DNA of 49,006 nt from Streptomyces durocortorensis (GTDB taxonomy: Bacteria; Actinomycetota; Actinomycetes; Streptomycetales; Streptomycetaceae), in contig NZ_JAFEUF010000026.1 of the NCBI RefSeq assembly GCF_016901035.1, positions 1 to 49,006 on the forward strand, written 5' to 3'. Below the pieces are notes generated by a model that saw only the letters and a list, made by a program, of their open reading frames with translations, made no database searches and was not told the DNA's origin. The first letter of the stretch is position 1, and every line of letters starts with the position of its first letter. This document shows, piece after piece, positions 1-49,006 of the stretch. The position numbers and the translations under genes are program-made.

Positions 1-37
1 GTCCCGTCCCGTCCCGCTCTCCCCGTCCCGTCCCGTA
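1..37. repeat. GTCCC pentamer tandem repeat
   Basis: Three perfect GTCCC units at 1-15 and two more at 25-34 lie just downstream of the MFS gene that ends at 42. The tract is cut by the window edge, so its full length and any terminator role cannot be judged. Confidence 0.6.
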
Positions 38-41
38 CGGT

Positions 42-2516
42 TCAGTCCTCGTGGCCCAGCTGGAGGTCCCGCTCGGTGCGGCCGCCGCCCGCGACCTGGA
101 GGACCGTGGCGACCGGCGGGTATCCGGCGGCGATCACGGTGTACTCCCCCGACGACAGGTCGACGAACCGGAACGAGCCGTCCGCCCCGGTGGTGAGCGT
201 GTCCACCACGTTCCCCGCCGCGTCGAGCAGGGTGACCCGGGCGTCCTCGACGGGCCGCCCGCCGGTGGCCCGGACCACGCCGCGCAGGACGGCCCCGCCC
301 GCCAGCTGGATGTCCTGCCGGGTCTCCCGGGCGGCCTGCACGCTGACCGGGAGGGCGGCGGGGCGGAAGGCGGGGGCGCTGGCGGCGAGGGTGTACTCGC
401 CCGCGATCAGCTCGCCGATGACATAGCCGCCCTCGCGGCCGGTCCGCGTCGAGGCGACGACCTCGCCCCGTACGTCGGTGAGGGTGACGGCCGCGTCGGG
501 GACGGGGGCGCCGTCAGGGGTGAGGACGGAACCGGCCAGGCGGCCGGCGCCGCCGAGCACCACGTCCAGCTCGACGGGGCGTTCGCCCACGGTGACGCTG
601 ACGGCCTGCGGCTGGTGGCCTCCGGCGGCGGCGATCAGGACGTACGAGCCGGCGCCGGGGACGCTGAGTGCGTACCGCCCGTCCTCGCCGCTGCCCCCGC
701 GCCCGACCTGCTGCCCCTGGACGTCGATGAGGGTGAGGGCGGCCCGGGGAACGGTGGTGCCGTCGGGGTGCTGGACGCCGCCGTGGACCGGGACACCGGC
801 GCGCTGACCGGAGGCGGCGGGCCGGCCGGAGTCGGCGCGGGCGGCGGGGATCTGGGTGGTCGTGGGCTCGGCGGCGGCTTCGGGGCTGTGGTGGGACACC
901 AGCGGTTTCTCCTTGAGGAAGAAGGCGAGGATCAGGCCGAGCACGAGCACCGGCACGAGGTAGAGGAAGATGCGCGGCATCGCGTCGACGTACGCCTGGA
1001 TGTAGGCGTCGCGCAGCGCGGGTTCCATCGCGTGGACGATCTGCGGGGTGATCGACTCGGGGTCGGGCAGCTCCGCACCGGTGGGCAGGCGGACGCCGAG
1101 GGCGTCGGAGAGCCGCCCGGCGAACAGCGTGCCGAAGATCGCCGCGCCGACGCTGCCGCCGATCTGCCGGAAGTAGTTGTTGGCACTGGTGGCGGTGCCG
1201 AGGTCGGACGGGCGTACGGAGTTCTGCACGGCGAGCACGAGGACGGACATGACCAGTCCGATGCCGAGGCCGAGGACGGCCTGGTAGAAGCTGTACGCCA
1301 GGGGGGAGGTGTCCGCCTCCAGCAGGGACAGCAGCGCCATGCCGACCACCGAGACGGCGCCGCCGACGATCGGGTAGATCCGGTAGCGGCCGGTGCGGGT
1401 GATGAGCTGGCCCGAGGCGATGGAGCCGCCGACGATGCCCATCATCATCGGGAGCATCAGCAGCCCGGACTCGGTGGCGCTGACCCCGTCGACCATCTGG
1501 AGGTAGGTGGGGAGGTAGCTGGCGGCGCCGAAGAGCGCGACGCCGACGACCGCGCCGATCAGCCCGGTGACGTTGAAGACGGAGTCACGGAACAGCCGCA
1601 GCGGAATGATCGGTTCCGCGGCCCGGTGCTCGACGGCGACGAAGAGCGCCGTGGAGACCACCGCGCCCGCGGCGAGGCCGAGGATGGTGCGCGAGCCCCA
1701 GGCGTACTCGGTGCCGCCCCAACTGGTCACCAGCACCAGGCAGGTGGAGGCGACGGCGAGGAGCACCGCGCCCAGGACGTCGAGCCGGGGGCGTACGGCG
1801 GGCCGGGGCAGCTTGAGGACGACCGCGATGACGGCCAGGGTGACCAGGCCGAAGGGGACGTTGATGTAGAAGCACCAGCGCCAGGAGGCGTGGTCGGTGA
1901 AGAACCCGCCGAGCAGCGGTCCGGCGACCGAGGCGAGGCCGAAGACCGCACCGATGAGGCCCATGTAGCGGCCGCGCTCCCGGGCCGGGACGATGTCCGC
2001 GATGATCGCCTGGACGCCGATCATGAGACCGCCGCCGCCGACGCCCTGGAGGGCGCGGAAGGCGATCAGCTCGTCCATCGTGCGGGACCAGCCCGCGAGG
2101 GCGGAGCCGATGATGAAGACGACGATGGCGAACTGGAAGACGCCCTTGCGACCGAAGAGGTCGCCGAGCTTGCCGTACAGCGGCAGGACGATGGTGGAGG
2201 CGAGGAGATAGGCGGTGACCGCCCAGGACATCTTCTCCAGGCCGTGCAGCTCGCCGACGATCTTCGGCAGGGCGGTGGCGACGATCATCTGGTCGAGCGC
2301 CGCGAGCAGCAGGGTGAGCATCAGCCCGAGGAAGACCATGCGGACCTTGCGGGGGCTGATGTCCGCCGCCGCCTGGCCGGATCCCGGTCCAGCCGGAGGG
2401 GGCGGCGGGGGCGCCGGTGCGGTGGCTCCGGCGGCCGCCGCCGTGCCGCCCGGATCCGAGCCCTCCGGTCCTGTGCCGTCCGGCTCGTCCTTCACCAGCG
2501 TGATACCGCCCACCAC
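42..2516 (-). CDS. DHA2-type MFS drug exporter with C-terminal carboxypeptidase-regulatory-like repeats
   Basis: Predicted inner-membrane proton-coupled exporter of the EmrB/QacA (14-TM) class, 824 residues. After a Pro/Ala/Gly-rich cytoplasmic stretch, the first helix carries the family pattern LDQMIVATALP, followed by GKLGDLFGRKG (MFS motif A) and many hydrophobic segments to about residue 545. About 240 residues follow that ordinary DHA2 proteins lack: three repeats of about 80 residues with the pattern PDG..VPDAAVTLTDVRG...G.Y.....GEYTL, typical of carboxypeptidase-regulatory-like/Cna-B beta-sandwiches. I chose the GTG at 2516 because a GAGGGGAG ribosome site lies 6 nt upstream; an ATG at 2579 would add 21 residues without a site. 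The substrate is unknown. The tail may face either side of the membrane; 14 helices would place it in the cytoplasm. Confidence 0.88.
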   Translation of the reverse strand: MVGGITLVKDEPDGTGPEGSDPGGTAAAAGATAPAPPPPPPAGPGSGQAAADISPRKVRMVFLGLMLTLLLAALDQMIVATALPKIVGELHGLEKMSWAVTAYLLASTIVLPLYGKLGDLFGRKGVFQFAIVVFIIGSALAGWSRTMDELIAFRALQGVGGGGLMIGVQAIIADIVPARERGRYMGLIGAVFGLASVAGPLLGGFFTDHASWRWCFYINVPFGLVTLAVIAVVLKLPRPAVRPRLDVLGAVLLAVASTCLVLVTSWGGTEYAWGSRTILGLAAGAVVSTALFVAVEHRAAEPIIPLRLFRDSVFNVTGLIGAVVGVALFGAASYLPTYLQMVDGVSATESGLLMLPMMMGIVGGSIASGQLITRTGRYRIYPIVGGAVSVVGMALLSLLEADTSPLAYSFYQAVLGLGIGLVMSVLVLAVQNSVRPSDLGTATSANNYFRQIGGSVGAAIFGTLFAGRLSDALGVRLPTGAELPDPESITPQIVHAMEPALRDAYIQAYVDAMPRIFLYLVPVLVLGLILAFFLKEKPLVSHHSPEAAAEPTTTQIPAARADSGRPAASGQRAGVPVHGGVQHPDGTTVPRAALTLIDVQGQQVGRGGSGEDGRYALSVPGAGSYVLIAAAGGHQPQAVSVTVGERPVELDVVLGGAGRLAGSVLTPDGAPVPDAAVTLTDVRGEVVASTRTGREGGYVIGELIAGEYTLAASAPAFRPAALPVSVQAARETRQDIQLAGGAVLRGVVRATGGRPVEDARVTLLDAAGNVVDTLTTGADGSFRFVDLSSGEYTVIAAGYPPVATVLQVAGGGRTERDLQLGHED

Positions 2517-2735
2517 GTAACGCTCCCCTCGTCGCACCTGCGCCGCCCATTTCTCGCATCGCGCGGCAAGGCGGGGCAAATGTGACGAGGGGCGTACGCG
2601 GCGCGCACAGAGGGCTTATGCGCCGGTGGGAGCCACTACGGCGCACAACCGGCCGCCCCGGAAAACCACCCGTTCCGGTGAGGCCGGTCCTCCCGCGGAG
2701 GCCGGATCGTCCGACCTCCGTTGCGGGGAAAGGGA

Positions 2736-2797
2736 GTTGCTTCTCGACCTCGGGAGCGAGGTTGAGGAAGTTACTTCTCGACCTCGGTGGCGAGGTT
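2736..2797. repeat. Imperfect 34-bp tandem duplication of a gene end
   Basis: The last codons of the SRPBCC gene (its stop is 2773-2771) are present again 34 bp further downstream of that stop, at 2736-2763. The copies share CTTCTCGACCTCGG and GCGAGGTT. It looks like a small local duplication of the 3' end. Nothing else was recognised in the 254 bases between the MFS start and the SRPBCC stop. Confidence 0.55.
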
Positions 2798-3214
2798 CTG
2801 GAGCAGCTCGTCGTAGATCCGGGCGAGGCCCTTGGGGGCGAAGGTCCGCTCGAAGAACCCGCCGATGCCGCCCGCGCCGTCCCAGACCGTGACGACGACG
2901 GCCTTGGACTTTCCCTCACCGGCCGGGGTGACGGTCCAGGTGGTGACCATGGAGGAGTTGCGGTCCTTCTCGACGAGCTGCCCGTCGGTCGGCTCGCTGA
3001 CCTCCAGCAGGCAGTCGCGGACGCGCTTGCTGGTCGCCTGGAGCTTCCAGTGCACGAGGGTGCCCTCGCCGTCGCCGCCCTCGCGGACCTCGTACTCGCT
3101 GAAGTGCCCGGGCAGCACCTTGCCACGGACGTCCTTGTAGTCGGCCAGCGCGTCGAACACCGCCTCTGCGTCCGCCGCGATGATCCGCTCCGTGGTGGCC
3201 TCGACCTGCGCCAT
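2771..3214 (-). CDS. SRPBCC family protein (polyketide cyclase/START-like fold)
   Basis: A 147-residue single-domain protein that opens MAQVEATTERIIAADAEAVF, the usual SRPBCC start in which the first strand is followed by a helix beginning D(A)xxVFDALADY. The family forms a helix-grip fold with a deep hydrophobic cavity and binds lipids or polyketide-like ligands; the ligand here cannot be deduced. No signal peptide or membrane helix is visible, so it is probably cytosolic. The ATG is chosen for the GGAGGAACAGCC just before it; upstream frame extension has no initiation site. It lies upstream of the MFS gene on the same strand but 254 bp apart, so co-transcription is uncertain. Confidence 0.85.
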   Translation of the reverse strand: MAQVEATTERIIAADAEAVFDALADYKDVRGKVLPGHFSEYEVREGGDGEGTLVHWKLQATSKRVRDCLLEVSEPTDGQLVEKDRNSSMVTTWTVTPAGEGKSKAVVVTVWDGAGGIGGFFERTFAPKGLARIYDELLQNLATEVEK

Positions 3215-3327
3215 GGCTGTTCCTCCAGCACTCGGTTGTTCGGTGGGTGAGCTGAGCCAACCACCTCGGGCACAGCCGCTCAAAATCGGGGCTGGGAGAG
3301 GGTCGACGGGAGGGGATCGGGAGGGGA

Positions 3328-3720
3328 TCAGGGGTGACGGGCGGCGAGTACGCAGAATTCGTTCCCCTCCGGGTCGGTGAGGACGGTCCAGCTCGCCCCG
3401 CCCTGTCCGACGTCGGCGCGCCGGGCCCCGAGCGCGAGCAGTCGTTCGACCTCCTCGTGCTGTTCCCGGTCGGTGGGGTTGACGTCGATGTGGAGCCGGT
3501 TCTTGACGGTCTTGCCCTCGGGAACGCGCGCGAAGGTCAGCGTCGGCGGCACGGGGCCAGGGCGGTCTTTCCCCTCGGGCACGGCGGGCGAGCCGATGGT
3601 GACGACGCCCTCCCCCTCCTCCACGCCCTGCACCTCGTAGTCGAGGACCGCGCACCAGAAACGGGCCAGGCCGGCGGGGTCGGCACAGTCGACCGCGAGC
3701 TCGGTGAACTTGCTGGCCAT
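3328..3720 (-). CDS. VOC (glyoxalase/bleomycin-resistance-like) protein
   Basis: A 130-residue protein beginning MASKFTELAVDCADPAGLA, the common opening of actinobacterial glyoxalase-like VOC proteins. It ends WTVLTDPEGNEFCVLA, the second beta-alpha-beta-beta-beta unit with the conserved D-P-(E)-G-N-E-F metal-site strand, and carries HIDVNP in the middle. Members bind a divalent metal or act as drug-sequestering or isomerase enzymes; the reaction here is not predictable. GGGAGGT stands before the ATG. It is divergent from the radical SAM gene, and their shared 122-bp gap holds an SOS box that could also affect this gene. Confidence 0.85.
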   Translation of the reverse strand: MASKFTELAVDCADPAGLARFWCAVLDYEVQGVEEGEGVVTIGSPAVPEGKDRPGPVPPTLTFARVPEGKTVKNRLHIDVNPTDREQHEEVERLLALGARRADVGQGGASWTVLTDPEGNEFCVLAARHP

Positions 3721-3797
3721 GGTCGGGACCTCCCGGTCAGGTAGCGGCTCCTTGACGGGCCACACGCTAGTCGCAGGGCTGCCTCGCACGATCAAGG

Positions 3798-3809
3798 GAA
3801 CAAGTGTTC
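3798..3809. promoter_or_regulatory. LexA-binding SOS box (GAAC-N4-GTTC)
   Basis: The sequence GAACAAGTGTTC is a perfect match to the actinobacterial/Bacillus-type SOS box GAACNNNNGTTC. It abuts a -10-like TATTCT at 3810-3815, about 27 nt before the radical SAM start codon at 3843. A bound LexA dimer would cover the promoter, so the downstream gene is predicted to be DNA-damage inducible. The site is seen directly; LexA binding is inferred. Confidence 0.8.
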
Positions 3810-3842
3810 TATTCTGCGAGCAGTGCTACCGAGGAGGCGTCC

Positions 3843-4886
3843 ATGCGCTGGGACAATTTGGTCGAGAACGGCTCGACGACCGGGAACAGCGCGCTCTTCG
3901 CCGCGGACGCGGTGACCACGCGCACGTTCGACACCCCGGAGTTCCGGGGCATCACCTTCCACGAGATCCGGGCCCGTTCGATCCTGAACCGGGTGCCCGG
4001 GGCCTCGCGGATGCCGTTCGAGTGGACGGTGAACCCGTACCGGGGCTGCTCGCACGCCTGTGTGTACTGCTTCGCCCGCAAGACCCACAGCTATCTGGAC
4101 CTGGACACCGGCATCGGCTTCGACTCCCAGATCGTCGTCAAGGTCAACGCCGCCGAGCTGCTCCAGCGGGAGCTGGCCTCCCGGCACTGGCGGGGCGAGC
4201 ACATCGCCATGGGCACGAACGTGGACTGCTACCAGCGGGCGGAGGGCCGGTACCGGCTCATGCCCGGCATCATCAGCGCCCTGCGCGACCGCGCGAACCC
4301 GTTCTCGATCCTCACCAAGGGCACGCTGATCCTGCGGGATCTGGAGCTGCTGCGGCAGGCCGCCGAGGTCACCGAGGTCGGCGTCTCGGTCTCCGTGGGC
4401 TTCACCGACCGGGAGCTGTGGCGGACGGTGGAGCCGGGCACCCCCTCCCCCGGCCGCCGCCTCGACGCCGTCCACACGCTGACGCAGGCCGGGATCGGCT
4501 GCTCGGTCCTGATGGCGCCCGTCATCCCCTTCCTCGGCGACAGCCCGGAGCAGCTGCGCGCCACGGTCTCCGCGATCGCGGCGGCCGGGGCCGTCTCGGT
4601 GACCCCGCTCGTCCTGCATCTGCGCCCCGGCGCCCGCGAGTGGTATCTGCGCTGGCTGGGCCTGCACCACCCGCACCTGGTGGAGCGGTACGAACGGATG
4701 TACGGGGACGGGGCGTACGCCCCCACCTGGTACCAGCGCCGGATCACCCGTCAGGTGCACGAGCTGGCGGACGAGTTCGGGATCGGCCCGGCGCACCGGG
4801 GGGAGACGACCCGCCGGATCACCCCGGCCCCGGCAGCCCAGGCGGCTGCCCCGGAGCCCGGGCCGACCCAGCTGACCCTGCTCTGA
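3843..4886 (+). CDS. Rv2578c-family radical SAM protein
   Basis: A 347-residue radical SAM protein resembling mycobacterial Rv2578c and distantly the spore photoproduct lyase group. It has NPYRGCSHACVYCFARKTH, with the CX3CX2C [4Fe-4S] cysteines at residues 69, 73 and 76, then SILTKGTLILRD and VSVSVGFTD, typical of this family's barrel. The reaction is not established; relatives are often annotated as DNA repair photolyases. Start chosen: the ATG preceded by GAGGAGGCGTCC; an earlier frame start at 3804 lies inside the SOS box and promoter. The SOS box at 3798-3809 supports a role in the DNA-damage response. The C-terminal 40 residues are Pro/Ala-rich and probably disordered. Confidence 0.9.
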   Translation: MRWDNLVENGSTTGNSALFAADAVTTRTFDTPEFRGITFHEIRARSILNRVPGASRMPFEWTVNPYRGCSHACVYCFARKTHSYLDLDTGIGFDSQIVVKVNAAELLQRELASRHWRGEHIAMGTNVDCYQRAEGRYRLMPGIISALRDRANPFSILTKGTLILRDLELLRQAAEVTEVGVSVSVGFTDRELWRTVEPGTPSPGRRLDAVHTLTQAGIGCSVLMAPVIPFLGDSPEQLRATVSAIAAAGAVSVTPLVLHLRPGAREWYLRWLGLHHPHLVERYERMYGDGAYAPTWYQRRITRQVHELADEFGIGPAHRGETTRRITPAPAAQAAAPEPGPTQLTLL

Positions 4887-5061
4887 CATCCGTCCGAAGG
4901 CGACCGGTGGGGCCTGTGGGTACTCAAGGCCACCCGTGGGGCCGATGGCGTGACCGTACGGGTCGACTCCGCGCGGAACGGGCCCTTCCGCGGGGGAATT
5001 CGGGGAGCATGCGGCGGGGACCGGTGATCCGGCGCCGCGTCCCGCCACTCCGGGAGGCCCC

Positions 5062-6648
5062 ATGACGAAACGTGCAGGAATTCTGGTCGCCGTCGGCGCG
5101 ACCGTCGCCGGTCTGCTGACCGCCGCGCCCGGTCCGGCCGCCGCCACCTCGGCTAGCACGCCGCCCGCCCCGAAGCTGAAGTGGACCGACTGTCCGACCG
5201 AGAGCTACCCGACGCTCCAGTGCGCGAAGGTCCGCGCCCCGCTGGACCACCGTCGCCCCTCGGGCCGTCAGGTCACGCTCGCCCTGTCCCGTGTCCCGCA
5301 CACCGCGAAGAAGTTCCAGGGCCCGCTGCTGGTCAACCCGGGCGGGCCGGGCGGCAGCGGTCTGTCGATGGCCGGGTTCGTGGCGTCCTCGCTGCCGAAG
5401 AAGGTGGCCGCACAGTACGACGTGATCGGCTTCGACCCGCGCGGCGTCGGCAAGAGCACGCCCGCCCTGAACTGCCTGCCCGGGCACTTCGACCCGGTCC
5501 GCCCCGACTCGGTGCCGACCTCCTACCGCTCCGAGCGGATCAACCGGGACCGCGCCGAGGCCTTCGCCCGGGCCTGCGGCGAGAAGCACGGCGATGTGCT
5601 GCCGTACATGGACACGGTCAGCGCGGCCAAGGACCTCGACGTGATCCGCAGGGCGCTGGGCTCCCGGCAGCTCAACTACTTCGGCTACTCCTACGGCACC
5701 TACCTCGGCGCGGTCTACGCCAAGCTGTACCCGGAGCGCGTGCGCCGGCTGGTGCTGGACTCGGTCGTGGACCCGGACGACGTCTGGTACGAGGGCAACC
5801 TCGGCCAGGACTACGCCTTCGACGACCGCCACAAGGCCTTCGCCGCCTGGGTCGCGAAGAACGACGCCACGTACGGCCTGGGCACCGACCCCGCACGGGT
5901 CGAGGCCGCCTGGTACCGGATGCGGGCGGACGTGGCACGGACGCCCGCCGGCGGCACGGTCGGCGCGAGCGAACTGGAGGACACCTTCCTGCCCGGCGGG
6001 TACTACAACGGCTACTGGCCCTACCTCGCCGAGGCGTTCGCCGCGTACGTGAAGAACCGGGACGCCGAGGCGCTGGTCGAGGTGTACGAGAACTTCGGCG
6101 CGGTCGACGCGAGCGGCGACAACGGCTACTCGGTCTACACGGCCGTCCAGTGCCGCGACGCCGGCTGGCCCGAGCACTGGAGCACCTGGCGCAACGACAG
6201 CCGGCGCATCCACAAGAAGGCGCCGTTCATGACCTGGAACAACACCTGGTACAACGCGCCGTGCGCGAACTGGCCGGTGCCTCCGCTGCGGCCCCTCCCG
6301 GTGAACAACCGCCAGCTGCCCCCGGCGCTCATCCTCCAGGCCACCGACGACGCGGCGACCCCGTACGGCGGGGCGGTCAGCATGCACCGCAAGCTCAAGG
6401 GCTCCAGCCTCGTCGTGGAGGAGGGCGGCGGCAACCACGGCATCACGCTGAGCGGCAACGACTGCCTGGACCGGCATCTGACGGCCTATCTGACCGACGG
6501 CACGGTCCCGCGCGGCCGGGGCGAGGCCGACGCGGTCTGCGCCGCCCTGCCGGAGCCGAAGCCGCTGCCCGCCGAGAAGGCGGCGGCCCAGTCGGTGGAC
6601 AACAGCAAGGGCAGCCGTCTGCACGGTCTGCTGGGCTTCCGCCGCTGA
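5062..6648 (+). CDS. Secreted alpha/beta-hydrolase, tripeptidyl aminopeptidase (Tap/SlpD-like)
   Basis: A 528-residue exported serine peptidase of family S33. Residues 1-30 form a signal peptide (MTKR, a hydrophobic core, then PAAATSA). The oxyanion region reads NPGGPGGSG and the nucleophile elbow GYSYGTYLG puts the catalytic serine at about 210. The C-terminal TAP-like domain supplies the acid in QATDDAATP and the histidine in GGGNHGITL. Relatives remove N-terminal tripeptides from extracellular proteins and compete with or mature other secreted proteases. Length and motif order are normal for the family. The ATG follows GGGAGGCCCC. It stands alone; the 175-bp gap upstream holds no recognised element. 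Confidence 0.93.
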   Translation: MTKRAGILVAVGATVAGLLTAAPGPAAATSASTPPAPKLKWTDCPTESYPTLQCAKVRAPLDHRRPSGRQVTLALSRVPHTAKKFQGPLLVNPGGPGGSGLSMAGFVASSLPKKVAAQYDVIGFDPRGVGKSTPALNCLPGHFDPVRPDSVPTSYRSERINRDRAEAFARACGEKHGDVLPYMDTVSAAKDLDVIRRALGSRQLNYFGYSYGTYLGAVYAKLYPERVRRLVLDSVVDPDDVWYEGNLGQDYAFDDRHKAFAAWVAKNDATYGLGTDPARVEAAWYRMRADVARTPAGGTVGASELEDTFLPGGYYNGYWPYLAEAFAAYVKNRDAEALVEVYENFGAVDASGDNGYSVYTAVQCRDAGWPEHWSTWRNDSRRIHKKAPFMTWNNTWYNAPCANWPVPPLRPLPVNNRQLPPALILQATDDAATPYGGAVSMHRKLKGSSLVVEEGGGNHGITLSGNDCLDRHLTAYLTDGTVPRGRGEADAVCAALPEPKPLPAEKAAAQSVDNSKGSRLHGLLGFRR

Positions 6649-6726
6649 GCCGTCTCTCGCCGGCCCGTTGACGCGGCGTCGAAAATCACGGGCGGGGCGC
6701 GAGGGAGTGGTCGAGGATGGTCCGGC

Positions 6727-7314
6727 ATGAGCCACTCCACCACTCCCCCGCACCCGCCCGGCACCACGGTCCGTGACATGCGGATCGAGGACTGCGAGGC
6801 GGTCGCCGCGGTCCGGGTGCGCGGCTGGCAGCACGCCTACCGGGGCCTGCTGCCGCAGCCGTATCTCGACCGGATGGACATCGCCGAGGAGACCGGGCTG
6901 CGGCGCAGGCACTTCGAGGAACGCGGCGAGACCGTCAACGTGGTCGCCGAAGAGCCGGACGGCACGGTGACCGGCTGGGCCTGCGTCGGCCCGCACCGCG
7001 CCGAGGACCACGGGCTCCCCGGGTGCGAGCTGTACGCGATCTACATCCTGCCCGAGCACATCGGGACCGGGACCGGCCGCGCCCTGCTGGCCGAGCTGAC
7101 GGCCCGGGCCGCCGCCGCGGGCCACCCGGACATGGCGCTGTGGGTGCTCCGGGAGAACGCGCCGGCGCGCCGGTTCTACGAGCGGGCCGGATTCCGGCCG
7201 GACGGGGCCGAGGACACGTTCCTGGCGGGCGGCACCCTGGTGAACGAGGTGCGCTACGTCCGCCCGCTCACTGCACCGAACGTACGCCCCCTCACTCCCC
7301 CGGCAGCCGGCTGA
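6727..7314 (+). CDS. GNAT family N-acetyltransferase
   Basis: A 195-residue GNAT protein. The acetyl-CoA site is recognisable as LYAIYILPEHIGTGTGRALLAEL (motif A, Q/RxxGxG/A variant GTGTGR) followed by LWVLRENAPARRFYERAGF (motif B). The N-terminus TTVRDMRIEDCEAVAAVRVRGWQHAYRGLLP is typical of Streptomyces single-domain GNATs. The acceptor substrate is unknown. Its last 23 bases overlap tail-to-tail with the HEAT-like gene on the other strand (7292-7314), so the two convergent transcripts must interfere or share sequence. Confidence 0.88.
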   Translation: MSHSTTPPHPPGTTVRDMRIEDCEAVAAVRVRGWQHAYRGLLPQPYLDRMDIAEETGLRRRHFEERGETVNVVAEEPDGTVTGWACVGPHRAEDHGLPGCELYAIYILPEHIGTGTGRALLAELTARAAAAGHPDMALWVLRENAPARRFYERAGFRPDGAEDTFLAGGTLVNEVRYVRPLTAPNVRPLTPPAAG

Positions 7315-7876
7315 GCGCCGCCGCGGCGGCCGCGCCGAGCCGGGGATGCGGGAGGGCAGCCGTGAGGACCGGACGGGCCTGTTCGTCGGCCAGTCGGCCG
7401 AGGCCCTCGACGCAGGCCAGGGCGACGCGCCAGTGGGGTTCGCCGGGGGCCAGCAGGCGCTGGAGGGTGGTGACCAGGGCGGGGACCGACTCGGGGGCCC
7501 GCAGGTCGGTCAGCAGGCGTACCGGGTGCAGGGCGTAGGCGGTGCGCAGGGCGTTGGTGGCGAGCGCGGCGGCGGCCCGGGATGTGCGGGGGTCGTCCAG
7601 GCGGGCCAGGGCGTGGGCGGCGGAGACGCAGCGTTCGGGGTCGCGGTGGTTGAGCAGGAGCACCAGTGCCTCGAAGGCCCGCCGGTCGCCCGCGCAGCCG
7701 AGCCGGAAGGCGGCCATCTCGCGGGCCCACAGCGGCTGGTGCGGCTCCACGAGGACGCGGGCCAGCTCCTCGGGGTCCTCGGCGGCGACGAGCAGGGCGT
7801 AGCGCGGTGACCCGGCCGCCTCGGGCTCCAGCCGGTCCACGAGTGAACGGAACTCCTCGTCCATGACGTCATCCAT
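7292..7876 (-). CDS. HEAT-repeat-like protein
   Basis: An Ala/Leu-rich protein of 194 residues made of paired helices. A repeating pattern is visible: WAREMAAFRLGCAGDRRAFEALVLLL, then PERCVSAAHALARLDDPRTSRAAAAL, then PHWRVALACVEGLGRLADE. This matches HEAT/PBS-lyase repeats, which act as protein-binding scaffolds. Streptomyces relatives are sometimes mislabelled adenylosuccinate lyase; no lyase signature is present. The start is uncertain: ATGs at 7876 and 7864 both lack a good ribosome site and GTGs exist upstream. No partner is evident from the neighbours. Confidence 0.75.
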   Translation of the reverse strand: MDDVMDEEFRSLVDRLEPEAAGSPRYALLVAAEDPEELARVLVEPHQPLWAREMAAFRLGCAGDRRAFEALVLLLNHRDPERCVSAAHALARLDDPRTSRAAAALATNALRTAYALHPVRLLTDLRAPESVPALVTTLQRLLAPGEPHWRVALACVEGLGRLADEQARPVLTAALPHPRLGAAAAAALSRLPGE

Positions 7877-7969
7877 GACGCTCAGCGTATCGACGGACAC
7901 GCTCCGTGCGGGGCCGGTCGGCGGAGCCCGTGTGGTCCAGGGCACACGAACCCAGGGGTGGCGCGCTCG

Positions 7970-7987
7970 TTACTCGCCGGTTAATCT
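7970..7987 (+). promoter_or_regulatory. Putative hbd promoter with imperfect palindrome
   Basis: The 360-base gap between the HEAT-like gene and hbd opens with TTACTCGCCGGTTAA (7970-7984), an imperfect inverted repeat of the type TTA-CT-CGnCG-GT-TAA, overlapping a plausible -10 hexamer TAATCT (7982-7987). No good -35 is visible, which fits a repressor- or activator-dependent promoter. The symmetry resembles TetR-class operators. It differs from the GGCACTGAGTGCC module found at ccr and etfB. Confidence 0.45.
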
Positions 7988-8071
7988 CATCTGAGCGGGG
8001 CACACTCCCCGCAGGCTTCGGTGGCCTGGTGACGCAGCCATCGGAGTGCTTGTCGGTTCGGCTTTACGTGC

Positions 8072-8096
8072 GACGGACTCCGGGACAGAGTCCGTC
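8072..8096 (+). other. Perfect 9-bp hairpin in the hbd leader
   Basis: GACGGACTC and GAGTCCGTC flank a 7-nt loop, in the middle of a predicted 5' leader of about 240 nt. A weaker GCGGGG/CCCCGC stem lies upstream near 7995-8012. No U-run follows, so it is not a classical terminator, and I do not recognise a known riboswitch class. Role unknown. Confidence 0.55.
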
Positions 8097-8236
8097 ACCC
8101 CTCACGGCCGGGCGCGCTCGCTCGCGGCGCGTCGGCCCCGTGCTCCACGACACGCAGCTCCCGTACGCCACGCGCCGCTCCCTCATCGCCGCGCGCGCCG
8201 TGCTCCCACAGTCGTCACTCACCCTGGAGTCCCGTG

Positions 8237-10018
8237 ATGGACACCCCTCTCTCCACCATCGCCGTCGTCGGCCTCGGCACCATGGGCACCGGCATCGCCG
8301 AGGTCCTGGCCCTGGCGGGCCGCGAGGTCATCGGCATCGACATCAGCGAGGCGGCCGCCGTCGGCGCCGTCGCCTCCCTCGAAGCGTCCACCGCACGGGC
8401 CGTCGCCCGCGGGCGGATCACCGAGCAGGAGCGGGCCGCCGCGCTCGCCCGGTTCCGCACCGGGGACAGCCTCCGGGCCGCCGCCGATGCCGAGCTGGTC
8501 ATCGAGGTGGTGCCCGAGTCGTACGAGATCAAGCAGCAGGTGTTCCGGGAACTCGACGCGATCGTCTCCCCCACCGCGATCCTGGCCACCGGCACCAACG
8601 CCCTGTCGGTGACCCGGCTGGCCGCCGAGTCGCAGCGCCCCGAGCGCGTGCTCGGCCTGCACTTCTTCAACCCGGCGCCCGCGATGAAGCTGGTCGAGGT
8701 GGTCTCCTCGGTGCTGACCGCACCGCCCGCCGTCGAGACCGTCACCGCGCTGGCCCGGGAGCTGGGCAAGGAGCCCGTCGCGGTCGGCGACCGGCCCGGG
8801 TTCGTCGCGGACGGGCTGCTCTTCGGCTACCTCAACCAGGCCGCCGCGATGTACGAGGCGAACTACGCGTCGCGCGAGGACATCGACGCGGCGATGAAGC
8901 TGGGCTGCGGGCTGCCGATGGGCCCGCTGGCCCTGCTGGACCTGATCGGCATCGACACCGCGCGCACGGTCCTGGAGGCCATGTACGCCGAGTCCCACGA
9001 CCGGCTGCACGCCCCCGCCCCCGTCCTCGGGCAGCTCAGCAGCGCGGGCCTGACCGGGCGCAAGGCCGGGCGCGGCTTCTACACGTACGACGCCCCGGGC
9101 GGCCAGGACGTGGTGCCCGACGCGCTGACCCCGGCGGCGGAGAGCACGGCCGGGTCCGGGCGCGAGGTGACGTCGGTCGGGGTCGCGGGCTCCGGGACGA
9201 TGGCGTCCGGCATCGCGGAGGTCTTCGCGAAGGCCGGTTACGGCGTCGTGCTGGCGGCCAGGAGCCAGGAGAAGGCCGAAGTCGCCAAGGGCCGGGTCGC
9301 GAAGTCGCTGGAGCGTTCGGTGGCCAAGGGGCGGCTGAGCGCCGAGGCCCGGGACGAGACGCTGGCGCGGATCACGGCGGCCGGTTCGCTGGACGCGTTC
9401 GCGGAGGTCGACCTCGCCGTCGAGGCGGTCGCCGAGGACCTGGAGGTCAAGCAGCAGCTTTTCGCGGCGCTGGACAAGGTCTGCCGGCCCGGCGCGGTGC
9501 TCGCCACCACCACCTCCTCGCTGCCGGTCGTCGCCATCGCCCGGGCGACCGCACGCCCCGAGGACGTCATCGGGATGCACTTCTTCAACCCGGCGCCCGC
9601 GATGAAGCTGGTCGAGGTGGTCCGCACCGTCCTGACCGCCGACGACGTGCACGCCACGGTCCGCGCGGTGTGCGCGAAGATCCGCAAGCACCCGGTGGAC
9701 TGCGGGGACCGGGCCGGGTTCATCGTGAACGCGCTGCTGTTCCCGTACCTCAACAACGCGATCAAGATGGTCGAGCAGCACTACGCCACGCTGGACGACA
9801 TCGACGCCGCGATGAAGCTGGGCGGCGGCTACCCGATGGGCCCGTTCGAACTGCTCGACGTGGTCGGCCTGGACGTCTCGCTGGCCATCGAGAAGGTGCT
9901 CCACAAGGAGTTCCGCGACCCGGGCCTGGCGCCCGCGCCGCTGCTGGAGCACCTGGTCGCCGCGGGCTGCCTCGGCCGCAAGACGGGGCGCGGCTTCCGC
10001 GAATATGCCCGTCGCTGA
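8237..10018 (+). CDS. 3-hydroxybutyryl-CoA dehydrogenase, tandem-fused double enzyme
   Basis: A 593-residue protein made of two complete 3-hydroxyacyl-CoA dehydrogenases end to end (about 1-290 and 311-593). Each half has a Rossmann NAD(P) site (GLGTMGTGIAEV and GSGTMASGIAEV), the catalytic-region motif HFFNPAPAMKLVEVV, and a C-terminal dimerisation helix bundle ending GLTGRKAGRGFY / CLGRKTGRGF. The family oxidises (S)-3-hydroxybutyryl-CoA to acetoacetyl-CoA reversibly; in reverse it feeds crotonyl-CoA formation and hence the ccr pathway 2 kb away. ATG 8237 is chosen because GGAG is 7 nt upstream; a GTG at 8234 is too close. The two halves share a 47-nt stretch of perfect DNA identity (8658-8704 and 9576-9622). 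Confidence 0.93.
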   Translation: MDTPLSTIAVVGLGTMGTGIAEVLALAGREVIGIDISEAAAVGAVASLEASTARAVARGRITEQERAAALARFRTGDSLRAAADAELVIEVVPESYEIKQQVFRELDAIVSPTAILATGTNALSVTRLAAESQRPERVLGLHFFNPAPAMKLVEVVSSVLTAPPAVETVTALARELGKEPVAVGDRPGFVADGLLFGYLNQAAAMYEANYASREDIDAAMKLGCGLPMGPLALLDLIGIDTARTVLEAMYAESHDRLHAPAPVLGQLSSAGLTGRKAGRGFYTYDAPGGQDVVPDALTPAAESTAGSGREVTSVGVAGSGTMASGIAEVFAKAGYGVVLAARSQEKAEVAKGRVAKSLERSVAKGRLSAEARDETLARITAAGSLDAFAEVDLAVEAVAEDLEVKQQLFAALDKVCRPGAVLATTTSSLPVVAIARATARPEDVIGMHFFNPAPAMKLVEVVRTVLTADDVHATVRAVCAKIRKHPVDCGDRAGFIVNALLFPYLNNAIKMVEQHYATLDDIDAAMKLGGGYPMGPFELLDVVGLDVSLAIEKVLHKEFRDPGLAPAPLLEHLVAAGCLGRKTGRGFREYARR

Positions 10019-10032
10019 ACCGGGAGCCGGGT

Positions 10033-10068
10033 GGGGCGGGCTGCTGGGGCCCTCCGGCGGCCCGCCCC
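10033..10068 (+). terminator. Hairpin downstream of hbd
   Basis: A perfect 9-bp GC stem, GGGGCGGGC (10033-10041) with GCCCGCCCC (10060-10068), begins 14 bases after the hbd stop. It has no U-tract, as is usual for Streptomyces terminators. Confidence 0.6.
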
Positions 10069-10097
10069 CGCAGGCGCGCTCTCCTGCACCGATGCGT

Positions 10098-10110
10098 TAC
10101 GTTCATGCCA
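10098..10110 (+). promoter_or_regulatory. Leaderless promoter of tetR-1
   Basis: The -10 hexamer TACGTT (10098-10103) lies 6 nt before the ATG at 10110, with no ribosome site, so transcription probably starts at the A of the start codon. The paralogous tetR-2 has the same arrangement with TACGTT 7 nt before its ATG. Confidence 0.5.
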
Positions 10111-10928
10111 TGTCCCAGCCCGCCAAGTCACCCCGTGCCACCGCCGCGACCGACGCCCCGGAGACCACCACCGCGGGAACCCGCGCCGCCGCCCAACGGC
10201 TCAAGATGCGCCGCGAACTGGCCGCCGCGGCGATGGAGCTCTTCGCCACGAAGGGCTACGAGGCGACGACCGTCGACGAGATCGCGGGCGCCGCGGGCGT
10301 GGCCCGCCGGACCTTCTTCCGCCACTTCCGCTCCAAGGAAGAGGCCATCTTCCCGGACCACGACGACACCCTCGTCAGGGCCGAGGCCGTCCTGAACGCC
10401 GCCCCCGCGCACGAGCACCCGCTCGACACCGTCTGCCGCGGCATCAAGGAAGTCATGAAGATGTACGCGGCCAAGCCCGCCGTCTCCGTGGCCCGCTACA
10501 AACTGACCCGCGAGGTGCCCACCCTCCGGGAGGCCGAGATCGCGTCGGTGGCCCGCTACGAGCGGCTGTTCACCCGCTATCTCCTGGGTCACTTCGACGA
10601 GCGCGACCACCATGTGGGCAACGACGACCCGCTGCTCGCGGAGGTCGCCGCGTCCGCCGTGGTCACCGCGCACAACCATGTGCTGCGCCGCTGGCTGCGG
10701 GCGGGCGGCCAGGGCGATGTGGAGGCCCAGCTCGACCGGGCCTTCGCCATCGTGCGCGACACCTTCGGCACGGGCATCGGGGCCGGCCGGACCGCGGGGG
10801 CCGAGCCCGAGCGGGCCCCGGCGGCGTCGGTGGCGGCGGACGGCGAGGTGCTCGTCGCCGTGGCGCGTACCGACGCCCCGCTGGACGAGGTCATGCGGAC
10901 GATCCAGCAGGCGCTGAAGGACCGCTGA
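10110..10928 (+). CDS. TetR/AcrR family regulator (TetR-1)
   Basis: A 272-residue TetR-family regulator. The helix-turn-helix spans about residues 30-75: LFATKGYEATTVDEIAGAAG, then VARRTFFRHFRSKEEAIFP. The C-terminal half is all-helical with RYKLTREVPTLREAE, a stretch closely matched in TetR-2 at 48065-48808, as is the tail EVLVAVARTDAPLDEVM. The two are therefore paralogues with a shared ligand-domain type. The gene sits between hbd and the ccr operon, and acyl-CoA metabolites are plausible ligands. From memory, a TetR repressor called AccR controls short-chain acyl-CoA genes in S. avermitilis; orthology cannot be checked here. An in-frame ATG at 10092 is an alternative start but would precede the predicted transcription start. 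Confidence 0.92.
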   Translation: MSQPAKSPRATAATDAPETTTAGTRAAAQRLKMRRELAAAAMELFATKGYEATTVDEIAGAAGVARRTFFRHFRSKEEAIFPDHDDTLVRAEAVLNAAPAHEHPLDTVCRGIKEVMKMYAAKPAVSVARYKLTREVPTLREAEIASVARYERLFTRYLLGHFDERDHHVGNDDPLLAEVAASAVVTAHNHVLRRWLRAGGQGDVEAQLDRAFAIVRDTFGTGIGAGRTAGAEPERAPAASVAADGEVLVAVARTDAPLDEVMRTIQQALKDR

Positions 10929-10951
10929 GGCCGGACGCGGAACCCGCGGGA

Positions 10952-10991
10952 CACGGGGCCGTAAACCGTTCGCGGCCACCACGGCCCCGTG
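10952..10991 (+). terminator. Hairpin downstream of tetR-1
   Basis: An 11-bp perfect stem, CACGGGGCCGT with ACGGCCCCGTG, encloses an 18-nt loop, 23 bases after the tetR-1 stop and just before the following GNAT gene. Confidence 0.6.
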
Positions 10992-11004
10992 GTGGGGTTC
11001 CGCC

Positions 11005-11796
11005 ATGCGAAACGACGACGTACGCGCCCTGTACGACCGCACGATGCGCGAGCACGCCCGTCCCGACGGCCCCGGTGTCCGGGTCGAGCGGGACGGGCCC
11101 CTCGTGCGCCAGGTGGGCGGCCCCGACGACTGGAACGGGGTCGTCTGGTCGTCCCCGGACCTGGACGCGGAGGGGGCCGACGCGGCGATCGGGGCCCAGA
11201 TCGCCCACTGCACCGCGCACGGCCTGCCGGAGTTCGAGTGGAAGCTCTACTCCCATGACCGGCCGGCCGATCTGGGCGACCGGCTGCGGGCGGCCGGATT
11301 CGTGCCGGAGCCGCCGGAGACCCTGCTGGTGGCGCCTGTCGCACCGCTGACCGGGCCGGTCGCGCTGCCCGAGGGAGTCACGCTGCGCCCCGTGACGGAC
11401 GCGGCGGGGGCGGAGCTCATGGCGCAGGCCCACGAGCGGGCGTTCGGCACGGACGGGAGTCGACTCCTGCTCCAGGTCGCGAAGCGGCTGGAGGAGGCCC
11501 CCGAGGACTTCGTGGCGCTCGTCGCCCTGGCGGACGGCGAGCCGGTCAGCTCGGCCCGTATGGAACTCCACCCCGGCACCGGCTTTGCAGGTCTCTGGGG
11601 CGGCGGGACGATCGCCGAGTGGCGGGGCAGAGGCCTCTACCGGGCCTTGGTCGCCCACCGGGCCCGGATCGCCGCCGAGCGCGGCTACCGCTTCCTCCAG
11701 GTCGACGCGACCGACATGTCCGCCCCGATCCTCGTCCGGCTCGGCTTCACGGCGCTCGGGACGACGACGCCGTATGTGTACCGACCCGGCCGGTAA
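11005..11796 (+). CDS. GNAT family N-acetyltransferase
   Basis: A 263-residue protein with an N-terminal region of about 120 residues found in Streptomyces GNATs (DDVRALYDRTMREHARPDGPG) and a C-terminal GNAT domain. The acetyl-CoA loop reads WGGGTIAEWRGRGLYRALVAHR, with the Q/RxxGxG/A variant RGRGLY, followed by RGYRFLQVDATDMSAPILVRLGF. The substrate is unknown. The ribosome site is weak (GGTGGGG, 8 nt before ATG). It is on the same strand between tetR-1 and ccr, but terminator-like and promoter signals on both sides suggest its own transcript. Confidence 0.87.
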   Translation: MRNDDVRALYDRTMREHARPDGPGVRVERDGPLVRQVGGPDDWNGVVWSSPDLDAEGADAAIGAQIAHCTAHGLPEFEWKLYSHDRPADLGDRLRAAGFVPEPPETLLVAPVAPLTGPVALPEGVTLRPVTDAAGAELMAQAHERAFGTDGSRLLLQVAKRLEEAPEDFVALVALADGEPVSSARMELHPGTGFAGLWGGGTIAEWRGRGLYRALVAHRARIAAERGYRFLQVDATDMSAPILVRLGFTALGTTTPYVYRPGR

Positions 11797-11881
11797 CCGC
11801 CTGCCAGCAGGACAGAACGTCTCGTAACGCCCATCGTGTTGCTCATGCGTGCCCACGAGATGACAAGTGAGAGAAATTGTT

Positions 11882-11923
11882 GGCACTGGGTGCCTTGTCA
11901 GGTGTCACGGAGTGCCATACGTT
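11882..11923 (+). promoter_or_regulatory. ccr operon promoter with double 13-bp operator
   Basis: The order is operator 1 GGCACTGGGTGCC (11882-11894), -35 TTGTCA (11895-11900), operator 2 GTCACGGAGTGCC (11904-11916), -10 TACGTT (11918-11923); the -35 to -10 spacer is exactly 17 bp. Operators lie 22 bp apart start to start, two helical turns. The same layout occurs before etfB and the DUF35 gene. A bound repressor would occlude both hexamers. The expected transcript has a leader of about 220 nt, which includes a small GCCCTG/CAGGGC hairpin at 12094-12109. Promoter hexamers are inferred; the repeats are directly visible. Confidence 0.75.
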
Positions 11924-12152
11924 GAAGGTGTCCGGGCGGCCGGCGTGCTGAGACCTCATACGTACGCCGGCTGTCCCCGCAACCACCGTGCTGCGCGCCC
12001 GGACGCCTGCGTCACAGGCACCCTTCTGCTCCACCGAGCAAAGCCGAGCTCCACCTGCCGAACCGACGGCAACACCTCCACACCGCACCGCACGCCCTGC
12101 CAGCAGGGCCCCTCAAGCGTTCCCTCGACGCCGCATCACCGGAGGCAACACC

Positions 12153-13490
12153 GTGAAGGAAATCCTGGACGCGATTCAGTCGCAGGACAGCACCGCCGCG
12201 GACTTCGCGGCCCTGTCCCTCCCCGAGTCCTACCGCGCGATCACCGTGCACAAGGACGAGGCGGAGATGTTCGCGGGCCTCGAATCCCGCGACAAGGACC
12301 CCCGTAAGTCGATCCACCTCGACGACGTCCCGGTCCCCGAACTCGGCCCCGGCGAGGCCCTCGTCGCCGTGATGGCCAGCTCGGTGAACTACAACTCCGT
12401 CTGGACGTCGATCTTCGAGCCGGTCTCGACGTTCGGCTTCCTGGAGCGGTACGGGAGGCTCAGCGAGCTGACCAAGCGCCATGACCTGCCGTACCACGTC
12501 ATCGGGTCGGACCTGGCGGGCGTCGTCCTGCGTACCGGTCCCGGTGTGAACGCCTGGAACCCGGGCGACGAGGTCGTCGCGCACTGCCTGAGCGTGGAGC
12601 TGGAGTCGAGCGACGGCCACAACGACACGATGCTCGACCCCGAGCAGCGCATCTGGGGCTTCGAGACCAACTTCGGCGGCCTGGCGGAGATCGCCCTCGT
12701 CAAGTCCAACCAGCTGATGCCCAAGCCGAAGCACCTCAGCTGGGAGGAGGCAGCCGCCCCGGGCCTGGTCAACTCGACCGCGTACCGCCAGCTCGTCTCG
12801 CGCAACGGCGCCGGCATGAAGCAGGGCGACAACGTCCTGATCTGGGGAGCCAGCGGCGGACTCGGCTCCTACGCCACCCAGTTCGCGCTGGCCGGCGGCG
12901 CCAACCCGATCTGTGTCGTCTCCTCCCCCGAGAAGGCCGAGATCTGCCGGAAGATGGGCGCCGAGGCGGTCATCGACCGCAACGCCGAGGGCTACAAGTT
13001 CTGGAAGGACGAGCGCACCCAGGACCCGAAGGAGTGGAAGCGCTTCGGCAAGCGCATCCGCGAGTTCACCGGCGGCGAGGACATCGACATCGTCTTCGAG
13101 CACCCCGGCCGCGAGACCTTCGGCGCCTCGGTCTACGTCACCCGCAAGGGCGGCACGATCACCACCTGCGCCTCCACCTCGGGCTACATGCACGAGTACG
13201 ACAACCGCTACCTGTGGATGTCCCTCAAGCGCATCATCGGCTCCCACTTCGCCAACTACCGCGAGGCCTGGGAGGCCAACCGCCTCATCGCCAAGGGCAA
13301 GATCCACCCGACGCTCTCCAAGACGTACTCCCTGGAGGACACCGGGCAGGCGGCCTACGACGTCCACCGCAACCTCCACCAGGGCAAGGTCGGCGTCCTC
13401 GCCCTCGCCCCCCGCGAGGGTCTGGGCGTCCGCGACCAGGAAATGCGCGAGCAGCACATCGACGCCATCAACCGCTTCCGCAACGTCTGA
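12153..13490 (+). CDS. ccr: Crotonyl-CoA carboxylase/reductase
   Basis: Catalyses NADPH-dependent reductive carboxylation of crotonyl-CoA with CO2 to (2S)-ethylmalonyl-CoA, the signature step of the ethylmalonyl-CoA pathway and a source of the extender unit ethylmalonyl-CoA for polyketides. The 445 residues form a medium-chain reductase fold: a GroES-like N-terminal part (SSVNYNSVWTSIFEPVSTF, typical of CCR), nucleotide loop WGASGGLGSYATQFALAGGA, and IDIVFEHPGRETFGASVYV. Length and motifs are those of true CCRs rather than short quinone reductases. GTG 12153 is selected for GGAGG 7 nt upstream. It is first in the five-gene operon ccr-ecm-mcl-mch-mcd. Confidence 0.97.
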   Translation: MKEILDAIQSQDSTAADFAALSLPESYRAITVHKDEAEMFAGLESRDKDPRKSIHLDDVPVPELGPGEALVAVMASSVNYNSVWTSIFEPVSTFGFLERYGRLSELTKRHDLPYHVIGSDLAGVVLRTGPGVNAWNPGDEVVAHCLSVELESSDGHNDTMLDPEQRIWGFETNFGGLAEIALVKSNQLMPKPKHLSWEEAAAPGLVNSTAYRQLVSRNGAGMKQGDNVLIWGASGGLGSYATQFALAGGANPICVVSSPEKAEICRKMGAEAVIDRNAEGYKFWKDERTQDPKEWKRFGKRIREFTGGEDIDIVFEHPGRETFGASVYVTRKGGTITTCASTSGYMHEYDNRYLWMSLKRIIGSHFANYREAWEANRLIAKGKIHPTLSKTYSLEDTGQAAYDVHRNLHQGKVGVLALAPREGLGVRDQEMREQHIDAINRFRNV

Positions 13491-13499
13491 GGTTCTCCG

Positions 13500-15512
13500 A
13501 TGAACGAACGTCAGAAGGACCGGCCCTGGCTCATGCGGACGTACGCCGGTCACTCGACCGCCGAGGCGTCCAACGAGCTGTACCGCCGCAACCTCGCCAA
13601 GGGCCAGACGGGTCTCTCGGTCGCCTTCGATCTGCCGACGCAGACCGGATACGACCCGGACCACATTCTCGCCCGCGGCGAGGTGGGCCGTGTCGGTGTT
13701 CCCGTCTCGCACCTCGGTGACATGCGGCGGCTGTTCCAGGACATCCCCCTGGAGCAGATGAACACCTCGATGACGATCAACGCGACCGCCATGTGGCTGC
13801 TGGCGCTCTACCAGGTGGTCGCGGAGGAGCAGGGGGCCGACCCCACCAAGCTCCAGGGGACGACGCAGAACGACATCGTGAAGGAGTACCTCTCGCGCGG
13901 GACGCACGTCTTCCCGCCGGTGCCCTCGCTGCGGCTGACCACGGACATGATCACGTACACGGTCAACCGCATCCCCAAGTGGAACCCGATCAACATCTGC
14001 AGCTACCACCTCCAGGAGGCGGGGGCCACCCCGGTCCAGGAGATCGCGTACGCCATGTCGACCGCCATCGCGGTGCTCGACGCGGTCCGCGACTCGGGCC
14101 AGGTGCCCGAGGAGAAGTTCGGTGACGTGGTCGCCCGCATCTCGTTCTTCGTGAACGCGGGCGTCCGCTTCATCGAGGAGATGTGCAAGATGCGCGCCTT
14201 CGGCCGCATCTGGGACCGCGTCACCCGCGAGCGGTACGGCATCACGAACGAGAAGCAGCGCCGCTTCCGCTACGGCGTCCAGGTCAACTCCCTCGGCCTG
14301 ACCGAGGCGCAGCCGGAGAACAACGTCCAGCGGATCGTGCTGGAGATGCTGGCCGTCACCCTCTCCAAGGACGCCCGGGCCCGCGCGGTGCAGCTGCCGG
14401 CCTGGAACGAGGCGCTGGGGCTGCCCCGGCCGTGGGACCAGCAGTGGTCGCTGCGGATCCAGCAGGTGCTGGCGCACGAGAGCGATCTGCTGGAGTACGA
14501 GGACATCTTCGCCGGTTCGCACGTCATCGAGGCCAAGGTGGACGCCCTGGTCGAGGAGTCGCTGGCGGAGATCGACCGGATCCAGCAGATGGGCGGCGCC
14601 ATGGCGGCCGTCGAGTCCGGCTATCTCAAGTCCGAGCTGGTCTCCTCGCACGCGGCCCGGCGGGCCCGGATCGAGGGCGGCGAGGAGAAGATCGTCGGCG
14701 TCAACATCTACGAGTCCACCGAGCCCAACCCGCTCACCTCCGACCTCGACGGCGCGATCATGACGGTCGACCCCGAGAACGAGGCCCGGGTCGTGGCGTC
14801 CCTGCACGAGTGGCGGGACAACCGCGACGAGGCGCGGGCGTCGGAGGCACTGGCCGCGCTGAAGAAGGCCGCCGCGGGCACCGAGAACATGATGGAAGCC
14901 ACCGTCGAGTGCGCCCGCGCGGGCGTCACCACCGGCGAGTGGTCCTGGGCGCTGCGGGACGTCTTCGGCGAGTTCCGCGCGCCCACCGGGGTCTCCTCGG
15001 CCCCGGTCGCGGTCACCGCCGAACCGGGCAGCACGCTCGCCCTGGTCCGCGAGAAGGTCACCCGGACCGCCGCCGACCTGGGTGTCGGGCGACTGCGTCT
15101 GTTGGTCGGCAAGCCCGGTCTGGACGGGCACTCCAACGGGGCCGAGCAGATCGCCGTACGGGCCCGTGACGCCGGGTTCGAGGTGGTCTACCAGGGGATC
15201 CGGCTGACCCCCGAGCAGATCACCGACGCAGCGCTGGCCGAGGACGTGCACTGTGTGGGGCTGTCCATCCTGTCCGGCTCGCACGCGGAGTTGGTCCCCG
15301 ACGTGCTGCACCGGCTGCGCGAGGCCGGGGCACCGGACATCCCGGTGATCGCGGGCGGCATCATCCCGCCGGCCGACGCCGCCGCACTCATCGAAGCCGG
15401 AGTGGCCGCCGTCTTCACCCCGAAGGACTTCGGCATCACGGAGATCATCGGCCGTATCGTCGACGAGATCCGGAAAGCGAACAAGCTCGACCCTCTGGAG
15501 GTCCCCGCATGA
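13500..15512 (+). CDS. ecm: Ethylmalonyl-CoA mutase, B12-dependent
   Basis: Converts (2R)-ethylmalonyl-CoA to (2S)-methylsuccinyl-CoA; also known as MeaA. In this 670-residue protein the N-terminal 500+ residues form the acyl-CoA mutase barrel (SVAFDLPTQTGYDPDH, MTINATAMWLLALY, FVNAGVRFIEEMCKMRAFGR). The C-terminal cobalamin domain holds GKPGLDGHSNGAEQI, whose DxHxxG motif gives the cobalt-ligating His544, followed by GLSILSGSH and VIAGGIIP. A single-subunit mutase of this size with both domains fits ECM. The start is 9 nt after the ccr stop, behind GAGGTTCTCCG. Its stop overlaps the next start by 4 nt, indicating translational coupling. Confidence 0.96.
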   Translation: MNERQKDRPWLMRTYAGHSTAEASNELYRRNLAKGQTGLSVAFDLPTQTGYDPDHILARGEVGRVGVPVSHLGDMRRLFQDIPLEQMNTSMTINATAMWLLALYQVVAEEQGADPTKLQGTTQNDIVKEYLSRGTHVFPPVPSLRLTTDMITYTVNRIPKWNPINICSYHLQEAGATPVQEIAYAMSTAIAVLDAVRDSGQVPEEKFGDVVARISFFVNAGVRFIEEMCKMRAFGRIWDRVTRERYGITNEKQRRFRYGVQVNSLGLTEAQPENNVQRIVLEMLAVTLSKDARARAVQLPAWNEALGLPRPWDQQWSLRIQQVLAHESDLLEYEDIFAGSHVIEAKVDALVEESLAEIDRIQQMGGAMAAVESGYLKSELVSSHAARRARIEGGEEKIVGVNIYESTEPNPLTSDLDGAIMTVDPENEARVVASLHEWRDNRDEARASEALAALKKAAAGTENMMEATVECARAGVTTGEWSWALRDVFGEFRAPTGVSSAPVAVTAEPGSTLALVREKVTRTAADLGVGRLRLLVGKPGLDGHSNGAEQIAVRARDAGFEVVYQGIRLTPEQITDAALAEDVHCVGLSILSGSHAELVPDVLHRLREAGAPDIPVIAGGIIPPADAAALIEAGVAAVFTPKDFGITEIIGRIVDEIRKANKLDPLEVPA

Positions 15513-16483
15513 CCACGCCCACCACCCCCGTGAACCGGCTGCGCCCGCGCCGTTCGTGCCTGGCCGTGCCGGGCTCGAACCCGCGCTTCCTGGAGAAGGC
15601 CCAGGGCCTCCCGGCCGACCAGGTCTTCCTGGACCTGGAGGACGCCTGCGCGCCGCTCGCCAAGGAGGGTGCCCGCCACACCATCGTGGACGCGCTCAAC
15701 AACGGTGACTGGAGCGGCAAGACCCGGGTCGTGCGGGTCAACGACTGGACGACGCACTGGACGTACCGGGACGTCATCACGGTCGTCGAGGGCGCGGGGC
15801 CGAACCTCGACTGCATCATGCTGCCGAAGGTCCAGGACGCCCAGCAGGTCGTGGCGCTGGACCTGCTGCTGACCCAGATCGAGAAGACGATGGGCTTCGA
15901 GATCGGGAAGATCGGCATCGAGGCGCAGATCGAGAACGCCAAGGGTCTGGTGAACATCGACGAGATCGCCGCCGCCTCGCCACGCCTGGAGACGCTGATC
16001 TTCGGCCCGGCCGACTTCATGGCGTCGATCAACATGAAGACCCTGGTCGTGGGCCAGCAGCCGCCCGGCTACCCGGCGGACGCCTACCACTACATCCTGA
16101 TGCGCATCCTGATGGCGGCCCGTACGCACGACCTCCAGGCGATCGACGGCCCGTTCCTCCAGATCCGTGACGTGGACGCCTACCGCGAGGTGGCCGGCCG
16201 CGCCGCCGCCCTCGGCTTCGACGGCAAGTGGGTGCTGCACCCGGGCCAGGTCGACGCGGCGAACGAGGTGTTCTCGCCCTCGCAGGAGGACTACGACCAC
16301 GCCGAGCTGATCCTCGACGCCTACGACTGGTGCACCTCCGAGGAGGGCGGCAAGAAGGGCTCCGCGATGCTCGGCGACGAGATGATCGACGAGGCCAGCC
16401 GCAAGATGGCCCTCGTCATCGCGGGCAAGGGCCGGGCCGCCGGAATGCAGCGCACGTCCAAGTTCGAAGCCCCGGAGGCCTGA
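15509..16483 (+). CDS. mcl: L-malyl-CoA/beta-methylmalyl-CoA lyase (HpcH/HpaI family)
   Basis: Expected to cleave (2R,3S)-beta-methylmalyl-CoA to propionyl-CoA and glyoxylate, the last step of the pathway. The 324 residues show the citrate-lyase-beta/CoA-ester-lyase signature: RRSCLAVPGSNPRFLEKA, DQVFLDLEDACAPLAKEGAR (metal-binding acidic pair), RVNDWTTHW, IEAQIENAKGLVNIDEIA, and the lid strand KWVLHPGQVDAANEVF. Overlaps ecm by ATGA and is followed 2 nt later by mch, so one operon. Citrate lyase beta or other CoA-ester lyases share the fold; the operon context assigns the substrate. Confidence 0.93.
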   Translation: MTTPTTPVNRLRPRRSCLAVPGSNPRFLEKAQGLPADQVFLDLEDACAPLAKEGARHTIVDALNNGDWSGKTRVVRVNDWTTHWTYRDVITVVEGAGPNLDCIMLPKVQDAQQVVALDLLLTQIEKTMGFEIGKIGIEAQIENAKGLVNIDEIAAASPRLETLIFGPADFMASINMKTLVVGQQPPGYPADAYHYILMRILMAARTHDLQAIDGPFLQIRDVDAYREVAGRAAALGFDGKWVLHPGQVDAANEVFSPSQEDYDHAELILDAYDWCTSEEGGKKGSAMLGDEMIDEASRKMALVIAGKGRAAGMQRTSKFEAPEA

Positions 16484-16485
16484 CC

Positions 16486-16989
16486 ATGCAGTTCGGACGC
16501 ACTTTTGAGGAGTTCGAGGTCGGTGCCGTCTACAAGCACTGGCCCGGAAAGACGGTCACGGAGTACGACGACCACCTCTTCTGTCTGCTGACCATGAATC
16601 ACCACCCGCTGCACATGGACAGCAACTACGCGGAGAGGACGACCGACTTCGGAAAGAACGTCGTCGTCGGCAACTACATCTACTCGCTGCTGCTCGGCAT
16701 GTCGGTGCCGGACGTCTCCGGAAAGGCCATCGCCAATCTGGAGGTCGAATCGCTCAAGCACATCGCGCCGACCTTCCACGGCGACACCATCTACGGCGAG
16801 ACGACCGTGCTGGACAAGACCCCGTCGAAGTCCAAGAACGACCGCGGCATCGTGTATGTGGAGACCAAGGGATACAAGCAGGACGGCACGGTCGTCTGCG
16901 TGTTCCGGCGCAAGGTGATGGTCCCCACCGAGACGTACATCAAGGAGCGCGGCGGGGAGCAGCCCGGCCGCCCGACGCCCGCCAAGTAA
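16486..16989 (+). CDS. mch: Mesaconyl-CoA hydratase (MaoC-type)
   Basis: Predicted to hydrate mesaconyl-(C1)-CoA to beta-methylmalyl-CoA. It is a 167-residue single hot-dog domain with the MaoC dehydratase pattern: GRTFEEFEVGAVYKHWPGKTVTEYDDHLF, HHPLHMD (active-site His/Asp region), and GNYIYSLLLGMSV. Proteobacterial Mch is about twice as long with two hot-dog domains; the actinobacterial form here is one domain and presumably dimeric. Begins 2 nt after the mcl stop, with the ribosome site GGAGG inside the mcl end. The assignment to this step rests on family and operon position. Confidence 0.9.
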   Translation: MQFGRTFEEFEVGAVYKHWPGKTVTEYDDHLFCLLTMNHHPLHMDSNYAERTTDFGKNVVVGNYIYSLLLGMSVPDVSGKAIANLEVESLKHIAPTFHGDTIYGETTVLDKTPSKSKNDRGIVYVETKGYKQDGTVVCVFRRKVMVPTETYIKERGGEQPGRPTPAK

Positions 16990-17038
16990 CCGTGTGCAGC
17001 CTTAAGGCCATCCGCGTGAAGCCACAGGAGAAGCAGCC

Positions 17039-18244
17039 ATGACGCGACTCGCCCAGACAGCCGGTCTGAACGACATCCAGCGGGAAATCCTTTCCACGGT
17101 CCGGGATTTCGTCGACAAGGAGATCATTCCGGTCGCGACCCAGCTGGAGCACCGCGACGAGTACCCCACGGAAATCGTCGAGGGGCTCAAGGAACTCGGC
17201 CTGTTCGGGCTGATGATCCCCGAGGAGTACGGGGGTCTGGGTGAGTCGCTGCTCACCTACGCGCTGTGCGTGGAGGAGATCGCGCGCGGCTGGATGAGCG
17301 TGTCGGGCATCATCAACACGCATTTCATCGTGGCCTACATGCTCAAGCAGCACGGTACGCAGGAGCAGAAGGACACGTTCCTGCCGCGGATGGCCCTCGG
17401 CGAGGTGCGCGGCGCGTTCTCGATGTCCGAGCCGGCGCTCGGCTCGGACGTCTCGGCGATCTCGTCCAAGGGCGTGAAGGACGGCGACGAATACGTCCTC
17501 AACGGCCAGAAGATGTGGCTGACGAACGGCGGAACGTCTACTTTGGTGGCTGTTCTGGCCCGAAGTGACGAAGGCCACCCCGAGGGCACCGCACCGCACA
17601 AGTCGATGACGACCTTCCTGGTGGAGAAGGAGCCCGGCTTCGGAGAGGTCCGGCCCGGCCTGACCATCCCCGGGAAGATCGACAAGATGGGCTACAAGGG
17701 CGTCGACACGACCGAGCTCATCATGGACGACCTGCGCATTCCGGCCAATCGCGTCCTCGGCGGCACGACCGGCCGAGGGTTTTACCAAATGATGGATGGC
17801 GTCGAAGTCGGCCGGGTGAATGTCGCCGCGCGTGGCTGCGGTGTCGCGCAGCGTGCATTCGAACTGGGCGTTTCGTACGCCCAGCAGCGCCACACCTTCG
17901 GCAAGCCGATCGCCCAGCACCAGGCGATCCAGTTCAAATTGGCCGAAATGGCCACCAAGGTCGAGGCCGCCCATGCGATGATGGTCAATGCAGCACGCAA
18001 AAAGGACTCCGGGGAGCGCAACGACCTGGAGGCAGGGATGGCGAAGTACCTCGCCTCCGAGTACTGCAAGGAAGTCGTCGAGGACGCCTTCCGCATCCAC
18101 GGCGGCTACGGCTTCTCCAAGGAGTACGAGATCGAGCGCCTCTACCGCGAGGCGCCGATGCTGCTGATCGGTGAAGGTACCGCCGAGATCCAGAAAATGA
18201 TCATTGGCCGGCGACTCCTGGAGGAGTACCGATTCCAGGGCTGA
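17039..18244 (+). CDS. mcd: Methylsuccinyl-CoA dehydrogenase (acyl-CoA dehydrogenase family)
   Basis: FAD-dependent dehydrogenase expected to oxidise (2S)-methylsuccinyl-CoA to mesaconyl-CoA, passing electrons to ETF. The 401 residues have all three acyl-CoA dehydrogenase parts: N-terminal helices (LFGLMIPEEYGGLGESL), middle beta-domain FAD motif AFSMSEPALGSDVSAI and MWLTNGG, and C-terminal bundle with RHTFGKPIAQHQAIQFKLAEM and IHGGYGFSKEYEIERLYREA. It is shorter than the roughly 550-residue proteobacterial Mcd, as expected for the actinobacterial type. CAGGAGAAG precedes the ATG after a 49-nt gap from mch. Its electron acceptor ETF is encoded at the far end of this window under what appears to be the same operator. 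Confidence 0.93.
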   Translation: MTRLAQTAGLNDIQREILSTVRDFVDKEIIPVATQLEHRDEYPTEIVEGLKELGLFGLMIPEEYGGLGESLLTYALCVEEIARGWMSVSGIINTHFIVAYMLKQHGTQEQKDTFLPRMALGEVRGAFSMSEPALGSDVSAISSKGVKDGDEYVLNGQKMWLTNGGTSTLVAVLARSDEGHPEGTAPHKSMTTFLVEKEPGFGEVRPGLTIPGKIDKMGYKGVDTTELIMDDLRIPANRVLGGTTGRGFYQMMDGVEVGRVNVAARGCGVAQRAFELGVSYAQQRHTFGKPIAQHQAIQFKLAEMATKVEAAHAMMVNAARKKDSGERNDLEAGMAKYLASEYCKEVVEDAFRIHGGYGFSKEYEIERLYREAPMLLIGEGTAEIQKMIIGRRLLEEYRFQG

Positions 18245-18334
18245 TTGTCCGTTTCGGGGTGATTTAGTGGCGAAGAACGTCACACCAAGTCACCCTCGAC
18301 GGGCGGCGTTCGACAGTCCGACTCGGCTGCTGGC

Positions 18335-18365
18335 TTGCCCAGTTGCGCCCGGCAACCGATAGCAT
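18335..18365 (+). promoter_or_regulatory. Putative psd-pssA promoter
   Basis: TTGCCC (18335-18340) and TAGCAT (18360-18365) are spaced 19 bp apart, with an inverted repeat GTTGC-N5-GCAAC (18342-18356) in between. This 180-bp gap after mcd suggests that psd-pssA has its own promoter. The hexamer match is moderate. Confidence 0.35.
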
Positions 18366-18424
18366 CTTCGGAAAGCCGCCGTCCCCCGTTGCCAGCGCGG
18401 CATCATCCGCTACGAAGGTCATTC

Positions 18425-19072
18425 ATGCCCGACAGCACTTCCACCGCATCCCGCGGCGGGGTCCGCATCGCCCGCGGAGCATCGCCGTGGCTCCTGCCGA
18501 CCGTCGCCACCGCAGCCCTCAGCCTGGCCCGCGCCCGCAAGTCGGGGCGCTGGGCAGCAGCGGCCGTGCCCACCACCGCGCTCGCGGCGGGCATGCTGTG
18601 GTTCTTCCGTGACCCCGAGCGCGAGATCACCGAAGGCCGGGTCATCTCCCCGGCCGACGGCGTGGTGCAGAGCATCATGCCGTGGAAGGACGGGCGCACC
18701 CGCGTCGCGATCTTCATGAGCCCGCTCAACGTCCACGTCAACCGCGCGCCGCTGGCGGGCACCGTGACGTCGGTCGAGCACATCCCGGGCGGGTTCGTTC
18801 CGGCGTTCAACAAGGAGAGCGAGAACAACGAGCGCGTTGTCTGGCACTTCGACACCGAGCTCGGCGACATCGAGATGGTGCAGATCGCGGGAGCGGTCGC
18901 CCGTCGGATCGTGCCGTACCTCCCCGAGGGCACGAAGGTGGAGCAGGGCGAGCGCATCGGCCTGATCCGCTTCGGCTCGCGCGTGGACATCTACCTCCCG
19001 GAAGGGATCGATGTCGCGGTCGAGGTCGGTCAGGCCACTACCGCGGGGGTGACTCGAATTGACCGTGATTGA
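18425..19072 (+). CDS. psd: Phosphatidylserine decarboxylase proenzyme
   Basis: Makes phosphatidylethanolamine from phosphatidylserine at the membrane. This 215-residue short-type PSD has hydrophobic segments near residues 20-60 (ending MLWFFRDPERE), catalytic-core blocks VISPADGVVQ, IFMSPLNVHVNRAPLAG, and the self-cleavage site RFGS. Ser185 there becomes the pyruvoyl group after the proenzyme splits into beta and alpha chains. It is the size of archaeal/actinobacterial forms. The ATG is preceded by GAAGGTC. Its end overlaps pssA by 14 nt, so the two lipid enzymes are translationally coupled. Confidence 0.95.
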   Translation: MPDSTSTASRGGVRIARGASPWLLPTVATAALSLARARKSGRWAAAAVPTTALAAGMLWFFRDPEREITEGRVISPADGVVQSIMPWKDGRTRVAIFMSPLNVHVNRAPLAGTVTSVEHIPGGFVPAFNKESENNERVVWHFDTELGDIEMVQIAGAVARRIVPYLPEGTKVEQGERIGLIRFGSRVDIYLPEGIDVAVEVGQATTAGVTRIDRD

Positions 19073-19919
19073 TCCTGACAGTAAGGCCGACTGGGTTCCG
19101 GAGGCCGACAGCGAGAACGACGTCGACGGCGACGACATGCCGCTGTCGATGCGGCTGTCGATAGCGGACACGCTCACGCTCGGTAACGCGACGTGCGGGT
19201 TCATGGCGGTGTACTTCACCACCACGGGCATTCTGATCCCGCACCTCACGGGCAGCGACGAGACGGGCATGGCCCGGCACTCGGCCGCCACCGCCGTGAT
19301 CCTCATGCTGATGGCCGCGATCTTCGACCTGTTCGACGGACTCGTGGCCCGCAAGCTGCGTTCCTCGCCGATGGGCGCCGAGCTGGACAACCTCTCGGAC
19401 CTCATCAGCTTCGGGCTCGCACCGGCCTACTTCGTGCTCGTGTACGGCATGGTCGCCGACGACGCCCATCAGCGGGTGTCGGCGCTGGCGGCGATCGTGG
19501 TGTTGCTGGCGGTGGTCCTCAGGCTGGCCAGATTCTCCTGCGTGACACTGAAGGACGGCATGTTCCAGGGCATGCCGAGCCCCTTCGGAGCGCTGACGGT
19601 CGTCTCGATCGTGCTCCTGGAGCTGCCCTTCGTGCCGACCCTGCTCGCGATCGTCGGCGTGGCATGGCTGATGGTGAGCCGGGTGGAGTACCCGAAGCCG
19701 CGGGGCATCCTCGCGGTGGCGATGCTCGGCTGGATCGTGGCCGCGATGGGGCTGCTCGCCGCATGGGCGTTCGACGCGCCCGGCGGTCAGCTGCTGCTCC
19801 AGACGGGCTGCGCGCTCCAGGTGGTGCTCGGCGCGGTGATCCCGCTGTTCGCCACGGCGCGGCGCGTGAACACGTTCCGCGACAACCGGCGCGAGGCACG
19901 GGCGGCCCAGCTGCCGTAG
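19059..19919 (+). CDS. pssA: CDP-diacylglycerol-serine O-phosphatidyltransferase
   Basis: Forms phosphatidylserine from CDP-diacylglycerol and L-serine in the cytoplasmic membrane, the substrate of the preceding Psd. Of 286 residues, the CDP-alcohol phosphotransferase signature reads DLFDGLVARKLRSSPMGAEL followed by DNLSD, fitting DX2DGX2ARX8GX3DX3D. About seven hydrophobic segments follow. The TTG start at 19059 is preferred because GGGGG is 9 nt upstream; a GTG at 19065 is possible. Followed closely by a strong terminator. Confidence 0.95.
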   Translation: MTVIDPDSKADWVPEADSENDVDGDDMPLSMRLSIADTLTLGNATCGFMAVYFTTTGILIPHLTGSDETGMARHSAATAVILMLMAAIFDLFDGLVARKLRSSPMGAELDNLSDLISFGLAPAYFVLVYGMVADDAHQRVSALAAIVVLLAVVLRLARFSCVTLKDGMFQGMPSPFGALTVVSIVLLELPFVPTLLAIVGVAWLMVSRVEYPKPRGILAVAMLGWIVAAMGLLAAWAFDAPGGQLLLQTGCALQVVLGAVIPLFATARRVNTFRDNRREARAAQLP

Positions 19920-19940
19920 CGGTACGTGTGTGAACCAGGG

Positions 19941-19976
19941 CGATGGCCCGGATGCTCCCCGGCATCCGGGCCATCG
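19941..19976 (+). terminator. Strong intrinsic terminator-like hairpin after pssA
   Basis: A perfect 15-bp stem runs from 19941-19955 to 19962-19976 with a 6-nt loop, 22 bases after the pssA stop. Its core is GATGGCCCGGATG. This ends the psd-pssA transcript. The remaining 230 bases before the lipoprotein gene contain a -10-like TAGAAT at 20132-20137 and nothing else recognised. Confidence 0.85.
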
Positions 19977-20203
19977 TGCGTTCCCGGTCCGCCGTCCGCC
20001 CGGTCGGGGCGGCTCTCCGCCGCATACCACCGCGCGCGTCCCACCGCCAGAGGCGAAGCCCTCCCGGTGGCTGAGAAGTTTCGGCAGCGAGGTGAGTACC
20101 GGGTTCCCGTCCCTGTGCCGTGCCCGGCTTCTAGAATCGCCTCGCGACCGATACCCGAGCCATTTCGGCCACGGCGCGGTCCGCGGGATCAGGGGGGTCC
20201 GGG

Positions 20204-21052
20204 ATGAAGCTGATGCTGGTGGGGACACGCGTGGTGGCGGTCGCGGCGGCGGGGGTGCTGCTGGCTGGATGCGGCGGTTCGGGGTCGAAGGACAAGGACA
20301 GGCCCGACCCGAAGCCGAGCGGATCGGCGAAGCAGGGCGGCCCGGCGACCGGAGGGGAGAAGACGGGAGCCTCGGGAAAGCCGGACCCGAAGCAGTCCAC
20401 GCTGCCGGGTGCGCTGCCCAGCGCCTACGACTTCACGCCGGATCCGGCCCGCGTCCCGAAGAACGCGGCCCAGGCGCGGAAGCTGACCCGTAACGCCGCG
20501 CTCGGGGAGAGCGACTGGACGGCGGGGATGGTCCGCCACACCCCGTACGAGAGCGGCGGCAGCTGGCCCGTGCTCCCGGACTCCTGCGTCTGGACCCGGT
20601 CCGCGCTGCCGTCGGGCATCCTGGACAGCTTCACTCGGCGGCTCGACATCCCGGCGCAGGGCGGCAAGGGCCGGGTGCAGGGGGCGGTGACCGTGACCGT
20701 GCACCGGACGGAGGCGGGGGCCGACCGGGAGATCAAGGACACCGTCCAGGAGAGCTTCCGGTGCCCGAACCAGGAGCTGGGCGGCGGGCAGCGTCTCAGC
20801 GGTCTGATGTCCCTCCAGTTCGACCAGAAGGACGTGCGCAACGCGGACGCCTCGCTGTTCGAGGCGGGGAAGTACACCGGGCCCGAGTCGGGCGGGGTCC
20901 AGGACTACGTCTGGTCCAAGTCCCGCATCGGCCCGGTGACGACCGCCGTGTCGGTCAAGGGCGCCAAGGGCTACACCAACACCGATCTGCTGCGGATCGC
21001 CGCCGAGGGCGGTGCCAAGGTGCTCTACCGCGTCGAGCTGGAACTGAAGTGA
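20204..21052 (+). CDS. Lipoprotein of unknown function
   Basis: A 282-residue exported lipoprotein. The N-terminus has MKLMLVGTR, a hydrophobic core and lipobox LLAGC, so Cys23 should be lipidated. A charged Lys/Asp/Pro-rich linker (about 25-65) leads to a globular domain from about residue 75 with PDSCVWTRSALPSGIL. No catalytic motif or known family was recognised. It lies 55 bp upstream of the receptor kinase on the same strand, so an extracytoplasmic partner or sensor role for the kinase is possible but unproven. The GGGGGGTCCGGG before the ATG serves as ribosome site. Confidence 0.8.
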   Translation: MKLMLVGTRVVAVAAAGVLLAGCGGSGSKDKDRPDPKPSGSAKQGGPATGGEKTGASGKPDPKQSTLPGALPSAYDFTPDPARVPKNAAQARKLTRNAALGESDWTAGMVRHTPYESGGSWPVLPDSCVWTRSALPSGILDSFTRRLDIPAQGGKGRVQGAVTVTVHRTEAGADREIKDTVQESFRCPNQELGGGQRLSGLMSLQFDQKDVRNADASLFEAGKYTGPESGGVQDYVWSKSRIGPVTTAVSVKGAKGYTNTDLLRIAAEGGAKVLYRVELELK

Positions 21053-21107
21053 CCGCGGGCCCGAACCCGAAGTGACCGCGCGCCCGGACGAAAGGCACTG
21101 ACCCCTG

Positions 21108-23285
21108 ATGGAACCGCTCCGTTCCACCGACCCGGCACGGATCGCCGGGTACCGCGTCCTCGGCCGCCTCGGCGCCGGGGGCATGGGCGTGGTGCTGCTG
21201 GGCCGGTCGCCCGGCGGCGCGCTGGTGGCGATCAAGCTGATCCGCGCGGAGTACGCCGACGACTCCGGCTTCCGGGCCCGCTTCCGGCGGGAGGTGGCGA
21301 TCGCCCGGCAGGTCCGCAACCGCTGGGCGGTGCCGGTCGTCGACGCCGACACCGAGGCGCCGGCCCCGTGGCTGGCCACCGAGTTCGTGCCGGGGCCCGC
21401 CCTGAGCGAGGCGGTCGGCACCGGAGGGCCGCTGCCGGAGCGCGGGGTGCGGGCGCTGGGCTCGATGCTCGCGGAGGCGCTGGAGGCCGTCCACACGGCG
21501 GGCCTGGTTCACCGGGACGTGAAGCCCGGCAACGTGCTGCTGGGTCTGGACGGCCCCCGGCTGATCGACTTCGGGATCGCGCGGGCCCTGGACGACACCG
21601 TCCTCACGGCGACCGACGTGATCGTCGGCTCCCCCGGCTTCCTCTCGCCCGAGCAGGCGCAGGGGCGGCGGATCGGCCCGGCGAGCGACGTGTTCTCGCT
21701 CGGCTGCGTCCTGGTGTACGCGGCGACCGGCGGGCGGCCGTTCGGCACCGGCCCGGTGGAGGCGATGCTGTTCCGCACCGTGCACGACACGGCGGACCTG
21801 AGCGCGCTGCCGCCCGGGCTGCTCCCGGTCGTCGAGGCCTGCCTGGCCAAGGAGCCCGAGGACCGTCCGGCGGCGGCGGACATCCGGCAGGCGTTCGCGG
21901 AGGACCTGTCGGGCGGCAGCTGGCTGCCCGGTCCGGTCACCCATCTGATCGCCGAGCGCTCGGCGCGGATGCTCGCGCTGCCCGACATCGACGCGACGAG
22001 CCTGGACGCCGGCGCGGACACGGGGACAGGAACCGGTACGGACACAGGCGGCGGGGCCGGAGGCCGGGACACGACGGCAATCCCCGCCGCCCCCGGCCGT
22101 CGCCGCTTCCTCGCGTACGTCACCGGGGGCGCGGTGCTCGCCGCGGCGGGCTCCACCACCGCCTGGCTGGTCTCATCCGGCGACGACAAGGACCCGGGCG
22201 GCGAGGGCGAGGGCGACGGGAAGACAGCCCGTCCGGAACTGCACATCGGACTCCAGGCCGATCTGAGCGGCCCGTCGGCGGCTGTCGGCAAGGGCCAGGA
22301 CCGGGCGGCCCGGCTCGCGGTGGCGGAGCACAACGCGCGGGGCGACGCGCCGTTCACGCTGCGGCTGACGACGGTCGACGACGGGGGCGAGGAGGACCGG
22401 GCGAAGGCGGCGGTGCGCCGCTTCGCCGAGGACCCGCTCATGGTGGCCGCGATCGGGGCGACCGGCACGGACGCGGCCCGGGAGGCGCTGGTCGCGTACG
22501 ACGAGGCGGCGCTGCCGCTGCTCAGCGTGGTCGACGGGGACATCCGCCATCTGAACCGGATCTTCCTGTGCGCCCGGCCGCGCAACGACATGCAGATGCT
22601 GCCGGTGGCGGAGTTCCTCGGGGCGTACGAGATCGACAAGGTCGCGCTGGTCGACGACGGCACCGAATACGGCCGGCAGACCACCCGCTTCCTCGACGCG
22701 GGGCTGCGCGGCAACGGCCGCACGGTGTTCGCGGAGACCGTACGCGAGGGCGCCCGGGACCTGGACGCGGAGGCCGAGCGGATCGTCGCGAAGCAGCCGG
22801 GGGCGGTGGTGTACGGAGGCGGGTGGCGGGATGCCGGACGGTTCGCGAAGTCGCTGACGAGGGCCGGGTTCCTGGGGCCGAAGATCGGCACCCAGGCCGT
22901 GCACGACCCGCGGTTCCTGGCGGAGGCGGGCGAGGACGCGGCGGGCTGGCTGGTCGTCTCGACGGCCGCCGACCCCGCCTCCGTACCCGCGGTGCACCCG
23001 TTCGCGGCCGCCTACCGCAAGCGCTTCGACCACGCGCCGCCGCTGTTCGCGGCCGAGGCGTACGACGCGGTGGGGCTCATCGCCGCCTGCGCCGAGAGGC
23101 TGAAGCGGGAGAAGGTGACCCGCCAGGATCTGCTGCCCGCGCTGCGGACGACCTCGTACAAGGGCGTCTCCAAGAGCTACGCCTTCGAGTCCGCCAACGG
23201 GATGTACACCGGGACCGGGGTCTTCATCTACCGCGTGGAGCGGGGCCGCTTCCGGTACATCGGGATGGACGGCCGGGAGGTCTGA
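21108..23285 (+). CDS. Receptor Ser/Thr kinase with LIV-binding-protein-like sensor domain
   Basis: A 725-residue transmembrane kinase. Cytoplasmic Hanks-type kinase (about 14-275): glycine loop LGAGGMGVVLLG, Lys43 in VAIK, catalytic loop HRDVKPGN (Asp137), DFG at 154-156, and SPGFLSPEQ. A Gly/Thr-rich juxtamembrane stretch leads to one membrane helix (about 335-357, FLAYVTGGAVLAAAG). The outer part (about 375-725) is a type-1 periplasmic-binding fold like branched-chain amino-acid receptors: LHIGLQADLSGPSAAVGKGQ, VAAIGATGTDAAREALVAYDEA, VYGGGWRDAGRFAKSL, FAAEAYDAVGLIAACAERLK. It therefore probably senses a small solute. It converges on a LIV-type ABC operon whose binding protein has the same fold, suggesting a shared ligand. 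Substrates of the kinase are unknown. Confidence 0.93.
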   Translation: MEPLRSTDPARIAGYRVLGRLGAGGMGVVLLGRSPGGALVAIKLIRAEYADDSGFRARFRREVAIARQVRNRWAVPVVDADTEAPAPWLATEFVPGPALSEAVGTGGPLPERGVRALGSMLAEALEAVHTAGLVHRDVKPGNVLLGLDGPRLIDFGIARALDDTVLTATDVIVGSPGFLSPEQAQGRRIGPASDVFSLGCVLVYAATGGRPFGTGPVEAMLFRTVHDTADLSALPPGLLPVVEACLAKEPEDRPAAADIRQAFAEDLSGGSWLPGPVTHLIAERSARMLALPDIDATSLDAGADTGTGTGTDTGGGAGGRDTTAIPAAPGRRRFLAYVTGGAVLAAAGSTTAWLVSSGDDKDPGGEGEGDGKTARPELHIGLQADLSGPSAAVGKGQDRAARLAVAEHNARGDAPFTLRLTTVDDGGEEDRAKAAVRRFAEDPLMVAAIGATGTDAAREALVAYDEAALPLLSVVDGDIRHLNRIFLCARPRNDMQMLPVAEFLGAYEIDKVALVDDGTEYGRQTTRFLDAGLRGNGRTVFAETVREGARDLDAEAERIVAKQPGAVVYGGGWRDAGRFAKSLTRAGFLGPKIGTQAVHDPRFLAEAGEDAAGWLVVSTAADPASVPAVHPFAAAYRKRFDHAPPLFAAEAYDAVGLIAACAERLKREKVTRQDLLPALRTTSYKGVSKSYAFESANGMYTGTGVFIYRVERGRFRYIGMDGREV

Positions 23286-23303
23286 CCGGGGTGCCCGGTC
23301 GGA
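23281..23303. terminator. Bidirectional hairpin between kinase and liv operon
   Basis: GACCGGG-GTG-CCCGGTC at 23284-23300 extends outward to 23281/23303 through one G-T pair. It contains the kinase stop codon and sits 20 bases before the convergent liv operon ends. Confidence 0.65.
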
Positions 23304-23322
23304 CCTCCCGTCGAAGGAGAGT

Positions 23323-24576
23323 TCAGGAGCCGGTGGTGAAGGACTCGGCCGCCGGGGCGACCTCGGCCGGTCGGACCACCTTCAGCCCGCCGGCTGCACC
23401 GGCGTCGGGCTTCATGATGACGCTCTCGCGGGTGGACGGCGCCTTCGGGTCCGAGAAGTCGTGCGTCACCCCGAACTCGGTCCCGTACCCCTTGATCGTG
23501 AGGAGCGCCTTGTCGATGCCCTCGCGGGTGAGGTCCTTGTCGTCGCAGGCCTTGGTCAGGGCCTCGCCGAAGAGGGAGGCTGCCGTGTATCCGGCGACGA
23601 CGCCGTTGTCGAGGACGTCCTTCGGGTACTGGGCGGCGTACTCCTTGGCGAGCTTGGCGGGGCCGTCGCCGGGGTCGCCGATGGGGAGCGTGGAGGAGGC
23701 GACGTAGTAGTCCTTGAGCAGGGCCGGGCCCGCCTGGGTCTTCAACAGCTGGGGCGCGAAGGCCGAGTTGTTGCCGACGACCGGAACGTTGAAGCCGGTG
23801 GCCGCCGCGACGCCGACGAGCGAGGCCGCCTGGCGCGGTCCGGCGCTGACGATGACGGCCTTGACCCCTGCCTGCTTGAGGGCGGCGACCTGGGCCGTCA
23901 TGTCGTTGTCGGTCGGCTTGATCTTCTGCTCGACGACCGTGAGCCCGGCCTCCTTCGCCGCGTGCTTCGAGCCGACGAGCGCGTTCTCGCCGTAGTCGCC
24001 CTCGAAGTACACGTGACCGATCTTGTCGCCCTTCGCGATGCGCTTCTCGGCGAGGAGGTAGTCGATGAGGTTGATCGTCTCGACGTCGTAGGTGGCGCCG
24101 ATGACCCGGATGTACGGGGAGCCCAGCAGGTTCGCCGACCAGGCCTGCGGCAGCACGAGGCCCTTGTCCTGGCCGTCGATGCGCTGCTCGACGGCGGCGA
24201 CGAACGGGGAGCCGATGAACTGGGCGAAGCCCGCCACGTCCGGCACCAGTTCGGTGTACGCGGCGATCGCCTTCTGCGGGTCGTATCCGTGGTCGCGGAC
24301 CGTCAGTTCGATCTTCCGGTCGCAGATGCCGCCCGCGTCGTTGGTCTGCTTGACCCACAGCTGCTGGGCCTGGGTGACGCTCTTGCCCAGCGAGGCGTAG
24401 ACGCCGGTCATGTCGGTCAGCACACCGAGGGAGATCGTCGAGGAGGAGACCCCGGGGCCCGTCTTGATCCCGCCCTCGCCCTCCCCGTCCGCCTTCCCCT
24501 CGGTCGCCTTGCCGCTGCACCCGACGAGGGTGACGGCGAGGGCCGCGACCACGGCCGTGAGCACTCTCAGTTTCAT
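23323..24576 (-). CDS. ABC transporter substrate-binding lipoprotein, LIV/amide type
   Basis: A 417-residue extracytoplasmic receptor of a branched-chain-amino-acid-type ABC importer. The N-terminus MKLRVLTAVVAALAVTLVGC is a lipoprotein signal (lipobox LVGC). The mature part shows type-1 binding-fold blocks ISLGVLTDMTGVYASLGKS, QQLWVKQTNDAGGICDRKIEL, FIGSPFVAAVEQRI, VYFEGDYGENALVGSKH, AVIVSAGPRQAASLVGVAAATGFNVPVVGNNS. The ligand could be an amino acid, amide or aromatic acid. It is the last gene of the operon livF-G-H-M-J and overlaps livM by 4 nt; GGGGAGAAG precedes its ATG. Being last is unusual in enteric liv loci but common in Streptomyces. Confidence 0.92.
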   Translation of the reverse strand: MKLRVLTAVVAALAVTLVGCSGKATEGKADGEGEGGIKTGPGVSSSTISLGVLTDMTGVYASLGKSVTQAQQLWVKQTNDAGGICDRKIELTVRDHGYDPQKAIAAYTELVPDVAGFAQFIGSPFVAAVEQRIDGQDKGLVLPQAWSANLLGSPYIRVIGATYDVETINLIDYLLAEKRIAKGDKIGHVYFEGDYGENALVGSKHAAKEAGLTVVEQKIKPTDNDMTAQVAALKQAGVKAVIVSAGPRQAASLVGVAAATGFNVPVVGNNSAFAPQLLKTQAGPALLKDYYVASSTLPIGDPGDGPAKLAKEYAAQYPKDVLDNGVVAGYTAASLFGEALTKACDDKDLTREGIDKALLTIKGYGTEFGVTHDFSDPKAPSTRESVIMKPDAGAAGGLKVVRPAEVAPAAESFTTGS

Positions 24577-25757
24577 GACTTCTCCCCTGGATTCTTCGGA
24601 GCCGCTGGTTGCTTCGGAACAGCCGGATTCTTCGGCTTCTTCGTGCGGGCGAGGCCCAGGCGGGCGAGGCCGCCGGGCAGGAACAGGACCACCGCGACGA
24701 CCGCCGCGCCGTACAGATAGCGGGACGCCTCACCGGGTGCCAGACCGCCCGTGCCGGGGGCGGAGACCAGCGGCAGGGAGTCGCTGTAGTGCGTGAACAC
24801 CTGCGGGAGCAGGGAGACGAAGGCGGCGCCGATCACGGCTCCCGCGACGCTGCCGAGCCCGCCGATGACGATCATGGCGAGGTATTCGAGGGACAGGATC
24901 ATGCCGAAGTACTCGGGCACGGTCCGCTGGAAGACCAGGGCGAGCAGGACGCCCGCGAGGCCCGCGTACATCGAGGACAGGACGAAGACGCCGGCCCGGT
25001 AGCGGGCCACCGGCACACCCATCACCCCGGCCGCGATCCGGTGGTCGCGGATGGCGTTCATGGCGCGTCCGGGACGGCCGCGCAGCACGCCCCGGGCGAA
25101 CAGCGCGCTCAGCAGGAGCGCGAGCAGACCGGCGTACCAGAGCTTCTCCGAGGAGCCGAACGGCACGGCGGCGACGACGAGTTCGGAGTCGTCGAAGGTG
25201 AACCCGAAGACGGACAGCGGCGGTACGGCCCTGCCGTTGTAACCCCCTGTCAGCGAGCCCGCGTTGAACAGGATGTGCTGCCCGATGAAGATCAGCGCGA
25301 GGGTCGCGATGCCGAGGTACGCGCCGCGCAGCCGTCCGGCGATGGGGCTGAAGATGCCGCCCGCCGCCCCGGCGAGCAGCACCGCGAGGATCGCGGCGAG
25401 CCAGGTGGGCAGCCCGAGGCCGTTCAGCGTGTGGCCGTTCTCGGTGCTGCTCTCCCCTGCCAGGACGCAGTAGCCGTACGCGCCGACGGCGAGGAAGAAG
25501 GCGTGGCCCATGGAGAGTTGGCCGGTGGCGCCGGTGAGCATGTTGAGCCCGATGGCACCGATGGCCGCCGCCATCGCGAACAGTCCGGCCTGGAGCCAGA
25601 AGCGGTCCAGGTAGAACGGGAGGGCGAGGAGCAGGAGGGAGCCGATGAGGACGGCGTACGTGCGGGGGCTGCGCAGCCGGTCGGTGAGGCTCTCCGGTCC
25701 GCCGCCGCGTACGGAAGTGGCGGGGACGGCGGGGGTCTCGGCGGTGGTGTCAGACAC
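24573..25757 (-). CDS. ABC transporter permease, LivM type
   Basis: A 394-residue inner-membrane permease with about ten hydrophobic segments. Family blocks: MLTGATGQLSMGHAFFLAVGAYGY (the LivM/LivH GQ-S-GHA motif), LRGAYLGIATLALIFIGQHI, the EAA-like cytoplasmic loop ARGVLRGRPGRAMNAIRDHRIAAGVMGV that contacts the ATPases, and MIVIGGLGSVAGAVIGAAFV. The C-terminal tail is Lys/Pro-rich (TKKPKNPAVPKQPAAPKNP). Starts at a GTG preceded by AAGGAGCTGGCCC, overlapping livH by 8 nt and the binding protein by 4 nt. Confidence 0.92.
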   Translation of the reverse strand: MSDTTAETPAVPATSVRGGGPESLTDRLRSPRTYAVLIGSLLLLALPFYLDRFWLQAGLFAMAAAIGAIGLNMLTGATGQLSMGHAFFLAVGAYGYCVLAGESSTENGHTLNGLGLPTWLAAILAVLLAGAAGGIFSPIAGRLRGAYLGIATLALIFIGQHILFNAGSLTGGYNGRAVPPLSVFGFTFDDSELVVAAVPFGSSEKLWYAGLLALLLSALFARGVLRGRPGRAMNAIRDHRIAAGVMGVPVARYRAGVFVLSSMYAGLAGVLLALVFQRTVPEYFGMILSLEYLAMIVIGGLGSVAGAVIGAAFVSLLPQVFTHYSDSLPLVSAPGTGGLAPGEASRYLYGAAVVAVVLFLPGGLARLGLARTKKPKNPAVPKQPAAPKNPGEKS

Positions 25758-26640
25758 GGGCCAGCTCCTTCGTGCCGAAGAGTCCCGCGGGGCGGATCAG
25801 CAGGACGGCCACCATCACCAGGTAGGGCGCCAGATCGCCGATGCCCCGGCCGAGGAAGGAGAGATCGCTCTGATAGCCGGTGGCGAGCGACTCGGTGACG
25901 CCGACGATGAGTCCGCCGGCCAGCGCCCCGGTGGTGGAGTCGAGTCCGCCGAGGATCGCGGCGGGGAACGCCTTGAGAGCGGCGAGCGAGGTGGCGCGCT
26001 CCAGGCCGGGGGTCGGGAACACCGTGAGGAAGAGCGCGGCGACGGCGGCCAGCGCCCCGGCGACCGCCCACGCGGCGAGCGAGACCCGCCCCAGCTTGAT
26101 GCCCATGAGCGCCGCCGTCTGCGGGTTCTCGGCGGCGGCCCGCATCGACACGCCCCACGAGGTGTAGCGGAAGGCGAGCAGGAACACCGTGATCAGCAGC
26201 CCGGCGGCGAGGAACGCGGCGATGCGGGTCTGGGCGAGGGTGACACCGCCGATGGTGACGACCTCGTTGCCCCAGGGGTCTCCGAGGGCGAGCACGTCCG
26301 TGCCCATCCGGCGGGTGAGTTCGGTGATCAGGAGGATGTCGACGCCGATGGTGACGATGGCGAGGACGCTGTGGTCGCTGCCCCGGTAGCGGCGCATCAC
26401 GAAGAACTCGATGGCCGCCCCGACGGACGCGGCCCCGGCGATCCCGACGAGCAGCGCGGGCCAGAACCCGATGTCGTCGTGGAGCACGGCGGTGACGTAG
26501 CCGCCGGCCAACAGCAGGGACGCGTGGGCGAAGTTGACGACCTCGGTGGCCTTGAAGATGACGACGAACCCGAGCGCGATGAGTGCGTAGACCGAGCCGA
26601 TCGACAGGCCGCCGAGGAGGAGTTCGACGAACGTGGTCAT
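25750..26640 (-). CDS. ABC transporter permease, LivH type
   Basis: A 296-residue integral membrane protein with about eight helices. It starts TTFVELLLGGLSIGSVYALIALGFVVIFKATEVVNFAHASLLLAGGY, the characteristic LivH opening, and carries the loop YTSWGVSMRAAAENPQTAALMGI that couples to the ATP-binding proteins. It forms the permease heterodimer with the LivM-type product. The start codon overlaps the stop of the upstream ATPase gene by ATGA. Confidence 0.92.
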   Translation of the reverse strand: MTTFVELLLGGLSIGSVYALIALGFVVIFKATEVVNFAHASLLLAGGYVTAVLHDDIGFWPALLVGIAGAASVGAAIEFFVMRRYRGSDHSVLAIVTIGVDILLITELTRRMGTDVLALGDPWGNEVVTIGGVTLAQTRIAAFLAAGLLITVFLLAFRYTSWGVSMRAAAENPQTAALMGIKLGRVSLAAWAVAGALAAVAALFLTVFPTPGLERATSLAALKAFPAAILGGLDSTTGALAGGLIVGVTESLATGYQSDLSFLGRGIGDLAPYLVMVAVLLIRPAGLFGTKELARV

Positions 26641-27437
26641 TGAGGTGCTCCCAAGTAGGCCTGGACGACGGCCGGGTCGTTCTGGACCTCGGCGGGGGTT
26701 CCCCCGGCGATCCGTCGTCCGAAGTCGAGTACGGTCACCGCGTCCGCGAGCCGCATCACCACCCCCATGTCGTGCTCGACCAGCACGATGGAGATGCCGA
26801 GGCTGTCGCGCACGTCGGCCACGACGGCGGCGGTGCGGCGGCGTTCGTCGGCGGTCATCCCGGCGATCGGCTCGTCCAGCAGCAGGACCTTGGGCTCCAT
26901 GCACAGGGCGCGGCCGAGTTCGACGAGCTTCTGCTGCCCGTACGGAAGCGATCCCGCGGGTCGCTCCAACTGCCCCTCCAGTCCGATGAACTCGGCGATC
27001 TCCCGGACCCGGTCGCGGTGGCGTCGCTCCTCGCGGACGGCGGAGGGCAGCCGCAGGCCGGTGGCGACGAACCCGGAGCGGGTCAGCCGGTGGCGGCCGA
27101 GAAGGAGGCTGTCGGCGACGGTCGCGTGCGGGGGCAGCGCCAGGTTCTGGAAGGTGCGGGCGACCCCGAGGTCCGCGATGGCGTGCGGCGGGAGTCCGGT
27201 GAGCTCGGTGTCGCCGAGGCGGACGTGTCCGGAGGTGGCGCGGTAGACGCCGGACAGGACGTTGAAGCAGGTGGACTTGCCCGCGCCGTTGGGTCCGATG
27301 ACGGCGTGCACGCTGCCGGGTTCGACGGTGAAGGAGACGGCGTCCAGGGCGGTGAGCCCGGCGAAGCGGACGGTGACGTCCTGCACGGCGAGAGCGGCCG
27401 CGGTGGTGTCCTGGCGGGCCGGTGCGGTGGTCGTCAT
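26637..27437 (-). CDS. ABC transporter ATP-binding protein, LivG type
   Basis: A 266-residue ATPase. Walker A is GPNGAGKST, the Q-loop region VARTFQNLALPPHATVADSLL, the signature-like stretch LPYGQQKLVELGRALCMEPKVLLLDEP (degenerate LSGGQ with Walker B), and the switch VLVEHDMGVVMRLADAVTVLDFGR. The long insert after the Q-loop and the C-terminal PAEVQNDPAVVQAYLG are LivG hallmarks. It is cytoplasmic and pairs with LivF. It overlaps the genes on both sides by 4 nt. Confidence 0.93.
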   Translation of the reverse strand: MTTTAPARQDTTAAALAVQDVTVRFAGLTALDAVSFTVEPGSVHAVIGPNGAGKSTCFNVLSGVYRATSGHVRLGDTELTGLPPHAIADLGVARTFQNLALPPHATVADSLLLGRHRLTRSGFVATGLRLPSAVREERRHRDRVREIAEFIGLEGQLERPAGSLPYGQQKLVELGRALCMEPKVLLLDEPIAGMTADERRRTAAVVADVRDSLGISIVLVEHDMGVVMRLADAVTVLDFGRRIAGGTPAEVQNDPAVVQAYLGAPQ

Positions 27438-28231
27438 GCGGACCACCTGCTCAGGGTGCGCCGGGTCCGCGCGGCCGGGTCGGCGTCCGCCGCCGCGTCC
27501 TCGTCGACGACGCCGAGGTAGCGGCGGCGGACCTCGTCGGAGGCGGCGAGTTCGTCGGCGGGCCCGGCCAGGGCGACCTCGCCGACGTCGAGGACGTACG
27601 CCGTGGAGGCGAGGCGCAGGGCGATCGCCGCGTTCTGCTCGACGAGCATGACGGAGGTGCCGCTCGCGTTGATCTCCTGCACGGTCTCGGCGATCCTGGC
27701 CGCCATCAGCGGGGCGAGGCCGAGCGAGGGCTCGTCCAGCAGGAGCAGCCGGGGCCCGGCCATCAGGGCGCGGCCCATGGCCAGCATCTGCTGTTCGCCG
27801 CCGGACAGCAGCCCGGCCCGCTGGTGCGCGCGGTCGGCGAGCACCGGGAACAGCTCGTGCACCCGGGCGAGGGCCGCGCTCGTCTCCTTGCGCCCGCCGC
27901 GTGCCCCGAGGGCGCCCGCCCGCAGGTTGTCGGCCACCGTCATCCGGGCGAAGACCTGCCGGCCCTCCGGTACCTGGACGACTCCCGCGGCCACCACCTG
28001 GGCGGGCCGCAGCCCCTCCAGGGGGCGGCCGTCGAACCGGATGGTCCCGGTGCCCGTCCCGCGGTGGAAGCCGAGGGTCCGCGACACGGCCCGCAGCAGC
28101 GTGGTCTTGCCCGCGCCGTTGCCGCCGAGTACGGCGGTGATCCCGCCGTCCGGTACGTCGACGGAGATGTCGCGCAGGGCCCGGACCGGCCCGTAGCCGA
28201 CGGACAGCGCGCGGATCTCTAGCGTTGCCAT
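27434..28231 (-). CDS. ABC transporter ATP-binding protein, LivF type
   Basis: A 265-residue ATPase, first gene of the operon. Walker A is GGNGAGKTT, LivF-specific QVPEGRQVFARMTVADNLRAGAL, signature LLSGGEQQMLAMGRALMAGPRLLLLDEPSLGL, and LVEQNAAIALRLASTAYVLDVG. The C-terminal extension beyond SDEVRRRYLG (about 25 residues, Asp/Ala-rich then Arg-rich) is longer than usual. The ATG is preceded by GGAGGAGG, the strongest ribosome site in this operon. The divergent PucR-type gene upstream is the likely regulator. Confidence 0.93.
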   Translation of the reverse strand: MATLEIRALSVGYGPVRALRDISVDVPDGGITAVLGGNGAGKTTLLRAVSRTLGFHRGTGTGTIRFDGRPLEGLRPAQVVAAGVVQVPEGRQVFARMTVADNLRAGALGARGGRKETSAALARVHELFPVLADRAHQRAGLLSGGEQQMLAMGRALMAGPRLLLLDEPSLGLAPLMAARIAETVQEINASGTSVMLVEQNAAIALRLASTAYVLDVGEVALAGPADELAASDEVRRRYLGVVDEDAAADADPAARTRRTLSRWSA

Positions 28232-28242
28232 GCGTCCTCCTC

Positions 28243-28288
28243 CTTCCGCCATGTCGTGTGTCGTGCTTCCGCCATGTCGTGTGTCGTG
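28243..28288. repeat. 23-bp perfect tandem direct repeat before livF
   Basis: Two identical adjacent 23-bp units occupy 28243-28265 and 28266-28288, sharing the core CGCCATGTCGTGTGTCG. They lie 12 bases upstream of the livF start codon, overlapping the expected leader. Confidence 0.75.
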
Positions 28289-28381
28289 TGTGGTGCTCAT
28301 CGGTGGGGGTGGTGCCACAGACCAGCACCGGGCGGGACGTGCGTCCACGGGGCGGGGCCGACTCGATGCGGGCGACCAGCG

Positions 28382-28410
28382 AACGAGGGGCCTCGTTGTG
28401 CACGCGCACA
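28382..28410. promoter_or_regulatory. Two overlapping palindromes in the livF-pucR divergent gap
   Basis: AACGAGGGGCCTCGTT (28382-28397) is a perfect 7+2+7 inverted repeat, directly followed by TGTGC-ACGC-GCACA (28397-28410). They lie midway in the 268-bp divergent region and are good candidates for the binding site of the adjacent PucR-type regulator. No function is proven. Confidence 0.55.
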
Positions 28411-28499
28411 GACGCGGTGACGGGCGGGCGCCCGCCCGCGGGGCCGGTGGCATCCTCATCGGTCATCAGGAGCGCCCGGACCCGGGGACGGAGCGGCGG

Positions 28500-29408
28500 A
28501 TGCGGCGGATGCGGCGTGGAACGCGGTACGGGGCGCTGCTCGGCCCGCTGCTGGCGGGCGACGCCGCGCCGGACCTGGTGGCGCGTGCGGCGCGCGGCCT
28601 CGGGCTGCCGGAGCGGGGGCGTTACGCGGTGGTGGTGCTGGGCGCGCCGGTGCCGCCGGCGGCGGTGGTCCAAGGTCCGGACACAGACGGGACGCGCTGG
28701 TGGTGGGGCGCGGCGGCAAGTTTTCCGGGCACGGAGGCGGGCCGGGAGGGCTGGGAGGTGCAGCGGGCTCAGGAGGGCTGGGAGGATCGGAGGGCTCACG
28801 GGCCTCGGGAGGGCCGAGGGGCTCGGGAGGCTCAGGCGGGCCGGGAGGCTCAGGAGGCTCAGGCGGGCCGGGAGGCTCGGGAAGTCGCGGTGGTGCTGCT
28901 GGGCCCGGCGGGCCCGGCGCGGGCGGTGGTGCGCCTCAGGGAGCTGGGCGCCGGGCCGGGGGGCGTGAGCCCGGTGGTGGGCTCGCCGGCGGAGTTGGGC
29001 GCGGCGCGCCGACTGGCGGGTACGGCGCTGCTGACGTGCGAGCCGGGCAGCCGGGAGATCGTCCGGCTGGACGAGCGGCTTCCGGCGGCCCTGCTGGTGA
29101 GCCGCCCGGAGCTGTCCACCCGGCTCCTTGCGGAGGTGTTCGGCCCGCTGCTGACGCTGGTACCGGCGGAGCGGTCCCTGCTGGTCGGGACGCTGGAGGC
29201 GTGGATGGAGTGCGGGGGTTCGGTGGGGCGGGCCGCGGCCCGGCTGGGCTGTCACCGCAACACGGTGTTCAACCGGCTGCGGCGCCTGGAACGCCTGACC
29301 GCACGCTCGCTGTCCCGGCCGCGCGAGCTGGTCGACCTGGTGCTCGCGCTGGACGTGCTGCGGCTGTCATCGGCCCCACCGCGACGGCTGTCGTCAGCCC
29401 CACCGTGA
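28500..29408 (+). CDS. PucR-type helix-turn-helix regulator
   Basis: A 302-residue regulator. The C-terminal 80 residues are the PucR HTH: ERSLLVGTLEAWMECGGSVG, then RAAARLGCHRNTVFNRLRRLE, with the recognition helix around HRNTVFNRL. The N-terminal part (RYGALLGPLLAGDAAPDLVARAARGLGLPERGRYAVVVLG) resembles the sensing region of Streptomyces PucR proteins linked to transport operons. A Glu/Ala/Gly/Arg-rich stretch at about residues 80-125 is low-complexity and contains an in-frame 27-bp duplication. ATG 28500 is chosen because GGAG is 6 nt upstream. Divergent from livF, so probably its regulator. The C-terminus has a small RLSSAPP repeat. Confidence 0.85.
   Translation: MRRMRRGTRYGALLGPLLAGDAAPDLVARAARGLGLPERGRYAVVVLGAPVPPAAVVQGPDTDGTRWWWGAAASFPGTEAGREGWEVQRAQEGWEDRRAHGPREGRGAREAQAGREAQEAQAGREAREVAVVLLGPAGPARAVVRLRELGAGPGGVSPVVGSPAELGAARRLAGTALLTCEPGSREIVRLDERLPAALLVSRPELSTRLLAEVFGPLLTLVPAERSLLVGTLEAWMECGGSVGRAAARLGCHRNTVFNRLRRLERLTARSLSRPRELVDLVLALDVLRLSSAPPRRLSSAPP
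28826..28878 (+). repeat. In-frame 27-bp duplication inside the pucR-like gene
   Basis: A 26-bp sequence at 28826-28851 is repeated exactly at 28853-28878, period 27 bp or nine codons, keeping the frame. Shorter GGAGGCTC units extend on both sides from about 28740. It encodes a REAQAG-type low-complexity linker. Confidence 0.7.
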
Positions 29409-29456
29409 GGGGAGGCCGCCACGGGGCGGAGCCGACGACAGCCGGTCGTACGGTCG

Positions 29457-30593
29457 TCAGCCCGCCAGGAAGTCCCGGGCGATCGACTCCGCCGCCCGCT
29501 CCAGCAGCGGCCCGGCCTGGGCCATCGACACCGCCGGGTCCGGTTCCAGGTCGGCCAGGGCGTAGGCGCGGCGGATGCCCGCCTTCTCCAGGGCCTCCGG
29601 GGGCAGGGCGAGGCGGCCGCAGACCGCGACGACCTCGATCCCGGCCGCGCGGGCGGCGGAGGCGACCCCGGCCGGGGCCTTGCCGTGCAGGGTCTGCTCG
29701 TCGAGCGAGCCCTCGCCGGTGATCACGAGCGTGGCGCGGGCGAGCGCGGGGGCGAAGCCGAGGACGTCGAGCATGACCTCGATGCCGGGGCGGAAGCGGG
29801 CGCCGAGGGCGACGAGCGCCCCGTAGCCGATGCCTCCGGCCGCGCCCGCGCCGGGCAGGGCCGCCGTGTCGGGGCCCAGGATCGAGGCGTAGTGGGTGAG
29901 GGCCGCGTCGAGGACCGCGATGTCCTCCTCGCTCGCGCCCTTCTGCCGGCCGTACACCTCGGGCGCGCCCTTGGGCCCGGTCAGCGGGTTGTCGACGTCG
30001 CTGGCCAGGATCAGGTCGACGTCCGCCAGACGCGGGTCGAGCCCGGAGAGGTCGGCCTCGGCCAGCTCCGCGAGGGGGCCGCCGCCGGGGGCGACGGGCT
30101 TGCCGTCCGCGTCCAGGAAGCGGGCGCCGAGGGCGGCGAGCATGCCCGCGCCGCCGTCGGTGGTGGCGCTGCCGCCGACCCCGAACACGATCGTCGTCGC
30201 CCCCGCCTCCAGGGCCGCCTTCAGCAGCTCGCCCGAGCCGTACGTGGTGGCCGTGAGCGGGGCGAACACCCCGTCGGGCAGGTGCTGGAGGCCCGAGGCC
30301 TCGGCCATCTCCACCACGGCGGTGTCCCCGCGCAGCGCGTACGCCGCCGTCACCGGATCCCCGAGGGGCCCGGTCACCCGCGCCTCGCGGCGCTCGAATC
30401 CGGCGGCCACCGCCCCCGCGACCGTACCGTCGCCGCCGTCCGCGACCGGCAGGGTTTCCACCGCCAGGCCGGGTACGACACGCCGCAGCCCGGCCGTCAC
30501 CCGCTCCGCGACCTCTACGGCCGTGAGCGAGCCCTTGAACTTGTCCGCCGCCACGAGCACGCGGGCGGTCTCCACATCTGCTCCGTCCGTCAC
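29457..30593 (-). CDS. Glycerate kinase (GlxK/GarK family)
   Basis: Phosphorylates D-glycerate with ATP, in most relatives to 2-phosphoglycerate. The 378 residues match the type-1 glycerate kinase family: VLVAADKFKGSLTAVEVAERV (normally APDSFKGSLSA), LPVADGGDGTV, GVGGSATTDGGAGMLAALGARF, DVDNPLTGPKGA, FGFAPALARATLVITGEGSLDEQT-like LVITGEGSLDEQTLHGKAPAG. GTG 30593 is chosen behind AAGGG; a GTG 15 nt further in is possible. It is convergent with the PucR-type gene, with only 48 bp between. Glycerate would derive from glyoxylate, which the ethylmalonyl-CoA pathway also produces, but a link is speculative. Confidence 0.92.
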   Translation of the reverse strand: MTDGADVETARVLVAADKFKGSLTAVEVAERVTAGLRRVVPGLAVETLPVADGGDGTVAGAVAAGFERREARVTGPLGDPVTAAYALRGDTAVVEMAEASGLQHLPDGVFAPLTATTYGSGELLKAALEAGATTIVFGVGGSATTDGGAGMLAALGARFLDADGKPVAPGGGPLAELAEADLSGLDPRLADVDLILASDVDNPLTGPKGAPEVYGRQKGASEEDIAVLDAALTHYASILGPDTAALPGAGAAGGIGYGALVALGARFRPGIEVMLDVLGFAPALARATLVITGEGSLDEQTLHGKAPAGVASAARAAGIEVVAVCGRLALPPEALEKAGIRRAYALADLEPDPAVSMAQAGPLLERAAESIARDFLAG

Positions 30594-30716
30594 CTTGCAT
30601 CCCTTGCTTTCGAACAGGCAGTCGCGCCGCCCCGACCCTATCCGCACGACCCCTGATCTGCCCATGGCCGTCCGGAACCGCCCCGCTGCCCCGCTCCCCC
30701 CACTACGCTGTCGGCC

Positions 30717-31214
30717 GTGACGACTCCCGACGCCGACTACGCCGCGTACATCGCCGGCCTCCCCCGGGTCCTCGCCGGTGCCGCCTCGCTCTTTCGCGAC
30801 GCGACCGGCCGGGTCCTGCTCGTCGAGCCGAACTACCGCAAGGGCTGGGCACTGCCCGGCGGGACGATCGAGTCGGAGACGGGCGAGGGCCCCCGGCAGG
30901 GCGCCCGCCGCGAGACGGCGGAGGAGATCGGCCTCGACGTGGCCCCGGGTCGGCTGCTCGCCGTGGACTGGGTGCGGGGCGCGGGCCGGCCGCCGATCGT
31001 GGCGTACTTGTACGACGGCGGGATCCTCACCGCCGACCGGCTGGCCGCGATCCGGCTCCAGGAGGAGGAGCTGCTGTCCTGGCGACTGGTGGCCCCCGCC
31101 GAGCTGGACGACTACCTGCTGGGCACGCTCGGCGGCCGGGTGCGGGCGGCGCTGGAGGCCCTGGCGACGGGCGGCGGCCCTGTGGAGCTGGAGGACGGCG
31201 AGCCGGTCGCGTAG
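30717..31214 (+). CDS. NUDIX hydrolase
   Basis: A 165-residue NUDIX pyrophosphohydrolase. The Nudix box is complete: GGTIESETGEGPRQGARRE followed by TAEEIGLD, fitting GX5EX7REX2EEXG with the metal-binding glutamates. Substrate (nucleotide, ADP-ribose or other diphosphate) is unknown. The GTG lies 7 nt after a -10-like TACGCT (30704-30709) without a ribosome site, so a leaderless message is likely. Divergent from glycerate kinase across 123 bp. Confidence 0.9.
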   Translation: MTTPDADYAAYIAGLPRVLAGAASLFRDATGRVLLVEPNYRKGWALPGGTIESETGEGPRQGARRETAEEIGLDVAPGRLLAVDWVRGAGRPPIVAYLYDGGILTADRLAAIRLQEEELLSWRLVAPAELDDYLLGTLGGRVRAALEALATGGGPVELEDGEPVA

Positions 31215-31388
31215 GAGAACCTCCCGGCAGCGGGCCGTACGGTCCGGCGGCGGGTGATCGAATCGTTGCCGTCCGACGTACAACCGCGCACCGCCCTCCC
31301 CGGTCTCCTGATCAGCCGTGAGGACACACCTCGGGCCGGCGCACCCGCGTGCCCGCCCCCGGCGGCAGGGAAGAGGGACGGATCGCAC

Positions 31389-32168
31389 GTGAGGAAGACG
31401 ATCGGGCGAGCGGTCGTGGCCGGTGGGGCCGCTGCCGTGTTCACCGGGGTGGCGGCGGTGCCGGCCGGGGCAGCGGAGGGCGGGGTCGCCTTCAGCCGGG
31501 TCACGATGAACGGCGGGAAGCCGATCGTGGTCGGGGTCGAGGAGGAGGTCAAGGTGTACGGAACCCTCCGGATGACCACCAAGCTGAAGTACGACTACGG
31601 GCCGACGGCGTTCCCCTACCGCGGCAAGCCCGGCTGGGGGGACGAGCTGTGGAACGCCATCGAAGGCAGTGACTGCAAGGTGGTGAACAAGGCGAAGGGC
31701 ATCTGCGACTTCGAGCAGTGGCTGTACATCGACCCCCGGCACCTCGACTTCGGGAACGAGGACGCCGGAGCGTGGAAGACCGCCGCTCGGATCCGCCTCG
31801 CGGGCGACGCCTGGGACATCGACGACGAGAACCTTCCGCTGTGGGTCCAGCGGGCCACCCGGGTCACGGTCAACGCCTCGCCCGAGCCTGTCGCGAAGGG
31901 GAAGACGATCACCGTGACCGGCAAGGTCACCCGGGCGAACTGGGACACCCACACCTACCAGGGGTACGCCGGCCGCTCGGTGAGCCTGCAGTTCAAGGCG
32001 GCCGGGTCCTCCTCGTACAAGACGGTCAAGAAGGCGACGTCGGGGAAGTCGGGGGTCCTCAGGACCACGGTGAAGGCGACCGGGCCGGGCACCTGGCGGT
32101 GGACGTACCACGGCAACACCACCTCCGGCGCGAGGTCGTCGAACGGGGACTACGTCGCCGTACGGTAG
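31389..32168 (+). CDS. Secreted protein of unknown function
   Basis: A 259-residue exported protein. VRKTIGRAVVAGGAAAVFTG and a following PAGAAEGG give a signal peptide cleaved near residue 30. The mature protein has two parts: an all-beta N-terminal region (VTMNGGKPIVVGVEEEVKVYGTLR) with one cysteine pair candidate (SDCKVVNKAKGICDF), and a C-terminal Ig-like strand region (TRVTVNASPEPVAKGKTITVTGKVTRA ... GTWRWTYHGN), common in Streptomyces extracellular proteins. No enzyme motif is seen. GTG 31389 is chosen because the signal peptide begins there; a longer frame from 31254 would bury it. Confidence 0.8.
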   Translation: MRKTIGRAVVAGGAAAVFTGVAAVPAGAAEGGVAFSRVTMNGGKPIVVGVEEEVKVYGTLRMTTKLKYDYGPTAFPYRGKPGWGDELWNAIEGSDCKVVNKAKGICDFEQWLYIDPRHLDFGNEDAGAWKTAARIRLAGDAWDIDDENLPLWVQRATRVTVNASPEPVAKGKTITVTGKVTRANWDTHTYQGYAGRSVSLQFKAAGSSSYKTVKKATSGKSGVLRTTVKATGPGTWRWTYHGNTTSGARSSNGDYVAVR

Positions 32169-32187
32169 GCGCCGCACGAAGCCGTGA

Positions 32188-32231
32188 CCGTGACCGTCCC
32201 CGTACCGGCTCCGGTGCGGGGACGGTCACGG
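32188..32231. terminator. Bidirectional terminator hairpin
   Basis: Arms of 21 nt (32188-32208 and 32211-32231) pair with a single G-T exception, core GTGACCGTCCCCG. It lies between convergent genes ending at 32168 and 32254 and can serve both. Confidence 0.85.
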
Positions 32232-32253
32232 CCGGCAGCGGAGCGAACGGCGG

Positions 32254-32454
32254 TCAGCCCTGCTGGGCCTCGGGTTTGGGCTCCACGTCGCGCGCCGTCC
32301 CCTCGCGCTCGGCGACCAGAGCCTCGGTGCGGTGGCCGCGCGCGATGTAGTCGCGGACCACGAGTTCGACGGCGTCCTGGGGGTTTCCGACCCCCGCGAG
32401 CACCATGACTTCGACGACGAGTTCGGCATCCAGACTGACGGTCACCTTGGCCAT
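32254..32454 (-). CDS. Orphan VapB-like ribbon-helix-helix protein
   Basis: A 66-residue protein beginning MAKVTVSLDAELVVEVMVLAG, an N-terminal beta-strand and helix as in RHH antitoxins (VapB/DUF2191 type), followed by NPQDAVELVVRDYIARG. The Glu/Lys-rich tail is disordered-looking. RHH proteins bind DNA as dimers and often neutralise a toxin. No PIN-domain or other toxin gene is adjacent, so it is an orphan or a stand-alone regulator. TAGGGTCC precedes the ATG. Confidence 0.75.
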   Translation of the reverse strand: MAKVTVSLDAELVVEVMVLAGVGNPQDAVELVVRDYIARGHRTEALVAEREGTARDVEPKPEAQQG

Positions 32455-32724
32455 GCGCGGACCCTACCCCGGCGCGTTCCGTCCAAGGGCCGGGTTCCCC
32501 GAAGAGCCGGTGGCCGCGGCGCTGGAACGCTGGCTGGACGACGGCCGACGCCCCCCGTCGAGCCGCACCCTGAAGCTGTCAGCGGAAGCCACTCCCGCCG
32601 AACGGCTCACCCGCTGCCCGCCGGCCGGGTAGCCGCCCATGGTGCCGGTCCCCACTCTGCGACGGCTCACTGTGGAGATTCACGCCATGGGATGTCCGGC
32701 CGTGTGTCTCTAGCGTTTCCGGCC

Positions 32725-33522
32725 ATGACGAGCCAATTTCACGCAGCCTCCGCTTCCCCGGCGCCGGACGCCGGGGCCGTGGACCTCAGGGGGCGTACCG
32801 CCCTTGTCACCGGCGGCGGCAGCGGCATCGGGCGGGCCGCCTCCGCGCCGCTCGCCGCCGCCGGGGCCCTGGTCCACGTGGTCGACCGGGAGGCGGAGAG
32901 CGCCAAGTCCGTCGCCGCCGCGATCCGCGGGGTGGCCCACGTCGTGGACCTGGCCGACGCGGAGGCGGTCGGGTCGCTGCCGGCCGGGGTGGACGTGCTG
33001 GTCAACAACGCCGGGCTCCAGCACGTGTCCCCCATCGAGGAGTTCCCGCCGGCCCGGTTCGCGCTGATCCAGCAGGTGATGGTGACCGCCCCGTTCCTGC
33101 TGATGCGGCAGTGTCTTCCGCACATGTACGCCGGTGGGTGGGGCCGGATCGTCAACGTCTCCAGCATGCACGGGCTGCGGGCCAGCGCCTTCAAGTCCGC
33201 CTACGTCGCCGCCAAGCACGGCCTGGAGGGGCTGAGCAAGGTGGCCGCCCTGGAGGGCGCCGCGCACGGGGTGACCAGCAACTGCGTCAACCCCGGTTAC
33301 GTCCGCACGCCTCTGGTGGAGGGCCAGATCGCGGGCCAGGCCGCCGCGCACGGGATCCCCCCGGAGGAGGTCGTCTCCGACATCCTCCTGGACCGCTCCG
33401 CGATCAAGCGGCTGATCGAACCCGACGAGGTCGCCGCGATCTGTCTCTGGCTCTGCGGCCCCCACACCGGATACATCACCGGCGCCTCGCTCCCCGTCGA
33501 CGGGGGCTGGGGCGCCCGCTGA
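32725..33522 (+). CDS. 3-hydroxybutyrate dehydrogenase-like SDR
   Basis: A 265-residue short-chain dehydrogenase. NAD site TGGGSGIGRA, NNAG, catalytic Ser-Tyr-Lys in VNVSSMHGLRASAFKSAYVAAKHGLEG, and the D-3-hydroxybutyrate dehydrogenase-type end NCVNPGYVRTPLVEGQI followed by GYITGASLPVDGGW. The pattern HGL..S.FKSAYVAAKHG is typical of that enzyme, which oxidises (R)-3-hydroxybutyrate to acetoacetate with NAD. A ribosome site is not visible; a -10-like TAGCGT is 8 nt upstream, so the message may be nearly leaderless. First of three same-strand genes with an MHS importer and a GAF/PucR regulator. The 270-bp gap upstream (32455-32724) shows nothing else recognisable. Confidence 0.85.
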   Translation: MTSQFHAASASPAPDAGAVDLRGRTALVTGGGSGIGRAASAPLAAAGALVHVVDREAESAKSVAAAIRGVAHVVDLADAEAVGSLPAGVDVLVNNAGLQHVSPIEEFPPARFALIQQVMVTAPFLLMRQCLPHMYAGGWGRIVNVSSMHGLRASAFKSAYVAAKHGLEGLSKVAALEGAAHGVTSNCVNPGYVRTPLVEGQIAGQAAAHGIPPEEVVSDILLDRSAIKRLIEPDEVAAICLWLCGPHTGYITGASLPVDGGWGAR

Positions 33523-33557
33523 ACCCCACTCCGTCTCCGGCCCCCCACCGGAGCCGG

Positions 33558-33603
33558 GCGCACGACCCGCACCCCCCTCACCACGCGCACGACCCGCACC
33601 CCC
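33558..33603. repeat. 19-bp direct repeat before the MHS importer
   Basis: GCGCACGACCCGCACCCCC occurs exactly at 33558-33576 and 33585-33603, period 27 bp, in the 120-bp gap between the SDR and MFS genes. Confidence 0.7.
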
Positions 33604-33642
33604 GTCCCTGACAGCCCTGCCAATGAAACGCGGTGACTCACC

Positions 33643-35031
33643 ATGGGTTCCCTCAGTTCCGCTCCGCCCGGCAACAGCCGCATCGGCCGCATCGTCGCGG
33701 CCAGCCTCGTCGGCACCACCATCGAGTGGTACGACTTCTTCCTCTACGGCTCGGCCGCCGCGCTCGTGTTCAACTCGCTGTTCTTCCCCAGCAGCGATCC
33801 CCTGGTCGGCACCCTGCTCGCCTTCCTGACGTACGCGGTCGGCTTCGCCGCCCGTCCCCTCGGCGGCGTCGTCTTCGGCCACTACGGCGACAAGATCGGC
33901 CGCAAGAAGCTGCTCGTGCTCAGCCTGCTCATGATGGGCGGCGCCACCTTCGCCATGGGCCTGCTGCCCACCCACGCGAGCATCGGGGTGTGGGCGCCGA
34001 TCCTGCTGACCGTCCTGCGCCTGGTGCAGGGCTTCGCGCTCGGCGGCGAGTGGGGCGGTGCGGTGCTGCTCGTCTCCGAGCACGGCGGCGACGAACGGCG
34101 CGGCTTCTGGGCCTCCTGGCCGCAGTCCGGTGCGCCCGGCGGCAATCTGCTGGCGACCGGCGTCCTGGCGCTGCTCGCGGCCGTCCAGTCCGAGGAGGCG
34201 TTCCTCGCCTGGGGCTGGCGCATACCGTTCCTGTTGTCCGGCGTCCTCGTCATGATCGGCCTGTGGATCCGGATCTCGGTCGAGGAGTCCCCGGTCTTCC
34301 TGGAGGCGCAGCGCAAGTCGGCCGAGGCCGCCGCACAGGGGGAGAAGGAACAGCCCCCGGTCGTCGAGGTGTTCCGCAAGAACTGGCGCGAGGTGCTCCT
34401 CGCGATCGGCACGCGCTTCGGCGAGAACATCTCGTACTACATCCTCACCGCCTTCCTGCTCGTCTACGTGACCGTGCACCTGGAGATGTCCAGGAGCGAT
34501 GCCCTGAACGCGGTCCTGATCGGCTCCGCGGTGCACTTCGTCACCATCCCGCTGTGGGGCGCGCTCTCGGACCGGCTGGGCCGCCGCCCGGTCACCCTGA
34601 TCGGCGCGGTGGGCATGGCGGCCTGGGCGTTCGCCTTCTTCGCGCTCCTGGACACCAGGTCGTTCCCCGTCATCGTCCTCGCGGTCACCCTCGGCCTGCT
34701 CCTGCACGGCGCGATGTACGGCCCGCAGGCGGCGTTCATCTCGGAGATGTTCGACACGAAGGTCCGCTACTCCGGCGCCTCGATGGGCTCCCAGCTCGCC
34801 TCGATCATCGGCGGCGCCCTCGCCCCGCTGATCGCGGTCGAACTGCTCAAGGACTACGAGTCGTCCGTCCCCGTCTCCCTCTACCTCTGCTTCGCCTCCC
34901 TGGTCACCGCGGTGACGGTCTGGGTGGCCAAGGAGACCCGGGGACGCGACCTCACCAAGGACGGGCCGGACCGCTCCGTCCCGGCCCAGCCGACCGCGAC
35001 CGTCAAGGACTCGGTCCCCCTCGGCCGCTGA
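33643..35031 (+). CDS. MFS importer of the metabolite:H+ symporter (MHS) family
   Basis: A 462-residue, 12-helix symporter. MHS hallmarks: RIVAASLVGTTIEWYDFFLYGSAAALVF at helix 1, FGHYGDKIGRKKLL (motif A), RLVQGFALGGEWGGAVLL, RIPFLLSGVLVMIGLWIRISVEESPVF, and GALSDRLGRRPV. Family members import carboxylates such as alpha-ketoglutarate, shikimate, proline or short hydroxy acids. Beside a 3-hydroxybutyrate dehydrogenase, 3-hydroxybutyrate uptake is a reasonable guess, not shown by sequence. The ATG follows CGGTGACTCACC. Confidence 0.92.
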   Translation: MGSLSSAPPGNSRIGRIVAASLVGTTIEWYDFFLYGSAAALVFNSLFFPSSDPLVGTLLAFLTYAVGFAARPLGGVVFGHYGDKIGRKKLLVLSLLMMGGATFAMGLLPTHASIGVWAPILLTVLRLVQGFALGGEWGGAVLLVSEHGGDERRGFWASWPQSGAPGGNLLATGVLALLAAVQSEEAFLAWGWRIPFLLSGVLVMIGLWIRISVEESPVFLEAQRKSAEAAAQGEKEQPPVVEVFRKNWREVLLAIGTRFGENISYYILTAFLLVYVTVHLEMSRSDALNAVLIGSAVHFVTIPLWGALSDRLGRRPVTLIGAVGMAAWAFAFFALLDTRSFPVIVLAVTLGLLLHGAMYGPQAAFISEMFDTKVRYSGASMGSQLASIIGGALAPLIAVELLKDYESSVPVSLYLCFASLVTAVTVWVAKETRGRDLTKDGPDRSVPAQPTATVKDSVPLGR

Positions 35032-35038
35032 TTCCCCG

Positions 35039-35082
35039 CCCTCCCGCGCGCCGCACCGCTTCGTACGCGGTGCGCGGGAGGG
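35039..35082 (+). terminator. Hairpin downstream of the MHS importer
   Basis: CCCTCCCGCGC pairs with GCGCGGGAGGG and CACCGC with GCGGTG, separated by a 4-nt bulge on the 5' arm, starting 7 bases after the MFS stop. It would partly separate the regulator gene from the upstream pair. Confidence 0.7.
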
Positions 35083-35140
35083 CTGTCCCCTGTTGCCCGC
35101 TCGGCCCTTCCCGGGAGGCGATCACCGTATGCTCACCGGC

Positions 35141-37030
35141 GTGACACGCCCCGCCCAGCACTCCGCGCCCGCCCTGCGCCGGCTCCTCGACCTGCTGGCG
35201 CAGGGTGCGGCGGCCGAGGAGTTCGACCGGCCGGCCGCCGACGCCCGGCAGGCGGGGGCCTCCGCGGCCGAGCTGGCGGAGATCGCCGAGGCCGCCGCCG
35301 TGGCGCTGCGCATCCGGCGCACGCTCGGCCAGCACCGGGTGCGCGAGGCGCAGCTCACCGCCCTGTTCGACACGGCCAGCGACCTGGCGGCCCTGCGGGA
35401 CCTGGACGCCGTGCTACGGGCCATCGTCCACCGGGCGAAGCTGCTGCTCGGCACCGACGTCACCTACCTCTCGCTCAACGACGACGCCGCGGGCGACACG
35501 TACATGCGGGTCACCGACGGTTCGGTGGCCGAGGCGTTCCAGCGGGTGCGGCTCGGCATGGGCGAGGGCCTGGGCGGGCTGGTGGCCCAGACGGCCCGGC
35601 CGTACGCGACCGGGGACTACCAGGCCGACACCCGGTTCCACCACACCACCTCCATCGACAGCGCGGTCCTGGACGAGGGCCTGCGGGCGATCCTCGGCGT
35701 CCCGCTGCGGCTCGGCGCCCGCGTCATCGGGGTGCTGTACGCGGCCGACCGGGCCCCCCGCGAGTTCACCGCCACCGAGGTGGCGCTGCTGTCCTCCCTC
35801 GCCGACCACGCGGCGATCGCCATCGACGGGGCGCGGCTGCTGGAGGAGACCCGGGCCGCGCTGGTCGACCTGAACGCCGCGTCGGAGACCATCCGGACGC
35901 ACAGCGAGGCGATGCGCCGCGCCGAGGAGGCGCACGACCAGCTCACCGACCTGGTGCTCCAGGGCGGCGGGGCCGACGACGTGGCGGCGGCCCTCGCGGA
36001 CATCCTGGACGGCGGGATCCTCATCCATGACGCGGACGGCGCGGAGCTGGCCCGGGCCCGCGCCGAACCGCTGCCGCAGCCGATCCCGGCGGTGTCGGCC
36101 TCCCGGGCCAGGGGCCGGGCGGTTCCGCTGGACGGCACCTGGGTCTGCGCCGTCCTCGCCGGGCCCGAGCTCCTCGGTTCCATCGCCCTGACCGGCCGGG
36201 CCGGGCTCGCGGACGCCGACCGGCTGCTGTTCGAGCGGGCCAGCGTCGTCACCGCGCTGCTCATGCTGCTGCGCCGCTCGGTCGCCGAGACGGAGGACCG
36301 GGTACGGGGAGAGCTGCTGGGCGATCTGCTCGCGCGCACCGGAGACCCGGGCACCCTCGCCGCGCGTGCCCGCAGGCTCGGCGTCAATCTGAACCGCCGC
36401 CACAGTGTGTTCGTCGCGCACAGCGAGGTGGCCCCCCGCCACCGGCTGCTGGCCGCGACCGCCCGCAGCGCGCAGGCCCTGAACGGGCTGGCCGGACTCC
36501 ACCACGACCATGTCGTCCTGGTCGCGCCGTCCGACGCACCGGGAGCGGCCGCGCAGGCGCTCGCCGCCGAGCTGGGCCAGGCGGTCGGCTTCCCCGTCAC
36601 GGTCGGCGCGGCGGGCCCGGCCACGGGTCCGGCCGAGCTGCCCGACGCACACCGCGAGGCCGGCCGGTGCCTCTCCGCGCTGCGCGCCCTCGGCCGCACG
36701 GGGAGCGGCGGGGCCGTCGCGGACCTGGGGTTCGTCGGCGTACTGCTGGGTGATCAGGCGGACCTGGGGGGCTATGTGCGGCGGACGCTGGGGCCCGTGC
36801 TCGACTACGACGAGCGGCGCGGCACCGATCTGGTCACCACGCTGGACGCCTATTTCGCCGAGGGCGCGAGTCCGACCAGGACCACGTCGTCGCTCCACGT
36901 GCATGTGAACACGGTGGTGCAGCGGCTGGAGCGCATCGGCCGGCTCCTCGGCCCGGACTGGAACGCACCCGCCCGCACGCTGGAGATCCAGCTGGCCCTG
37001 CGGCTGCACCGGCTGACGCAGGGCCTGTGA
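35141..37030 (+). CDS. GAF-domain PucR-type transcriptional regulator
   Basis: A regulator of about 629 residues. Near residues 65-230 lies a GAF domain (LFDTASDLAALRDLDAVLRAIVHRAKLLLGTDVTYLSL ... LGVPLRLGARVIGVLYAADR). A central region resembles the CdaR/PucR GGDEF-like part (RGELLGDLLARTGDPGTLAARARRLGVNL). The C-terminal HTH reads TLDAYFAEGASPTRTTSSLHVHVNTVVQRLERI. Proteins of this build regulate catabolic genes in Actinobacteria, here most likely the adjacent SDR-MHS pair. GTG 35141 is preferred because TATGCT (35128-35133) ends 7 nt before it, suggesting a leaderless start; ATGs at 35129 and 35093 are alternatives. Confidence 0.88.
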   Translation: MTRPAQHSAPALRRLLDLLAQGAAAEEFDRPAADARQAGASAAELAEIAEAAAVALRIRRTLGQHRVREAQLTALFDTASDLAALRDLDAVLRAIVHRAKLLLGTDVTYLSLNDDAAGDTYMRVTDGSVAEAFQRVRLGMGEGLGGLVAQTARPYATGDYQADTRFHHTTSIDSAVLDEGLRAILGVPLRLGARVIGVLYAADRAPREFTATEVALLSSLADHAAIAIDGARLLEETRAALVDLNAASETIRTHSEAMRRAEEAHDQLTDLVLQGGGADDVAAALADILDGGILIHDADGAELARARAEPLPQPIPAVSASRARGRAVPLDGTWVCAVLAGPELLGSIALTGRAGLADADRLLFERASVVTALLMLLRRSVAETEDRVRGELLGDLLARTGDPGTLAARARRLGVNLNRRHSVFVAHSEVAPRHRLLAATARSAQALNGLAGLHHDHVVLVAPSDAPGAAAQALAAELGQAVGFPVTVGAAGPATGPAELPDAHREAGRCLSALRALGRTGSGGAVADLGFVGVLLGDQADLGGYVRRTLGPVLDYDERRGTDLVTTLDAYFAEGASPTRTTSSLHVHVNTVVQRLERIGRLLGPDWNAPARTLEIQLALRLHRLTQGL

Positions 37031-37056
37031 GGGAGCCCCGGCGGTGCGGGGTTCTC
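37031..37056. terminator. Bidirectional hairpin between convergent genes
   Basis: A 10-bp stem (37031-37040 with 37047-37056, two G-T pairs, loop GCGGTG) starts right after the regulator's stop and overlaps the stop of the ferredoxin-like gene on the other strand. Confidence 0.6.
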
Positions 37057-37459
37057 AGCCGTCCAGGCCCGCCGAGACCCGGCGCGAGGGCTTGAAGACG
37101 TACAGGTCGAGGATGTCCGGGGCGTCCGCGAGCCCCGGGCCGCCGGCCGCCGCCCAGGTCACGATGTCCTGCTCGGCGTGCTCGTCGTTGACCAGGCCCA
37201 GCCAGACCGGCCGTCCCCCGGCCCGGCGCCCGTCGGCCGAGGGCTGGACGACGATCACGTTGCCCTGCTCGCAGGCGTCCAGGCACTCGACCGCCCGCAC
37301 GGTGGCGGCGCCGTCCAGACCGGAGCGCAGCCGGGCCAGCTGGGCGGCGTGGTCGACGCCCGGGATCTTCTCGGTACCGCAGCAGCAGCCCCGGCAGACG
37401 CTGACGGTGGGGCGGCCGGCGCCCTGGGCGGGCACGTCCTTGCGGGAACGGCGGCTCAT
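37055..37459 (-). CDS. Thioredoxin-like (2Fe-2S) ferredoxin protein
   Basis: A 134-residue protein with the cysteine arrangement of thioredoxin-fold 2Fe-2S proteins: VCRGCCCGTEK early and AVECLDACEQGNVIVVQP later, which together supply four cluster ligands. Relatives are small soluble electron carriers or cluster-binding proteins; the partner is unknown. The C-terminal half (WLGLVNDEHAEQDIVTWAAAGGPG) is the usual actinobacterial tail. ATG 37459 starts the conserved part (MSRRSRKD); the upstream extension is not supported. Confidence 0.85.
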   Translation of the reverse strand: MSRRSRKDVPAQGAGRPTVSVCRGCCCGTEKIPGVDHAAQLARLRSGLDGAATVRAVECLDACEQGNVIVVQPSADGRRAGGRPVWLGLVNDEHAEQDIVTWAAAGGPGLADAPDILDLYVFKPSRRVSAGLDG

Positions 37460-37593
37460 CGGGGCACTTCCCGTCGCGGAGAGGGGTGGTGGGGCGACCA
37501 CCGGCGGTCCGGGTGATCACCACGACTCTACCGAGGCGTCCACGGCTCGAACACCAGCACCCTTGCCGAAGCGGGTGGGGTATCGTTGACGGC

Positions 37594-37708
37594 TGCGAAG
37601 GGGAGTAGCCCCGCAAACCGGTCGTCGACACACTGGAGCCCTCGGGTTCCCGGTGGCCGGGCTCGTGGATCCTGAGAAGGAATCCCCGGGCGGGCGAGAC
37701 CTTCGGTC
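37594..37708 (+). ncRNA. yybP-ykoY Mn2+ riboswitch
   Basis: The RNA contains the two invariant parts of the manganese-sensing yybP-ykoY class: AAGGGGAGTAGC at 37599-37610 and GGCGAGACC at 37693-37701. Closing helix P1 pairs CGAAGG (37596-37601) with CCTTCG (37700-37705). It precedes a UPF0016/TMEM165 gene, the classic partner. A -10-like TATCGT ends at 37586, placing transcription start at the 5' edge. The 120 nt from 37709 to the ATG form the expression platform, with a TTCGCGAA-centred hairpin near 37785-37800. Confidence 0.92.
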
Positions 37709-37829
37709 CTGTATGACACGCCCACGCCCTGTGGGTGCTGCCGTCATGCCGGGCCGAGTGGTCCTCCCGAAAGCCCGTGCGGCGCTTCGCGAAGATCCGG
37801 GGCCCGGCTCGCACAGAAAGCCACCCGGA

Positions 37830-38414
37830 ATGCATCTCGACCTTCTGGCGATCATCACCGCCTTCGGGCTGATCTTCCTCGCGGAGCTCCCCGACAAGAC
37901 GATGTTCGCTTCGCTCGCCATGGGCACGCGGATGCGCCCGCTCTACGTATGGTTCGGCACCTCGTCCGCGTTCATCGTGCACGTCGCCATCGCCGTCGGC
38001 GCGGGCAGCCTCATCGGGCTGCTGCCCGACTGGATCGTCAAGCTCGTCTCGGCCTCGCTCTTCGCCCTCGGCGCGTTCCTCCTGCTGCGCGGCAGCGGCG
38101 GGGACGACGATGACGAGACCGAGGTGAAGACGGTGACCGGCTTCTGGCCGGTCTACTCGACCGCGTTCATGGCGGTCTTCATCAGCGAGTGGGGCGACCT
38201 GACGCAGATCACCACCGCCAACCTGGCGGCGAGCAACGGCACCTGGTCCACGGCGATCGGTTCGGCCGCCGCCCTGATGTCGGTGTCGGCCCTGGCGCTG
38301 CTGGCGGGCAAGTTCATCGCGAAGCGCGTACCGCTGAAGACCGTGCAGCGCATCGGCGGGATCTGCATGCTGGGCCTCGCCATCTGGACGGCCGTGGAGA
38401 TCTTCACCGGCTGA
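37830..38414 (+). CDS. TMEM165/GDT1 (UPF0016) family Mn2+ exporter
   Basis: A 194-residue, six-helix membrane protein with two internally homologous halves. Each has the family's cation motif ExGD[KR][TS] in its actinobacterial form: LAELPDKTMFASLAMG near residue 17 and ISEWGDLTQITTANLA near residue 117. A cytoplasmic acidic loop GGDDDDETE lies between them. Family members export Mn2+ (some Ca2+). The Mn2+ riboswitch in the leader makes manganese the likely substrate and regulator. ATG 37830 begins the first helix; an in-frame start at 37653 would lie inside the riboswitch. No strong ribosome site is visible. Confidence 0.92.
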   Translation: MHLDLLAIITAFGLIFLAELPDKTMFASLAMGTRMRPLYVWFGTSSAFIVHVAIAVGAGSLIGLLPDWIVKLVSASLFALGAFLLLRGSGGDDDDETEVKTVTGFWPVYSTAFMAVFISEWGDLTQITTANLAASNGTWSTAIGSAAALMSVSALALLAGKFIAKRVPLKTVQRIGGICMLGLAIWTAVEIFTG

Positions 38415-38438
38415 GGACCGGTTCGACGCGGGTCGGCG

Positions 38439-38479
38439 CGGGCCCGGGAGCGTACCGGCTTCGGTATCCCCCGGGCCGC
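38439..38479. terminator. Bidirectional terminator between UPF0016 and ogt genes
   Basis: GGCCCGGG (38441-38448) pairs with CCCGGGCC (38470-38477) and an inner TACCG/CGGTA stem lies in the loop. It is placed between two convergent genes. Confidence 0.75.
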
Positions 38480-38485
38480 CCCGTC

Positions 38486-39010
38486 TCAGAAGAGCGCCTG
38501 GGCCCCGCCCTGCGTCCCACCGCGCTCGAAGGCGAGCAGCCGCCGCTTGCGGTCCAGGCCGCCGCCGTATCCGGTGAGGCTCCCGGAGGCGCCGATCACC
38601 CGGTGGCACGGCACGATGATCCCGACCGGGTTCTTGCCGTTGGCCAGGCCGACCGCCCGGGAGGCGCCCGGCTTGCCGAGTTCCTCGGCCAATTCGCCGT
38701 ACGTACGGGTCTCGCCGTACGGGATCTTCAGCAGCTCCGCCCAGACGCTCCGCTGGAACGGGGTGCCCGCGAGGTTCAGCGGGAGGTCGAAGGCGGTGCG
38801 GTCCCCGGCGAAGTAGGCGCCGAGCTGCTCGATCACTTCGCCGAACGGCTCCGGATCGGGCACGCCGAAGGTCTCCTGGGGTGGGCGGTGGCGCTGGTCG
38901 GTCATGTAGAGGGCGGAGAGGACGCCGTCGGTGGCGACGAGCGTCAGCGGGCCGTAGGGGCTGTCGGCGACGGTGTGCTGCTTGGCCGTGGCGGCGGGTG
39001 TGGTGGTCAT
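38486..39010 (-). CDS. ogt: Methylated-DNA-protein-cysteine methyltransferase
   Basis: Repairs O6-methylguanine by one-time transfer of the methyl group to its own cysteine. In 174 residues the active site IIVPCHRVIG (Cys135) and the HTH stretch GTPFQRSVWAELLKIPYGETRTYGELAEELG are intact, plus LTGYGGGLDRKRRLLAFE. It lacks the N-terminal Ada metal domain, which is provided by the fusion upstream. GAAGGAGCACCGCA precedes the ATG, 12 nt after the Ada-AlkA stop, so the two form an alkylation-damage operon. Confidence 0.95.
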   Translation of the reverse strand: MTTTPAATAKQHTVADSPYGPLTLVATDGVLSALYMTDQRHRPPQETFGVPDPEPFGEVIEQLGAYFAGDRTAFDLPLNLAGTPFQRSVWAELLKIPYGETRTYGELAEELGKPGASRAVGLANGKNPVGIIVPCHRVIGASGSLTGYGGGLDRKRRLLAFERGGTQGGAQALF

Positions 39011-39022
39011 TGCGGTGCTCCT

Positions 39023-40495
39023 TCAGGCGGGCAGGTGGTTGATGGGGTGGTCGTCCACCGTCCAGAGGTACTGCACGGCGTACGCGCGCCAGGGGCGCCA
39101 GTCGGCGGCCCGTGCGGTGAGGGCGGCGGGGGTGGCCGGGAGGCCGAGGTGTTCGGCCGCGCGGCGGATGCCGAGGTCGGTGGGGAGGAAGGCGTCGGGG
39201 TCGCCGAGGGCCCGCATGGCGATGGACTCGACCGTCCAGGGGCCGAAGCCGGGCAGCGCGGCCAGTTCGGCACGGGCCCGCTCCCAGTCGGTGTCGGTGC
39301 CGAGGCGCAGCCGGTCCTCCGCGAGGGCGGCGACGAGCGTGGTGAGGGTGGTGCGGCGGGTGCGCGGCAGCGCGAGCGCCTCCGGGTCGAGGCCCGCCAG
39401 CGCCTGCGGGGTCGGGAAGAGGTGGGTGAGCCCGCCCTCGGGGTCGTCGACCGGAACACCGTGGGCGGTGACCAGCCGGGCCGCGTGGGTCCGGGCGGCG
39501 GCGGTGGAGACCTGCTGGCCGAGCACCGCGCGTACGGCGAACTCCGCGCCGTCCACGGTGCGCGGCACCCGGCGGCCGGGGCCCGCGTCGACCAGCGGGG
39601 CCAGCAGCGGGTCGGTGCGCAGGTGTGCGTCGACGGCGACCGGGTCCGCGTCCAGGTCGAGGAGCCAGCGGCAGCGGCTGATGGCCCGGGTGAGGTCGCG
39701 CGGGTCGGTCAGGGAGAGCCGGCAGGCGATGTGGTCGGGGTTCGGGGTCAGGGCGACGACGCCGTGCCCGTACGGGAGGGTCAGGGTGCGGCGGTACGCG
39801 CCGTCGCGCCACTCCTCGACGCCGGGGACGGCGGTCGCGGCGAGGTGGCCGAAGAGGTTGCCGGGGTTGAGCGGGGCCCGGTACGGGAGGCGGAGCGCGA
39901 TGACGCCCGGTACGGCGGTGGCCTGCGGGCCCCGGGCGGCGCGGGTGCGCAGGTCGCCGGGGGCCAGGGCGAAGACCTCGCGGACCGTCTCGTTGAAGGT
40001 GCGGATCGAGGAGAAGCCTGCGGCGAACGCCACCTCGGCCATGGGCAGCGCGGTCGTCTCGATGAGGAGGCGGGCGGTCTGGGCACGCTGGGCGCGGGCC
40101 AGGGCGAGCGGTCCGGCGCCCAGTTCGGCCAGCAGCTGGCGTTCGATCTGGCGGGCGGAGTAGCCGAGCCGGGCGGCGAGGCCGGGCACGCCCTCGCGGT
40201 CGACGACCCCGTCCCGGATGAGGCGCATGGCGCGGGCGACCGAGTCGGCGCGGGCGTTCCACTCCGGGGATCCGGGGCTGGTGTCGGGGCGGCATCGCTT
40301 GCAGGCCCGGAAGCCGGCCTGCTGGCAGGCGGCGGCGCTCGGGTAGAAGGTCATGTTGCGGACCTTGGGCGGCACGACGGGGCAGCTGGGGCGGCAGTAG
40401 ATCCGGGTGGTGAGGACCGCGGTGAAGAACCAGCCGTCGAAGCGGGCGTCCTTGGACTGGACGGCCCGCACGCAGCGCTCGGTGTCGGTGTGCAT
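39023..40495 (-). CDS. Ada-AlkA fusion: methylphosphotriester sensor, AraC HTH and DNA-3-methyladenine glycosylase
   Basis: A 490-residue bifunctional adaptive-response protein. The N-terminal Ada Zn domain has RIYCRPSCPVV and ACKRCRPD, the four zinc cysteines, one of which accepts methyl from phosphotriesters. An AraC-type HTH follows (GLAARLGYSARQIERQLLAELG and EVAFAAGFSSIRTFNETVREVF). The C-terminal half is AlkA: LRLPYRAPLNPGNLFGHLAATAVPGVEEW, then the HhH-GPD region ARAELAALPGFGPWTVESIAMRALGDPDAFLPTDLG with the catalytic aspartate at its end. It removes alkylated bases and, once methylated, should activate its own operon with ogt. The start at 40495 begins the conserved MHTDTERC; GTG at 40513 is possible. 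Confidence 0.94.
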   Translation of the reverse strand: MHTDTERCVRAVQSKDARFDGWFFTAVLTTRIYCRPSCPVVPPKVRNMTFYPSAAACQQAGFRACKRCRPDTSPGSPEWNARADSVARAMRLIRDGVVDREGVPGLAARLGYSARQIERQLLAELGAGPLALARAQRAQTARLLIETTALPMAEVAFAAGFSSIRTFNETVREVFALAPGDLRTRAARGPQATAVPGVIALRLPYRAPLNPGNLFGHLAATAVPGVEEWRDGAYRRTLTLPYGHGVVALTPNPDHIACRLSLTDPRDLTRAISRCRWLLDLDADPVAVDAHLRTDPLLAPLVDAGPGRRVPRTVDGAEFAVRAVLGQQVSTAAARTHAARLVTAHGVPVDDPEGGLTHLFPTPQALAGLDPEALALPRTRRTTLTTLVAALAEDRLRLGTDTDWERARAELAALPGFGPWTVESIAMRALGDPDAFLPTDLGIRRAAEHLGLPATPAALTARAADWRPWRAYAVQYLWTVDDHPINHLPA

Positions 40496-40531
40496 GGTTC
40501 CAGGATGGTTCACCGGTCAGGGGCCTGGCTG

Positions 40532-40569
40532 GCGGAAATCCGACACGGAGGTCGCGCGGAAATCCGACA
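40532..40569 (-). promoter_or_regulatory. Two 14-bp direct repeats before the Ada-AlkA gene
   Basis: GCGGAAATCCGACA is present exactly at 40532-40545 and 40556-40569, period 24 bp, 37 bases upstream of the Ada-AlkA start. AraC-type activators bind direct repeats, so this is a candidate for autoregulation by methylated Ada. Confidence 0.55.
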
Positions 40570-40606
40570 GCCGTTCGCACCTTGGTGGCAGCCGCCGGAC
40601 GCGGTG

Positions 40607-41140
40607 TCAGCGCATCGCGAGGACTTCCTCGAACTCCACGTAAGCGTGCGCGTCGAAGAGCACGAAGCGCACCTCCTCGACCGGCTCCAGGGTCTCCGCC
40701 AGGACCGTGCGCACCGCGATCCGGGCCCCGTCGTCCATCGGCCAGCCGTAGATGCCGGTGGAGATCGCCGGGAACGCGATGGACTTGGCCCCCAACTCGG
40801 CTGCCAGGCGCAGGGATTCGCGGTAGCAGGAGGCGAGCAGGGCGGAGCGGTCCTGGGCGCCGGAGAAGACCGGGCCGACCGTGTGCACGATCCACTGCGC
40901 GTCGAGGCGTCCGGCGGTGGTGGCGACGGCCTGCCCGGTGGGCAGCCCCTTTCCGTACTGCGAGGCGCGCAGTTCACGGCAGGCGGCGAGGATGTCCGGC
41001 CCGCCGCGCCGGTGGATGGCGCCGTCGACCCCGCCGCCGCCGAGGAGCGAGGAGTTCGCCGCGTTGACGATGACGTCCACGGACTGGTCGGTGATGTCGC
41101 CGCGGACCAGACGTACGGCGGGAGAGGCAGAGGTGCTCAT
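40607..41140 (-). CDS. Macrodomain protein (MacroD-type ADP-ribosyl/O-acetyl-ADP-ribose hydrolase)
   Basis: A 177-residue stand-alone macrodomain. The ADP-ribose site is complete: LVRGDITDQSVDVIVNAANSSLLGGGGVDGAIHRRGG (Asn and the GGGGVDGAIH catalytic loop of MacroD enzymes) and the second loop FPAISTGIYGWP. Members hydrolyse O-acetyl-ADP-ribose or mono-ADP-ribose from proteins or nucleic acids. It lies on the same strand 111 bp upstream of the alkylation-repair operon, which may be incidental or reflect removal of ADP-ribose from damaged DNA. No strong ribosome site is seen before the ATG. Confidence 0.93.
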   Translation of the reverse strand: MSTSASPAVRLVRGDITDQSVDVIVNAANSSLLGGGGVDGAIHRRGGPDILAACRELRASQYGKGLPTGQAVATTAGRLDAQWIVHTVGPVFSGAQDRSALLASCYRESLRLAAELGAKSIAFPAISTGIYGWPMDDGARIAVRTVLAETLEPVEEVRFVLFDAHAYVEFEEVLAMR

Positions 41141-41233
41141 GCGGACATCATGCCGCGCGCCGGGGGCCTTCGCCGCCCGGTCGGGGCGACCCGCCGGGCG
41201 GACCCGCAGTGCGCTCCGGGCCGGGCGGCCGCC

Positions 41234-42652
41234 TCAGGAGGCCGCCCGCAGCCGTCGCCATACGGCCTTGGCGGCGTGGTGGCCGGACATGCCGTGCACT
41301 CCGGGCCCGGGCGGGGTGGCCGAGGAGCAGAGGAACACCGCCGGGTGCGCGGTGGCGTACGGGACGCGGGCGAGCTTGGGGCGGATCAGGGTCTGGAGTC
41401 CGGCGAAGGCCCCGCAGGCGATGTCGCCGCCGACGTAATTGGCGTTGCGCGCGGCGAGTTGGGGCGGTCCGGCGAGCGCGCGGGCCAGCACCAGGTCACG
41501 GAACCCGGGGGCGAAGCGCTCCAGTTGGCGTTCGATGACGTCGGTGGCGTCGCCCTCCCAGCCTGCCGGGACGTGTCCGTACACCCAGAAGACATGGCGT
41601 CCCTCGGGGGCCCTGGAGGGATCGGTGAGGCTGGGCTGGGCGGTGATGAGGAAGGGGACGCTGGGGTCACGGCCCTCCACGGCGGCCCGCAGCGCGGTGT
41701 CGATGGTGGTGGCGTCGGCCCCGATGTGGACGGTGCCGGCGCGGCGCGCTTCCTCGGCGGTCCAGGGGACGGGGCCGGACAGGGCGTAGTCGATCTTGAA
41801 GGCGGAGGCGCCGTAGCGGTACCGGTGGTAGGCGCTGCCGAGTCCGGCGATACGGGCGAGCGCCGAGGGCGAGGTGTCGAAGATGTAGGCGCGGGCGGGC
41901 GGCAGTTCGTCCAGGCGCTTGACCTCGCTGCCGGTGCGGATCGTGCCGCCGTGTTCGCACAGGAGGGAGGCGAGCGCGTCGGAGATGGCCTGGGAGCCGC
42001 CGCGCGGCACCGGCCAGCCGTTCTCGTGGGCGGCGAGCGCGAAGACGAGGGCGATCGCGGAGGTGGCGAAGCCGCTGGTGGGAGCTATGGCGTGGGCGGC
42101 GAGCCCGGCGAAGAGGCCGCGCGCCTTCTCGCCCTGGAAGCGCCGGGAGACCCAGGTGGCGGGCTGCACGCCGAGCAGCCCGAAGCGGGCCATCCGGTAC
42201 GGGTCGCGGGGCAGGCTCTCCCAGGGGGTGCGCAGGAAGTCGGCGGCCAGGGTGTCCCAGCGGCCGAGGAAGGGGGCCATGAGGCGGCGGTAGGCGCCGG
42301 CGTCGGCGGCCCCCAGCGACATGGCGCTCTCGCCCACGGAGCGGGTGAGCGTGGCGGCCGTCCCGTCCGGGAAGGGGTGGGCGAGGTCGACCTCGGGGTG
42401 CAGCCATTGAAGGCCGTGCCGGTCCAGGGGCATCGCCCGGAACGCGGGCGAGCCGATCCCGAGGGGGTGCACGGCGGAGCACGGGTCGTGCCGGAACCCC
42501 GGGAGGGTCAGCTCCTCGGTGCGGGCTCCCCCGCCGATGGTGTCGTGCGCCTCGTGGACCTCCACGGAGAAGCCCCGGCGGGCCAGTTCGGCCGCGGCGG
42601 TCAGTCCGTTGGGCCCCGCGCCCACGACGACCGCATCGAGCATCGACGGCAC
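41234..42652 (-). CDS. FAD-dependent oxidoreductase, CrtI/phytoene-desaturase-like
   Basis: A 472-residue flavoprotein. FAD-binding Rossmann start [28 protein letters not shown], followed by [26 protein letters not shown] as in the CrtI-like subgroup of amine-oxidase-fold dehydrogenases; the C-terminal FAD loop is [21 protein letters not shown]. Streptomyces have several such proteins unrelated to carotenoid clusters; no carotenoid genes are nearby and the substrate is unknown. GTG 42652 is strongly supported by AAGGAG 6 nt upstream; the ATG at 42643 is the alternative. Confidence 0.9.
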
Positions 42653-42754
42653 TGGGGACTCCTTCGTCGGCCGGCAGTCGGACTCCCAGGGTATGCGGCC
42701 GCACCGACAGCGCGGACGCGGACCCCTGTGGAGGGGGGCGCGCCCCCGCTTCCG

Positions 42755-43600
42755 TCAGCCGCCCGCCCGCAACGCCGTCAGGACCCGCTCGGCGGTGGCC
42801 TCGTCGCGGGCCGCGGTGAACGGCAGGTCGTTGCCGCCGGCGATCCGGAACGGGACACCGGACAGCGTCGACTGCGCGCCGCCCGCCTCGGTGACCAGGA
42901 GCAGCCCGGCCGCGTGGTCCCAGGCGTACTCCCAGTTGAACGCGGTGGCGTCCAGGTCCCCGCGCGCCACCGCGAGGTACTCCAGGCCGGCCGAGCCGCA
43001 GGGGCGGGCCGCGATGCCCTCGGTGCGCAGGCCGAGCAGGGCCCGCTTCTGGGCGTCGGTGGTGTAGTCGGGGTGCGACATGGCGACGTTCAGTACGGCG
43101 CCGGGGGCGGGTGCGCCGGACCGTATCGGCGTGCCGTTGAGCGTCGCGCCCCGGCCGCGTACGGCGACGGCCATATCGCCCAGGACCGGTGCGTACGTCC
43201 AGGAGGCGAGGACCTGGCCGTGCTGGGCGAGGGCGACCAGGGTGCAGAAGCCGGCCTCGCCCCGGACGAACTGGCGGGTGCCGTCGACCGGGTCGACGAT
43301 CCAGACGGGGGCGTCGCCGCCGAGGGCATCGTAGACGGACGGGTCGGCGTGCACGGACTCCTCGCCGACGACGACCGAGCCGGGCAGCAGCTTGGTGAGG
43401 GCGGCGGTGAGGTGTTCCTCGGCCAGCCGGTCGGCGGCGGTGACCAGGTCGTGCGGGCCGCTCTTCTCGATGATCTCGTGGTCGGCGAGTTTCCGGTGGC
43501 GGGGCATGATCTCGGCCGCGGCGGCGGCGCGCACGGCGGCCTCGACCTCGGCCGGCGGTCCGGTGTGCCCGGCGGTCCCGTACAAGAAGTCATCGATCAT
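42755..43600 (-). CDS. Inositol-monophosphatase family phosphatase
   Basis: A 281-residue Mg2+-dependent phosphatase of the IMPase/FBPase/CysQ superfamily. Metal ligands are all present: VVGEESV, WIVDPVDGTRQFVRG, and WEYAWDHAAGLLLVTEAGG. Possible substrates are inositol phosphate, histidinol phosphate or PAP; the sequence does not decide. GGTGGAGCC precedes ATG 43600. It is on the same strand as its neighbours but 100 bp or more away on both sides. Confidence 0.92.
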   Translation of the reverse strand: MIDDFLYGTAGHTGPPAEVEAAVRAAAAAEIMPRHRKLADHEIIEKSGPHDLVTAADRLAEEHLTAALTKLLPGSVVVGEESVHADPSVYDALGGDAPVWIVDPVDGTRQFVRGEAGFCTLVALAQHGQVLASWTYAPVLGDMAVAVRGRGATLNGTPIRSGAPAPGAVLNVAMSHPDYTTDAQKRALLGLRTEGIAARPCGSAGLEYLAVARGDLDATAFNWEYAWDHAAGLLLVTEAGGAQSTLSGVPFRIAGGNDLPFTAARDEATAERVLTALRAGG

Positions 43601-43670
43601 GGCTCCACCCAATCACGGTCGGCCCGCGACACCGCCGCCGGGCTTGCGAAGGCGCTGGTCAGCAGCTTTT

Positions 43671-43738
43671 CGCAGCGCCGGTCAGCGGCCGTTCCGCAGC
43701 CTCGGCCAGCAGCCGCTCCGCAGCGCCGGTCAACGGCC
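43671..43738. repeat. 20-bp repeat duplicating the end of the GGT-like gene
   Basis: CGCAGCGCCGGTCA-R-CGGCC occurs at 43671-43690 and 43719-43738, period 48 bp. The second copy carries the GGT-like stop codon. Looser CAGC/CGGCC units fill 43650-43718. This is the second case in the window of a duplicated gene end. Confidence 0.6.
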
Positions 43739-45574
43739 TACGGCGTACCCCTGCATGCCGCGCGGATTGGCGGCGGCGGACAGGACGCCGGTCTCGGGGT
43801 CGCGGGCCACGGCGCACAGGCGTCCCTCCGACCACGGCTCGCCGACCGTGACGTGGTGGCCCCGGCGGCGCAGTTCCGCGATCACGCCGGGGTCCATGCG
43901 GCTCTCGACGGTGACGCTGCCGGGGTGCATGGGGCGCGGGTGGAACGAGCCCGGGAAGCTGTCGTTGTGCCAGTTCGGCTCGTCGATCGCACCCTGGAGG
44001 TCGAGCCCGCCGCGGACCCGGGCCCGCCGGGCGACGGCGAGGAAGAAGTGCACCTGCCACTGGTCCTGCTGGTCGCCGCCGGGCGTGCCGAACGCCATCA
44101 CGGGAACGCCGTCGCGCAGGGCGAGGGAGGGCGTGAGGGTGGTGCGGGGGCGACGGCCCGGCGTCAGGGAGTTGGGCAGGCCCTCGTCCAGCCAGGCCAT
44201 CTGGAGGCGGGTGCCGAGCGGGAAGCCCAGCTCGGGCACGACCGGGTTGGACTGGAGCCAGCCGCCGCTGGGCGTGGCGGAGACCATGTTGCCCCAGCGG
44301 TCGACGACGTCCAGGTGGCAGGTGTCGCCCCGGGTGGTGCCGTCCGGGGCGACCAGCGGCTCGGCGTCCGGGCTGGTGCGGCGGGCCATGGTGGGCTCCC
44401 CCGCGCCGGGGGCCGGGACGAAGCCGGGGCCGGCCGCGCCGGGCTTCCCGGCGGCGACGGCGCGGGCGTGGGCGGAAAGGCGCGGGGAGCGGCCGCCGGG
44501 GCTGCCGGGGCGCAGTTCGGTGGACGCGGTGTGCGTGATCAGCATCCGGCGGTCGGTGTTGTACGGGGCGGAGAGCAGGTCGTCCAGGGGGACGTCGGCG
44601 GCGTCCCCGTACCAGGCCTCGCGGTCGGCCATGGCGAGCTTGCAGCCCTCGATGAGCAGGTGGACGTAGTCGGCGGAGCCGTGCGGCGGCAGTGCGTCCG
44701 GGAGGAGCGCGAGCTGCTGGAGGAAGGCGGGCCCCTGGCTCCAGCCGCCCGCCTTGGCCAGCGTCCAGCCGTTCCAGTCGTACGTGGCGGGGGCTTCGTA
44801 CGACGCGGACCAGCCGGCCAGGTCGGCAGCGGCCAGGGTTCCCGTGTGCCGGGCGCCGCTGCTGTCCAGGGTGGGGACGGCGGCCTGCCGTACGAGGGCC
44901 TCGGCGACGAACCCCTCCCGCCAGATCGCGCGGGCGGCCTCGATCCGGGCGGTGCGGTCCGCTCCCCCGGTCTCCTCCGCCTCGGCGATCAGGCGTCGCC
45001 AGGTCGCGGCCAGGGCGGGGTTGCGGAACAGCTCGCCGGGGCGCGGGGAGCGGCCGCCGGGGAGGTAGACCTCGGCGGAGGCGGTCCACTCGGTCGTGAA
45101 GAGTTCGCGCACGGTCTCCACGGTCTCGCCGACCCGCTCGACGGGGGCGTGGCCGTCCTCGGCGTATCCGATCGCGTAGCGCAGCACCTCGGCCAGGTCC
45201 TTGGTGCCGTGGTCGCGCAGGAGCAGCATCCAGGCGTCGAAGGCTCCGGGGACGGCGGCGGCGAGCGGCCCGGTGCCGGGGACGAGACCGAGGCCGAGGG
45301 AGCGGTAGTGGGCGACGGTCGCCCCGGCCGGGGCGGGGCCCTGACCGCACAGGACGCTCACCTCGCCGTGCGCGGTCGCCAGGATCATCGGCACCTCGCC
45401 GGCCGGGCCGTTGAGGTGCGGCTCGACGACATGGAGGACGAACCCGGCGGCGACGGCGGCGTCATAGGCGTTGCCGCCGTCCTCCAGGACCGCCATCGCG
45501 GACTGGGAGGCCAGCCAGTGGGTGGAGGACACCATGCCGAAGGTGCCCTGGAGGGTGGGACGGGTGGTGAACAC
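43730..45574 (-). CDS. Gamma-glutamyltransferase family protein
   Basis: A 614-residue Ntn-hydrolase. The proenzyme pattern is intact: GNAYDAAVAAGFVLHVVEPHLNGPAGEVPMI in the large subunit and, after the processing site, GDTCHLDVVDRWGNMVSATPSGGW, where Thr418 would become the N-terminal nucleophile of the small subunit. Other blocks are RPRTTLTPSLALRDGVPVMAFGTPGGDQQDQW. There is no signal peptide (starts MFTTRPTLQGTFGMVSSTHWLAS), unlike exported GGTs, so it is probably a cytoplasmic acylase or GGT-like hydrolase. GTG 45574 follows GGAAGG. The LysR gene upstream on the same strand may regulate it. Confidence 0.92.
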   Translation of the reverse strand: MFTTRPTLQGTFGMVSSTHWLASQSAMAVLEDGGNAYDAAVAAGFVLHVVEPHLNGPAGEVPMILATAHGEVSVLCGQGPAPAGATVAHYRSLGLGLVPGTGPLAAAVPGAFDAWMLLLRDHGTKDLAEVLRYAIGYAEDGHAPVERVGETVETVRELFTTEWTASAEVYLPGGRSPRPGELFRNPALAATWRRLIAEAEETGGADRTARIEAARAIWREGFVAEALVRQAAVPTLDSSGARHTGTLAAADLAGWSASYEAPATYDWNGWTLAKAGGWSQGPAFLQQLALLPDALPPHGSADYVHLLIEGCKLAMADREAWYGDAADVPLDDLLSAPYNTDRRMLITHTASTELRPGSPGGRSPRLSAHARAVAAGKPGAAGPGFVPAPGAGEPTMARRTSPDAEPLVAPDGTTRGDTCHLDVVDRWGNMVSATPSGGWLQSNPVVPELGFPLGTRLQMAWLDEGLPNSLTPGRRPRTTLTPSLALRDGVPVMAFGTPGGDQQDQWQVHFFLAVARRARVRGGLDLQGAIDEPNWHNDSFPGSFHPRPMHPGSVTVESRMDPGVIAELRRRGHHVTVGEPWSEGRLCAVARDPETGVLSAAANPRGMQGYAVGR

Positions 45575-45587
45575 GGCTGATCCTTCC

Positions 45588-45679
45588 GGTTGTTGCCGAA
45601 GGTAGTTCCCAGGGCTGTTGCAGAGGGTTGTTGCCGAGAGGTGTTCCCGAGGGTTGTTGCCGAAGGGCTGTTCCCGAGG
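45588..45679. repeat. Degenerate 12-14-bp tandem repeat before the GGT-like gene
   Basis: About seven units alternating between GGTTGTTGCCGA and GGTGTTCCCGAG forms fill nearly the whole 122-bp gap between the lysR stop and the GGT-like start. The units have period 12-14 bp, close to but not exactly one helical turn. They could be a multi-copy regulator site or slippage-derived sequence. Confidence 0.7.
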
Positions 45680-45696
45680 AGTCGGGCCGTCGCCCG

Positions 45697-46698
45697 TCAC
45701 CACGCTCGGGCGGCTTCGATCAGGAGGTCCCGCACCCGCGCCACCTGAGGGTTGGCGGCGGAGCCGGGGCGCTGCACGAGGTACGCGGTGTTGATCGGCG
45801 GGTCCTCGGGGGCGTACAGCTCGACGAGGGCGCCCGAGGCCAGTTCGTCCGCGCAGAGGTAGCGCGGCAGCACCGTGAAGCCCGCCCCCGCCACCACGGC
45901 GGCGAGCACACCGCGCAGGTCGGGCACGGTGACGGCGGCCCGGCAATCGAGGCGGCGGCCGAAGACGTGGCGCCAGTAGCGGCGGGCGATGGGCAGGTCC
46001 TCGGCGTACGTGATCAGGGGCAGGCCGTGCAGCACGCCCGGCCCCTCGGCCGCGATGCGCTCCGCTCCCCCGGTCCGGGCCGCCCGGTGCGGGGCGGCCG
46101 TCAGCACGAACTCCTCGTCCATCAGCGGCACGGCCGCCAGGGCCCGGCCGCGCGGCCGGGTGGTCGCGATGACCAGGTCGTGGCGGCCCGCCCGCAACTC
46201 GTCCAGGAGCGGATCGGTGAGCCCGGTCGCGGCGCGCAGCAGCAGCCCCTCCGCGACGAGCGGAGCCAGCGCGGGCAGCACCCGCAGGCACATCAACTCG
46301 GCGGGGCCCGCCAGGTGGACGGGGTCGGCCGGGCGCTCACCGGCCGGGACCGTGTCGCCGGTGACCTCGGCCAGGGCGTCCAGCGGGGCGACGATCCGGG
46401 CCGCCAGCTCGTCCGCGTACAGCGAGGGGGCGACCCCGCGCGGCAGCCGCTCGAACAGTTCCCGGTCCACCTGCCGCTCCAGGGTGCGCATCTGGGCGGT
46501 GACGGTGGGCTGGGAGAGGCCGAGCAGCCGGGCGGCGGCGGTGAAGGACCCCGACCGGTGCACGGCGAGGAAGGTACGCAGCAGATTCAGATCCGCCGGA
46601 CCCGACGGCCCGGCCGGAGCCGGCTGCGGGTCCGGACCCGGCTGCGGGTCCGCCGTACGGCCCAGCCCGGCGGACCCATCAGGATCCCTATCTCTCAT
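45697..46698 (-). CDS. LysR family transcriptional regulator
   Basis: A 333-residue regulator. After a Pro/Asp-rich N-terminal tail (about 35 residues) the winged HTH reads DLNLLRTFLAVHRSGSFTAAARLLGLSQPTVTAQMRTLERQ, followed by a PBP-type effector domain (DLVIATTRPRGRALAAVPLMDEEFVL). The tail is longer than normal and the true start may be internal, but no better site was found. Divergent from the DJ-1/PfpI gene and upstream of the GGT-like gene; either could be a target. Confidence 0.9.
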   Translation of the reverse strand: MRDRDPDGSAGLGRTADPQPGPDPQPAPAGPSGPADLNLLRTFLAVHRSGSFTAAARLLGLSQPTVTAQMRTLERQVDRELFERLPRGVAPSLYADELAARIVAPLDALAEVTGDTVPAGERPADPVHLAGPAELMCLRVLPALAPLVAEGLLLRAATGLTDPLLDELRAGRHDLVIATTRPRGRALAAVPLMDEEFVLTAAPHRAARTGGAERIAAEGPGVLHGLPLITYAEDLPIARRYWRHVFGRRLDCRAAVTVPDLRGVLAAVVAGAGFTVLPRYLCADELASGALVELYAPEDPPINTAYLVQRPGSAANPQVARVRDLLIEAARAW

Positions 46699-46726
46699 AG
46701 CTGCCAGCCTATTGGAAACCTATGGG
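46697..46726. promoter_or_regulatory. Candidate LysR binding region
   Basis: The lysR-PfpI gap contains ATAG-N8-CTAT (46697-46712), a partial T-N11-A type symmetry, and the direct pair CCTATTGG/CCTATGGG (46708-46715, 46719-46726; period 11 bp). It overlaps the lysR start codon, as autoregulatory LysR sites often do. Confidence 0.4.
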
Positions 46727-46826
46727 CGATCCGTCCTACGGTCGCATGAGTCAGCCCTCACCGGGAATCCCCAGCACACACACTCTCGGTCTACAGACAC
46801 TCTCTCGATCTACGGAGACGTACGAC

Positions 46827-47522
46827 ATGGCAAAGATCCTTTTCGTGGTGACCGGCGCGGACCACTGGACCCTGGCGGACGGCACGAAGCACCCCACGGG
46901 TTTCTGGGCCGAGGAGGCCGTGACCCCGTACGAGACCCTCACCGCCGCCGGTCACGAGGTGGTCGTCGCGACCCCCGGCGGCGTCGTCCCGACCGTGGAC
47001 CGCGGGAGCCTGGCGCCCGAGTTCAACGGCGGGCGGGAAGGCGCCGACCGGGTCGCGGCCGCACTGGACGCGTTCGAGGAGCTGCGGAGTCCCGTCGCGC
47101 TGGAGGGCGTGGACCTGGACGCGTACGACGCGGTGTTCTATCCGGGCGGCCACGGCCCGATGGAGGACCTCGCGGTGAACGAGGCCTCCGGCCGGCTGCT
47201 CGCCGACGCGCTGGCCTCGGGCAAGCCGCTGGGCGTCGTCTGCCACGGTCCGGCGGCGCTGCTCGCCGCGACCGGCCCCGACGGCGTCAACGCGTTCGCC
47301 GGGTACCGGCTGACCGGTTTCACCAACGCCGAGGAGGCCCAGGCGGGCTTCGCGGACAAGGCGCGGTGGCTGCTCCAGGACCGGCTGGTGGCGCTGGGTG
47401 CGGACTTCCAGGAGGGCGAGCCCTGGGCCCCGTTCATCATCACCGACCGGAATCTGATTACCGGTCAGAACCCGTCCTCGTCGGCCCCGTTGGCGACCGA
47501 ACTGGTCAACCGGCTCGGCTGA
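46827..47522 (+). CDS. DJ-1/PfpI family protein (type 1 glutamine amidotransferase-like)
   Basis: A 231-residue Hsp31/PfpI-type protein. Opening KILFVVTGADHWTLADGTKHPTGFWAEE is typical of the Hsp31 subgroup; the catalytic elbow VVCHGPAALL has nucleophile Cys139, with FYPGGHGPMEDL as the glutamate/oxyanion region. Relatives are glyoxalase III-like deglycases, chaperones or stress proteins. ATG 46827 is chosen for GGAGACG 6-7 nt upstream. The 128-bp gap to lysR also contains an imperfect 20-bp direct repeat (about 46780-46818). Confidence 0.9.
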   Translation: MAKILFVVTGADHWTLADGTKHPTGFWAEEAVTPYETLTAAGHEVVVATPGGVVPTVDRGSLAPEFNGGREGADRVAAALDAFEELRSPVALEGVDLDAYDAVFYPGGHGPMEDLAVNEASGRLLADALASGKPLGVVCHGPAALLAATGPDGVNAFAGYRLTGFTNAEEAQAGFADKARWLLQDRLVALGADFQEGEPWAPFIITDRNLITGQNPSSSAPLATELVNRLG

Positions 47523-47570
47523 CCGTCCGGTCGGCGGCTCGGCGGCTCGCCGGCCGGCCGGCCGGGGTGT

Positions 47571-47954
47571 TCAGATCCAGTCCCGCCGTGCGGGCGGCTC
47601 GCAGAGTTCCAGCACCACCGCGCCCGTCTCCGGCTCGTCCCCGGAGACGGGCCGGACGCGTGCGCCGACCGTCACCAGATGCGGGGCGGCGCCCACGATC
47701 TGGCAGCGGAAGACGAATCCTTCGGGGAACCGCACCAGGGACTCGTTGCGTGCCGCCTCGGTGTAGCGGTGGACCACGGCGGTCCGGACGACCACGCCGT
47801 GGTCGGTGGTGCGTTCGGGCTCCAGTTCGCTGGACGCGCACACCGGACACAGCAGCCGCCGGAAGGAGGCGGTGCCGCACCAGCGGCAGCGGTGATAGGA
47901 GAGGCCGCACTCCTCGTGCGCCTTCTGGATGGTGCCCATTCCTGTCTGGGACAC
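47571..47954 (-). CDS. Zn-ribbon OB-fold protein (DUF35 family)
   Basis: A 127-residue two-domain protein. The rubredoxin-like Zn ribbon at residues 15-42 has two CXXC pairs (RCRWCG and CPVCAS), followed by an OB-fold (TTDHGVVVRTAVVHRYTEA, PEGFVFRCQIVG, VRPVSGDEPETGAVVLELCE). DUF35 proteins typically partner thiolases or lipid-transfer SCP2-type thiolases in acyl-CoA conversions; no thiolase gene is adjacent in this window. The start is GTG 47954 or ATG 47939; neither has a strong site. Its promoter carries the double operator shared with ccr and etfB, which ties it to acyl-CoA metabolism. Confidence 0.85.
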   Translation of the reverse strand: MSQTGMGTIQKAHEECGLSYHRCRWCGTASFRRLLCPVCASSELEPERTTDHGVVVRTAVVHRYTEAARNESLVRFPEGFVFRCQIVGAAPHLVTVGARVRPVSGDEPETGAVVLELCEPPARRDWI

Positions 47955-48012
47955 GGCTCGACCCCCTGCGCTCGACTCGGACGCGCCGCACCTGCACTAC
48001 CGGCGCGTCCGC

Positions 48013-48055
48013 ACCATATGGCACTGAGTGCCGACCCGTAAAGGCACTGAGTGCC
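48013..48055 (-). promoter_or_regulatory. DUF35-gene promoter with double 13-bp operator
   Basis: Reading the minus strand: operator GGCACTCAGTGCC (48055-48043), -35 TTTACG (48042-48037), an identical operator (48032-48020), then -10 TATGGT (48018-48013). The spacer is 18 bp. Both operators are near-perfect palindromes and are the closest to the consensus in the window. It starts 10 bases after the tetR-2 stop codon. Confidence 0.75.
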
Positions 48056-48064
48056 CATTGATAC

Positions 48065-48808
48065 TCAGCTCTCGCCGACGGCCGCCTCGATCTGCTGCAC
48101 GACGCGCCACATCGGGGCGCCCTTCCGCGCGACCATCACGATCACCTCCCCGTCCCCCTCCCCTTCCACCCCGTGGGAGACGGGGAAGGGAACGGCGGGT
48201 GCGGGAGCGACGGACCGCCCCCACACCTCGCGCACCAGAGCGAGCGCATGGTCGACGGCTGCCTCGGGATCGCCCGCCCCGCCCGAACGCAGCCACAGCC
48301 GCAGCCCGTTGTTGTGCGCGGCGACCACGGACGCGGCGATCACCTCCGCCCGCAACTCTCCGTCACCGTCCTCGCCGAACCGGCCCCGCAGATGGCCGGC
48401 GAGGGTCTGTTCGTAGCGGCGCACCACGGACAGCTCGTACGTCCGCAGCCCCGGCACCTCCCGGGTGAGCCGATAGCGCTGCACGGAGAACTCGGGGTTT
48501 GCCGCGTACATCCGCAGCACGATGCGCGCGGCGTCGCACACCGCGCCGACCGGGTCACCGCCGTCGTCGGCGGCCAGGAACTCGGTCATCTCGGCGAGGC
48601 AGCGCTCATGGTCCGGGAAGACCGCGTCCTCCTTGGACGGGAAGTAGCGGAAGAACGAACGCCGGCCCACTCCGGCCCGCGCCACGATGTCGTCGACGGT
48701 CGTCCGCTCGAAGCCCCGCTCCAGGAAGAGCTGGAAGGCCGCCTGCGCGAGCACCTCCCGCATGGGCGCCTTCTTCTCGGGCTTCTCGGGTCCTCGTGCC
48801 TCGCTCAT
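48065..48808 (-). CDS. TetR/AcrR family regulator (TetR-2)
   Basis: A 247-residue TetR regulator, divergent from etfB. The HTH is AAFQLFLERGFERTTVDDIV with ARAGVGRRSFFRYFPSKEDAVF. The ligand half has RYRLTREVPGLRTYELSVVRRYEQ, matching TetR-1 at 10110-10928 position by position over long stretches. ATG 48808 lies 7 nt after a -10-like TACGTT (48821-48816) with no ribosome site, so it is probably leaderless. The shared operator module lies on both sides: its -35 region overlaps operator 48841-48853 and the DUF35 module follows its stop. It is the best candidate for binding GGCACTGAGTGCC and repressing itself, etfB, the DUF35 gene and ccr. Confidence 0.92.
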   Translation of the reverse strand: MSEARGPEKPEKKAPMREVLAQAAFQLFLERGFERTTVDDIVARAGVGRRSFFRYFPSKEDAVFPDHERCLAEMTEFLAADDGGDPVGAVCDAARIVLRMYAANPEFSVQRYRLTREVPGLRTYELSVVRRYEQTLAGHLRGRFGEDGDGELRAEVIAASVVAAHNNGLRLWLRSGGAGDPEAAVDHALALVREVWGRSVAPAPAVPFPVSHGVEGEGDGEVIVMVARKGAPMWRVVQQIEAAVGES

Positions 48809-48840
48809 GCGGCGAAACGTAGCACCGGAAGGAGGGTTTT

Positions 48841-48882
48841 GGCACTGGGTACCTTTACAGAGGGTACTGAGTGCCATAATCT
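48841..48882 (+). promoter_or_regulatory. etfB promoter with double 13-bp operator (tetR-2 divergent region)
   Basis: Operator 1 GGCACTGGGTACC (48841-48853), -35 TTTACA (48854-48859), operator 2 GGTACTGAGTGCC (48863-48875), -10 TAATCT (48877-48882); spacer 17 bp. All internal distances equal those of the ccr promoter. The two operators are also inverted repeats of each other (12 of 14 outer bases). A CACCCAGGT direct repeat (48901-48909, 48917-48925) lies in the leader. Confidence 0.78.
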
Positions 48883-48941
48883 CTCCATCAGTACGAATGA
48901 CACCCAGGTGGGACCACACCCAGGTAGGCAGGAGAGCCGGC

Positions 48942-49006
48942 GTGAGCTTGAGGATCGTTGTCTGTGTGAAGTACGTGCCCGACGCGACCGGTGACCGGCG
49001 TTTCGC
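48942..49006 (+). CDS. etfB: Electron transfer flavoprotein beta subunit, 5' fragment
   Basis: The window ends after 21 codons. They read VSLRIVVCVKYVPDATGDRRF, the conserved EtfB start (IVVCVKYVPD). GTG 48942 is preceded by GGCAGGAGAGCC. EtfB with EtfA accepts electrons from acyl-CoA dehydrogenases, including the class encoded by mcd. etfA is expected just outside the window. Confidence 0.9.
   Translation, partial: MSLRIVVCVKYVPDATGDRRF

Follow-up and report, generated by a model that had tools for sequence, protein, structure and literature searches.

The window analysed was the whole of contig C196 (49,006 bases) from the Streptomyces durocortorensis assembly, which comprises 7.96 Mb in 616 contigs. 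At the right-hand end of the window the TetR-family regulator gene tetR-2 is divergent to the start of an etfB gene, etfB-2, with a small Zn-ribbon gene behind tetR-2. The same contig carries ccr and a paralogue of tetR-2, designated tetR-1. Putative promoter modules, each consisting of two 13-bp operators arranged around a predicted -35 and -10 box, were located at etfB-2, at ccr and between tetR-2 and the Zn-ribbon gene. The features are as follows, in the order of the contig.

10110–10928, plus strand: tetR-1, tetR-2 paralogue (approximately 46% identical), likely regulator of ccr
11882–11923, plus strand: ccr module; operator 1 at 11882–11894 and operator 2 at 11904–11916; seen in 30/30 loci read
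11895–11923, plus strand: remainder of the ccr module by sequence; predicted -35 TTGTCA (11895–11900), GGT, operator 2 GTCACGGAGTGCC, A, predicted -10 TACGTT (11918–11923)
12153–13490, plus strand: ccr, crotonyl-CoA carboxylase/reductase; TIGR01751 639 bits (cut-off 378.6)
17039–18244, plus strand: gene of the acyl-CoA dehydrogenase family, within the ccr run; putative mcd, from its position
47571–47954, minus strand: small Zn-ribbon (zf-ChsH2-like) protein, 127 amino acids
48013–48055, minus strand: third module; operators at 48055–48043 and 48032–48020; gaps of 0, 4 and 1 nt; predicted -35 TTTACG, GGTC between the -35 and the second operator, then A and predicted -10 TATGGT
48065–48808, minus strand: tetR-2, 247 amino acids, TetR_N and TetR_C_14 (MftR C-terminal domain)
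48816–48821, minus strand: predicted tetR-2 -10, TACGTT, 7 nt before the ATG
48841–48853, plus strand: operator 1 of the etfB-2 module, GGCACTGGGTACC; conserved across tetR-2 loci; overlaps the predicted tetR-2 -35
48854–48859, plus strand: predicted etfB-2 -35, TTTACA; gap of 0 after operator 1; conserved in the alignment, missed by a strict consensus scan
48863–48875, plus strand: operator 2 of the etfB-2 module, GGTACTGAGTGCC; 3-nt gap (GAG) after the -35; inside the -35/-10 spacer
48877–48882, plus strand: predicted etfB-2 -10, TAATCT; 1-nt gap (A) after operator 2; TANNNT conserved
48942–49006, plus strand: etfB-2, first 65 bases, running to the contig end

The original prediction had been that the divergent etfB/tetR-2 promoter copies the spacing of the ccr module. 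The coordinates were rechecked and this was confirmed: both modules have gaps of 0, 3 and 1 nt. The two modules agree at 31 of 42 bases, and in both the spacer between the boxes is 17 nt and the operators lie 22 bp apart centre to centre. A strict sigma-70 scan found no promoter in either module region, each -10 box having only three of the six TATAAT bases; the support for these predicted boxes is their conservation. Across the tetR-2 loci the operators, TTTACA and TANNNT were mostly constant and the bases 5' of operator 1 varied. The alignments support the module at etfB as a real, conserved element of the putative TetR operator/promoter type.

Chance test and genome searches

The window was scanned for pairs of operators matching the consensus GGYACTNAGTRCC at 23 or more of 26 positions with a gap of 7–12 nt. 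One strand was scored, the consensus being a near-palindrome. Three pairs were found in the window and none in 300 dinucleotide-preserving shuffles. A sequence-only model (R1) was built from 44 modules and used to search the approximately 8 Mb genome of the strain itself. Only three strong places were returned, at etfB-2 (match 48839–48883, E = 9.7e-13), ccr (E = 1.0e-12) and the Zn-ribbon gene (E = 2.1e-9), the next best match having an E value of 0.67. The first two matches arise partly by construction, because the training rows include the strain's own ccr module (L087) and the etfB module of a relative that is letter-identical to its own (L033); the Zn-ribbon module was absent from the training rows. 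A chance origin of the module was ruled out by the shuffles (0/300) together with the genome search. Single GGYACTNRGTRCC sites gave 17 matches in the genome on both strands, compared with nine for a backward control pattern, and at the seven such places outside the window no partner site was seen by eye in the flanks.

R1 matched at E ≤ 0.001 in 77 of 81 Streptomyces genomes. In an order-wide draw (E of 1e-4) matches were obtained in 81 of the 84 genomes of the same genus and in none of the 15 genomes from four other genera. An R1 match lay beside tetR-2 in 41 of the 48 genomes with TetR-2 (in front of the gene in 15 and behind it in 40). Seven genomes with TetR-2 had no R1 module beside it (G004, G015, G025, G041, G076, G045 and G055); in the first five of these a second etfB lies tail to tail with tetR-2, and other operator pairs were seen in G004, G015 and G041. 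Nine R1 matches were found elsewhere: two at the Zn-ribbon gene (G027 and G043), six weak ones and one in G076.

The tetR-2 and Zn-ribbon promoters

A scan of genome contigs with TetR-2 yielded 54 loci. The operator pair on the etfB side was present with an exact 9-nt gap in 46 of these and with a 10-nt gap in four (L051, L076, L080 and L082). It was absent from the remaining four (L054, L084, L085 and L086); the promoters of L084 and L085 were out of view because only the last 29 residues matched, and L086 encodes a distant Actinomadura protein. EtfB is divergent to tetR-2 in related loci. In all 29 whole-genome loci tetR-2 was flanked by an operator pair on one side or both. In L132, L133, L138 and L144 the sole pair is behind tetR-2, with none upstream. 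The L125 and L131 loci were cut and their positions shifted; operator pairs were present in both.

The sequence TACGTT was found 6–7 nt before the tetR-2 ATG in 33 of 38 related loci, with TAGGTT or TACCTT in four more; the tetR-2 -10 region was not shown by the remaining one. From the position of this predicted -10, 7 nt from the ATG (48808–48821), the tetR-2 message is probably leaderless. The best -35 candidate, GTGCCA (48840–48845), is 18 nt from the -10 and falls in operator 1, so that an overlap of this operator with the tetR-2 -35 is plausible. Autoregulation of tetR-2, which had also been proposed at the outset, is upheld by this arrangement and by the presence of an upstream operator pair in 25 of the 29 whole-genome loci. 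The anatomy of the locus gives good support to both putative activities of TetR-2, on its own gene and on etfB.

The third module sits between the tetR-2 stop codon and the Zn-ribbon gene and is predicted to drive the latter, downstream of tetR-2. The encoded protein scored 22 bits with Pfam zf-ChsH2, slightly below the cut-off of 23.2, and a search of NCBIfam gave no match. An operator pair scoring at least 23/26 was present on this side in 50 of the 53 related loci scanned, most with a gap of 10 nt; L086 was left out of the scan, L070 and L079 had lower scores and L076 was too short. The Zn-ribbon gene was found in 48 of the 81 genomes, with TetR-2 also present in 46 of them. The constant partner of TetR-2 is the Zn-ribbon gene, not etfB. 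In two genomes (G027, locus L275, and G043, locus L276) the Zn-ribbon gene and its module are kept and no TetR-2 was found in the genome.

Assignment of repressors to sites

TetR-2 (at least 60% identity) was found in 48 of the 81 genomes and TetR-1 in 78. The 76 genomes with both TetR-1 and ccr have the two on the same contig in 75 cases and within 10 kb of each other in 74. The ccr module was present in 77 of the 79 Streptomyces genomes having ccr, and in the two without a match (G008 and G050) the gene is at the edge of its contig. With a 9-nt operator gap it was found in all 30 loci read, the strain's own included. Among the 33 genomes without TetR-2, 29 retain the ccr module, which makes 29/29 of the testable ones: G010 and G037 have no close ccr, and in two more the gene is at the edge of its contig. 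The ccr module is thus not dependent on TetR-2. TetR-1 is present in G010 and G037, the two genomes with no close ccr. One draft genome (G073, approximately 1140 contigs) has the ccr module, and searches of it for TetR-1 and TetR-2 found neither; with ccr at base 568 of its contig, a tetR-1 next to it may have been missed. In the present window ccr and tetR-2 are on one contig, 37 kb apart; in G057 and G069 they are approximately 6 Mb apart.

The proposal that TetR-2 sets the level of ccr/mcd is not supported by these comparisons, given the 29 genomes that keep the ccr module without TetR-2 and the proximity of TetR-1 to ccr in 74 of 76 genomes. By gene position, TetR-1 is the likely regulator of ccr.

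The operators of the two classes were compared base by base. At position 6 of operator 2 the ccr sites have G (29 of 30) and the etfB sites T (47 of 47); at position 3, C was found in 30 of 30 ccr sites versus T in 42 of 47 etfB sites, the 47 etfB rows including L051, which was forced to a 9-nt gap and adds one odd operator 1 row. The recognition helix reads AGVARRTFFRHF in 30 of 30 TetR-1 loci and AGVGRRSFFRYF in 30 of 30 TetR-2 loci (78 and 48 were found, respectively), only three of the 12 residues being different; neither the operator nor the helix counts are independent, because the genomes are related. Taken with the occurrence data, these differences suggest that the ccr and etfB-2 promoters are read by a pair of sister repressors and not by a single protein. 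The Zn-ribbon modules of G027 and G043, genomes in which no TetR-2 was found, raise the possibility that TetR-1 recognizes sites of either class.

The second etfBA copy

The assembly breaks within etfB-2 because the main etfBA copy has the same sequence. The last 77 bases of the window (48930–49006) are also the end of contig C180, and contig C569 carries the rest of etfB together with etfA. C180 and C569 match the flanks of the main etfBA copy in the near relative G066, and the window end matches the tetR-2-linked etfBA copy of G066; the etfB at the window end therefore belongs to a second etfBA (etfBA-2). The remainder of etfBA-2 was searched for in the strain's own assembly and was not found; by analogy with the relatives, we infer that it is intact in the S. 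durocortorensis strain. In S. griseus NCTC 13033 (L039), which has this locus as well, both etfB and etfA are intact.

No operator pair was found at the main etfBA copy in 25 evaluable loci (one of 26, L191, was left out as it is cut by a contig end); in the same set the pair was present at four of four tetR-2-linked copies. As the main copy is without the module, the cell has ETF that is independent of the etfB-2 promoter.

The two etfB copies were compared in ten genomes (20 sequences; loci L207–L226). In nine of the genomes 0 to 13 of the 783 positions differ between the copies (98–100% identity), and in the tenth, G004, 127 do. The main etfB copies of different genomes are 79–95% identical. 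Bases 20–300 upstream of the two etfBA copies align at only 45–51%. A tree built from the 20 etfB sequences groups the two copies of a genome as sisters in all ten cases. In G052 and G065 etfB is near identical between the copies and etfA is approximately 85% identical, a contrast that suggests conversion tracts. Gene conversion is the likely origin, and the simplest reading, of near-identical etfBA copies with unrelated promoters; the age of the promoter module makes repeated new duplications into one and the same position less probable. A search of the open-access literature found no work joining etfB, Streptomyces and gene conversion.

Acyl-CoA dehydrogenases pass their electrons to ETF. 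In two genomes of another clade (G004 and G015; loci L225 and L240) etfB-2 and etfA-2 are preceded by an acyl-CoA dehydrogenase gene; an operator pair lies immediately 5' of the dehydrogenase start, and tetR-2 and the Zn-ribbon gene face this run. Its dehydrogenase shares only 35% identity with the one encoded in the ccr run, and the two genes are therefore not the same. In these two genomes a dehydrogenase and its ETF acceptor seem to be placed under a common regulator of the TetR-2 type. The original idea of one repressor for dehydrogenase and acceptor is thus supported in kind, for the dehydrogenase–etfB-2–etfA-2 order, and not supported for TetR-2 acting on ccr and mcd.

Comparison with known systems

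Both regulators were compared with family models. TetR_N (Pfam PF00440; cut-off 24 bits) matched TetR-2 with 58 bits and TetR-1 with 60 bits. TetR_C_14 (cut-off 22.7 bits) matched TetR-2 with 37.5 bits; TetR-1 scored 19.5 bits, below the cut-off. The best NCBIfam model for both was TIGR03968 (MftR), with 92.5 bits for TetR-2 and 91.3 bits for TetR-1; its cut-off of 224.9 bits was not reached by either. The predicted palindromic operators lie over the regulated promoters and the regulator's own promoter, as in the TetR family.

The mycobacterial mycofactocin regulator MftR binds a 27-bp operator containing GGCA-N5-TGCC, has long-chain acyl-CoAs as effectors and requires H68 for oleoyl-CoA binding (PMC8728441). 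The GGCA-N5-TGCC frame is followed by GGCACTGAGTGCC at 48020 and 48043 and by GGCACTGGGTGCC at 11882; both etfB operators and operator 2 of ccr deviate from it. TetR-2 shares with MftR the TetR_N and TetR_C_14 domains, a 13-bp operator frame and a link to acyl-CoA metabolism (PMC8728441). The present system differs in that the predicted targets are ccr, etfBA-2 and the Zn-ribbon gene, and in that tandem operators are wrapped round the core promoter. In an alignment, from which the numbering match was deduced, the TetR-2 residue corresponding to MftR H68 appears to be a cysteine, and the ligand may therefore differ from that of MftR. Assignment of the ligand by analogy with MftR was set aside, since this key histidine seems to be changed in TetR-2.

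CcrR of Methylobacterium extorquens AM1 is, by its cited title, reportedly a TetR-family protein that activates an ethylmalonyl-CoA pathway gene. Insofar as the title describes it, the present system resembles CcrR in combining a TetR-family regulator with an ethylmalonyl-CoA pathway gene. It differs from the reported activator in that the sites overlap the predicted core promoter, which suggests repression.

In a study of Streptomyces regulators, TetR genes are divergent to enzyme operons and share an operator region with them (PMC3511530); tetR-2 is likewise divergent to an enzyme operon with a common operator region. The main text of that study contains no 'electron transfer', 'crotonyl', SCO1082 or SCO647x. 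Among the matches listed, the titles and abstract starts of open-licence PubMed Central articles included no TetR regulator of Streptomyces ccr or etfB, and the four operator words turned up in that literature in a single, unrelated article. SCO6473/SCO1082 occur there in one article, on GlnR. In S. tsukubaensis, ccr1 of the emc operon was below quantification in a glucose/dextrin medium (PMC4606968), which fits a repressed promoter. The present locus stands out by its unusually regular operator layout and by its duplicated target.

Proposed mechanism and alternatives

The reading that we prefer, and consider probable, is a repressor-operated promoter, with TetR-2 acting at its own, the etfBA-2 and the Zn-ribbon promoters and with ccr read mainly by TetR-1. 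From the observed layout, conservation, number of sites, co-occurrence, paralogy and etfBA duplication we infer binding, repression, a ligand and the assignment of paralogues to sites. Two dimers of an MftR-like TetR repressor would occupy the tandem 13-bp palindromes, two helical turns apart. One dimer would abut the -35 and the other would fill the -35/-10 spacer, so that RNA polymerase would be excluded. A ligand, probably an acyl-CoA, would free the repressor and the promoter would open. TetR-2 would thus repress its own gene, the divergent etfBA-2 and the Zn-ribbon gene behind it, and TetR-1, encoded next to ccr, would mainly read the ccr module.

The common 13-bp frame and the near-identical spacing at the three sites speak for an alternative in which each module is recognized by TetR-1 as well as by TetR-2; one regulon with overlapping repressors would then comprise etfBA-2 and the ccr operon. 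The small difference between the recognition helices (three of 12 residues) and the Zn-ribbon modules retained without TetR-2 in G027 and G043 point the same way. The class-specific bases at operator positions 3 and 6 argue against such a shared regulon, as does the indifference of the ccr module to the presence of TetR-2, and we regard it as unlikely. That TetR-2 alone sets both ccr/mcd and etfB is very unlikely: the genomes without TetR-2 that keep the ccr module (29) and the position of TetR-1 adjoining ccr weigh against it, and the linkage of ccr to tetR-2, which together with the identical spacing at ccr and etfB-2 and the textbook role of ETF in accepting electrons from acyl-CoA dehydrogenases would speak for it, is not general (G057 and G069). 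An activating TetR protein, for which there is a precedent in the title describing CcrR of M. extorquens as a TetR-family activator, is scarcely credible here, as proteins bound at an operator 2 that fills the spacer and an operator 1 that abuts the -35 would be expected to block polymerase and not to recruit it.

With repression by two paralogues as the preferred reading, a broader picture may be drawn tentatively, although the odds are somewhat against it as a whole. One copy of a duplicated ETF operon would be placed under an acyl-CoA-sensing repressor with operators matching the ones found at the ethylmalonyl-CoA pathway; the coding copies would be kept identical by gene conversion over distances of as much as approximately 7 Mb, their promoters remaining unrelated; and two paralogous repressors with overlapping recognition would link an inducible additional dose of ETF to carbon flux through ccr. 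The conserved operator and the adjoining candidate repressor offer a direct handle on this control. A regulated second ETF provides a clear test of whether the dose of electron acceptor matches acyl-CoA dehydrogenation, and the near-identical copies behind different promoters would provide a naturally occurring example of gene conversion that maintains the coding part alone.

A further site pair, GGCACNNNGTGCC-like and with 9-nt spacing, was observed in six genomes (L277–L282) upstream of an aceE-like gene beside a GntR gene. The R1 matches on the aceE side are weak (E values of 2e-5 to 7.5e-4), and the aceE and GntR names were read from the translations.
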